37,747 nt of DNA from positions 1 to 37,747 of the IMG/VR virus record IMGVR_UViG_3300033233_000094, one strand, 5' to 3'. Position 1 is the stretch's first letter. Every line of letters starts with the position of its first letter. The notes below the pieces were generated by a model, which saw only the letters and a list, made by a program, of their open reading frames with translations, did no database searches and had not been told where the DNA came from. The translations under genes were made by a program, and so were the position numbers. Shown here piece after piece: positions 1 to 37,747 of this stretch. Source of the stretch: a virus.

Positions 1-27
1 ATGGTTTAATTTGAAATTTAATATCTT
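1..27. repeat. Left copy of 27-bp terminal direct repeat
   Basis: These 27 bases are identical to 37715-37741. After the repeat the left copy reads atag and the right copy reads gcatag to the window end. This means either a closed circle with a small overlap left by assembly, or a real 33-bp in-frame duplication in the fibre gene. Both readings join the two window ends. Confidence 0.9.
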
Positions 28-993
28 ATAGTTCATAAACAAAGAACCGTTTTCTAAAAATTCAGTTACTTTGGCAACGAAACCACCACTTCCTGCTCCA
101 CCAGCACCACCAGCTGCATTAGTGCCAGAAGTACCATTACTTCCAGCTCCACTATAACCACCACCGCCACCACCACTATATCCACCATAATTACCTGTAA
201 TATTTCCCCCTCTGCCTCCAGTAGCATTAATTGTTCCAGCAATAGAAGTAGCCGTATTATAAATAATCGTACAAGAACCTGCTCCACCTCCTCCGCCAGC
301 ACCAGAAGAGCTTGCTAAATCAACTCCTTGCTGTCCAGATACATCTATTGTTCCTGTGAAATTCAAATCACCAGCACATTCAATATACAAAGCACCACCT
401 CCTCGTCCACCATTACTACCTGGCCAATAATTACCAGAAGGATAACTTGCTGACCCTGCTCCACCACCAGCACCTACTAATAAATAAGGCAATACTTTAT
501 TGATTATAGTTAAACTATTTTTTGTTCCACCAGATGGAGCAGTACCCGTATAACCTCCAGTACCTCCATTTGCACCAGCTCCAGCACCGCCACCTCCACC
601 ACCAGTACTAGTGTTATACGAATACACTCCACCCTTTCCTCCTGTTCCAGCATTTGAATTATAACCATCTGTACCACTACCTGTGGTTATTACTCCTCCT
701 TTTGCCCCAATTCCACGCAAATCAATTAAAGGAACAGTAGAAGAAGTTAATACCACATTCCCTTGTGATTTTAATATAACAATTGTTCCGTTATCATTAG
801 GATTAGTAAATGCTAATTTACCTGTTCCAGTAATTGAAATTGACTTATAATTTTTAATAAAAACTTTAGCCCCTCCCAAATCCAAAGTTACAGTTCCACT
901 TGAAATAGATAAATCCCCATCAGAGCCATCACCTCCGAATAAAGCATTTAATTTATCTGCCGTTATTACATCACCTACGTTCCATTTATACAT
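1..993 (-). CDS. Glycine-rich tail fibre/adhesin (runs across window edge)
   Basis: ATG at 993 follows an AAACACAACT leader with no Shine-Dalgarno site. The frame stays open for 331 codons to base 1 and, if the genome is circular, continues at 37747 to a TAG at 37712-37714. The first 100 residues look like a beta-rich domain. From about residue 115 there are several long stretches of GG, GGxG and SGG, separated by short beta-like segments, and the C-terminus ends in a polar KILNFKLNH tail. Glycine-rich lattices of this kind are known in phage adhesins and fibre tips. It is the last gene of the tail module, downstream of the hub and a fibre-like protein, which fits a host-recognition role at the tail tip. 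The function is inferred from composition and position. Confidence 0.7.
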   Translation of the reverse strand, partial: MYKWNVGDVITADKLNALFGGDGSDGDLSISSGTVTLDLGGAKVFIKNYKSISITGTGKLAFTNPNDNGTIVILKSQGNVVLTSSTVPLIDLRGIGAKGGVITTGSGTDGYNSNAGTGGKGGVYSYNTSTGGGGGGAGAGANGGTGGYTGTAPSGGTKNSLTIINKVLPYLLVGAGGGAGSASYPSGNYWPGSNGGRGGGALYIECAGDLNFTGTIDVSGQQGVDLASSSGAGGGGGAGSCTIIYNTATSIAGTINATGGRGGNITGNYGGYSGGGGGGYSGAGSNGTSGTNAAGGAGGAGSGGFVAKVTEFLENGSLFMNYKILNFKLNH

Positions 994-1013
994 AGTTGTG
1001 TTTAATTAAAAAG

Positions 1014-1532
1014 TTAAGTAATTGATAAATCATAGTCAATTGTTAAACTGACCCCACTTGATTTACTCTCATTTATCGAAGCGTGAGTATAAAGCGTTCC
1101 AGAATCTTTTGTGCTTGATGCATCATCTCCAAACAATCCAATTTCTGCATAAGTTCCATTACCCTCATTGGTTGCGATATAAGTTGAAGTATGGCAAGTT
1201 GTTCCACTTACCGTTGCACTAGTTATTGTTTTGCGAAAGAATTCATCACCAAGTTTGGTATCATTAACAGTAGGAGCAGTTGTGCTATCACCAATAGCAA
1301 GATAAGTTAAAACGCCTGACTTTGTAGTATTACCTGCCCAGCGATTGACTATTGTGCTTTTACCAGCAATACAAACTAAATTATGATACTTTTTTACAGA
1401 AACAATAGGGCTTAACTGATTGACTATTTTATAAAAACCTAATCTTTCTAATGGTATTAAAAAATTAGGCACTTGTCTTTTAGTGATAGTTATTTCTCCT
1501 TTTATTTGAATTGTATCTTGTGCGTTATTCAT
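1014..1532 (-). CDS. Tail fibre-like virion protein with beta domain
   Basis: ATG at 1532 (MNNAQDTIQ) is preferred over an upstream non-ATG start because it follows AAAACT, the usual start context here, and lies 10 bases after the hub gene's stop. The 172-residue product has a core with TYLAIGDSTTAPT, an alternating acidic and aromatic middle, and EIGLFGDDAS followed by TLYTHASI. This arrangement is common in phage fibre or tip proteins. The protein at 11366-11866 has a similar layout (YLIVGTGSTAATANDT, then EFGVLNAATGGKLLNRK), so the two are probable paralogues. Its place between hub and adhesin supports a tail-tip role. The exact function is unknown. Confidence 0.6.
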   Translation of the reverse strand: MNNAQDTIQIKGEITITKRQVPNFLIPLERLGFYKIVNQLSPIVSVKKYHNLVCIAGKSTIVNRWAGNTTKSGVLTYLAIGDSTTAPTVNDTKLGDEFFRKTITSATVSGTTCHTSTYIATNEGNGTYAEIGLFGDDASSTKDSGTLYTHASINESKSSGVSLTIDYDLSIT

Positions 1533-1542
1533 AGTTTTAATT

Positions 1543-2958
1543 TTATGATGCTTGACAAAAGCCACAATACCCAACTGGTGTATTATTACCTCCTGCTACA
1601 TACCAAGGACCAGTATATCTGTCTCTAAAATTAGGAGTGCTATCAGCGAGAGTAATTGAATCAGCAAAAGATACCTCTTTGTAAATCACATCGTTCATCG
1701 AATTATCCGGTTCTGTCTTTTTCAAAAGTAAATCTGCTAACACTTTTATTATACCACTTTCTTTTGAAGAAGTAAAACTTACTTCATAAATTAAATCAAA
1801 TGGAGTTATCATTCGGGCTGTCACCCTATCTATTACTACTGTTTCGTTTATTCCTCTAATATCACTTTGAATTGTAATATCTTGTCCTGCTCTTAATCCT
1901 GATTCGTAAGTTTGAAATGTGCCTTTAACAACAGGATTTTTATAAGCTTCAAGCATCGTTGCTGCGTAATTCTTGGCTGTGTCCTTATCTTGTATATCGC
2001 TTTTATATTCGTAATACTGAAACTCACCATACAAATTTTTAGAAGCAGCATCGCTTAAATACAAAACAATAGGCACATAAGGATAACCAGAAACTGTAAT
2101 GGTTGCTCCACTGGCTGGTTTATTTGAATCTTTGAATTTGATAACCTTTTCTTGGAAGTTATACAAACAATCAAAATTAGCAGGGTCATCCACATTATCA
2201 GTTCCAACAGTGTAATTGGTTCCATTTACTTTAACAGTAATAGAATTATACTTATAAGCCAGAGTATAATCCAATGAAACTCCATCACCAACTAAAGTTT
2301 CAGTGTAAAGGTTTCCAAGAAATTCTCCTCCTCTAATGTAAATACTATTACGAAGTTGGCTGGTATCCCTATTCAGAGTTAAACTTTCAAAAATATATTT
2401 ACCATTATTATCATCCAAATTGAAAGGTGCTGGATTATTGCCTCTATCAAAAAAATGAATGTCCTTATTATAATCAACATACCAATCATAGCCAGTAAGT
2501 TCTGCTAATCTATCAAGGCACCGAGATGGTATTTCATAATTAAAGGCAATATACGAAATCGTAGTAGGGCAATTAACATTATTAACTGTAAAATCTGGAA
2601 AATACTTATTTTTCAAATCATTGATTATATAATTGACTGTTTGATTAGTATAAAGAGCAGCAATTCTTTTTTTATCCATTAAGCGAGTATAATCAGCGCA
2701 TTCGATTTCATATACTAAAATTTTATCAGTCCTTACCTTTTCTGTTATTCTTTTAATATTGCCTCCAAATATCAAATCACTATCCCTGTAAATTTTAACA
2801 TCATCTTCAACATTTGGTTTGTAAATTTTATTTTCGTAATTCTCTATTGTAAAATTGCAAGTATCAACTTGCTTTGAAAGTATATTTTCTATTCTTAATG
2901 ACTTCCAAACAACATAATTTGTTCTATCTATGCCATTGATTTGTACTGTAATGGTCAT
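1543..2958 (-). CDS. Baseplate hub-like tail tip protein
   Basis: This 471-residue protein starts MTITVQINGIDRTNYV, followed by an alternating beta pattern with RDSDLIFGGNIKRI. A middle section has a tail-hub style (CLDRLAELTGYDWYVDYNKD, then HFFDRG). This layout is typical of hub proteins of the gpD/late-control and siphovirus baseplate type, which close the tail tube. The C-terminus ends in a short YCGFCQAS cysteine pair. Its ATG overlaps the tape measure's TGA (ATGA), indicating translational coupling. The position just after the tape measure is the expected one for a hub or distal tail protein. Fold assignment is by pattern only. Confidence 0.65.
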   Translation of the reverse strand: MTITVQINGIDRTNYVVWKSLRIENILSKQVDTCNFTIENYENKIYKPNVEDDVKIYRDSDLIFGGNIKRITEKVRTDKILVYEIECADYTRLMDKKRIAALYTNQTVNYIINDLKNKYFPDFTVNNVNCPTTISYIAFNYEIPSRCLDRLAELTGYDWYVDYNKDIHFFDRGNNPAPFNLDDNNGKYIFESLTLNRDTSQLRNSIYIRGGEFLGNLYTETLVGDGVSLDYTLAYKYNSITVKVNGTNYTVGTDNVDDPANFDCLYNFQEKVIKFKDSNKPASGATITVSGYPYVPIVLYLSDAASKNLYGEFQYYEYKSDIQDKDTAKNYAATMLEAYKNPVVKGTFQTYESGLRAGQDITIQSDIRGINETVVIDRVTARMITPFDLIYEVSFTSSKESGIIKVLADLLLKKTEPDNSMNDVIYKEVSFADSITLADSTPNFRDRYTGPWYVAGGNNTPVGYCGFCQAS

Positions 2959-5099
2959 ACGTTAAACTGCAATCTTAATTTATCAATAATTTTATCCCCA
3001 ATTGCTTCTGCTACTTCTTGCGAAAGATAAGTCCCTCCATTGATATTAACAACGATACCACCAAATCTGCTTCCTACCCTATCTCTTGGAATTACTTGTT
3101 CGCCTTGGTGAAGCATATATAAACCAGTTTCAGGAACATACGAAGTTCCTTCTTGATAACCTCTTTTAACAGGATACCCTGTCGATGAACTTACCCCGCC
3201 AACACTTACTACTCTACCACTACCTATACTTGATATAGCAGCATTGGCTTGAGCTGCTAAATTGCGATAAACAGCAATAGCAGCATCTGCCCAATTTTTC
3301 AAATTCTGATACTGTTCATCTAACTTCTCCTTAAATGTCTTGGACTTTTCAATTTCTTTTTTAACAAATTCAGCTTTTTCTTTACCAAACATATTTATAA
3401 TAGCATTATACTGTTCTGTGGCATCTTTTAATTCCTGCAATTTTGCCAATTTTTCTTGAAGCATATCCCGTTCTCTTTCCAGCTGTTTCTTTTGATAATC
3501 ATACTGTAATTTTTGAAATTCATTCATCCTGAGATAATCAGCATATTCCGCTACCTGATTATCAATGTTCATATGGGCATTGGCATAGCTGGTCAAAATA
3601 GATTCCTGTTCAGCAATCTGACGAGCAAGGTTATTTACCTCCTCCGTATCCCCTCTCTGTTTTGCTTCCCATTGCTCATATTCCAATTCTTGTTTCTTTT
3701 GTTGAGTTTCGGCTATCAATTTAGCAACTTCTTCCTCATATTCCTCTTTATTTTTTAAGCTATCTTTATTATATTCCTTATCTATATTTGCTAAATCCTT
3801 GTTGATATCAGCCATTTTAGTTCTTAAATCTTTGGCAGCATCAATCACTTCTTTGAATTTATCCTCTGATAATCCTAATACTGTTTTCATTTCCCCACCC
3901 ATATCCTTGGCACTAACTTTGATATTCTTTAACATCTCATCCAGAGTTTTGCTTGAATCGCTTAATGCATCTGTTTTGTTCTTGCTATCAGAAACATGTT
4001 GTTTCAAATCTTGAAGTACTAAATTGTTAATTTTTATAGCTTCTTCTGTTTTTTGTAATGCATCAGTATGATGAAGTAATCTTTCAGTGGCTGCTTCTAT
4101 TTCTAATCCCCAACCTCTTACCGTGAACATAGCAATAGCTATCTGGTCTTTGAACTTTATTATTAAACCAATAGCAATTATTAAGCCAGCTGCAATTAAA
4201 CCAACTGTGCCTTGGGCTGCTAAACTTGTTATACCAAACAATTTCATTGCAGCACTTAACTTTGCAATTACCATTGTTGCAGTTCCCATTACTAACAAAA
4301 GGCTACCTATAACTGATACCACTTTAACAATAACAGTTGCTGCTTCTTTGTTTTCGTTAATCCAATTTGTTAATGATTTTATAGCATTGGCAAAATGTAA
4401 TGCTAATTGATTTACAGAGGGCAGAAGCAAGTTTCCTATCGTTTCAAACAAATCGTTCAAAGTTTCTTTCAAAATCATAAATGGACTGGCTGACGCTTTT
4501 GCCATTCCTCCAAATTGTTTTTCTAACGCTTGTAAAGCAAAATTAACCTTCTCGGTTGTGGTCATATTTTTCATTTCCTCCTCGCTTAATCCTCGTATTT
4601 CTGGAACATACCTTCGCAATGCTTCAATATTCCCGTGTAAAGCCATCGTCATTGCTACCTGCATTGATTCAAAATCCCTGCCTGTTCCTGCTGCCATATC
4701 CATTGCAATTTGAGTGGCCTTCATAGCCAACCCAACATCTTTGGTTATAGGCAACATCCTACCAACAAATTCTCCAACCATTTCATCTGAAATTCCAGTT
4801 ACATCTTGCATAGCAGTAGCAAATTGTTTTATCTTGGGCATTGCATCCTGCATATTCAAACCAGCCAGTTTTATCTCCTGTCCAACTTTTCTCCAAGAAA
4901 TTTCTGATGATTGAGCAGCATTAACCATCAATGCCAAGGAACCTTTAATAGCACCACCCACAAGAGCCATATCTCTCCCTGCTTTTGTCATTTTTTCTGT
5001 TTGAAGTTCCAAATCTTTTAACTGTTTCTGTGCTTGGTTAATGGCTTCCTCGGCTTCGTTCTTGAATCTTATAATAATGTTTATTGCTTCGTCAAACAT
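2955..5099 (-). CDS. Tape measure protein
   Basis: This 714-residue protein follows the chaperone frameshift pair, the standard place for a tape measure. Residues 1-60 form a charged helix (NEAEEAINQAQKQLKDLE). Residues 60-240 are the usual helical minor-tail domain (MDMAAGTGRDFESMQVAMTM, then PEIRGLSEEEMKN). Two hydrophobic membrane-like segments lie around 255-320. A long lysine- and glutamate-rich coiled coil spans about 400-600, and a beta tail ends with VVNINGGTYLSQEVAEAIGD. The length would give a tail of roughly 100 nm by the usual tape-measure rule. The stop overlaps the hub start by four bases. Small plus-strand ORFs inside it are shadows. Confidence 0.85.
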   Translation of the reverse strand: MFDEAINIIIRFKNEAEEAINQAQKQLKDLELQTEKMTKAGRDMALVGGAIKGSLALMVNAAQSSEISWRKVGQEIKLAGLNMQDAMPKIKQFATAMQDVTGISDEMVGEFVGRMLPITKDVGLAMKATQIAMDMAAGTGRDFESMQVAMTMALHGNIEALRRYVPEIRGLSEEEMKNMTTTEKVNFALQALEKQFGGMAKASASPFMILKETLNDLFETIGNLLLPSVNQLALHFANAIKSLTNWINENKEAATVIVKVVSVIGSLLLVMGTATMVIAKLSAAMKLFGITSLAAQGTVGLIAAGLIIAIGLIIKFKDQIAIAMFTVRGWGLEIEAATERLLHHTDALQKTEEAIKINNLVLQDLKQHVSDSKNKTDALSDSSKTLDEMLKNIKVSAKDMGGEMKTVLGLSEDKFKEVIDAAKDLRTKMADINKDLANIDKEYNKDSLKNKEEYEEEVAKLIAETQQKKQELEYEQWEAKQRGDTEEVNNLARQIAEQESILTSYANAHMNIDNQVAEYADYLRMNEFQKLQYDYQKKQLERERDMLQEKLAKLQELKDATEQYNAIINMFGKEKAEFVKKEIEKSKTFKEKLDEQYQNLKNWADAAIAVYRNLAAQANAAISSIGSGRVVSVGGVSSSTGYPVKRGYQEGTSYVPETGLYMLHQGEQVIPRDRVGSRFGGIVVNINGGTYLSQEVAEAIGDKIIDKLRLQFNV

Positions 5100-5103
5100 T
5101 TTA

Positions 5104-5307
5104 TTATTGAATTTTATTAGTTGATTCCTTCATCCTTTCAGCATCAATCCTTAACTTCTCTACCAGTAAATCTAAAAACCACGAAGGTTGTGAAAGATAC
5201 TCCCAGTAAGTCCAACCCATCTCGTGGCAAATTGTAACTATCTTCATTTCCTCTGTGAGATAACCGAGAAAATACTGCTTTATTGCGTTGTCTTTGATTC
5301 GAAAAAA
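5104..5307 (-). CDS. Tail assembly chaperone, -1 frameshift extension
   Basis: This region has no start codon of its own. In the -1 frame relative to the upstream chaperone, the frame continues from the slippery site as RIKDNAIKQYFLGYLTEE and ends at a TAA at 5104-5106, adding 65 residues. The product includes HEMGWTYWEYLSQPSWFLDL and a charged C-terminus. Long-tailed phages commonly make a G and a longer G-T chaperone by this slippage, and the longer form binds the tape measure. The fusion would be 175 residues. The reading frame, the stop position and the tape measure directly downstream all fit. Confidence 0.8.
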   Translation of the reverse strand, partial: FFRIKDNAIKQYFLGYLTEEMKIVTICHEMGWTYWEYLSQPSWFLDLLVEKLRIDAERMKESTNKIQ

Positions 5308-5630
5308 CTTTTTTCCTCTGTTATTTTTTTAATCTCTTCTGTGACGAAGTTGTAATCAGTATCCCTCATTTCTAATAATCTTTTAACAATATCTTTGCTA
5401 TCGCCATCAATTGAAACAATAACTGTTTCAAAAGTTTTATTTTCTGCTTCCTCTATTACTTCGGCTGAATTTATTTTCTCAGTATTTACCTTGTCTTCTC
5501 CAACAGAGATGTCCATTTTTGATAAAAAGGCATTTCTCAATGCCCTTCTTTCTCCTCCTGTTAGCCAAGCTTTTAACACTACTTCATGTTTTTCTACCGG
5601 GGTTGTGATTTTAATAGTTTCTCTTTCCAT
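5280..5630 (-). CDS. Tail assembly chaperone, short form
   Basis: This 116-residue protein starts METREI-like (MERETIKITTPVEKHEVVLK) and is rich in acidic residues and helix, with WLTGGERRALRNAF near residue 22. It lies between the tail tube gene and the tape measure, where the G-type chaperone that guides tail tube assembly is expected. It stops at 5280-5282 shortly after the slippery heptamer at 5301-5307, so most translation should end here and a minority should shift into the -1 frame. A long inverted repeat upstream at 5659-5718 separates it from the tail tube gene. Confidence 0.8.
   Translation of the reverse strand: MERETIKITTPVEKHEVVLKAWLTGGERRALRNAFLSKMDISVGEDKVNTEKINSAEVIEEAENKTFETVIVSIDGDSKDIVKRLLEMRDTDYNFVTEEIKKITEEKSFFESKTTQ
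5301..5307 (-). promoter_or_regulatory. -1 ribosomal slippery heptamer T-TTT-TTC
   Basis: On the minus strand the zero-frame codons AGT TTT TTC contain T TTT TTC, a classic X-XXY-YYZ heptamer in the correct phase. Slipping back one base after TTC gives CGA ATC AAA and an open frame of 65 codons. The site lies eight codons before the zero-frame stop. No other start codon serves the downstream frame. Confidence 0.8.
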
Positions 5631-5658
5631 TTTTTTATTAAATTAAATTTACTGCAGT

Positions 5659-5718
5659 CAAGGAGGCGCCAGTTCTAAGAGGCAGGAAGGTTTCCTCAAA
5701 GAACTTGGCGTCCCCTTG
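5659..5718 (-). terminator. Long imperfect inverted repeat between tail tube and chaperone genes
   Basis: The arms 5659-5676 and 5700-5718 pair almost fully (caaggaggcgccagttct against agaacttggcgtccccttg), with two mismatches and one bulge. The loop contains a smaller gagg/cctc stem. There is no strong U-run after it, so it may be an attenuator or mRNA-stabilising stem rather than a full terminator. It would lower expression of the chaperone and tape measure relative to the abundant tail tube. Confidence 0.6.
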
Positions 5719-5724
5719 TCTTTG

Positions 5725-6939
5725 CTAAATTGTTTGCTGGTCTGTCAATAATTCTACGCTAAACATCTGTCCATCAGCATCACTATAAACAGGAACTAAA
5801 TCTAATTCAGAGTAAATAATTGAACCAGCTTTTAGAGGAACATTATCTGATTTAATATAATACTTATTGAATTTAATTCTTAACAAGGCGTTATTATTTG
5901 AACCAGCTTTTGACGGCGAAGTATGTTCTACTACAAGAGCTTGAGGCACTCTTTGTAAGAACTGATTTAAATCTTGTCCATCGCTAAAGAATTGTTTTAA
6001 TTTAATTTCAGCATCAGCATTAGTTCTTACAAAATTAGCAGGAGCAAAACCACCACTTCTCCTTGCACCTTCTTCATTTTCTAAATCATATTTAATAGTC
6101 CATTTGCTATCTTTTTCCATTCTGGTTTGAGTAGCAGCGAGAGCAGTAGCAATATCATTTCCAAATTTGAATTGAGTTCTTGCCCAACTAAATGGCTCTC
6201 CTAATGTATCATAAGCAGGAGTTAATGGAGCAAGATAAGCCAAATCTCCACTATCATAAGTTCCAGAAATTGTGCTTACTGTTAAAGTTTTACCATCAGT
6301 GTTAATAGCAGTAATATCAACATCTTCATAGGTTCCTGCGCTTATATCATATAATCTTAAAGTATCACCTGTGGTTAATCCATCTGTTGGATTTGGTCTT
6401 TCGCTATCATCTAAAACTACTGTTGTTCCAGAAGCACTTGCTATTGGTGCTAATGAGAAAAGTTTTCTGGCAACAATTGCTATTTCTAATACCATCTTAT
6501 TATCTTGAAAATCAGGAGTAATGCTTTTTGCCTCTGCACCAATTAACCTAACAGGAATATTCCCTTTCAAAAATTCTAATGTGTAAGATTTCGGGTCTCC
6601 TCCAACTGTGAAAGTATGAGTATAACCAGTTGTAGCATCTCCAACTCCATTCTCATCTGCTTTGTAAAGAAGCATATTAAAGAAATGACCAATCGTAGTT
6701 GGCTCGGCAATAACTTTGATATTACCAGAAATTGATTCTTGTCCTCTAAAAACCTTAAATCTTTTCTCTCGAATACCAACAATTGAGTTATCCTCATCTA
6801 AGTGAATATCGTGCTTAATATCCTCCTCTAACAGATAGGCAAAAATAGATGGCTTAACAGCTACACCTTTGGTTGTTTCTTTTCCCAAAGCTAAATATCC
6901 AAGATTAGCTAATTTTTCATTTTTATTTACAGTTCCCAT
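5725..6939 (-). CDS. Major tail tube protein
   Basis: This 404-residue protein begins MGTVNKNEKLANLGYLALGK, then KGVAVKPSIFAYLLEEDIK. That is the usual N-terminus of phage tail tube proteins that note the experimental conditions of a fixed baseline (serine- and threonine-rich beta sandwich). Residues 170-245 (GTTVVLDDSERPNPTDGL to SGDLAYLAPLTPA) look like an inserted immunoglobulin-like surface domain, and the core resumes with EPFSWARTQFKFGND. The gene lies upstream of the chaperone pair and downstream of head-tail completion genes, as in long-tailed phages. The large size is explained by the insertion. The start follows TAGAACAATAAT with no Shine-Dalgarno site. Confidence 0.75.
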   Translation of the reverse strand: MGTVNKNEKLANLGYLALGKETTKGVAVKPSIFAYLLEEDIKHDIHLDEDNSIVGIREKRFKVFRGQESISGNIKVIAEPTTIGHFFNMLLYKADENGVGDATTGYTHTFTVGGDPKSYTLEFLKGNIPVRLIGAEAKSITPDFQDNKMVLEIAIVARKLFSLAPIASASGTTVVLDDSERPNPTDGLTTGDTLRLYDISAGTYEDVDITAINTDGKTLTVSTISGTYDSGDLAYLAPLTPAYDTLGEPFSWARTQFKFGNDIATALAATQTRMEKDSKWTIKYDLENEEGARRSGGFAPANFVRTNADAEIKLKQFFSDGQDLNQFLQRVPQALVVEHTSPSKAGSNNNALLRIKFNKYYIKSDNVPLKAGSIIYSELDLVPVYSDADGQMFSVELLTDQQTI

Positions 6940-6940
6940 A

Positions 6941-7126
6941 TTATTGTTCTATTTTATGTTTTGTTTTAGTTTTTTCTTCCTCTTTTGTTTCGACCTTTTG
7001 TTCATTAACTTTAACAAAGTTTGGATTATTTATATCCTGCTCGGTTTCAAAAACCTCGTCAGGTTTAATAATTCCAATACCTATTAAAGTTAATGTTTTA
7101 CCACTTATATTTTTATATTTAGCCAT
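6941..7126 (-). CDS. Small tail-module protein, function unknown
   Basis: This 61-residue protein starts MAKYKNISGKTLTLIGIG, continues KPDEVFETEQDINNPNF, and ends in a lysine- and glutamate-rich tail. The N-terminal beta part resembles small phage proteins found before tail tube genes, and the charged tail is probably disordered. It stops one base before the tail tube start, so it is translated in the same operon. I do not recognise a specific family. Confidence 0.6.
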   Translation of the reverse strand: MAKYKNISGKTLTLIGIGIIKPDEVFETEQDINNPNFVKVNEQKVETKEEEKTKTKHKIEQ

Positions 7127-7145
7127 ATTTTTGAATAATTAAAGT

Positions 7146-7619
7146 TTAACTTCTGTTTGGCACTTCTACATTTTTAATAACTGTAAAAGTAATCCAAGCT
7201 TCTTCTGATATAATATCCTCTCTTTTAATTGTATTATATACGACCTTTATTTGTTGATTAAGAATTCCATTATCCAATGTGAAATGTTTTCTTAAAATTG
7301 AAATTATACTATCGTCCCTAATGGCTCCATTTTCTACTCCCTCAATAAAATCCCTCAATGTCTTATGAGCAACAACTTGGGCTGGTTCTTTATTAAAATC
7401 ATTTTCTTTATTAACAATAACTTTAATGGTCAAAGTATATTGCCTTGTATCAAAACCAGTTGGTCCCAAATCCACTGTTTCATTTTCAAGCATTACTGCA
7501 ACAGTCGGCATAATTGATTTCGAAACCATTATCGGGTCTCCATCAAAAAATGGTCTTTTCAATTCAGCAGAAGCATTATCCTCTAACAATTTTATTACTG
7601 TTTTAACTATGTCTTCCAT
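7146..7619 (-). CDS. Tail terminator/completion-like protein
   Basis: ATG at 7619 (MEDIVKTVIKLLEDN) is chosen over an upstream TTG; the product is 157 residues. It has an N-terminal amphipathic helix, then IMPTVAVMLENETVD, a beta core (TLTIKVIVNKEND), a helix, and a final EAWITFTVIKNVEV strand. This matches the size and layout of phage tail terminator or completion proteins, which cap the tail tube at the head end. It sits between the morphogenesis protein and the tail tube. A consensus promoter at 7627-7655 ends eight bases before the start codon, so the mRNA may be nearly leaderless. Confidence 0.55.
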   Translation of the reverse strand: MEDIVKTVIKLLEDNASAELKRPFFDGDPIMVSKSIMPTVAVMLENETVDLGPTGFDTRQYTLTIKVIVNKENDFNKEPAQVVAHKTLRDFIEGVENGAIRDDSIISILRKHFTLDNGILNQQIKVVYNTIKREDIISEEAWITFTVIKNVEVPNRS

Positions 7620-7626
7620 ATAACTA

Positions 7627-7655
7627 ATTATACTTTGTTTTAAAATTAAAATCAA
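7627..7655 (-). promoter_or_regulatory. Promoter TTGATT-N17-TATAAT before tail genes
   Basis: On the minus strand, TTGATT (7655-7650), a 17-base spacer and TATAAT (7632-7627) form a near-perfect sigma70 site. It shares the CTTGAYTTTT pattern with the other promoters here. The -35 overlaps the TGA stop of the upstream gene. The expected start of transcription falls at or next to the ATG at 7619. Confidence 0.65.
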
Positions 7656-8083
7656 GATAATCTTTTGTGCAAGCGATATACTAAATCATAGTTGAAAGTG
7701 TGCACAATATCCATTTTTCTTTTTTCATCTATTTTCATCATTACCCTTCGAGGCAATTTATGTCTTGGTTTATTGCTTTGATGAAAAGCAAAATAAGGAG
7801 CTTTGTTATATACCACCACATAATCTTTTCCCGCTTCATAATCAAAGCTTCTTCGCATTGTTCCTGTCCTTTGTAAAAGAGGCCAAGGATAATCTTTTTT
7901 TCTTGGAGCCCAACTTTCTCCTATTTCAGCACCTTGCGTATCAAATACTGGACCAGAAAACAAACTTACTAATTGAGCACCAACTTTTTTGAAAGTATCT
8001 GTCCAATCGCCCATATCCTCGCTTATATTTCGCAAGTTGCGTGATAACTGTTTTTCTCCTTCTATTTCAAAAGATAAATACAT
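7652..8083 (-). CDS. Phage virion morphogenesis protein (Mu gpG-like)
   Basis: ATG at 8083 (MYLSFEIEGEKQLSRNL) is preferred: it lies one base after the previous gene's stop, while the longer frame to 8167 would overlap that gene by 83 bases. The 143-residue product has FSGPVFDTQGAEIGESWAPR, then PLLQRTGTMRRSFDY and PYFAFHQSNKPRHKLPRRV. This pattern (G..W.p, then LL..tG.mr.S, then HQ......R) is characteristic of the Mu gpG/virion morphogenesis family that joins head and tail. The neighbours, a connector upstream and a tail terminator downstream, agree. Confidence 0.8.
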   Translation of the reverse strand: MYLSFEIEGEKQLSRNLRNISEDMGDWTDTFKKVGAQLVSLFSGPVFDTQGAEIGESWAPRKKDYPWPLLQRTGTMRRSFDYEAGKDYVVVYNKAPYFAFHQSNKPRHKLPRRVMMKIDEKRKMDIVHTFNYDLVYRLHKRLS

Positions 8084-8084
8084 A

Positions 8085-9005
8085 TTAAAATTGCTGGTCA
8101 ATTTTGAATTGAGCTGATTCAGAATCTGGAGCTGTGTTATTTGGATATCCCTCAATTGTTCCTCCACTAACAGAAGCAGGAGCCCTTTCTAATTCAACAT
8201 CATTTTCATCAAATAATCTTAAAGTATGGTTTCTAATAGCATCCAGCATACTTCTTGCTTGTTTAATTTTATCCGTTCCATCTTTGCTTGTGCCCGAAGC
8301 TTCCACTCCATATTCCTGATACATCAACCAACCTGCTGCTAACAACTTTGTAATAGTCCTAACTACTTCATTAGGAGCTTTGAGTGGCAAAGCATACACA
8401 CTTCCAATTGAAGCTTTGACTTCTGCTTCGGCTTGTAATCTTAAAGCGTTAATTCTTCCATCATCAATATAGTTGTTATCAAGGAATCCAGCTTCCTCTC
8501 TAATATCGTGAATGCTGCAATAATGAGATAAGCCATCTAATTGCGTTGCTATGGCATCGTTAATATCTGTTTCAGTTGCAGTCCTGCTATTATAGTAAGT
8601 TGCTTTGAACCAGTTATACTCTGTTCCATTATAAGTAAAAGGAGTTCCTTGCGGATTATCTACTGCAATATCTTTTGCTTCAATAAAAACATATGTCCCA
8701 TCTTTTGTGGCACATCCATAAAGTTTTCTTTGATTAAACGCTATTTTAGTTATCTGGTCTCCTACTGCTAAATCGTGCAATAAGTTGTGAAGTATTATCG
8801 TTTCATTTCCAACTACATCATCAATTGAACAAATGTGTGCTTGTTCTGTTCCTATTCTTTTAACTACCACATAATCGCCCACCTCAAATCCTTGGTTGCT
8901 TTTTACAGCAACAGAAACAGGCGAATCAGAAGCTTTGGCTACTGCAGTAGTTTCTGTTTGTGATGATTTTATAAAATCTTCAGTTGGGGCAATAAATGTT
9001 ATCAT
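8085..9005 (-). CDS. Head-tail connector protein with gp36-like C-terminal domain
   Basis: This 306-residue protein has an N-terminal beta domain (about 1-150, FEVGDYVVVKRIGTEQ) and a helical domain from about 160 to 250 (YCSIHDIREEAGFL, then RINALRLQAEAEVKASIGSV and YALPLKAPNEVVRTI). The helical part resembles Mu gp36/DUF1320-type connector proteins. The extra beta domain is unusual and may face outward. The start at 9005 overlaps the end of the repeat protein by four bases. The operon order (connector, morphogenesis, terminator, tube) fits a head-tail joining role. Confidence 0.65.
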   Translation of the reverse strand: MITFIAPTEDFIKSSQTETTAVAKASDSPVSVAVKSNQGFEVGDYVVVKRIGTEQAHICSIDDVVGNETIILHNLLHDLAVGDQITKIAFNQRKLYGCATKDGTYVFIEAKDIAVDNPQGTPFTYNGTEYNWFKATYYNSRTATETDINDAIATQLDGLSHYCSIHDIREEAGFLDNNYIDDGRINALRLQAEAEVKASIGSVYALPLKAPNEVVRTITKLLAAGWLMYQEYGVEASGTSKDGTDKIKQARSMLDAIRNHTLRLFDENDVELERAPASVSGGTIEGYPNNTAPDSESAQFKIDQQF

Positions 9006-11242
9006 ATTATTATTTTTTGATTTTTAGTTTGCATAACCTCCTCCGTCCCTTTCGTTTGAATTACTGTTTCGTGATTATCTGTGTCAATAGCTTCCTTTAC
9101 TCCTTTTGTCAGTATAGCCGATTTTTGATTTTTAGTCAATAAAACTCCCAGTTGTCTAATAAGTTTTACTACTTTAATTGCAACCTCAATTCTTTGCATT
9201 ACATCCATTCCTGTTCCAGCATCAGAAATGTGTAAATAGTTTGTCAAAGACGTCTCATCTATTCCTATTGCTGTATCATAAAGTGCTAATTTGATTAGTA
9301 AATTTACTTCGTCTTGTCCTAACCCAATTTCAGAAATGAGTATCTTTCTTAGAATATCTATTGTCTCTATCGCTATACCTGAATCCTGAACTGCTATTTT
9401 ATAGATAAGACCTACGGCATCGTTTCCTACTCCAGCATCTGAAATTCCTATTCTTGCTAAAATATTTATTGCTTCAGTTGAAATTCCAATATCTGTTATA
9501 ACTGTTTTTGCTAATATATTTATAATTTCTTTTCCAATACCAGTATCAGCAATGGATAATTTTATCAAAGCATTAACTGCATCTGCTCCTAATCCGCTAT
9601 CAGAAACAGCAACTTGTACCAACACTTTTATCATTTCTGTTGCTAATGCTGAATCTGATACAAAAATTTTGCTTAAAATCTTAATTAAATCAATTCCACT
9701 TCCTGTATCCTGTAATAATGATTTAACTAAAACATTAAATTTATCAATTCCTATTCCGGAATCTTTTAATACTAATTTTGCTAAAATGTTAATTGCTTCT
9801 TGTCCTTGTGCTGTATCTTGAATTGCTAATTTGAATAAAATTATTAAAGCATCAGTGCTCAAAGCTGAATCACTAACAGCTATCTTGCCTAATACTGATA
9901 TTGCCTCAGAACCAATAGCACTATCGCTTATCGCTAAAGTATGTAATATGTTTAATGCTTCTACTCCAATTGCTGAATCATTTATTACTAAGTTTGAAAG
10001 AATATTTATAATTTCTGTTGCTGTTCCCTTATCACTCATCAGTATATTTGCTACTAAAAGGAGATTATCAATTCCACTTCCTTCATCTTGTATAGTTAAT
10101 TTTTTTAGAATACTTATTAAATCAGCACCAATACTTGAATCTAATATAGGAATTGTTCCTTTAATTGAAGAAGTTTCTACTCCGCTTCCAATATCTGAAA
10201 TTGCTCTAAATTGTTTTATTCCGACTATATCATTTTCACTTCCGCTATCTAAAATTATTACTACTTTCTCTTCACTTCCAACTGAACTAAATACTGGTTC
10301 AGGAGAAACATATTTACGAATTCTATAATCATCTATATAACTTACTGTATTACCCCAAGTTAATACACCAACTATTCCAGATGAAAATGCGGAATCTGTT
10401 GCAGATATTGCTGTTGTTAACCCAACATCAGATACAAAACTTAAAGTGCTTCCATTTAATTTTGTTGTCCAGTGCATCCACTGACCAGTAACAGCAGATG
10501 TTGTGTTGTTTGCCAAATCATAACTCGTTGAACCACTTCTTTTATTTATATGCCAATATGGGCTTGCATATGTGCTTTCTATAAACTCATAACTATTTGC
10601 TGCTGGGTCTGCTTGTCCTCGTGCCATTATTGCACATTCATTATATCCTCCATTATTATAAATATTCGTTTCTATAGCACAATTACTTATTGTTACATCT
10701 GAACCACCACTCCGTGCTTTTATCCAATGACCAAAACCACCCGATGGATTATTGATATATAATCTATGATTAGTAGTATCAATAGAAAATACACCATCTA
10801 CTCCTACTGCCCATCTTCCTTTTTCCGTAACAGAGGTTGTAGTATAATCATCAAAATTATCAAAGAAAATAAAAGTATTAAAACCATTACTTGCATTGGT
10901 AGCATTAGCATTTCCATAATAGCAATATATAGTTTGGTTGCTACCTAAATCAGCACTAACTTTTACCCATACTTTAGCAACTCTATTAGGAGAAGTTCCA
11001 GAAACACTTTCTACCCAGAAATTTAATAAAGTAGTCCCATCTGAAGCAGTAAATATTAAATCACCTCCATCATTTTTGGCAGAAGGGAATTTTGCTGAAT
11101 GTCCGTTTAATTGAAAATTATATCCAGTTGAACCTGAACTTTCACCAATATTCAAAGGAACTTGATAGTTTGTGCCAGCACCTGAACTACCAGATATTGT
11201 TATACTTTGTCTATATTGCCAAGATGAATTATACCAAGCCAT
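9002..11242 (-). CDS. Large virion protein: DUF2341-like, LamG-like, twenty 18-residue repeats
   Basis: This is a 746-residue protein. Residues 1-110 (MAWYNSSWQYRQSITIS, NYQVPLNI, CYYGNANATNASNG) match the DUF2341 pattern. Residues 125-315 look like a concanavalin/LamG-type jelly roll (FDNFDDYTT, then GQWMHWTTKLNG and IDDYRIRK). Residues 332-691 are twenty uninterrupted 18-residue repeats with the consensus D-S-x-I-G-x-[ED]-x-[IL]-x-I-L-x-K-[IL]-x-[IV]-S, and residues 692-746 form a charged tail. Sugar-binding beta domains followed by a regular repeat suggest a surface appendage, perhaps a head or whisker fibre, since it lies between capsid and connector genes. The function is inferred. Confidence 0.65.
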   Translation of the reverse strand: MAWYNSSWQYRQSITISGSSGAGTNYQVPLNIGESSGSTGYNFQLNGHSAKFPSAKNDGGDLIFTASDGTTLLNFWVESVSGTSPNRVAKVWVKVSADLGSNQTIYCYYGNANATNASNGFNTFIFFDNFDDYTTTSVTEKGRWAVGVDGVFSIDTTNHRLYINNPSGGFGHWIKARSGGSDVTISNCAIETNIYNNGGYNECAIMARGQADPAANSYEFIESTYASPYWHINKRSGSTSYDLANNTTSAVTGQWMHWTTKLNGSTLSFVSDVGLTTAISATDSAFSSGIVGVLTWGNTVSYIDDYRIRKYVSPEPVFSSVGSEEKVVIILDSGSENDIVGIKQFRAISDIGSGVETSSIKGTIPILDSSIGADLISILKKLTIQDEGSGIDNLLLVANILMSDKGTATEIINILSNLVINDSAIGVEALNILHTLAISDSAIGSEAISVLGKIAVSDSALSTDALIILFKLAIQDTAQGQEAINILAKLVLKDSGIGIDKFNVLVKSLLQDTGSGIDLIKILSKIFVSDSALATEMIKVLVQVAVSDSGLGADAVNALIKLSIADTGIGKEIINILAKTVITDIGISTEAINILARIGISDAGVGNDAVGLIYKIAVQDSGIAIETIDILRKILISEIGLGQDEVNLLIKLALYDTAIGIDETSLTNYLHISDAGTGMDVMQRIEVAIKVVKLIRQLGVLLTKNQKSAILTKGVKEAIDTDNHETVIQTKGTEEVMQTKNQKIII
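9170..10249 (-). repeat. Twenty 54-bp tandem repeats inside coding sequence
   Basis: The DNA coding for residues 332-691 of the protein at 9002-11242 has an exact 54-bp period, 20 units with no indels. Protein units keep D at position 1, G at 5, D or E at 7, and hydrophobic residues at 9, 11, 12, 15 and 17. The units have diverged at DNA level, so this is an old and selected array rather than a recent expansion. The plus-strand ORFs here are shadows of the repeat. Confidence 0.9.
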
Positions 11243-11365
11243 ATTACTTCAAACAAATCTAAAACCGTAAATTAAAATTATCACCCTACAATGGGATTAA
11301 ATATATTCCTTATATCAATAATCTTGAAAATTCCATAAGCCAAAATGAGCCAAGGTTAGCCCACT

Positions 11366-11866
11366 TTAACTTAAAGTTATTTGCACAGTTAATACCCAAA
11401 CCTGTCCTGAAACTTTTGTTCCTTGTGCAGAAACTTTTCTATTAAGTAATTTACCACCAGTTGCTGCATTTAATACCCCAAATTCATTCCAAGCTTGATT
11501 AGCATCATTAGCCCCAAAAGTAGCTTGCCAAGTCACGGTTTGATTTGTTCCATAAGTAGGATAACCTGCATCCATTGGTTTCACTACGCCATTAGTGAAA
11601 GTGGCTTGAGTATCATTTGCAGTTGCAGCAGTTGAACCAGTTCCAACTATTAAATAAGCATTGGCATTGCTCCAAGGAGTGCCTACTTTGTTATCAGTAG
11701 CAATCATTGTTAAAAGATAATTGATACCTTCGTTAACAAGAATATTCCCTTCAAAATTAACTATATCAAATGGATTATTGTTTTTGTAATCATTTTCGCT
11801 GGCATACTTAGTAATTGTCCATTTGGTTGTATGTCCAGCAAGTTCTTTTAAGTTTGATTTGTCCAT
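11366..11866 (-). CDS. Virion beta-domain protein, paralogue of the 1014-1532 product
   Basis: This 166-residue protein has ILVNEGINYLLTMIATDN, then NAYLIVGTGSTAATANDT, then WNEFGVLNAATGGKLLNRK and a final VWVLTVQITLS strand. The layout matches the fibre-like protein at 1014-1532: an AIGDS/VGTGS motif, an ND-T pair, an E-x-G-[LV] turn and a terminal beta strand. It lies just downstream of the capsid and a 55-aa protein, so it may be a head fibre or decoration. The start overlaps the previous gene by 19 bases. Confidence 0.6.
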   Translation of the reverse strand: MDKSNLKELAGHTTKWTITKYASENDYKNNNPFDIVNFEGNILVNEGINYLLTMIATDNKVGTPWSNANAYLIVGTGSTAATANDTQATFTNGVVKPMDAGYPTYGTNQTVTWQATFGANDANQAWNEFGVLNAATGGKLLNRKVSAQGTKVSGQVWVLTVQITLS

Positions 11867-12015
11867 ACTTGTTCTAATTCTTTAATTTGTTTTTCGACCT
11901 CTTTGGCAGATTCTACAAATTTCTTTGCAGCCTCCAAAGATATTTCCCTATAAGCATCAATTGAAGGGTCATACATTGAAATTTTGACCTCTTCTTTTTG
12001 TTTATTTTGTTCCAT
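11848..12015 (-). CDS. Small charged helical protein, 55 aa
   Basis: The frame starts with ATG at 12015 (MEQNKQKEEVKISMYDPSID) and ends with TAA at 11848, giving 55 residues. The second half is a predicted amphipathic helix (AAKKFVESAKEVEKQIKELE). The start follows TTAAAACT, the same context as other starts here, and its end overlaps the next gene by 19 bases. I know no family for it. Its place after the capsid terminator and before the beta-domain protein suggests a small head or neck factor. Confidence 0.65.
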   Translation of the reverse strand: MEQNKQKEEVKISMYDPSIDAYREISLEAAKKFVESAKEVEKQIKELEQVWTNQT

Positions 12016-12067
12016 AGTTTTAAGTTATTTTTTTAATTATTCGACCTTTAATATTGATAATGACCTA

Positions 12068-12113
12068 ATTATAATCCTCTTTCCTTCCTGGGCATAAAGC
12101 CAAAGAGGATTAT
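12068..12113 (-). terminator. 12-bp perfect stem after major capsid gene
   Basis: ataatcctcttt (12071-12082) pairs perfectly with aaagaggattat (12102-12113), with a 19-base loop. It lies 15 bases after the capsid stop. The U-run is weak (ATAATTAGG), so this may be an mRNA-stabilising end or a partial terminator that favours capsid expression. A TATAAT lies in the 3' arm but has no matching -35. Confidence 0.6.
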
Positions 12114-12128
12114 CAATTAGCCCACTAT

Positions 12129-13049
12129 TTAGGCAACTGCATTTAAGATTAAGTAAGCAGCGTCAGTTGAAACAATTTCTTGGGCATAATTATCATGAAC
12201 ACGAATCCAAGTACCTTCTCTATCAGTATCATACCATTTATCAACTGTTCGATTACCAAACTGGAAGTGATAACCAAAACTAATCTGTTTGATACCAGGT
12301 TTTGGACTAACATAAAGCAACCAAGCATTTGGACCCCAGATGTAAGACATTGAAGAATCTTGACCTTCTGGAGCTTCCTCATAACCTGCTGCACCAACTA
12401 ATACTTTTTCTACTCCAAAGATACGAGCTAAAATATCAGTTGTGGCTGCATCAGTGCGATATTTAATTCTTTCGATGATTGCTGGATGGTCTAATAAAGC
12501 ATCATAAACTGTTTTACCAAGAAGTAAAACATTTGGTTCTTTGAATATCAAAGAGTGAATAGCTTTCTTACCTTCTTTGATATCTTTAATTGGGTCAGAG
12601 TTAGAATAATCTGACCATTGAGTTGGGCCACTTAAAACTACGTGATTAGGAATACGATTAGTATCTTGCATTAAAGATGCTAAAGTATATTCCTTTTCTA
12701 CTAATAATTTTTCAGTGACATTTTCAGTAGCATCAATTTCAGGATTTAAAGGATTTGGAGCTTGCTCTTTTAATTCATCAGGAACTAATTCCTTTAATGC
12801 ATGGTCTAAACAAACATAAGGAACGCTTAAAGCAACCCCATAATCAACTTCTTTTGCCGGAGCTCCCATAGCCCTTAAGCTATTTTCTTTGCGGAATTTG
12901 GAAGTATCATATTTGAAATACTTTCCAGTTCTGGTAGTAGTAGGAATCACTGGCAAAATTTGTTCGGCAATGTAAGCCTCGTTTTGATAAGCGACAGAAA
13001 CATTGCCTAATACAGGGTCATATCGAATATCTTGTAATGTAGGTTTCAT
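12129..13049 (-). CDS. Major capsid protein
   Basis: This 306-residue protein has an N-terminal region typical of HK97-fold capsids of the E/Mu gpT type (MKPTLQDIRYDPVLGNVSVA, then YIAEQILPVIPT and GKYFKYDTSKF). It continues with a long helix region (ENVTEKLLVEKEYTLASLMQ), an A-domain section (PNVLLLGKTVYDALLDHPAI, ERIKY) and a C-terminal YDTDREGTWIRVHDNYAQEI. It needs no large prohead cleavage to match usual sizes. It is preceded by a decoration protein and a protease/scaffold, the canonical head order, and followed by a strong stem-loop. Confidence 0.85.
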   Translation of the reverse strand: MKPTLQDIRYDPVLGNVSVAYQNEAYIAEQILPVIPTTTRTGKYFKYDTSKFRKENSLRAMGAPAKEVDYGVALSVPYVCLDHALKELVPDELKEQAPNPLNPEIDATENVTEKLLVEKEYTLASLMQDTNRIPNHVVLSGPTQWSDYSNSDPIKDIKEGKKAIHSLIFKEPNVLLLGKTVYDALLDHPAIIERIKYRTDAATTDILARIFGVEKVLVGAAGYEEAPEGQDSSMSYIWGPNAWLLYVSPKPGIKQISFGYHFQFGNRTVDKWYDTDREGTWIRVHDNYAQEIVSTDAAYLILNAVA

Positions 13050-13076
13050 ACTCGTTTATATTTAATTAGTTAATAA

Positions 13077-13448
13077 TTAAAAAGTATCGTGAATCAAGAA
13101 AGCTTCAAAAATATCGTAGCCATTTGCTGATTCTAAAGCAATACCAAGTGTGGTAGCTGTGCCAGTAGTTGGTTTTTGCATAGCTTTTGCATTATCGCTT
13201 GAAACTATTCTTGACCCAGCAGCGATAGAAGAATTATCGGCCTTTACCTTGGAGGTTCCAAGAACTCTCACAAGGGCTTCTTCCCCTGCTTTTGGATTGT
13301 TCTGTAAAACACCAATAGCATCGAGAGCACCAGTAGTGCACAATTTCACAGTTTGGTTATCGCTAATGCGAACAAACTGATATTGTGCATTGCTTAAATC
13401 CTCTCCTGCTACGAATGTTAAATCTAATACACCTAAAGCTTGACTCAT
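13077..13448 (-). CDS. Head decoration/stabilising protein
   Basis: This 123-residue protein starts MSQALGVLDLTFVAGEDLS and continues with a small beta barrel pattern (YQFVRISDNQTVKL, DAIGVLQNNPKAGEEALVRV). This is characteristic of capsid decoration proteins of the DUF2190/gpD-like type, which trimerise on the capsid surface. The location between the protease/scaffold gene and the major capsid gene is typical. Its leader contains a 7-bp stem at 13475-13499 and the GGTCG motif found before several other genes here. Confidence 0.75.
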   Translation of the reverse strand: MSQALGVLDLTFVAGEDLSNAQYQFVRISDNQTVKLCTTGALDAIGVLQNNPKAGEEALVRVLGTSKVKADNSSIAAGSRIVSSDNAKAMQKPTTGTATTLGIALESANGYDIFEAFLIHDTF

Positions 13449-13474
13449 TTTAGTATTTTTAATTTTTTAAGTTT

Positions 13475-13499
13475 AGGAATGAACACGACCTCCATTCCT
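13475..13499 (-). other. Small stem-loop with GGTCG in decoration gene leader
   Basis: aggaatg (13475-13481) pairs with cattcct (13493-13499); the loop carries the GGTCG motif on the minus strand. It lies between the protease/scaffold stop and the decoration start. It may set relative expression of these genes, or be a site of mRNA processing. Confidence 0.45.
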
Positions 13500-13511
13500 C
13501 CTTCCACTTTT

Positions 13512-14963
13512 TTATGCAATTTTTTCTGCAATTTCAGGATGTTCTGCTAATACCTGTTGTAATGCAAGAGTATAACTTAAATTAGATTCACTCATCTTTG
13601 CTTTGACGAGTTTATCTAATTGTTCCTCTGCAGAAATAGATATCGCAGAATCACTCCCTATTTCGCCAAATAGATTTACTTTCGGCAATTCGCTAACAAG
13701 TTCTTTGAATTGTTCTATTTGCGGTTCTGATAATGACATTATAAAATTCATCACCTTGTTCTTTGATTTAGGCAAGAACACGCCATTGGCATTGTGCTCA
13801 CTGAATGTCAAAGATTCAGCAAAAGTTTCTAATCTTTGTCTGCGTAATTCCTCCATAGCACGAACTCCTTGTTCAGCTTTTTCTTCTAATAGTTTGAGAG
13901 TTTTCTTATCAATAAGAACATTGCCCTCATCTGCTGTAATTTTCTCAGAAGCTTCAATTTTTTCAGAAGCAACTTTTTCAGTTGTCTCTTGAGCTGGAGC
14001 TTCTTGAGCAGGAGTTTCGGTTTTGGGAGTTTCAGTGGCTTGAGTTTCAGTGGCTGGAGTTTCTGTCTTTTGTTCCTCTGCCTTTGGTTCCTCTGTTTTC
14101 GGTTCCTCTGTTTCTGTGGTTTCAGTTTGTTCAGGTTGTTCATCTAAAACAGAAGCAAAAATAATTTTAGCTTCCTCGGATAATTCATCTTTGTGCTCCT
14201 TTAAGAAAGCTTTTTCTTCATCAGTTAAGCTTTCAGGAGTTTTAATAATAACATCCATTAAATTCATATTATTATTGTTATTTTGATTTAATGTTTCTTC
14301 AGAGAGGACTATTGCTGGCAATTCCTTAAAATAAGGTTTATTTACCAGAGCCCCTCCTACTAAAACATTTTTTCTAATTTTATGAGTTTCTGGGTCTTCA
14401 TAGATGGTATAAAATTCAGGACTAAAGTATTTGTATGCCTTGTCCTGAATTAACTGCCTTCCTTTGTTAGTCCATTCTACGACAGCCCATAGCCCATCTC
14501 GACCTTTATTGATTAGTTTTTTAAACCAACCTATTGCTGGTTTGGTTTCGCCTGGATTAGCATGACCTTCTGTAATTGGTATATCGTTTCTTACTCCATC
14601 GTTGAAATTTTTAACAAATTCAGCGATATCTTTTTCAGTGATTTTGATTTTACCATACTGAGGATGGTCCCACTCTCCTACCGGAATAATTTTAATTTCT
14701 TTTGTGGTATCATCCTCCTCAAATTTCAATGTTTCAATTTTTACTGGATAATAAGTAGCACATTCGGAAGCTTGCTTTAATACCCATTTTCCATCTTTAT
14801 CTTGTTCATATTTAGTTTTAACAGCAGCCCAAGCTACCATATTAGCTTTGGCTTCATCTTTGTATTGTGCCAAAGCAGAATTAAAAGCAGCAATCCAAAT
14901 TTCTTTTGCATGCTTTGGCAAATCTTTTATTTTATCTGGCGGATTTTGAATTGTGTATGGCAT
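13512..14963 (-). CDS. ChaB-Mu gpI-like prohead protease with scaffold region
   Basis: This 483-residue protein has three parts. Residues 1-62 are ChaB-like (DLPKHAKEIWIAAFNSALAQ, then NMVAWAAVKTKYEQ). Residues 85-220 resemble the Mu gpI protease: DIPITEGHANPGETKPAIGW with His134, then KYFSPEFYTIYED with Ser181, and VLVGGALVNKP. From residue 233 there is an acidic helical scaffold with a repetitive T/E/P/A/K linker at about 275-330. An in-frame ATG at 14267 after AATAATAAT could start a stand-alone scaffold, as Mu does with its nested scaffold. It precedes decoration and capsid genes. Confidence 0.8.
   Translation of the reverse strand: MPYTIQNPPDKIKDLPKHAKEIWIAAFNSALAQYKDEAKANMVAWAAVKTKYEQDKDGKWVLKQASECATYYPVKIETLKFEEDDTTKEIKIIPVGEWDHPQYGKIKITEKDIAEFVKNFNDGVRNDIPITEGHANPGETKPAIGWFKKLINKGRDGLWAVVEWTNKGRQLIQDKAYKYFSPEFYTIYEDPETHKIRKNVLVGGALVNKPYFKELPAIVLSEETLNQNNNNNMNLMDVIIKTPESLTDEEKAFLKEHKDELSEEAKIIFASVLDEQPEQTETTETEEPKTEEPKAEEQKTETPATETQATETPKTETPAQEAPAQETTEKVASEKIEASEKITADEGNVLIDKKTLKLLEEKAEQGVRAMEELRRQRLETFAESLTFSEHNANGVFLPKSKNKVMNFIMSLSEPQIEQFKELVSELPKVNLFGEIGSDSAISISAEEQLDKLVKAKMSESNLSYTLALQQVLAEHPEIAEKIA
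14265..14267 (-). other. Possible internal start for nested scaffold protein
   Basis: The in-frame ATG (Met233, MNLMDVIIKTPESLT) follows an asparagine run, QNNNNN, whose DNA reads AACAATAATAAT, the same A/T-rich context as true starts in this genome. A product from here would be a 251-residue scaffold without the protease. Confidence 0.45.
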
Positions 14964-14987
14964 AGTTGTTAAAAAGTTTAACTTTGA

Positions 14988-17111
14988 TTACATTAGTCCA
15001 TTATAAGAATTTCGCAAGCTATCAGGAATACCAGTAATTGGGGGCTTTTGAAATTCATCGTTCATTATTTCAACCCATATTCCACGGCAATATGGATGGA
15101 ATATATCCTCATTTGTTAGTGGGTCATCTTTGGATAAAACTCTACCATCCATTGCAGCACAGAAGGAGCAAGTGTGGTCATCCAATATCTCACTTCTTTG
15201 TAAAGCATAAACATCATCGTAATATGCTTTTATAGAAACTCGTCGTCCTTGGTTCACGCCTCCTCCTACTATGATAGACGGAGTAATATCTCCCAATGTT
15301 GCAATCTTATCTTTAATTGATTTTCCAATTAGGGCTAACGCTTTTGTCAAAGGAACTTCATCAGCAAATTTCTTTCCTTCTAACACATCTATTATAGCAA
15401 GTTTAGCCACTTTTATCAAATCATTTTCCATTGCATCAACTAAAGCATCTGCCCTATTGGATAAGTTTAACAAATCATCGGCTGGTGTAGCAGGAACAGG
15501 TTTGTGCATTTCGTGAGCAGCAATTTCTTTTCCATAGTCAAACATTTTCTTTAATTGACGATAAACTAACTGCCTATAATCATTTTGATATTTAACATTC
15601 AAATTCAAAACTCTTTGTCTTTTTTCAGATATGTTAGGAGTTGAAAGTATCCTTTGGACTTGAGCAATCAAATCACTTTGAATTTTAGATAAAATTTTTC
15701 TTAATTCCACTCCTATTTCTTTTTCTGACTGTTCCATTGTTCTATGAACATCGTCCCAGCGAACTTTGTTTTCAGCAAAAGTGAGTGCACGAGGCGGATG
15801 CCATTCCTGAAATACTTTTGGCTCTTGTGCAACTTTTGTTTCTTCCTTATCAGTTGGTTTAGGAGTTTCTGGAGTTGGTTGTTCTAAAACTTCTTTCTTT
15901 GCTGGCAAGCCTAACATATCTCTTATATAATCCTCTAATTCAGGTGAAGGAGTTAATATTCCAGCACTTGCTAAACTTTGTAAAGCACTGGCAAATCTAT
16001 CGTAATCAATTCTACCAATCTTTGTAAATTTCAAAGTAGGATAATCTTTAACATTCCAATTCAAATCAACTAATTGCTTAATAGCATAGTTGTTAATAGT
16101 ATCACAAATCTGTTTTGCAATGGCTTGTAAATTATTTTCAAAAGTGGTTGATTGGTCAGTGCTTAAAGCTCTTGAGCCAACATCACGAGAGCCCAAATCC
16201 ATAAACTGGGTCAAAGTTGAAAGCATTATTTCTCTATCATATCTTGCAAGAGTAGGAGCCGGATTAACAACAGTATTACCTCTCATATCAATAAAGCCAA
16301 TATCCCAACCATTAGGCTTGATAAGATAAGCTTTTTCATTTGCCCTCATGTTCTGGAGTATCTCTTTGGCTTTTTCTACATCTAATGGCGTATGGTTTGG
16401 TGGCAATTGAGCATATGGTATTCCAATTCCTTGTCTCTCAATCGCAATAGCATTTATCTTTTCAATGTGCTGTTTGAAATACCAAGCCCGATAAGCAGTT
16501 CGCAAAATAGAAGTGCCTAACCAGTTATCGCCTTCTTTCCTATAAGTGAATATCAATAACTTTTCTATCGGAATTGATGGCTGACTACCATCTGGCAAAA
16601 TTTGAGTAATGCCGGGCTGATGGTCTACTGTTTCCCATTTGTAAATTGAAGTAGGCAATCGAGGAGCAAATTTTTTCCAACCAATATAAGTATTACCTTT
16701 GTATTCAACCTCAGTGAAAACTTTTTCAAAAACCATATGACCAAAAGGAAGCATCAACAAAGCTTGCCTTAAAAAGTCATCCCAAGTAATTGTCATCCCT
16801 TTGAATAAATTATTTTCAATAAATTCAGCTATCTCTTGGTCTTGGGGGTCATCACTTGCTGGTTCAACATAAAATGTGGCTGACCTAATTGGCAATTCAC
16901 AAGCAAGTAAAACAGCTCCCACAACTCCATCTGATTTTCGCATCTTATCATACACTAATAATGCGTTATTCCCTGTTAATTCAGGAACATAATCAGCGTT
17001 GCTTACTTGTCCTGCAAAAATAGCAGTACCTGTTGCTCCAATTTCTTCATCTGGCTTAATTACAGTTTCTTGAAAACTTTTTTTGTTTGAGTTAAAAAAA
17101 GGTATTTGCAT
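14988..17111 (-). CDS. Portal protein fused to Mu gpF-like minor head domain
   Basis: This 707-residue protein has an N-terminal portal part (about 1-420) of the Mu gp29/DUF935 type: DKMRKSDGVVGAVLLACELP, then DDFLRQALLMLPFGHMVFEK and LLIFTYRKEGDNWLGTSILR. After a proline-rich linker at about 420-445 there is a helical region and a gpF/SPP1 gp7-like C-terminus: SEILDDHTCSFCAAMDGRV with Cys648 and Cys651, then FHPYCRGIWVEI with His672 and Cys675. The usual separate portal and minor head genes are here one protein, so twelve copies of each would be present. A promoter lies just upstream at 17137-17166. Confidence 0.8.
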   Translation of the reverse strand: MQIPFFNSNKKSFQETVIKPDEEIGATGTAIFAGQVSNADYVPELTGNNALLVYDKMRKSDGVVGAVLLACELPIRSATFYVEPASDDPQDQEIAEFIENNLFKGMTITWDDFLRQALLMLPFGHMVFEKVFTEVEYKGNTYIGWKKFAPRLPTSIYKWETVDHQPGITQILPDGSQPSIPIEKLLIFTYRKEGDNWLGTSILRTAYRAWYFKQHIEKINAIAIERQGIGIPYAQLPPNHTPLDVEKAKEILQNMRANEKAYLIKPNGWDIGFIDMRGNTVVNPAPTLARYDREIMLSTLTQFMDLGSRDVGSRALSTDQSTTFENNLQAIAKQICDTINNYAIKQLVDLNWNVKDYPTLKFTKIGRIDYDRFASALQSLASAGILTPSPELEDYIRDMLGLPAKKEVLEQPTPETPKPTDKEETKVAQEPKVFQEWHPPRALTFAENKVRWDDVHRTMEQSEKEIGVELRKILSKIQSDLIAQVQRILSTPNISEKRQRVLNLNVKYQNDYRQLVYRQLKKMFDYGKEIAAHEMHKPVPATPADDLLNLSNRADALVDAMENDLIKVAKLAIIDVLEGKKFADEVPLTKALALIGKSIKDKIATLGDITPSIIVGGGVNQGRRVSIKAYYDDVYALQRSEILDDHTCSFCAAMDGRVLSKDDPLTNEDIFHPYCRGIWVEIMNDEFQKPPITGIPDSLRNSYNGLM

Positions 17112-17136
17112 TTTATTGAATAGTTAGATTTAGTTT

Positions 17137-17166
17137 ATTATAAAACAGAATGTTCATAAAAGTCAA
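17137..17166 (-). promoter_or_regulatory. Promoter TTGACT-N18-TATAAT before portal gene
   Basis: TTGACT (17166-17161), an 18-base spacer and TATAAT (17142-17137) lie 26 bases before the portal ATG and just after the terL stop. It is one of a family of similar promoters in this window and would drive the head genes separately from the modification and terminase operon. Confidence 0.6.
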
Positions 17167-17178
17167 ATTTTTTTAGGG

Positions 17179-18786
17179 CTAAAATGGTTTGTCCAGTATA
17201 TTACCAAATTCTGTTTCATCACTACCAGTTGGTTCATCCTTCCAATGACTTGCTACATTATCCGTATCTGATGCAACCATATAACATACTCCTGCTACCG
17301 CATCAGCAACATCTTTGCTACCTTTTGCTGGATGGTCAACTTTCTTCCCTTTAACTAATTCCAACCTGATATATTCATCATACAATGGTTGATAGTAGCA
17401 ACTAACAAATCTATTACTGTGAATCATTTCCTTCATCGTATCATAAGGAGCCATAGTCCTATCAACTGATAAGACCTCTGATTCTATTCCTTTGCTTCTT
17501 AATATTTGAATACTATCAACACTTTGGAATCCATCGTAAGTTACTTTCTTGATATAAAATCCTCTCGCTTGTAAATCATAAATCAAAGACCTAACATCGC
17601 TAAATCTTACTTCCCCTTCTGGTGGAGCAGAGATTTTAACAATATAATCAATAGCAACTTTTGGTTTTAATTCTCCCTCGCTTTCATCGTAGCCATTGAG
17701 ATGCCCCATAGCAAATCCGCAAGCATCGTGCTTATAGCCCAAATCAATGTGAATATAGTAATTGACCCCAGGCAATCCTCTGAAAGAACTTTTTAATCGA
17801 CCATTTTCTTCTGGATAGTCCAAGGTCATACAATCTTTTATCCTTTCAGCATCCCTATCGTATGGTTGTAAAACTAAACTTGGCATTGCCCCAAAGTCCC
17901 GCATAAATTTTTCAGGATTTAATTCCGCAACAGTTTTGAAATCATTTGGCACTACCCACTTTTCTGTTCCCGTATCAAAAACAAAAGTTTCTGGACTCAT
18001 TCTATCCCTATCTTTTACTTCCCAAGTTTTATACTTTGAGGAATAAATGTTTGGATTATCTTTTACTTTTTCGTAATGCGAAGTAATAAAATCATCAACA
18101 TATCTTGGTGCTGAAATAACAAAGATAAAACCTTTATTCCCAAAGCGAGAGACGATTCTGTTTTTCATTGTGTTGTAAATGTTCTCGGCAATGCTATGAT
18201 TTTCTGTATCCACATACCAAGCTGCTTCATCTAAGACGCCACAAATCACGTTCATCCCAATTGGCATCGTTTCTTGTGAATTACCCGAGTATAAAGAAAC
18301 GCCTTTTTCAAATCTAATTTCTGTTTGGAGCACTTCTGGGTTGAATTGCATAAACCAAGGACTATTCTTTATCATTGTTTTCAAGCCAGCAAAGATAACA
18401 TTTTTAGCTTGTGTTCCAGTGGTACCCATATTCACTACGGCTATTGGCTTATCATTAGTAATGCCGAAATACTTGTGCGGGTTTTTTAAGCAAAGCAAGT
18501 AATGAACAAACCATAAGCTGATAGTTGAAGCTAAAAAGGATTTACCAGAGCCAATACCCCACAATGCTACTCCTTCATTATACCTGCCTTCTACAATACC
18601 TTTGATTATCTTTTCTCCTTCTTCCCTTACTTTTTGATAAACATCATCTTTAACGCCAAGGACTTTATCAATAAACTCACCATACGACAAATAAGGCATT
18701 TTGTTATACTGCGGATTTTCTAAAAAGAAAAGCAATTGCTTCTTATTCTCCTGATTTAGATTGTTCAATACTTCGTCTAAGGGCAT
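17179..18786 (-). CDS. terL: Terminase large subunit
   Basis: ATG at 18786 (MPLDEVLNNLN) is preferred to a TTG ten codons earlier; this gives 535 residues. Walker A is GIGSGKS (77-83), the Walker B region is ICGVLDEAAW with Asp186-Glu187, and the nuclease domain has IHIDLGYKHDACG (Asp348), VTYDGF (Asp418) and KDVADAVAG (Asp495). This ATPase-nuclease drives DNA into the prohead through the portal and cuts the concatemer. It overlaps the end of the DpdA-like gene by 44 bases, so the two are translationally coupled. No separate small terminase gene is seen; the C-terminal domain of the upstream protein is the candidate. Confidence 0.9.
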   Translation of the reverse strand: MPLDEVLNNLNQENKKQLLFFLENPQYNKMPYLSYGEFIDKVLGVKDDVYQKVREEGEKIIKGIVEGRYNEGVALWGIGSGKSFLASTISLWFVHYLLCLKNPHKYFGITNDKPIAVVNMGTTGTQAKNVIFAGLKTMIKNSPWFMQFNPEVLQTEIRFEKGVSLYSGNSQETMPIGMNVICGVLDEAAWYVDTENHSIAENIYNTMKNRIVSRFGNKGFIFVISAPRYVDDFITSHYEKVKDNPNIYSSKYKTWEVKDRDRMSPETFVFDTGTEKWVVPNDFKTVAELNPEKFMRDFGAMPSLVLQPYDRDAERIKDCMTLDYPEENGRLKSSFRGLPGVNYYIHIDLGYKHDACGFAMGHLNGYDESEGELKPKVAIDYIVKISAPPEGEVRFSDVRSLIYDLQARGFYIKKVTYDGFQSVDSIQILRSKGIESEVLSVDRTMAPYDTMKEMIHSNRFVSCYYQPLYDEYIRLELVKGKKVDHPAKGSKDVADAVAGVCYMVASDTDNVASHWKDEPTGSDETEFGNILDKPF

Positions 18787-20278
18787 AGATAAGTTGCTGC
18801 TTAGTATTTTCGTCAAAAGTGTTGTTTATCTCTTCTGCTGTTTGCACTATTGTATTACTGATGTTAATTTCAGGTTTTCTTAAAGCCATTATGGCTAACA
18901 ACCTGCTTGAAATGTTGTTGATTAAAGTTGTCAAATTTTTATCTTGTAGGCCTCCATCAGCAGATTCGTAAATCAAGTTTTTTGCTGCCCTTACAATATC
19001 TGCTTTGATTATTTCGTTGAGCATTTCTAACACCTTATCCGAATCATTAACATTAAAATCTTTAACAGATTCTATAATGCTATTATAAAATTCTTTTGGG
19101 TCATAATCCTCTCCCAAGGAGCTTTTGGCATAATCCTTATCTGGGAATAAAACTGATAAGGCAGCATATTTGCCTGTCTTGAAGTGAGCTAATCCTGTTT
19201 TAGCCCACTCCCTTTGCCGTTCTTTTCTTTTTTCTTCTATTTCTGGATTATTCTTTAGTATCTCTTGGATTTTGCCTTTATTCTGTTCAAAGCCATTGAG
19301 CTCCTGACCCTCTGCTTCATTTGGATTTTCATTTACTTCATTCGGCATAGTTTCGTTATTACTTAATGGCTCTTCTGATGGTTGAGGCGGGGCTTGAGTT
19401 TGGTTTTGGGCTTGCAATTCCTCGGCATCTACTGGGTCCCAGTATCGCATACCTAATGCTTCATACCGCTGGTTCAAGACCCTGTTCATTTCTAATATAG
19501 CTTTGATATTGGCTTTATTCCTTTCTTTCCAGCCCCTGTCATCTATGACCTTGTTATAATCCACTCCCATTTCTTCCAGCTTGGACTTATATCTAAATAA
19601 TTGCTTATCGTGATAACTAAGAGTTTGGACCATAAACCTATTGTTATCTGGTATCCAAACTACCCCTGTTTTACCGCCGTGCAACCAATCAGTTGAATCA
19701 GTTGAATATACGGGATATTTAGCCAAGAAATGATACGCTGTAAATCCATAAATATGATACCTGGTTTTGTATTCCTTGGCAATACTTATGGCTTTCATCA
19801 GGTTCCTTTCTATCAATGACCTATCAGCATGCTCTCCTGCGATAGCCCCAATAGCCACATAATTGTGAGTTCGGCATAATTCTGTCAAATAATCCCAATC
19901 GTTCATCGTTATGTGATAAACAGCGACTGGTTTTAATCCTTGCTCCTCCATTATGGCAAGATTTCTTTTTGTATTTTCAGGGCTATCCTTATCATCCAAG
20001 GCAGAATAGGCGGTTAATACTGATTCGTTGAATTTGACAAAGTTGATATACGACTGCAAATCTATTGTGACTCCCTGCATATGGGCAGTAAATGCTCCAC
20101 AATCTAAGTAAATATGCAGTTTATTATAATCTATCCTTTCTGAAGCCAACCAATGTTTTATATCCTTAATCCCATATTCTTTTAAGTAATAATACGACAT
20201 TAAAACATTAGTAGCACCAGCATCTACCAAAAGATGAAGCATGCTTGGATTTTCAGCCCCTGCAAAATACAACTTCAT
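18743..20278 (-). CDS. dpdA: DpdA-like DNA guanine transglycosylase fused to putative small terminase
   Basis: This is a 511-residue protein. Residues 1-285 match the phage DpdA/TGT-like fold: HIYLDCGAFTAHM (Asp59, like the DSGGF of TGT), YSALDDKDSPENT, AIGAIAGEHADRS (142-153, like the GLAxGE loop) and YSTDSTDWLHGGKTG (Asp194/Asp197, the usual DpdA DST motif). DpdA swaps guanine in DNA for a 7-deazaguanine. After a linker rich in P, Q, N and E (290-330), residues 335-511 are helical (KRKERQREWAKTGLAHFKTG, then KADIVRAAKNLIYESADGG) and sit where a small terminase belongs. The terminase call is by position and helical content only. Confidence 0.7.
   Translation of the reverse strand: MKLYFAGAENPSMLHLLVDAGATNVLMSYYYLKEYGIKDIKHWLASERIDYNKLHIYLDCGAFTAHMQGVTIDLQSYINFVKFNESVLTAYSALDDKDSPENTKRNLAIMEEQGLKPVAVYHITMNDWDYLTELCRTHNYVAIGAIAGEHADRSLIERNLMKAISIAKEYKTRYHIYGFTAYHFLAKYPVYSTDSTDWLHGGKTGVVWIPDNNRFMVQTLSYHDKQLFRYKSKLEEMGVDYNKVIDDRGWKERNKANIKAILEMNRVLNQRYEALGMRYWDPVDAEELQAQNQTQAPPQPSEEPLSNNETMPNEVNENPNEAEGQELNGFEQNKGKIQEILKNNPEIEEKRKERQREWAKTGLAHFKTGKYAALSVLFPDKDYAKSSLGEDYDPKEFYNSIIESVKDFNVNDSDKVLEMLNEIIKADIVRAAKNLIYESADGGLQDKNLTTLINNISSRLLAIMALRKPEINISNTIVQTAEEINNTFDENTKQQLIYALRRSIEQSKSGE
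19346..19348 (-). other. Possible internal start for separate small terminase
   Basis: An in-frame ATG (Met311, MPNEVNENPNEAEG) lies at the linker between the DpdA and C-terminal domains. It follows CGAAACT, matching the AACTATG context used by many starts here. A 201-residue C-terminal protein could be made from it in addition to the full-length fusion. Confidence 0.4.
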
Positions 20279-20285
20279 AATGGTA

Positions 20286-21056
20286 TTATAAAATCTTTAT
20301 GCCTGCTTTTTCTAAAGCACTAAAAGTTTCTTTTATTCTTTTTTCTGAGTAATGGGAGAAATCTTTTTTATCCCAAGCCTCTTTCATCTTTTTAATACTA
20401 TCTTGGGCATATAAGTTTTCTTCCCCATAAGGCGGATATTCATATTCCTCTGATAAGCCATTGTTGGTCAATGCTACCCATCTCTTGAAACAGGTTCCGC
20501 ACTTACCACAAGGTTTACCAGCTTCACCATCATAGCAAGAACTTGTTTTTAACAATTGTTCTGGAGTTATTCCATTTTCTAAAGCCCATTTCACTATCTC
20601 TGTTTTAGTCATATTAGCAAAAGGAGTTTCTACTACTGTTTCTGGTCTCAAAATATCAAAAACATAAGTAAGTAATCCACTGCTTAAATGATAAAATTCA
20701 GGAGTTTTATCTCTTTCTCTGGCAAATTTATGCATCTCCCCATCTAATGCACAAATCCAAACCCTATCGCCAAAAGAAGCCCCTATAACTGCTAACAAAA
20801 GATTTCTACCAGGAATAATCCAATGGTTTATATCTGGCACATTATTAAATTCTGGCCTGAGTAAATCAATGTGAATTTTTTTAACCTCGTTGGCAAATTC
20901 AAAACTATCAATTGATGCTTCTTCCTTTTTGGCATACGGCTGTCCCAAATCTACCCAAACAGGAACTGGCTCGTATCCCATTTTTTTAGCGTAATAATAT
21001 GCTACATAGCTATCAAGACCACCACTGGTCATGATAACAACTTTTTGTTTATTCAT
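20286..21056 (-). CDS. queC: 7-cyano-7-deazaguanine (preQ0) synthase
   Basis: This 256-residue PP-loop enzyme has SGGLDS at 11-16 and four cysteines for the zinc site at 174, 183, 186 and 189 (SSCYDGEAGKPCGKCGTC). QueC converts 7-carboxy-7-deazaguanine, ammonia and ATP to preQ0. It overlaps the PRT-HAD gene by eight bases and stops seven bases before the DpdA-like gene, so the product preQ0 is made next to the enzyme predicted to insert it. Length and motifs match stand-alone QueC; there is no fused amidotransferase. Confidence 0.92.
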   Translation of the reverse strand: MNKQKVVIMTSGGLDSYVAYYYAKKMGYEPVPVWVDLGQPYAKKEEASIDSFEFANEVKKIHIDLLRPEFNNVPDINHWIIPGRNLLLAVIGASFGDRVWICALDGEMHKFARERDKTPEFYHLSSGLLTYVFDILRPETVVETPFANMTKTEIVKWALENGITPEQLLKTSSCYDGEAGKPCGKCGTCFKRWVALTNNGLSEEYEYPPYGEENLYAQDSIKKMKEAWDKKDFSHYSEKRIKETFSALEKAGIKIL

Positions 21057-21846
21057 GTTTATTATTATTATTTAATACAATTATTTTAACTTTATCTCCA
21101 CACAATTTTTGTAATTCATCGGCTATCCACTTATCACTTTCGTAATAAGTTTTAATCCCATAATGCATAAGGAACCCGTATTTTACTTTTGGTATATTTT
21201 CATACCCCTCATAAAATCTTGAAAATACTATTTTATTGTTAATACCATTTTTGCGAAGCCACTTTATCGTGTACCAACTATCCTCTAATGGACGGCCGGT
21301 TATGATTAAAGCATTTGGCTCTGGTCTAAACAATACGGGCAGTGTCAACCTTCTCAAAACACGATACCAGTTAAAATGCTTGATAAAAAATAATTCCCAC
21401 TTTTGAGGGTCAGGGCAAATTACCCCATCTAAATCATAAGCAACATCAAACTGTGTTTTGTAATCGCTTAATTCATATTCTGTGATTTGCCAGTCCGTGG
21501 TAGCCAGAATACAATAATCAGCCAACTTCGCATTTTCTGGGTCAGCAAATAAAACAAGCAACTGACTATTAGGATATTTCTTTTTAATTAAATCCCAAGT
21601 ATGGCCTGTTCTAATCGTGTTATCTACAAACAAAATTTTAGCATTTTTAGGAATCTTGGGAATTATATCAATTTTTTCTGTCACTTTATCAACAATAATA
21701 AAGCCCAAAGGCGTATCTTTTTTTAGTGAAAGCATTACCGCTGGGATAACCCCATCTCTGGCAATACCCACAATATAATCGTAATCTGGCAATTTTACAG
21801 AATCTAATAATTCATCGATTTGTTTATAAGATAAAATGTTTCTCAT
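21049..21846 (-). CDS. Phosphoribosyltransferase fused to HAD-like phosphatase domain
   Basis: This 265-residue protein has a type I phosphoribosyltransferase N-terminal half (VGIARDGVIPAVMLS, then the PRPP loop ILFVDNTIRTG at 71-81). Its C-terminal half is HAD-like (VAYDLDGVICPD with Asp138 and Asp140, ITGRP at 182-186). Such enzymes join or split base and PRPP, and dephosphorylate nucleotides. It lies between folE and queC in one operon, overlapping queC, which suggests a job in 7-deazaguanine or guanine base supply. The substrate is not known. A base-to-nucleotide step or guanine recycling after transglycosylation are both possible. Confidence 0.75.
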   Translation of the reverse strand: MRNILSYKQIDELLDSVKLPDYDYIVGIARDGVIPAVMLSLKKDTPLGFIIVDKVTEKIDIIPKIPKNAKILFVDNTIRTGHTWDLIKKKYPNSQLLVLFADPENAKLADYCILATTDWQITEYELSDYKTQFDVAYDLDGVICPDPQKWELFFIKHFNWYRVLRRLTLPVLFRPEPNALIITGRPLEDSWYTIKWLRKNGINNKIVFSRFYEGYENIPKVKYGFLMHYGIKTYYESDKWIADELQKLCGDKVKIIVLNNNNKHE

Positions 21847-21855
21847 AGTAGTGTG

Positions 21856-22422
21856 TTAAAATTCTTTTATCATTGATAAAAATTCTTCCTTTGTTTTAGC
21901 ATTATCTCTAAAAATTCCTCTTACTTCACTGGTAGTCATTTCGGCATCATGCTTTTTTACCCCTCTCATTTCTTTGCACAAATGTCTTGCCTTCATAACC
22001 AAAGCAATGCCTAATGGCTGAACTTCTTTTTCAATTGCATCAACTATTTCTTTGGTTAATCTTTCTTGGATTTGTAATTTAGCAGAATAATAATCTACTA
22101 TTCTTGCTATTTTACTAAGTCCCATTATTTTCTTATCAGGAATATAAGCGAAATAATATTCGCCAAAGAAAGGCAACATATGATGTTCGCAGAAAGAATA
22201 AAAATAACCTTTATCAATTACCATTTGGTCATATTTTATTCCATCAGCCCCATTTTCAAAAATTGTAATTTTAGGCTTTTGCGATTCATCATATCCTCTA
22301 AACAATTCCTGATACATATCTGCTATCCTGCGAGGAGTTTCTTTTAATCCCTCCCTATCAGGATTTTCTCCTATTTCTGAAAGGAGTGTTCTGACTATTT
22401 CTTTGATTTTATCTTTATTCAT
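21856..22422 (-). CDS. folE: GTP cyclohydrolase I
   Basis: This 188-residue protein contains NPDREGLKETPRRIADMY, YSFCEHHMLPFFGE (Cys78, His80, His81) and KARHLCKEMRG (His147, Cys149), the zinc and active-site signatures of FolE. It makes dihydroneopterin triphosphate from GTP, the first step toward preQ0. Length is normal for the family. It lies between queE and the PRT-HAD gene, with gaps of about ten bases. Confidence 0.93.
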   Translation of the reverse strand: MNKDKIKEIVRTLLSEIGENPDREGLKETPRRIADMYQELFRGYDESQKPKITIFENGADGIKYDQMVIDKGYFYSFCEHHMLPFFGEYYFAYIPDKKIMGLSKIARIVDYYSAKLQIQERLTKEIVDAIEKEVQPLGIALVMKARHLCKEMRGVKKHDAEMTTSEVRGIFRDNAKTKEEFLSMIKEF

Positions 22423-22437
22423 AAGTATTGTGTTAAG

Positions 22438-23088
22438 TTATATTTTTTTCTTTTTGCCAAAGATAAAAAATTGTAATCTTGGTGAAAATCTAATGTTGTG
22501 TTCTGTGCAATACCACCAAACTTTCTTCAAAATCATTTTATCTCTTTTGTCATAAAAAGTCAAAGGCATTAAAATCGTGGCATATTTAATCATATCAACC
22601 CCTTCTTTTTTCAAATCCGTCACAACTTTAATATCATAAATATCTTTACTATAACCACTGAATAATCCACTAACTTTTTCAGCAGTAGCCAATTCCTTTG
22701 GGGAACAAGCAACATAATTAAATGTTCTAAATAACTGTTGAACATTTTTACTGTTAATCAAATCTCCATTCGTTTCAAGATGAAATATTTTATCTTTAAC
22801 CTGACTTCTAATTTCTCTAATAGCATTAAATTGAAGTAATGGTTCCCCTCCTGTAAAGCAAATATTCTTTAACTTTGATTTTTTAATTATCTTAACAATT
22901 TTTTCTATTGGATAAGGCTTGTAATTTGTCCAAGAATACTTAGTATCACAAAACCAACATCGTCTATTGCACCCTCCTAATCTGATAAAAAGCATTGGCG
23001 TTCCAGCGTATCTACCTTCTCCCTGCAACGATTCAAAAATCTCAACTATGTTAATAGTTTTCTTCTGCACTTGATTTTGAAGTTTCAT
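22438..23088 (-). CDS. queE: 7-carboxy-7-deazaguanine synthase (radical SAM)
   Basis: This 216-residue protein has IFESLQGEGRYAG, then GGCNRRCWFCDTK with Cys40, Cys44 and Cys47 (CX3CX2C, the radical SAM cluster motif), and CFTGGEPLLQ at 77-86. QueE converts 6-carboxytetrahydropterin to 7-carboxy-7-deazaguanine. The ATG at 23088 overlaps the queD end by 38 bases, and no other in-frame start precedes the conserved part. The terminal KKKKI tail is unusual but short. Confidence 0.9.
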   Translation of the reverse strand: MKLQNQVQKKTINIVEIFESLQGEGRYAGTPMLFIRLGGCNRRCWFCDTKYSWTNYKPYPIEKIVKIIKKSKLKNICFTGGEPLLQFNAIREIRSQVKDKIFHLETNGDLINSKNVQQLFRTFNYVACSPKELATAEKVSGLFSGYSKDIYDIKVVTDLKKEGVDMIKYATILMPLTFYDKRDKMILKKVWWYCTEHNIRFSPRLQFFIFGKKKKI

Positions 23089-23404
23089 ACAATTTTATCT
23101 TTTTAATTGTAATGCCTTGTGGCAATGAACCGACCAATTCATCGTGCATCCATTTTATTAAATTTTCAGCAGTAGGAACTTCAAGAATATCATTTAATGA
23201 AGTATGGTCTAATCTATCTATAATCTTTGTTTTAACAATATCAGATAAAATGCCAAAATCTAATACCATTCCAGTGTTTTCATCTACTGGTCCCTCTACT
23301 GATACTTCTAACTTATAAGAATGTCCGTGTAAATTGTGGCACTTGCCTTCGTAATTTGGCAAATGATGTGCCGATTCAAATTCAAAGTATTTAGTTATAA
23401 TCAT
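23051..23404 (-). CDS. queD: 6-carboxytetrahydropterin synthase
   Basis: This 117-residue protein has FESAHHLPNYEGKCHNLHGH with metal-binding His13/14, His26 and His28 and catalytic Cys22. It continues with LDHTSLND and a C-terminal KLYETSKSSAE, all typical of QueD. It converts dihydroneopterin triphosphate to 6-carboxytetrahydropterin. It is the first gene of the tight que group and overlaps queE. The length matches the family. Confidence 0.93.
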   Translation of the reverse strand: MIITKYFEFESAHHLPNYEGKCHNLHGHSYKLEVSVEGPVDENTGMVLDFGILSDIVKTKIIDRLDHTSLNDILEVPTAENLIKWMHDELVGSLPQGITIKKIKLYETSKSSAEENY

Positions 23405-23408
23405 ATTA

Positions 23409-23621
23409 TTAAATTTTAGTTTTTAATTCATCTATTTTCTTTTGGTATTCCGCCTCCTTCTCAGGAGTTCTTCCTACCAAAGCATATCCTATGACTGCAA
23501 GTAAACCAAACAGAAACCCAAGGATGAATGCAAGACCTTTATCTCTCCCCTTGCTTTCGGCTATCTTATAACACCAATAGCCATATGCAAGAGCTATTAT
23601 AATGTAAAATGTAGAAGGCAT
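23409..23621 (-). CDS. Small two-helix membrane protein
   Basis: ATG at 23621 (MPSTFYIIIALAYGYW) is preferred over an upstream start that would overlap the previous gene. The 70-residue product has two hydrophobic segments (about 4-19 and 30-49, FILGFLFGLLAVIGYALVG) separated by ESKGRDKG, then a charged helix (EKEAEYQKKIDELK). The shape is like common small inner membrane proteins and some holins. It ends four bases before the queD start. No specific family is recognised. Confidence 0.6.
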   Translation of the reverse strand: MPSTFYIIIALAYGYWCYKIAESKGRDKGLAFILGFLFGLLAVIGYALVGRTPEKEAEYQKKIDELKTKI

Positions 23622-23629
23622 ATTTTTAA

Positions 23630-24028
23630 TTACAAACTTAAATGTTTTAATTTGTATTCCTCCAAAGAAGATATCGACCAAAATCTTCTTGGCAAAAATA
23701 TCTGTGTTCTATGGTCTTGATTCCCGTTCTTAAAATGATAATACTGGGCATTTTTATCAAAATCTTTTGCATCAATTTCATAAACTAATTTCTCCTCTTT
23801 ATCATATACAACTAAATGCATATTTTTAGGCAAAAGATACTTATTAAATAATTCTGAATCTAATCCCCACGCATCTAACATCTTAAACAAATGTTTGGAT
23901 TTACTGACTGCCTTGTAAAAGGTATTCTTCACGATTTCGCCTGCCTTAATTACCCTTGTATTATCATTGATTAAAATTACTTGCTTTTTGCCCCTACTAA
24001 CAATTGCAAAGAAATTAGTTTGGGTCAT
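23630..24028 (-). CDS. Conserved-looking hypothetical protein, 132 aa
   Basis: It begins MTQTNFFAIVSRGKKQVILI and has a mixed alpha/beta middle with KLVYEIDAKDFDKNAQYYHF and a basic HRTQIFLPRRFWS segment. No catalytic motif is clear. It lies nine bases after the winged-helix gene and overlaps the leader of the membrane protein gene. It may bind nucleic acid, given its basic patches, but I do not recognise it. Confidence 0.55.
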   Translation of the reverse strand: MTQTNFFAIVSRGKKQVILINDNTRVIKAGEIVKNTFYKAVSKSKHLFKMLDAWGLDSELFNKYLLPKNMHLVVYDKEEKLVYEIDAKDFDKNAQYYHFKNGNQDHRTQIFLPRRFWSISSLEEYKLKHLSL

Positions 24029-24037
24029 TTTTTTATG

Positions 24038-24313
24038 CTAATTTTTTTTATTAATCCACAATGGATTTATGATATAAGTTGTTCTCCAACCTTGCTCTTT
24101 GTTCTTGAACAGATACCCTTCCTTAACTAATCGTTCCATTATCTGCCTTGCCCTTTCTTTTGAAAAATGAAAGGTTTGTCCCATTTCTTGTAGAGTAGGC
24201 ATCTTATTAGCAATGCGATAAATTGAAAGAATCCAATTAAAAATTTCTTCATTCCTCTTTTTGGACTGTTCTTTCAATCTAAATGAAACATGCTTGTCAG
24301 TTATTTTTCTCAT
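24038..24313 (-). CDS. Winged-helix DNA-binding protein
   Basis: This 91-residue protein has a helix-turn-helix of the LexA/MarR type: IYRIANKMPTLQEMGQTFHF, then SKERARQIMERLVKEGYLF and a wing (EQGWRTTYII). This is the pattern of a small transcription regulator. It overlaps the HNH gene by 17 bases and is upstream of the que operon, so it may regulate that operon or middle genes. No dimerisation domain is present beyond the helices. Confidence 0.65.
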   Translation of the reverse strand: MRKITDKHVSFRLKEQSKKRNEEIFNWILSIYRIANKMPTLQEMGQTFHFSKERARQIMERLVKEGYLFKNKEQGWRTTYIINPLWINKKN

Positions 24314-24710
24314 ACTGGTTAATAAATTCTTTAAGCTTTTTAATTTGGTCTTGTAGCCAAGCTATACTACCAACACCAGCAGGTGGCGGTTCATTTCTCT
24401 TGGCTTTTATATAATTAAACCATTCTTGTCCTCTATGCTGGATTATTTTATTCAAGACCTCGTATCTTTTATCATCATACCGTGAAAAATGAATTATGTT
24501 ATGCACTTCAGCACTAACAGGAACACCGTTCATCACATCATAAGTCATCGCTTTACTTCTACTTCTGTAAATAAAATGGTGAAAAGTTGAAGCAGGTTTG
24601 CCCGTCACTTCGCATCTTGTTCCCCATTTCAAAGCACAAGCTCTTTTCCACAATTCCATAGCTTCTTTTTCAAGTTCCTTTTTTAATTTTCTTTCTTCTT
24701 TAACCTTCAT
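24297..24710 (-). CDS. HNH-type endonuclease
   Basis: ATG at 24710 (MKVKEERKLKKELEKEAME) is chosen over an upstream TTG. The 137-residue product has a charged N-terminal helix, then CEVTGKPASTFHHFIYRS with Cys33, His44 and His45, and MNGVPVSAEVHNIIHF with Asn61, His70 and His74. This H-N-H order resembles NinG/Rap-like phage recombination nucleases. It ends in TGA inside the next gene's start. A weak promoter-like site and the AAGGTCGA motif precede it. Confidence 0.65.
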   Translation of the reverse strand: MKVKEERKLKKELEKEAMELWKRACALKWGTRCEVTGKPASTFHHFIYRSRSKAMTYDVMNGVPVSAEVHNIIHFSRYDDKRYEVLNKIIQHRGQEWFNYIKAKRNEPPPAGVGSIAWLQDQIKKLKEFINQYEKNN

Positions 24711-24751
24711 TATTGTTAATTTAATTATTTTTATCGACCTTTTTACTGTGG

Positions 24752-24780
24752 TATAAAATACCAAAACAGCCAAATGATAA
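24752..24780 (-). promoter_or_regulatory. Weak promoter-like site TTATCA-N17-TTTATA
   Basis: The hexamers differ from consensus at -35 and -10, but the 17-base spacing and the position before a run of genes leading to the que operon fit a promoter. The AAGGTCGA leader motif follows 8 bases later. No better site was found in 24711-24876, which has no other gene. Confidence 0.3.
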
Positions 24781-24876
24781 GATATATAATAGTTAAGATA
24801 ATTACCTTCTTACAAAATAACTTGTGATTATTATAAAATTGCTTAATCATAATAATGGTTTTTAATTGCTTTAATT

Positions 24877-25101
24877 TTATTCCGACTTCTTTTCTTCCCT
24901 ATACAATAACAAAGCTATATCCTCTATTTCTTTTAATTCTTCTCTAATGCCATCTAATCTATTCAACAGATAATTCAACGCTATTATTCTGCTAATCAAA
25001 TATTTCATCATTTCATCTGTTTCTTTTTTGCTTGTTCGTCTTTTTGATGAAGCAGGTATATTTTCAACCCAATGCTGTGGTCCATTATAAGTTGTGCTCA
25101 T
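24877..25101 (-). CDS. Small helical protein, 74 aa
   Basis: MSTTYNGPQHWVENIPASSK is followed by a basic patch (KRRTSKKETDE) and a helix-rich half (RIIALNYLLNRLDGIREELK). It follows the papain-like gene by nine bases and starts with AAAAACTATG. I do not recognise it; a helical, possibly oligomeric protein. Confidence 0.5.
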   Translation of the reverse strand: MSTTYNGPQHWVENIPASSKRRTSKKETDEMMKYLISRIIALNYLLNRLDGIREELKEIEDIALLLYREEKKSE

Positions 25102-25110
25102 AGTTTTTAA

Positions 25111-26217
25111 CTAAGAAAACATATCGTTTAATTTAACCCTAACCGCTAAATTACAAACTCCATCTACAACCATACCGTTCATTGCTTGAAAACGCTTGAC
25201 TGCTGCTCGAGTAAGACCGCCAAAATACCCTGTTGGAGCTTGTCCATTTACTAATGGGAATAAATAGCCATTATCATCTTTAATTGTTCCTAATGCTACT
25301 TGGAGCATTGCTACATCATCACCTCTCATCCCTACTGATAAATCTCTTGTCCATTTGTAATGAATTTTAGGCAAATCAGGGCTATTATTAAATATTGCTA
25401 AATTGTTCAAATCCTCAAACCAAATACCAAACAATACCCGTTGCTGATTAAACCAATCCTCTGTAAGAATCCTTCGACCATTCCAACCATAACCAGTTCC
25501 CCAGCTATCTTGAATCAAAACCGCTTTTTTACCCTGATAAGTGAAATATCCGTTTGGCAAAATTGTAATTGCGTGCCCATACTTAGTAATAGCATCTCTT
25601 ATCTGAGGAACCATTTCACTTCCCCATTCGTGCTCTCCAAAAGTCACAGTGATAACTACTGGCTTACCCATCGAGGCAATTTGGGCATAATTATCAATGC
25701 TACCCGATACCCAGATATAACTTTTTGCTTTTAATATTTTGCCAATGGCTTCTAAATCATCTGTATAACCATCCAAATCGTTCATCTGGCTTTCAATGTT
25801 TGGCGATGGATATAATACTTCATAAACTGTTCCATAAGTTGTGCAAATATTACCCACATCGTCCATATACATCCCATAGTCAGGTTTATTTCTTCGACGA
25901 GCGTAAATTGGCTTGGCTGAAAATTTTCTAAATACTCCCGTTTCAATATAATTGTTGATTGCTAATGCTAATGAACTGGACTGACTGGCACAAGTTTGAC
26001 TTTGATTCTGATTATTAACTTGAATATCATTTAGCATCTTTTGGTTCTTTGGGTCTTGCTTCCAAGTTTCAAAATCAACCCAATTTAATGGAGCAGCTGT
26101 AAATAATTCCTCAAATCTATAATCTTTTGCTTTTTCTTCTGGTGGCCTTGTATCAGGAAGCACACCGTTGCTTAATTGCCTTATATTATTCTTTTGAAAT
26201 AAATTTAACAGGTTCAT
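25111..26217 (-). CDS. Papain-like cysteine peptidase with peptidoglycan-binding domain
   Basis: This 368-residue protein shows a C1-like peptidase: NQSQTCASQSSSLALAINN (Cys76), KYGHAITILPNGYFTYQGK (His215) and LIQDSWGTGYGWNGRR (Asp237 where papain has Asn). Residues 292-366 form a PG_binding_1-type domain (DLSVGMRGDDVAMLQVALG, TGYFGGLTRAAVKRFQ). No signal peptide is seen. A wall-binding domain on a peptidase suggests an endolysin or a virion-associated wall enzyme, separate from the lysozyme-like gene at 33683. It could also cut host proteins; the wall-binding part argues against that. Confidence 0.75.
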   Translation of the reverse strand: MNLLNLFQKNNIRQLSNGVLPDTRPPEEKAKDYRFEELFTAAPLNWVDFETWKQDPKNQKMLNDIQVNNQNQSQTCASQSSSLALAINNYIETGVFRKFSAKPIYARRRNKPDYGMYMDDVGNICTTYGTVYEVLYPSPNIESQMNDLDGYTDDLEAIGKILKAKSYIWVSGSIDNYAQIASMGKPVVITVTFGEHEWGSEMVPQIRDAITKYGHAITILPNGYFTYQGKKAVLIQDSWGTGYGWNGRRILTEDWFNQQRVLFGIWFEDLNNLAIFNNSPDLPKIHYKWTRDLSVGMRGDDVAMLQVALGTIKDDNGYLFPLVNGQAPTGYFGGLTRAAVKRFQAMNGMVVDGVCNLAVRVKLNDMFS

Positions 26218-26223
26218 AGTGTT

Positions 26224-26445
26224 TTATTTTAAGTTTTTATACTTGTATTCAACCGCTTGTCTTGTAATCCCTAATGCTTTACCCAAATGCGTTATTGGGA
26301 TTTTAGACTTCAAAGCTTTTGAATACAATTCATTTAATTTTTTTCTGGCCTCCTTCCAGTAAATATAAGTTTCGACCAATTCTTCCAAAATTGCTTTCTG
26401 GTGGGAATTTAACTTTTTTACTTTGGGGCCTCGTTTTTTAGTCAT
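26224..26445 (-). CDS. Helix-turn-helix protein
   Basis: This 73-residue protein has a basic start (MTKKRGPKVKKLNSHQKAIL), a helical middle and a C-terminal helix-turn-helix (ITHLGKALGITRQAVEYKYK). That is the shape of a resolvase- or sigma-like DNA reader. It ends six bases before the papain-like gene. It may be a phage regulator; the target is unknown. Confidence 0.6.
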   Translation of the reverse strand: MTKKRGPKVKKLNSHQKAILEELVETYIYWKEARKKLNELYSKALKSKIPITHLGKALGITRQAVEYKYKNLK

Positions 26446-26451
26446 ATTTTT

Positions 26452-26643
26452 TTACTTATTCTTTTGTTTTGCTTTATATAATGACCAAATCATATTTTCA
26501 ATAGCAGCGATTTCTTCCTCTAATTCATCTACCTTATCATAAAACCAATCTAATGCTTTTGATTTACTAATTAACTCCTCTAATAACCATTCAAATTTTT
26601 TATCTATTTCTGTTTGAGCTTGTTTTTGTTTTTGTTTTTTCAT
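26452..26643 (-). CDS. Small coiled-coil protein, 63 aa
   Basis: A lysine- and glutamine-rich start (MKKQKQKQAQTEIDKKFEWL) leads to a heptad-like acidic helix (YDKVDELEEEIAAIENMI). It overlaps the next upstream gene by 44 bases and precedes the HTH gene by six. No family is recognised. Confidence 0.5.
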   Translation of the reverse strand: MKKQKQKQAQTEIDKKFEWLLEELISKSKALDWFYDKVDELEEEIAAIENMIWSLYKAKQKNK

Positions 26644-26872
26644 AATAGTTAAAACTTAAAATTTTATTTTCATCGTTTAACCATTGTTTCTCCCAATCTT
26701 TAAGTTTGAAATAATTTGCAACATCTAATCCCCACATCCCTTCATCCTCTCTTTCTGATAAACAATATCTTTCAAACTTTTCTTTAACATAATCAGGAGA
26801 TTTATTCAAAATTCCACCATCACTTTCCATCAAAATACAAAAAGCAATAATGTTTTTAATAGGAATTTTCAT
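26600..26872 (-). CDS. Hypothetical protein, 90 aa
   Basis: It begins MKIPIKNIIAFCILMESDGG and contains EREDEGMWGLDVANYFKLKD and a basic tail. It overlaps both neighbours, the zinc finger gene upstream (17 bases) and the coiled-coil gene downstream. No motif is clear. Compact overlaps favour a real gene. Confidence 0.5.
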   Translation of the reverse strand: MKIPIKNIIAFCILMESDGGILNKSPDYVKEKFERYCLSEREDEGMWGLDVANYFKLKDWEKQWLNDENKILSFNYYEKTKTKTSSNRNR

Positions 26873-27020
26873 ACTTTTTATTTATCTTAAAACCTAATGC
26901 TTCTTTTTTACATTTATCTGAACAATACTTGGCATAAGGCTTATTTTTAGGAATATCTTTTCCGCACCAAATACAGGCAAGATATTTTGGCTTCACTGAT
27001 TTAATAGTATCTGATTTCAT
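26856..27020 (-). CDS. Small zinc finger protein, 54 aa
   Basis: ATG at 27020 (MKSDTIKSVKPKYLACIWCG) to TAA at 26856 gives 54 residues. Cys16, Cys19, Cys33 and Cys37 (CIWCG, then KYCSDKCKKE) form a treble-clef-like zinc site with a C-terminal basic helix, like FCS-type or DUF2256-like proteins. It overlaps the DUF1016-like gene by 20 bases and the next gene by 17. It probably binds nucleic acid or a protein partner. Confidence 0.7.
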   Translation of the reverse strand: MKSDTIKSVKPKYLACIWCGKDIPKNKPYAKYCSDKCKKEALGFKINKKYENSY

Positions 27021-27477
27021 AATCCCTGTATTTTTCTTTAATTAAAATTACTTTTTCTTCCTCGTCTACTTTGCAACTAATAAAATGCGAGGTATCTCTT
27101 TCTTGTGGATTTTCGCTTTCGGGCAAATACTTTTGAGATAATTTATACCAGCTTAAATTATTCCCTTCCGGCAAGCTCATTACAATATCATCAAAACTAT
27201 CAGCCGGATACTTCTTAAAGAACTGAATGCACTTATACAAATCAGAGGCAGACATTCCCAAATCTTTTGATAAAATTTCTACTACATTTTCGCCGTATCC
27301 AAATCTTTCAAAATTTTCTTTTGACCCAACTATTTCTTTTCCAATTTCCCACTTACAAGCTATTAACTCCATCCTGCTATTAGTCATCCTTGTAGTAATA
27401 ATGGCTTGTAATTCCTCAATAAGAGATTTGTAGAAATCGCTATCTTGTAATGAAATAATATCTTTTTCTTGTGGCAT
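27001..27477 (-). CDS. DUF1016 N-terminal-like protein
   Basis: This 158-residue protein has the DUF1016_N pattern: ELQAIITTRMTNSRMELIAC, WEIGKEIV, RFGYGENVVEILSKDLG, then MSASDLYKCIQFFKKYP and LSWYKLSQKYLP. Full-length DUF1016 proteins carry a PD-(D/E)XK nuclease C-terminus, which is missing here, so this is the DNA- or protein-binding half only. It lies between the SSB and zinc finger genes. Confidence 0.6.
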   Translation of the reverse strand: MPQEKDIISLQDSDFYKSLIEELQAIITTRMTNSRMELIACKWEIGKEIVGSKENFERFGYGENVVEILSKDLGMSASDLYKCIQFFKKYPADSFDDIVMSLPEGNNLSWYKLSQKYLPESENPQERDTSHFISCKVDEEEKVILIKEKYRDYEIRYY

Positions 27478-27499
27478 AATTTTATAATATATTAAAAAA

Positions 27500-28099
27500 T
27501 TAAAATGGCATATCCTCTAAATCAATTTCTTTTGAAGGACCTTCTTCTAATGGAGGCAATTCCTCTTTTACTGGTGTTATGGTAGCCAATACTTTTTCTT
27601 TCATCTTATCAATAATTTCTTGTGGGTCTTTAATAGTTTCTAAAACCATTTCTTTTTCTTCCTCTGTTAATTCAGTGCTTTTTCTGGCTGGTATAACATC
27701 ATATTCCGTATCTAATCCTTCGCCAGTTCTTATAATATCAATATCATAATCAGGCAAATCAGTAAAACCATAATCCTCACTTTGTTGTAAATTTCTTATC
27801 TTTTCTTCAATAGTCCAACCAATTCTTAATAGTTTAACTTTGCCATCAGCCCTATCAATAACCCAACCAAGGAATTGAACCCGCACTGGCATACCTTTTG
27901 CACAATAAGGGCATCCATTTTCTTTACCAATACAAACTGCTGTTTTATATTTGCCATCTATATCCTTATAAGTATGAACCCCATAATCTACAAAATGACT
28001 AACAATTCTAACTTTATTTGAGCCCTCTTTGAGATTTAACCAATCTCCTTTTTCTTTTATACCATATTTGTTTAATAATTCTTCTTTTGATTTAAACAT
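27500..28099 (-). CDS. Single-stranded DNA-binding protein (OB-fold, acidic tail)
   Basis: This 199-residue protein has a beta-rich core (GSNKVRIVSHFVDYGVHTYK, VRVQFLGWVIDRADGKVKLL), a zinc motif (AVCIGKENGCPYCAKG with Cys56, Cys63 and Cys66) and an acidic C-terminus ending DLEDMPF. The tail resembles the DDIPF tip of SSB, which recruits replication partners, and the zinc loop recalls T4 gp32. It should coat ssDNA during replication. The next gene upstream is a PD-(D/E)XK nuclease, a common partner. Confidence 0.7.
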   Translation of the reverse strand: MFKSKEELLNKYGIKEKGDWLNLKEGSNKVRIVSHFVDYGVHTYKDIDGKYKTAVCIGKENGCPYCAKGMPVRVQFLGWVIDRADGKVKLLRIGWTIEEKIRNLQQSEDYGFTDLPDYDIDIIRTGEGLDTEYDVIPARKSTELTEEEKEMVLETIKDPQEIIDKMKEKVLATITPVKEELPPLEEGPSKEIDLEDMPF

Positions 28100-28105
28100 A
28101 TTTTT

Positions 28106-28642
28106 TTAACTTAAATTTTTTAATTGTTTGTGAAATTGAATTAAAATATCCTGAATTTCAAGCCATCTTTCAACCGATGGAGTATATTGCAATAATCTTA
28201 AATTAAATGGTACTTCTAAAATTCCTAAATATACATCTTTTTGAGTTGCCCGATACTCTGCTTCTAACTGATAAAAATATCTATCCGGTATCGTATCTTG
28301 AATATCCGTGAAAGGGAATTTCGTTTCTATCACAAAATTATCAAATTCAAAATCTGGCTTTACAACTAAAATAATATCTTTATCTATTGGTATTTCATAC
28401 TTGTTCTGATACTGAACTTTTACTTTATTAAAATCAAATATCTCCTGCAATTCTTTCTCCATTGCTGAACCAACTAATATCATCCCGATGCCTTTTTCAT
28501 CTATAATTCTATCCTCAAAGAAATTTTTAGGTGTCAAAGTTCCTTTTTTAATGGCTTGAATATCCGTAGCCCAATATCGACCTATTTTTCTTGGCTCCTT
28601 TTTCTGATTTACATAATTATTTAGCAATTCTTTTATAGTCAT
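28106..28642 (-). CDS. PD-(D/E)XK nuclease, RecB/Cas4-like
   Basis: This 178-residue protein has MTIKELLNNYVNQKKEPRKI, Glu62, VVKPDFEF with Asp97, FVIETKFPF with Glu106 and Lys108, and YQLEAEYRAT (QLxxY-like) around 124-132. These are the PD-(D/E)XK nuclease core residues in order. Nucleases of this kind process ends in phage recombination together with an SSB. It lies directly upstream of the SSB-like gene in the same operon. Confidence 0.7.
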   Translation of the reverse strand: MTIKELLNNYVNQKKEPRKIGRYWATDIQAIKKGTLTPKNFFEDRIIDEKGIGMILVGSAMEKELQEIFDFNKVKVQYQNKYEIPIDKDIILVVKPDFEFDNFVIETKFPFTDIQDTIPDRYFYQLEAEYRATQKDVYLGILEVPFNLRLLQYTPSVERWLEIQDILIQFHKQLKNLS

Positions 28643-28654
28643 TTTTGTAATGAA

Positions 28655-28930
28655 TTATAAATTTACTGGTATATCAATTTCTTCTGATGGGGGCATATTT
28701 TTCTTTGGTAGTTTTAAACTATTATTCAAATCAGCTGTTATATTTACTGCCCAAGCCCATAACTTACTCATATCCTCTAAAAATTCCTCAGTGGTTTTAT
28801 TACTGCCTTTATTTACCAAACCATAGGCATTAACTATGGAGCCAAAAGGCATAAATGGTCTATCTTTTAAGTATGCTATATCCCACTTATTTTCAATTGT
28901 TAATTTGATATTTTTTTTATCGTTTTGCAT
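28655..28930 (-). CDS. Hypothetical protein at start of replication operon, 91 aa
   Basis: MQNDKKNIKLTIENKWDIAY, then KDRPFMPFGSIVNAYGLVNK and helical WAWAVNITADLNN. It is the first gene after the promoter at 29007-29035 and precedes the nuclease and SSB genes, which suggests a recombination or replication accessory. No family is recognised. Confidence 0.5.
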   Translation of the reverse strand: MQNDKKNIKLTIENKWDIAYLKDRPFMPFGSIVNAYGLVNKGSNKTTEEFLEDMSKLWAWAVNITADLNNSLKLPKKNMPPSEEIDIPVNL

Positions 28931-29006
28931 ATTTTTTATTTGTTATTATTTTTTATTTTTTTATCGTCAAGGCAAAGACCTAATTTTTATCTTTTTTCTT
29001 TATACC

Positions 29007-29035
29007 ATTATAAGCCAATTAAATAAAAAAGTCAA
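29007..29035 (-). promoter_or_regulatory. Promoter TTGACT-N17-TATAAT before replication/recombination genes
   Basis: TTGACT (29035-29030), 17 bases and TATAAT (29012-29007) form a near-consensus sigma70 site starting right after the stop of the amidotransferase gene. The preceding TAC matches other sites (TACTTGACTTTT). The gap 28931-29039 holds nothing else apart from an A/T-rich leader. Confidence 0.75.
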
Positions 29036-29039
29036 GTAT

Positions 29040-29897
29040 TTAATCATCTAAATATCCTATTCGTTTTAGATATTCCTCACTGGTTTCTGCCGTGGTATCT
29101 TTATTCTCATCTACTGATGGCAATAACTTTTCAGTTCTATAATCATAAAAAGGTCTGAACCAATTACTTTGAACCGGATTTTTTGCCTGATATACAAGAC
29201 CTTTTTTACTAATATCATAAACATAAATCCCTTCTGGCAAAACATTATGAACTACTGGCAATTGTATCCCATCTACTTCAAAACCAAATCCAGCGTAATC
29301 CACGACTTTTTTGCTACCTGTCACAGCACTAAATGAAGCAAAAGATATAAAAGTTTTCATATCAGAATAAACATCAATTTCTCTTGTGCCTAAAAGGTAT
29401 ATCTGCTTTTTCTTGGTATCTAAGAAAAATGCTACTCCACTAAATCCTGTCTCCCTCATTAAATTTGAAATTATTTTAACTTTATGTTCAAGGCTTAAAT
29501 TATTTGCCTTTTTTTCAAATCGCCTCAATATCATATCAAAGAACAATTTGCTATCAGAATCAACTTGGCTGATACCACTTAATTGAGCTATCCAACCATT
29601 GTGAGCAAATGAATAACCATCTTGTATCCAGAAATGCAAGTTATTCTCTGCTATCACACCCGATGTTGCTGTCCTTGTATGCATCCCAAACACTCCTTTG
29701 TTTTTACTTTGCTTAATAATATAATCAAGGGCTTTATCAACTGAATCAAATGATATTCTTTCTGGATTTTTTAATCCCTTCCAGCTGAAAACCACAGTGC
29801 CATCTTTTTCTCCCTCAAACAATTCCTTATTAACTTTGAATAAATTTGCACTTTGTTTGCCTTCTTTAAAATTAACATTTAACATTAACTTACACAT
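29040..29897 (-). CDS. Class II glutamine amidotransferase
   Basis: This 285-residue protein starts MCKLML, placing Cys2 as the Ntn nucleophile after Met removal. It has MHTRTATSG (72-80), FAHNGWIAQL with the HNG at 99-101, and VDSDSKLFFDMI at 112-123, the class II amidotransferase signature. It releases ammonia from glutamine for a partner. It overlaps the amidoligase gene by eight bases, so these two are the likely pair. The stand-alone QueC in this phage is another, weaker partner candidate, since Gat-QueC fusions exist. Confidence 0.85.
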   Translation of the reverse strand: MCKLMLNVNFKEGKQSANLFKVNKELFEGEKDGTVVFSWKGLKNPERISFDSVDKALDYIIKQSKNKGVFGMHTRTATSGVIAENNLHFWIQDGYSFAHNGWIAQLSGISQVDSDSKLFFDMILRRFEKKANNLSLEHKVKIISNLMRETGFSGVAFFLDTKKKQIYLLGTREIDVYSDMKTFISFASFSAVTGSKKVVDYAGFGFEVDGIQLPVVHNVLPEGIYVYDISKKGLVYQAKNPVQSNWFRPFYDYRTEKLLPSVDENKDTTAETSEEYLKRIGYLDD

Positions 29898-30564
29898 ATA
29901 TTTGTTGTTTTATTACTGGTTGAATTATTTTATTTACTACGACCTTTTGTTTTTTAATTTCTTCATCTAAATATTCTTGGATTATTTTTACTGTTGCTTT
30001 GATATAATCAAAAGCCATATCTATATTCATATCAAAAATTCTAAATTCAATAGTCGAATGTTTATACCAAGCGTTGAAATTCACGGCTTTATACCTATCT
30101 CCCGCACCCGTCAAAAAACTGTAAATCACATCTCGTTTCGACCTAACACGAGGATTACAATAATGATTGGTCTGCCTCAATGCGAACATCTCTGGGAACA
30201 TTTCGGCTATTCGTTTTACAAAATAATCGTTAAAATGTTTGCTGGCTAATAATGAGATTATAGTCTTTGACTTGAAACTAACATGGACGTGAAATCCGCA
30301 GGAATAATTAGCCAATACAAAATACTTTTTTATTACCTCCAAATCCTTGGCAATTCTGTCCAATGAACCTCTTGGGTTGCTTCTGTATTCCCTTTCAGTA
30401 AATTCGCTTAAACTTGCGTCAATTCCATTTACTTCCAAATCAACTGTATCAATATCTATACTTCCATCGTAAGTGAATTCTCCGCCTATTTCTTTGGTCA
30501 ATTTATCATAATTATTTGACCATAACCCTTCTATTTCGTAGCCAATTTTTTTAATATATTTCAT
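29890..30564 (-). CDS. Amidoligase (COOH-NH2 ligase, glutamine synthetase-like)
   Basis: This 224-residue protein has the amidoligase pattern: IGYEIEGLW (ExE at 10-12), GGEFTYDGSIDID, DASLSEFTEREYRSN, CGFHVHVSFKS (89-99) and STIEFRIFDMN. This family uses ATP to join a carboxylate with an amine, often with a class II amidotransferase beside it, as here. Earlier comparative work predicts peptide or metabolite modification. The target in this phage is unknown: cell wall, a protein, or a 7-deazaguanine carboxylate are possible. Confidence 0.8.
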   Translation of the reverse strand: MKYIKKIGYEIEGLWSNNYDKLTKEIGGEFTYDGSIDIDTVDLEVNGIDASLSEFTEREYRSNPRGSLDRIAKDLEVIKKYFVLANYSCGFHVHVSFKSKTIISLLASKHFNDYFVKRIAEMFPEMFALRQTNHYCNPRVRSKRDVIYSFLTGAGDRYKAVNFNAWYKHSTIEFRIFDMNIDMAFDYIKATVKIIQEYLDEEIKKQKVVVNKIIQPVIKQQIYV

Positions 30565-30588
30565 ACTTTTATTTTTTAATTTTTTAAC

Positions 30589-31155
30589 TTATAAGTTTAT
30601 ATCTAATGTGATTTTAGCCCTAATATCTGTTCTGGCTACTAACATAGCATAAAAACTTTTAACAACCTGACCCAAGATGCTAACATATTCTGTTGCACTA
30701 TCTGGTGGCAATAAGCCATCAACTTCCAAAGTAATACCTTTGCTTGCTCCAACCGTTCTTAATGGTGCTATATTATAAGTATCGCTTCCTGCTATATATA
30801 ATCTGGTGCTACCATAATTATTATCTAAATAATGCTGAGTAATTCTAAATTTCATTGCTGAATCTAATGATTCCTCGACATCTTTGCTTTCTGCCTCAGT
30901 GAAATTCTTTTTTGCTTCTTCACCTTCTTGCACTGCATGAGCAAAATCATTATCAACGGCATTATCAGGAACAAAGCAATAAAATGAAGCAAATTCCCCA
31001 TTTTTTAACTTCCATACAGTTGATTGTCTAACTGGCAAATGTTCTTTGAAGTAATCTTCTAATTCTTTTGGGATTTTAATGTACAAATACATTTTATTTT
31101 GCCTATAAATTCTTATTTCTCCTATTGTTTTAATTGGTTTTTTAGCGTTTTTCAT
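30589..31155 (-). CDS. Hypothetical protein, 188 aa, next to amidoligase
   Basis: It begins MKNAKKPIKTIGEIRIYRQN, has a beta N-terminus, an acidic helix in the middle (EGEEAKKNFTEAESKDVEES) and a hydrophobic C-terminal half (LYIAGSDTYNIAPLRTVGAS, LGQVVKSFYAMLVARTDIRA). It is the first gene of the amidoligase operon and could be a substrate carrier or binding subunit. I do not recognise it. Its leader is a long A/T-rich run with a hairpin further upstream. Confidence 0.5.
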   Translation of the reverse strand: MKNAKKPIKTIGEIRIYRQNKMYLYIKIPKELEDYFKEHLPVRQSTVWKLKNGEFASFYCFVPDNAVDNDFAHAVQEGEEAKKNFTEAESKDVEESLDSAMKFRITQHYLDNNYGSTRLYIAGSDTYNIAPLRTVGASKGITLEVDGLLPPDSATEYVSILGQVVKSFYAMLVARTDIRAKITLDINL

Positions 31156-31225
31156 ATTTTTAATTTTTAATTTTTAATTTTTTTTTATTTTTTATGACCA
31201 ATTATTATTTTATTTTTTAGGAACC

Positions 31226-31261
31226 AGGAGGGGGCAAAGCGTCTCCGCATAACCCCCTCTT
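31226..31261 (-). terminator. Hairpin after the 31276-31497 gene
   Basis: aggaggggg (31226-31234) pairs with ccccctctt (31253-31261), including one wobble, with an inner gcg/cgc stem around tctc. It lies 15 bases past the small gene's stop and is followed on the minus strand by CCUGGUUCCUAAAAAA rather than a U-run, so it may stabilise or process mRNA. Confidence 0.5.
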
Positions 31262-31275
31262 GGCTGAGACCCTTT

Positions 31276-31497
31276 TTATTCCATACCAATACCCCATCTT
31301 TTGGCTATCATATCCATAATTTCTTTGGCTATGCTATTATAAGTGGCTAAATCAATTGTTCCTTCCTCGTACATCTTCCAATAGTTCTGCAAATCCTCGT
31401 AATCGTTTTGAGTAGCAATTAACTTTATTCTATATTCCCTAATATCATCTGCCTGCTTTTGGGCCTTTTGATATAATAATTCTTTTAATGCATCCAT
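31276..31497 (-). CDS. Small helical protein, 73 aa
   Basis: MDALKELLYQKAQKQADDIR is followed by a helix-rich, acidic sequence ending AKRWGIGME. It has no catalytic motif. Like the next two small genes upstream, it has an A-rich leader with a hairpin before it. It probably belongs to a group of early host-takeover proteins, by position only. Confidence 0.5.
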   Translation of the reverse strand: MDALKELLYQKAQKQADDIREYRIKLIATQNDYEDLQNYWKMYEEGTIDLATYNSIAKEIMDMIAKRWGIGME

Positions 31498-31523
31498 ATT
31501 TTTTTAACTTATTATTTTTTTAT

Positions 31524-31543
31524 CTTGGGGGACCAATCCCAAG
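31524..31543 (-). other. Hairpin leader module (copy 1)
   Basis: cttggg (31524-31529) pairs with cccaag (31538-31543). On the minus strand the hairpin is followed by GAUAAAAAAAUAAUAAG and then the next gene's start. Module 31758-31778 is nearly the same, so this is a repeated element. Confidence 0.55.
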
Positions 31544-31545
31544 TT

Positions 31546-31731
31546 TTAATTATCTAATGCTATAGACCAACTATCCTCAATTTGAATTGCTAATTTTCTT
31601 AACTTTTCGGCTAATTTATCTTTACCAGCTTTTCTAAGAACCTCTGTGGCTTGTATCGTATGGTCTATAAACTTTGCTTTTAAGTTTATTTCTTTTATTA
31701 TTTGTTTATCTAATTTTTGATTATTTGTCAT
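31546..31731 (-). CDS. Small helical protein, 61 aa
   Basis: MTNNQKLDKQIIKEINLKAK, then AGKDKLAEKLRKLAIQIEDS. A single long amphipathic helix pattern with many lysines. It stops two bases before the hairpin at 31524-31543. No family is recognised. Confidence 0.5.
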   Translation of the reverse strand: MTNNQKLDKQIIKEINLKAKFIDHTIQATEVLRKAGKDKLAEKLRKLAIQIEDSWSIALDN

Positions 31732-31740
31732 ATTTTTTAA

Positions 31741-31971
31741 TTACTTATTTTTTTTATCTTGGGAGGACGAGTCCCAAGCTTTTTCGAAGCAATTGCTAAA
31801 TATATTTTTAATTGTTGCTTCGTCTTCTATTAAGCTTGTAATAATATCATCCCAATCTAATCTGCCTTCCCCTGCATAACTAAGTTCCTCAATAATTCTA
31901 TCCAAATCTTTAATAACCAATTTGGCTAATTCCTCGTCTTTAATAGTTTCTAATGTTTTATTTTTTTTCAT
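31741..31971 (-). CDS. Small acidic protein, 76 aa
   Basis: MKKNKTLETIKDEELAKLVI, then RLDWDDIITSLIEDEATIKN; the end KAWDSSSQDKKNK is encoded by a hairpin sequence (31758-31778). The acidic, helical nature could fit a DNA mimic, but that is only a possibility. It is the first gene after the tandem promoters at 32094-32209. Confidence 0.5.
   Translation of the reverse strand: MKKNKTLETIKDEELAKLVIKDLDRIIEELSYAGEGRLDWDDIITSLIEDEATIKNIFSNCFEKAWDSSSQDKKNK
31758..31778 (-). other. Hairpin leader module (copy 2), inside a gene end
   Basis: cttggga (31758-31764) pairs with tcccaag (31772-31778), loop ggacgag. It is followed on the minus strand by GAUAAAAAAAAUAAG and the next gene's AUG, like copy 1. 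Here it also codes for the last residues of the upstream gene. Confidence 0.55.
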
Positions 31972-32093
31972 ATGTTTTAATTTTTAATTTTTTATTTTAT
32001 TAGCCCCATTTGGCTGGGCTGAGCCCGACCTTTTATTTAATTGTCAAAGAACCGTCTTTTCTACCTTTTTCTGCCTTATCTTATTCTAATATC

Positions 32094-32122
32094 ATTATAA
32101 TATACTATTTTCAAAAAGTCAA
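32094..32122 (-). promoter_or_regulatory. Promoter TTGACT-N17-TATAAT (inner of tandem pair)
   Basis: TTGACT (32122-32117), 17 bases and TATAAT (32099-32094). Same TACTTGACTTTT start as the 29007 site. It would drive the small genes at 31971 and then the amidoligase operon. It lies 120 bases before the first start. Confidence 0.75.
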
Positions 32123-32180
32123 GTATTTAACCAATTCTTTATAATTCTTAATGTGCTTTACCAATCTTTATTATACCTTA

Positions 32181-32209
32181 ATTATAATATCCTTTTCTAC
32201 AAAAGTCAA
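32181..32209 (-). promoter_or_regulatory. Promoter TTGACT-N17-TATAAT (outer of tandem pair)
   Basis: TTGACT (32209-32204), 17 bases and TATAAT (32186-32181), 87 bases upstream of the second promoter. A tandem arrangement suggests strong early expression. Confidence 0.75.
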
Positions 32210-32217
32210 GTAGAAAA

Positions 32218-32226
32218 TGTGGATAA
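32218..32226 (+). promoter_or_regulatory. DnaA box
   Basis: TGTGGATAA is the exact complement of the DnaA consensus TTATCCACA. A weaker match, TTATCCATA, lies at 32282-32290. Both lie beside the initiator gene in an A/T-rich gap, so a DnaA-assisted origin is possible. Confidence 0.4.
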
Positions 32227-32244
32227 CTTAAATTTGATTTCTAT

Positions 32245-32280
32245 ACAAAAAAATGGTCTAATCAAAGACCATCTTTTTTA
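32245..32280 (-). terminator. Intrinsic terminator after initiator operon
   Basis: ATGGTCT (32266-32272 arm) pairs with AGACCAT (32253-32259 arm) around a 6-base loop, followed on the minus strand by TTTTTTTG. It ends the initiator and 104-aa gene transcript. The A-run on the other side makes it bidirectional. Confidence 0.8.
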
Positions 32281-32302
32281 TTTATCCATAGCAATTTTCA
32301 TT

Positions 32303-32617
32303 TTATCTTTTTTGCTTCCTTTCTTCTTTTGCTGCTTCTTCTAATGCTTTGGTTTGTTCCTGATAAGAAAGCATTTTCATTTTTGGCGATAACAATTTAG
32401 CAAATTCGCTTGGGGCTTGAAACTTTTTCTCCCACCACTTACTTTCTTCCAGAGTCGTTTGATGTGGCACAATAGCAATTAAATAAGCCGAATTGAATAT
32501 TCCCATCTTTGTGATAATAAAACCTTTATGCTGTAATCCCGTCATAACTTTGGCTAATTCGTCCTCGCTAATAATGATGGGGTCAGCATTTGATAAAACA
32601 ACTTTGTAAGTTTTCAT
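32303..32617 (-). CDS. Hypothetical protein after initiator, 104 aa
   Basis: MKTYKVVLSNADPIIISEDE, then LQHKGFIITKMGIFNSAYLI and a lysine/glutamate helical tail. It follows the initiator by 13 bases and precedes the terminator, so it is in the same short operon and may be a replication partner. No family is recognised. Confidence 0.55.
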   Translation of the reverse strand: MKTYKVVLSNADPIIISEDELAKVMTGLQHKGFIITKMGIFNSAYLIAIVPHQTTLEESKWWEKKFQAPSEFAKLLSPKMKMLSYQEQTKALEEAAKEERKQKR

Positions 32618-32630
32618 AATTTTATTATAA

Positions 32631-33392
32631 TTAAAAAGTTATAAAAATTTCTCGGCTATTGTCTTTTTGCTTTTGTTTGATAAAAGCAAGAAGCTTCCCG
32701 AGTTTGTTTTCTAATTCCAGTGGGGTTGTGATGATGGGAGCATATTTCTCTTGATTTGATATTTGCAGAAAATCAATGAGCTGGCCAACTTTTTCTACGC
32801 CATAAACAGAAATCAGGCGTTCCAGTGCCTTTCTCTGCGTTTTATTAGCAAATAACTTGTAAGCGGCAGGATTTATCTTTTGAAATTTACCAAGTAAGGA
32901 GTTAATTTCTTTACCAAGAGAGTCAGATTCCACAATTTCGTTAGAAATTGTTTTATTTTTTATCTTATTATTATTTATCTTATTATTATTACCTTTATGT
33001 TTTTCTAAGTTCTGAACATAGTTTTTACTAAGTTCGGAACCGAGGAATTTCACAAATCTTATTTTGCCTCCCCCTGCTTTTATGTCATAATTTACCTCAA
33101 TTTCTGGGCATTTTTTAATAAGCGAAGCAAAGATTTGCGATACATAGTCCTCGTTTTTGACGCCTAATACCTTGGCTAATTGCTCGTTTGAAAAGTAAAA
33201 CTGGTTGGAATCCGCATTTTTCAAGTAAAATCTAATGAAGCCATACAAAAGAGTTTCTTTATCTGTTAAATGGTATTTTTGCTGAACATCTACATAGTAA
33301 GGAATAAATTCTGGCGTGTAAATACTGGGTTCTTTATATTCCTCACTTGAAGCATTAAATAAACTTTGTTCGTTTGTATTGTTTTCGTCCAT
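32631..33392 (-). CDS. Replication initiator / replisome organiser-like protein
   Basis: ATG at 33392 (MDENNTNEQSLFNASS) is preferred over one at 33431 that lies inside the inverted repeats. The 253-residue product has a winged-helix region (HLTDKETLLYGFIRFYLKNA, NEQLAKVLGVKNEDYVSQIF), an asparagine- and lysine-rich linker, and a C-terminal DnaD/DnaB2-like part (YGVEKVGQLIDFLQISNQEK, PLELENKLGKLLAFIKQK). This is the layout of phage replisome organisers that bind the origin and load the host helicase. A consensus promoter and a structured leader precede it. Confidence 0.6.
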   Translation of the reverse strand: MDENNTNEQSLFNASSEEYKEPSIYTPEFIPYYVDVQQKYHLTDKETLLYGFIRFYLKNADSNQFYFSNEQLAKVLGVKNEDYVSQIFASLIKKCPEIEVNYDIKAGGGKIRFVKFLGSELSKNYVQNLEKHKGNNNKINNNKIKNKTISNEIVESDSLGKEINSLLGKFQKINPAAYKLFANKTQRKALERLISVYGVEKVGQLIDFLQISNQEKYAPIITTPLELENKLGKLLAFIKQKQKDNSREIFITF

Positions 33393-33403
33393 ATTTGCTA
33401 CAA

Positions 33404-33467
33404 AAACAAAAGGAGACGCCCTAATTGGCATTCTTGGTCGAAGCGTCTCCTTTTGTTTGCCAATTAG
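33404..33467 (-). promoter_or_regulatory. Two interleaved inverted repeats in initiator leader
   Basis: Arms A (33404-33419 and 33443-33458) are a perfect 16-bp inverted repeat; arms B (33421-33430 and 33458-33467) are a perfect 10-bp one. Their order is B', A', B, A along the RNA, so they cannot both form simple hairpins. This suggests an RNA switch, or protein-binding palindromes for autoregulation of the initiator. An AGGAG lies in arm A'. Confidence 0.75.
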
Positions 33468-33506
33468 AATTATTTTCGACCATTTTAATTTGCTTAATAC
33501 ACTTTA

Positions 33507-33535
33507 ATTATATATTCCTTCTCAAAAAAAATCAA
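33507..33535 (-). promoter_or_regulatory. Promoter TTGATT-N17-TATAAT before initiator gene
   Basis: TTGATT (33535-33530), 17 bases and TATAAT (33512-33507). Transcription would start about 30 bases before the GGTCG motif and the interleaved repeats, giving a leader of roughly 110 bases. Confidence 0.75.
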
Positions 33536-33565
33536 GAATTTTATAATGGTATTATATAATTGAAT

Positions 33566-33651
33566 AGAGCCAGGGCACCGTTAAGTATCTTTTCCTTACT
33601 GATAATTATTAAAAAATTATTTTGAAAAAGGCTTTCGTATGCCCCAGCTCT
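33566..33651 (-). other. Long-range 12-bp stem downstream of lysis genes
   Basis: agagccagggca (33566-33577) and tgccccagctct (33640-33651) pair over 12 positions, with two G-U wobbles only when read as minus-strand RNA (they would be A-C mismatches on the plus strand). The loop holds an A/U-rich stem (ATAATT/AATTAT). This favours a minus-strand structured RNA, perhaps a 3' end of the lysis mRNA. Confidence 0.45.
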
Positions 33652-33682
33652 TTTCGTTTCTTTTAGAGGCAATTTTATTCGT

Positions 33683-34144
33683 TTAGTTCGATTTTAGAGG
33701 CAACCCTAATCCTCTTTTAATTGAAAGAGCCCAGTGCCAAGCGTTATCCGGATTATCTTTTATCATTTTATAAGCCAGTTGCTTTTGAAAATCGCAATCG
33801 TAAATCAAATTCTGCCATTCGTTGCCTTGTATATTATTATAAGTTTCAGGATAGTATTTTTTCAGGTTGAGCAAGAAAGTTTCTTTTTGAAATTGCAAAC
33901 AACCATAAGAACGCAGACCATTGCTGTCCACTCTGCTAAATCCGATTGGGCAATCTTTACATTCGTAGTCCTCTAATTTATCTATCCATTGGGCTAAATT
34001 GTCTGAAGGCTTTTGGTACTGATACAGGTTTAGGCTCGTCTCGGTTGCCAGCCGAGTTGAGCGGTTCCAAGGAATAACAATGGCAAATCCAGAAGTAGCC
34101 CCTAACAGCATCAGTAGTAAAGCCTTCTTGAATTTAGTACACAA
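33683..34144 (-). CDS. Lysozyme-like endolysin with N-terminal signal/anchor
   Basis: TTG at 34144 (MCTKFKKALLLMLLGATSGF), five bases after the holin stop, is preferred; a GTG at 34195 is another choice. The 153-residue product has a hydrophobic signal or signal-anchor, then NLAQWIDKLEDYECKDCPIG, SNGLRSYGCLQFQKETFLLN, and CDFQKQLAYKMIKDNPDNAW. This is the pattern of a lysozyme-like transglycosylase (catalytic Glu probably in LEDYE, and a G..SYG..QF core). It should cut peptidoglycan for lysis. It lies directly after the holin-like gene. Confidence 0.7.
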   Translation of the reverse strand: MCTKFKKALLLMLLGATSGFAIVIPWNRSTRLATETSLNLYQYQKPSDNLAQWIDKLEDYECKDCPIGFSRVDSNGLRSYGCLQFQKETFLLNLKKYYPETYNNIQGNEWQNLIYDCDFQKQLAYKMIKDNPDNAWHWALSIKRGLGLPLKSN

Positions 34145-34148
34145 GGCT

Positions 34149-34373
34149 TTATTTTGAAAGTTTCTGGATAAATAAGTTATAAATACCAGCAGCACTTACT
34201 AAAATGGGAACTACTTTATCCCATATTCCAACTGCTGATAAATAACTATATAATCCAGCAGCTACTATTGATACTATAATAAGAATCAAAGTAGCTAACC
34301 AATCTTTAGCACCAGTTATTCTTTTAATTAACTCGACCACTAATGAAACAATTGCAGCAACAAATATATCCAT
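34149..34373 (-). CDS. Holin-like small membrane protein
   Basis: ATG at 34373 (MDIFVAAIVSLVVELIKRIT) follows AATAAAACT and is preferred over a longer frame that would run into the structured RNA. The 74-residue product has three hydrophobic segments (about 3-14, 20-40 and 50-66: WLATLILIIVSIVAAGLYSY, KVVPILVSAAGIYNLF). Size and topology fit a holin, and the lysozyme-like gene follows. The promoter at 34422-34450 drives the pair. Confidence 0.65.
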   Translation of the reverse strand: MDIFVAAIVSLVVELIKRITGAKDWLATLILIIVSIVAAGLYSYLSAVGIWDKVVPILVSAAGIYNLFIQKLSK

Positions 34374-34421
34374 AGTTTTATTTTTTAGGTTAAATTTTAT
34401 TCGACCTTCCTCTTTAATTTG

Positions 34422-34450
34422 AGTATATAATAATTTTTGCAAAAAATCAA
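34422..34450 (-). promoter_or_regulatory. Promoter TTGATT-N17-TATACT before lysis genes
   Basis: TTGATT (34450-34445), 17 bases and TATACT (34427-34422). The CTTGATTTTT context matches the initiator promoter. The AAGGTCGA motif follows within about 20 bases. It overlaps the end of the structured RNA's U-run region. Confidence 0.65.
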
Positions 34451-34457
34451 GAAATTC

Positions 34458-34708
34458 TACAAAAATAATAAAAACAAGAGGGCAGGTTGCTACAAACCTT
34501 CTCCATTTAAGGAAGCCCTCTCGTTCCGCTGCCATCCTAATACAAGGTACTCGCCAAGGCTTGTGGCTATCCAGTCATCAGTAGCATTGGGCTGGAATCG
34601 TTTGTACCCCTGTGCGGACGGGTTTTATTGCGGGGCTACAGCTTGAAGCCGTGTCAGGAATAAATCCTACCCCGCTCTTTACAATGAAGTTTTTCATTAC
34701 AAAGAGCG
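34458..34708 (-). ncRNA. Candidate structured noncoding RNA (about 250 nt)
   Basis: On the minus strand there is a 16-bp stem (34673-34708, two G-U wobbles that would be A-C mismatches on the plus strand). It is followed by a stem closed by GCGGGG/CCCCGC (34630-34635 with 34670-34675) holding two hairpins (34656-34668, 34639-34651), a middle part with GCCA/TGGC and ACAAG/CTTGT pairings, and a final 7-bp stem (34477-34483 with 34515-34521). A U-rich run at 34458-34477 could be a terminator. It is richer in G and C than its neighbours and has no credible protein. I cannot name a known RNA family. Confidence 0.6.
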
Positions 34709-34745
34709 AGGTTTGTTAATCAATTTTGCTTTGGTTAACAAGTAT

Positions 34746-34774
34746 GGTAGGTCTTTTGAAGTGGGAGACCTACC
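34746..34774 (-). terminator. 9-bp hairpin after HNH gene
   Basis: ggtaggtct (34746-34754) and agacctacc (34766-34774) pair perfectly, loop of 11 bases, 11 bases after the HNH stop. There is no U-run, so it is a weak terminator or processing site that separates the SD-led gene block from the structured RNA. Confidence 0.6.
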
Positions 34775-34785
34775 AAGAACCCTTA

Positions 34786-35034
34786 CTACTTATGGAGTAT
34801 ATAATCAATAATTGGGTCAACAAGGGAATGGAATTTTTTATGGCAAGAATCACAGAGAGGAATAAGATTATCTGGTTCATTTGTTCCACCAATCCTTCTA
34901 AAAATGATATGATGTAATTCCACATTTTCTTCCGAGCCACAGAAGTAGCACTTGTGATGATATTCAGCAAGAACTTCTTGTTTGATTTGTTTAGGAACTC
35001 TTCTCTTCGCCGTTTTCTTCTTTTTCTTGCTCAT
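34786..35034 (-). CDS. HNH endonuclease
   Basis: This 82-residue protein has a basic N-terminus (MSKKKKKTAKRRVPK), CYFCGSEENVELHHIIFRR (Cys29, Cys32, His41, His42), then NEPDNLIPLCDSCHKKFH (Asn56, Cys61, Cys64, His69). This is a complete small HNH nuclease. Its ATG at 35034 follows AGGAGGT. HNH nucleases often assist terminase cutting or act as homing enzymes. It lies next to the structured RNA, but I see no intron core motif there. It overlaps the protease gene by 44 bases. Confidence 0.8.
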   Translation of the reverse strand: MSKKKKKTAKRRVPKQIKQEVLAEYHHKCYFCGSEENVELHHIIFRRIGGTNEPDNLIPLCDSCHKKFHSLVDPIIDYILHK

Positions 35035-35515
35035 TTTGACCTCCTAATGATTGAACAACTGCCCATAAGGCAAAGTTGTCAGTATCGGATAGGAGTTGCT
35101 GTTGGCTTAATCTCAAAACGATTTTAGCAATTTCGTTAACTATTTGTTCCTCAGTATCTCCAAAGTTTTCTTCTAATAAAATCCTTAATGGGTCATCTCG
35201 GTCTAATCCTTCAATTGTTTTTTCAAATTGTTCTTTTAATGGTTGAATTATAATGTGAGCCATTTCGTGAAGAACTATCCATTCGAGTGAAGTATTGATT
35301 ATATTAACATCAGCGTTTTCCCAAATGTAGATGTTTGAAATCTTGGTTGAAGTGTTAATCCTGTTTGCTCCAAAGATAATAGAATTATTAGTTTTAGTGA
35401 TGATTTGAAGAAAATGTTCATCAACAATATCAACAGTAATTAGCCAATCATTTAATCCCATCAACGGTTGATACTTCTCAACGATTGCTTTCACTACTTC
35501 TTTTTGGACGGACAT
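34991..35515 (-). CDS. HExxH metalloprotease-like protein
   Basis: ATG at 35515 (MSVQKEVVKAIVEKYQ), with AAAGGAGGTGG just upstream, is preferred over a GTG that overlaps that site. The 174-residue product has LEWIVLHEMAHIIIQPLKEQ (His83-Glu84-His87 zinc motif) and an acidic helical C-terminus (EENFGDTEEQIVNEIAKIVL). It resembles small phage zincin-like proteins, perhaps SprT-like. The target is unknown. Confidence 0.65.
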   Translation of the reverse strand: MSVQKEVVKAIVEKYQPLMGLNDWLITVDIVDEHFLQIITKTNNSIIFGANRINTSTKISNIYIWENADVNIINTSLEWIVLHEMAHIIIQPLKEQFEKTIEGLDRDDPLRILLEENFGDTEEQIVNEIAKIVLRLSQQQLLSDTDNFALWAVVQSLGGQNEQEKEENGEEKSS

Positions 35516-35681
35516 CGTGTCCACCTCCTTTCTTATTGGTTTCTAACTTATTGAAACCTTGTGTTCTTAAAATTATTCTTTCGCAAGAAGGACATTTGAC
35601 AACTAATTCCTGTTCTTTCTCATCGTATTCCCAGTCCATTTGGAAGTTTGTTCCACAATAAGGGCATCTAATGATGACCAT
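35478..35681 (-). CDS. Zinc ribbon protein 2
   Basis: ATG at 35681 (MVIIRCPYCGTNFQMDW) has a perfect GGAGGTGATAAC site before it, so longer frames are rejected. The 67-residue protein has Cys6/Cys9 and Cys30/Cys33 (RCPYCG, KCPSCER) and a basic tail with HDVRPK. It is a close paralogue of the upstream ribbon protein. It overlaps the protease gene by 38 bases. Confidence 0.8.
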   Translation of the reverse strand: MVIIRCPYCGTNFQMDWEYDEKEQELVVKCPSCERIILRTQGFNKLETNKKGGGHDVRPKRSSESNR

Positions 35682-35844
35682 TGTTATCACCTCCTTTCTT
35701 CCCAAGCCTTGTTTTACGAAGTATTTCTCTGCCACAATGAGGGCATTGAATATATAACTCACCAGTTTTACTATCTATCTTCCACTTCCAATCAAAAACT
35801 TTTTTACAATAAGGGCATTTTGCAGTAATTTTAGGCCTATTCAT
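35668..35844 (-). CDS. Zinc ribbon protein 1, 58 aa
   Basis: ATG at 35844 with GGAGGT upstream runs to TAG at 35668. Cys10/Cys13 and Cys34/Cys37 (KCPYCKK, QCPHCGREILR) form a zinc ribbon. The sequence around KCPYC...W...QCPHC matches the next gene's RCPYC...W...KCPSC, so this is a tandem duplication. It overlaps the phosphoesterase stop by eight bases and the next gene's start by 14. These two may act as nucleic acid-binding adapters. Confidence 0.75.
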   Translation of the reverse strand: MNRPKITAKCPYCKKVFDWKWKIDSKTGELYIQCPHCGREILRKTRLGKKGGDNNGHH

Positions 35845-36976
35845 TTTGCACCTCCTTGCTCAAATCTAATGGGAATGCCCAAGAGATTGGTCTTTTAGTC
35901 GAGACGCCAAAGTAAAATTGTTTAGCAGAACTTAATGAAGCAAATCTTTTCCAGCCAAATTCATCCTTATTTATCCAAGAGCCATTAACAATAGTCAAAG
36001 AATGCGAGCTGGTAGGAATTTGTAGAATTTGGGAAGGATGAAAATGCCCGATGATTTCAATATCATAAGGAACTTCAAGAGCCCTCGCTTTTGACTGCCT
36101 AACAATTCCATAGTAAGGAAGCGACATCCAAGAATAGATATAGTTGCCGTGATGCATCAGATATCTCCACTTATAAATCTTATGAACATAATACCAAGAT
36201 TCTGGAACAATTACTTCTACCCTGTCTTGTCCCTCAAAACTTAATTGAAGAATTCTACCAACCAGATAGTCAAAATTATTATAGTCCCAATCAGCTTCCA
36301 CCCCAGAAGTTATTCTGGCATGATTACCACCAACTATAACCCATCTAATTTTCGGGAATAATTTCAAAAGTTCGATAGTCATCTTTTTTAAGTAGGAAGC
36401 GAGGTCTAATACCTGTGCTATAACGCCTTCCTCTACAAATTTCTTTTGACCTTTGTAAATCAGTTCGTTATCAACCAAATCTCCAACTGCTAAAATGTTC
36501 AAAGTTTCAAGGTTATAACCGCCAAGAAGCAATTCGTTGATAGTAGAAACACCATCTAATAACCTGTTCAATTCAGTAGTAAAAATATCTGGGCTATAAG
36601 TTATAGTTCGTTTGTTAGTGTTAGTATCATAAAATTCATTGACTTTGCCATAATGAATATCCGAGAGCACCAATACAGCTTGTTCAGTTAATTTACCATT
36701 TCTCAAAGCTTTTTGTTTTGGCAGATGAATTTCTGGTCTGTCTTTTTTCACAGCGTCTAACAAGCTTTGTGAGAGCTTGTCGTAGTCAATCATTTCTTTA
36801 TGGGTCATTTCGCCCACCTCCTTTCCTTTATTTTTACTAACTGTAATTCCTAACTGACGACAGTGATACCTGATTGCTTCATCAGAATAGCCGGTAGCCA
36901 AAGCGATTTTGTGATAATCGCCAGTTGTTTGTGGGGGATTATTTATCAGATATTCTTTTAATTCATTTATATCCAT
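35837..36976 (-). CDS. Metallophosphoesterase with N-terminal HTH
   Basis: This 379-residue protein has a helix-turn-helix-like N-terminus (GDYHKIALATGYSDEAIRYH) and a calcineurin-like phosphoesterase: LVLSDIHYGK (Asp106, His108), AVGDLVDN (165-170), VGGNHARI (GNH at 217-219), LMHHGNYI and IGHFHPSQI (GHFH at 310-313). The enzyme is probably a nuclease or phosphatase. A strong GGAGGTGG precedes Met57 (36808), so the phosphoesterase may also be made without the HTH, and the first 56 residues may be an in-frame fusion. The start at 36976 has no such site. Confidence 0.8.
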   Translation of the reverse strand: MDINELKEYLINNPPQTTGDYHKIALATGYSDEAIRYHCRQLGITVSKNKGKEVGEMTHKEMIDYDKLSQSLLDAVKKDRPEIHLPKQKALRNGKLTEQAVLVLSDIHYGKVNEFYDTNTNKRTITYSPDIFTTELNRLLDGVSTINELLLGGYNLETLNILAVGDLVDNELIYKGQKKFVEEGVIAQVLDLASYLKKMTIELLKLFPKIRWVIVGGNHARITSGVEADWDYNNFDYLVGRILQLSFEGQDRVEVIVPESWYYVHKIYKWRYLMHHGNYIYSWMSLPYYGIVRQSKARALEVPYDIEIIGHFHPSQILQIPTSSHSLTIVNGSWINKDEFGWKRFASLSSAKQFYFGVSTKRPISWAFPLDLSKEVQNE

Positions 36977-37003
36977 AAGTTATAAATGTCAAAGTGCTAT
37001 TTT

Positions 37004-37321
37004 TTACATAAAGTTTTTAATTTTTAATATCGTTTCAATTTGAATTACCTTATCGCAAGTTTCTTTCAACTCTTTTCTAATCCCTTCTATTTCGCTTCTT
37101 AATTCATTGATTTGTAATTGAATATGATATAAATCATTAGTTTCTAACTTTTCTAAACTACCATTTAGCTTTTCATCTAATGCATCAATGCGTTCACTTA
37201 TATGGTTATTATTCTTTACTTTTAATAAGTCATTTAATTCTTTGAATAAAAAAATCAGTGCTACAATTATCGCTACTCCACCACCATATTGAACAAGTAA
37301 TCTGTAAATCTCCGTGTCCAT
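37004..37321 (-). CDS. Membrane-anchored coiled-coil protein
   Basis: This 105-residue protein has one N-terminal membrane segment (YGGGVAIIVALIFLFKEL) followed by a long coiled coil (ERIDALDEKLNGSLEKLE, then RSEIEGIRKELKETCDKV). It resembles XhlA-like or spanin-like lysis accessories in shape, but no lipobox or partner is seen. It lies 27 bases before the phosphoesterase gene. Confidence 0.6.
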   Translation of the reverse strand: MDTEIYRLLVQYGGGVAIIVALIFLFKELNDLLKVKNNNHISERIDALDEKLNGSLEKLETNDLYHIQLQINELRSEIEGIRKELKETCDKVIQIETILKIKNFM

Positions 37322-37337
37322 ATTCGTTGAAAATTAT

Positions 37338-37685
37338 TTACTGATTATTATCTGATTGCGTTTCTGATAAGTTTTGCTTATTATTTTTTCGTATCTCTTT
37401 CAGTGCTTTTTCTACAAAAGCATTAGCACTGGTTAAAATATCATCTTTTTTATACCCACCTTTTTCAATATGTTTTTTAATTTCATCTTTTATATTACTT
37501 TCTTCCACCAATCCTCCTATTTTCTGTTCTACTTCTAATACAATATCATGGTATGAGCCATATAACTGTTCGCACTCAGAGCATCTAATATCAGCAAACA
37601 TTTGAGGGTCAAAAGGTTGCCCATCCGGAATCTCCATTTCACCAATGCCTTTATTACAAAATCTACATTTAAGTGTATATTTCAT
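37338..37685 (-). CDS. Zinc-binding protein, 115 aa
   Basis: ATG at 37685 is chosen over a TTG two codons earlier. The product begins MKYTLKCRFCNKGIGEMEIP with two CxxC pairs (KCRFCN, IRCSECEQ) forming a zinc site, then a helical C-terminus with many lysines (KKHIEKGGYKKDDI). Its start lies 27 bases after the stop of the fibre gene on the circle, so the fibre and this gene may be co-transcribed. No family is recognised beyond a zinc ribbon. Confidence 0.65.
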   Translation of the reverse strand: MKYTLKCRFCNKGIGEMEIPDGQPFDPQMFADIRCSECEQLYGSYHDIVLEVEQKIGGLVEESNIKDEIKKHIEKGGYKKDDILTSANAFVEKALKEIRKNNKQNLSETQSDNNQ

Positions 37686-37714
37686 AGTCAATGATTATTA
37701 AAAGTTATTTTCTA

Positions 37715-37741
37715 ATGGTTTAATTTGAAATTTAATATCTT
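37715..37741. repeat. Right copy of 27-bp terminal direct repeat
   Basis: These 27 bases repeat 1-27 exactly. The minus-strand frame of the fibre gene continues through this copy and ends at TAG (37712-37714). The codons here, KILNFKLNH, repeat those at the left edge. Confidence 0.9.
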
Positions 37742-37747
37742 GCATAG

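Follow-up and report, generated by a model that had tools for sequence, protein, structure and literature searches.

We analysed a window of 37,747 nucleotides, the whole stretch of IMG/VR virus record IMGVR_UViG_3300033233_000094, in which an operon on the minus strand runs in the order QueD-QueE-FolE-PRT/HAD-QueC-[DpdA::C-domain]-TerL-portal. It comprises queD, encoding 6-carboxytetrahydropterin synthase (23051..23404; PF01242, E=3.5e-36), queE, the radical SAM CDG synthase (22438..23088; phrog_2076, E=1.5e-33), folE, GTP cyclohydrolase I (21856..22422; PF01227, E=2.5e-66), and queC, preQ0 synthase of the canonical type (20286..21056; PF06508, E=9e-22). Because FolE, QueD, QueE and QueC are all encoded in this operon, the phage appears able to make preQ0. 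No archaeosine amidotransferase partner was recognised among the genes examined. The packaging module follows on the same strand, with the large terminase gene terL (17179..18816, starting at TTG 18816 or ATG 18786; phrog_2, E=1e-17) and, next to it, the portal protein gene (14988..17111; PF06074, E=2e-53; PF21919, P23-45 portal, E=2.5e-22).

Some further features of the genome were recorded. Between folE and queC, also on the minus strand, phosphoribosyltransferase (PRT) and HAD-like domains apparently share one gene (21049..21846; PF00156, E=7e-4, which is below the curated cut-off; phrog_8995, E=4e-9), a second fusion in the preQ0 operon; the HAD-like motifs were recognised by eye. The PRT (L015, L028) and HAD (L233, 4864-5148) genes look separate in relatives. 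An amidoligase-like gene lies at 29893-30564 (phrog_2443, E=9e-7). A direct repeat of 27 nt, exact in sequence, lies close to either end of the window (1-27 and 37715-37741) and suggests a complete, circularly permuted genome, a status that the record itself is not given. Gene starts in the window are preceded by A/T-rich runs, and no Shine-Dalgarno sequence was found in the 23 window genes checked.

Between queC and terL lies a single ATG frame of 511 codons (18743..20278, minus strand), which an earlier note had read, without giving the strand, as a DpdA-like transglycosylase fused to a putative small terminase (TerS). The product, P0001, divides into a DpdA/TGT domain (residues 1-283; 19430..20278, minus strand), a linker (residues 284-334; 19277..19429, minus strand), described as P/Q/N-rich and more precisely rich in P, Q, N and E, and a TerS domain (residues 335-511; 18743..19276, minus strand) recognised by HMM, hhalign and blastp to L202, a second fused copy discussed below. 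As claimed, the frame and the terL ORF overlap: by 74 nt if terL starts at TTG 18816, and by 44 nt if it starts at ATG 18786. The in-frame internal ATG that the note had pointed out also exists, at codon 311 (19346..19348, minus strand), and could start a TerS-only product.

The assignment of the N-terminal domain is supported at several levels. Residues 1-481 of P0001 match phrog_887 (queuine tRNA-ribosyltransferase) in PHROG with E=8e-42, and the N-terminal piece used alone as query matches over residues 1-270 with E=4.5e-37. The TGT/DpdA motifs listed earlier (Asp59, the AIAGE loop and the DST motif) are all present: Asp59 lies in LDCGAF, the loop is AIGAIAGE at 142-149, and YHIYGFT at 174-180 precedes STDSTDW, which holds Asp194. 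Both catalytic residues (codons 20102-20104 for D59 and 19697-19699 for D194) align with all intact DpdAs, which carry two Asp in DSGA-like and SxDS motifs, and D59, G61, A62, H175, G178, D194, S195 and W198 are invariant between P0001 and nine divergent phage DpdAs. Standalone DpdAs in related operons stop at the equivalent of residue 283. Known DpdA replaces guanine in DNA with 7-deazaguanines (PMC6884629). For the DpdA domain of P0001, base exchange in DNA is putative.

TerS oligomers recognise viral DNA and pass it to TerL. The relationship of the P0001 C-domain to such proteins was resolved only through a chain formed by L202, the Streptomyces phage BRock protein and the long TerS of actinophages; direct searches failed. 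The path to it was the C-terminal part of phrog_887, which also matches long 'terminase small subunits' of 450-500 aa. Against the varied TerS of TerL relatives, the C-domain gave nothing above noise (BLAST, phmmer, hhalign); a PDB sequence search returned chance matches only, profile searches yielded no significant HTH match, and the domain is not listed in Pfam or PDB. An HMM of actinophage long-TerS C-domains, built with P0001 left out, matches residues 406-506 of P0001 in register with 23 bits, whereas 2000 shuffled sequences gave 10.1 at most. P0001 is the only one of all window ORFs picked by this HMM, and no TerS profile matched any other window ORF, in agreement with the earlier claim that the window holds no other small terminase gene. 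By hhalign, the P0001 C-domain alone matches the long-TerS C-domains with P=1.3e-5, and a profile of the fusions' C-domains does so at 96% (P=1.7e-9, score 65; no more than 15.8 in 40 column shuffles). The C-domains of P0001 and L202 match each other directly (blastp, E=1e-10).

Two further phages show the halves apart. In Trogglehumper, the C-domain is a standalone 199-aa protein encoded directly upstream of the terminase gene (hhalign P=8.6e-15), and in ReqiDocB7 the two halves are two genes, so that these modules are natural ones. Given this occurrence alone or split, together with the TerS homology, the C-domain would be the TerS proper and the N-domain an added module. On these profile comparisons the C-domain of P0001 is assigned to the TerS family, in which the TerS names of the relatives are mostly positional. 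P0001 is related to the long actinophage TerS (PHROG 6902) and is not filed as a member (phrog_6902, E=0.087). The zinc finger CxxC..C..C of the BRock group and of all full-length long TerS is not in P0001, whose C-domain lacks the four Zn-binding cysteines found in related proteins. Helices are predicted for residues 335-511, as the earlier note described, but the single-sequence AlphaFold model has very low confidence (pLDDT 41); it contains a helical hairpin at 413-465, with a matching hairpin at 321-374 in the model of the long TerS L177. Weak structural matches of the L177 model to T4-type TerS in BFVD (E 0.26-0.43) were set aside as evidence. Ring formation, pac binding and TerL stimulation by P0001 are putative.

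The second fused copy, L202, came from a search of 380 genomes from the phylum to which the nearest TerL relative belongs. In an uncultured genome, it forms a frame of 500 aa immediately upstream of a terL gene whose frame it overlaps; the encoded TerL shares 43% identity with that of the window, and the contig is ordered QueD-QueE-FolE-HAD-QueC-(one 309-aa gene)-[DpdA::C-domain]-TerL. L202 is 25% identical to P0001 over its whole length (E=3e-28), has a shorter linker and, like P0001, matches phrog_887, here along its whole length (E=2.6e-40). Scans of viral contigs with narrow patterns gave no further intact fusions, and DpdA is a single-domain protein at about 110 other DpdA loci (IMG/VR, GenBank). 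The closest family sharing the operon has DpdA - ParB - TerS - TerL as four separate genes, and the nearest TerL relative (L174, 58% identity) encodes a short DUF5681-type protein at the place of the fusion. The search among related phages that the note had called for gave both outcomes, the fusion again in L202 and in BRock-like phages and separate DpdA and TerS genes in related operons.

Two side observations concern these loci. A ParB-like (DpdB-type) gene, sometimes two, lies between DpdA and terS-terL in L014-L031 and L107-L110; the window is without it. A DpdA of 732 aa from a human-gut phage (L012, 5947-8145) has a long insert adjoining the active-site Asp, apparently an intein or homing element.

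Versions of the same architecture are found in cultured phages. The Streptomyces phages BRock, GiJojo and pSt2308 encode a DpdA of 500 aa with a C-domain homologous to that of P0001, and LuckySocke and Alone3 were added to these carriers by similarity. The BRock-like fusion genes are far from terL, and since they do not adjoin it their C-domain need not be a TerS. Their products (BRock gp36, L211 7761-9263; GiJojo gp181; pSt2308) are filed as queuine tRNA-ribosyltransferase, DpdA-like or hypothetical. In L211, L212 and L213 the nucleophile Asp is replaced by Ser or Ala. The enzyme annotation of these three proteins is doubtful, because that Asp is absent and the phages lack QueC and FolE.

Long TerS of 450-540 residues are encoded directly upstream of terL in Gordonia, Tsukamurella and Rhodococcus phages. 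Their N-domain matches the TGT/DpdA profile by hhalign with P=6e-5 when six sequences are used and with P=1.1e-7 (94%, score 60) when 21 are used; scores reached at most 21 with eight unrelated families, 15 in 40 column shuffles and 12 with the reversed profile. The DpdA HMM alone does not reach these N-domains, and profile-profile or structure comparison is needed. An AlphaFold model of L177, made from an alignment of long-TerS sequences only, with no DpdA, has pLDDT 76-94 in the N-domain. For this domain, VIA-align has only tRNA-guanine transglycosylases among its best 50 chains, with Z 11.6-12.5 and rmsd 3.5-4.2 over about 210 residues. Foldseek with the L177 model also places TGTs first, with a weak E-value (0.02), and in BFVD phage queuine tRNA-ribosyltransferases rank after the long TerS themselves. 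Together, these comparisons indicate that the N-half of the long actinophage TerS has a TGT fold; its active site appears to be lost. The seemingly degenerate N-domain is also seen in individual records (L177 4443-5789; L143, Gordonia GTE7, 3-1484; L214-L218), the annotations of which are silent on it.

The state of the active site follows the supply of preQ0. Both catalytic Asp are present in the window and L202 proteins, each alongside a full preQ0 pathway. The BRock group keeps DSG and has Ser or Ala in place of the nucleophile, and the long TerS have no DSGA-type motif and a variable nucleophile position; here the motif search is the safer basis, the joint alignment being unreliable in the N-terminal part. 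QueC and FolE were absent from all nine of the searched records with a lost active site, with the control genomes detected. This pattern is as expected for a domain that works as an enzyme in phages making its substrate and has become a pseudoenzyme in the others, with the qualification that the correlation includes only two intact fusions and that the phage groups are related and not independent.

In a tree of DpdA domains the window does not join L202 or BRock. The AU test rejects a single clade (p=0.0015) and a grouping of the window with L202 (p=0.012), and P0001 forms a long branch. This may reflect separate fusions, a domain swap or a long-branch artefact.

Taken together, C-domain homology, position at terL and the independent second copy make the DpdA-TerS architecture well supported. 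We consider it probable, at roughly 0.6, that P0001 is a bifunctional subunit for DNA modification and packaging recognition. The DpdA domain would swap guanines in phage DNA for preQ0 or a derivative, and the C-domain would oligomerise through its helical hairpin and engage TerL. The TGT barrel would stand in for the usual DNA-binding (HTH) domain of TerS, and with the barrel replacing the missing HTH one particle would write the mark and choose the DNA. The subunit that selects DNA would thereby also write, and perhaps read, a base mark, and TerL would be steered towards phage DNA that is modified; this coupling of modification to packaging is what we infer. In phages without the preQ0 pathway, a dead TGT domain presumably stays as the DNA-binding module of TerS. 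A more specific scenario is tentative, with the odds somewhat against it: a TerS ring with active DpdA units as its DNA-reading domains would mark and read DNA during packaging selection, and many actinophage TerS would descend from such proteins, the TGT domain having been kept as a dead base-reading module after loss of the preQ0 pathway.

Other explanations were weighed against the bifunctional subunit. The chain might carry two independent activities, the fusion being a neutral read-through or stoichiometry device without coupling. In related operons (DpdA-ParB-TerS-TerL) and in mycobacteriophage CRB2, DpdA and terS lie close together, so that loss of a stop codon could join them, and the linker of P0001 is long and of low complexity; however, the fusion persists in two phages whose proteins are only 25% identical, and the TGT domain has been kept in many TerS after loss of the active site, which suggests a packaging role. 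We regard a neutral fusion as unlikely, though it is the strongest of these competitors. A sequencing error joining two genes was named in the note as a possible refutation, and the separate DpdA and TerS genes of related operons speak for such a sequencing or assembly error. It is very unlikely, however, and practically ruled out by two assemblies that are strongly divergent in sequence and show the same operon order, the second having its own fused frame of 500 aa. The fusion also recurs in several cultured Streptomyces phages, and the window frame is open throughout the linker.

The two remaining alternatives modify the role of the parts. Translation might yield two products, full-length DpdA-TerS and a TerS-only protein from ATG 19348, in mixed rings or with separate functions. 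The in-frame ATG stands where the TerS-side linker begins, and genes of the window start without Shine-Dalgarno sequences in similar A/T-rich contexts; no positive signal was seen, and L202 has its own, shorter linker. The internal ATG likewise has no Shine-Dalgarno sequence, which in this window is no guide to start use, as all 23 checked genes lack one; we hold a second product to be improbable. Slightly less probable again is that here, too, the TGT domain mainly serves TerS as a DNA-recognition module, reading sequence or modified bases by base flipping, bulk modification being weak or incidental. In its favour, the domain persists in the long TerS and BRock proteins, which have no catalytic residues and come from phages that lack preQ0 genes. 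Against this, both phages with intact sites have both catalytic Asp and a complete preQ0 pathway, implying selection for catalysis.

The bifunctional reading bears on several questions. Modification and packaging are treated as separate steps, and a protein with both functions offers a testable way for a phage to restrict packaging to modified (self) DNA. Why the small terminases of many Gordonia-type phages are unusually large would be explained by an N-half that is a TGT-fold domain with an apparently lost active site. DNA recognition by TerS is a long-standing question, for which the TGT fold, which handles a flipped-out guanine in known TGT enzymes, suggests a concrete mechanism that can be tested in cultured phages. 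The recurrence of the fusion, apparently inactive versions in many known phages included, suggests that DNA marking and packaging are physically linked.

Among known systems, phage DpdAs of the 9g/Queuovirinae type (PHROG 887) share with P0001 the TGT-like domain, the catalytic motifs and the position beside folE/queD/queE/queC. Unlike P0001, the known DpdAs compared have about 235-370 aa and no TerS domain, and in Queuovirinae the gene adjoins DNA polymerase genes instead of terL. The BRock-type proteins combine the same two domains in one chain, as P0001 does, but differ in the nucleophile position, the missing QueC and FolE, the distance from terL and the presence of the Zn cysteines. The long actinophage TerS (PHROG 6902/16015; Gordonia GTE7, Kvothe and Jumbo; Tsukamurella TIN3) have the homologous C-domain, the place upstream of terL and a TGT-fold N-domain, whereas they lack the active-site motif and preQ0 genes and carry the Zn finger; the TGT nature of their N-domain is not mentioned in annotations or searchable papers. 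The Z. mobilis TGT and the archaeal ArcTGT have the fold of the N-domain in common with P0001, act on tRNA and have no terminase link. Mycobacteriophage CRB2 has an operon DpdA-QueC-D-E-FolE-TerS-TerL (PMC6392294), the same gene set beside the terminase as in the window, with DpdA and TerS as separate genes. The open-access literature that was searched contained no description of a DpdA or TGT joined to a terminase, as the note had supposed, although annotated BRock-like and Gordonia-type records do carry versions of it, each under a different name. The parts of P0001 are of known kinds, and its architecture, together with the spread of a dead version through the TerS of actinophages, appears to be new.
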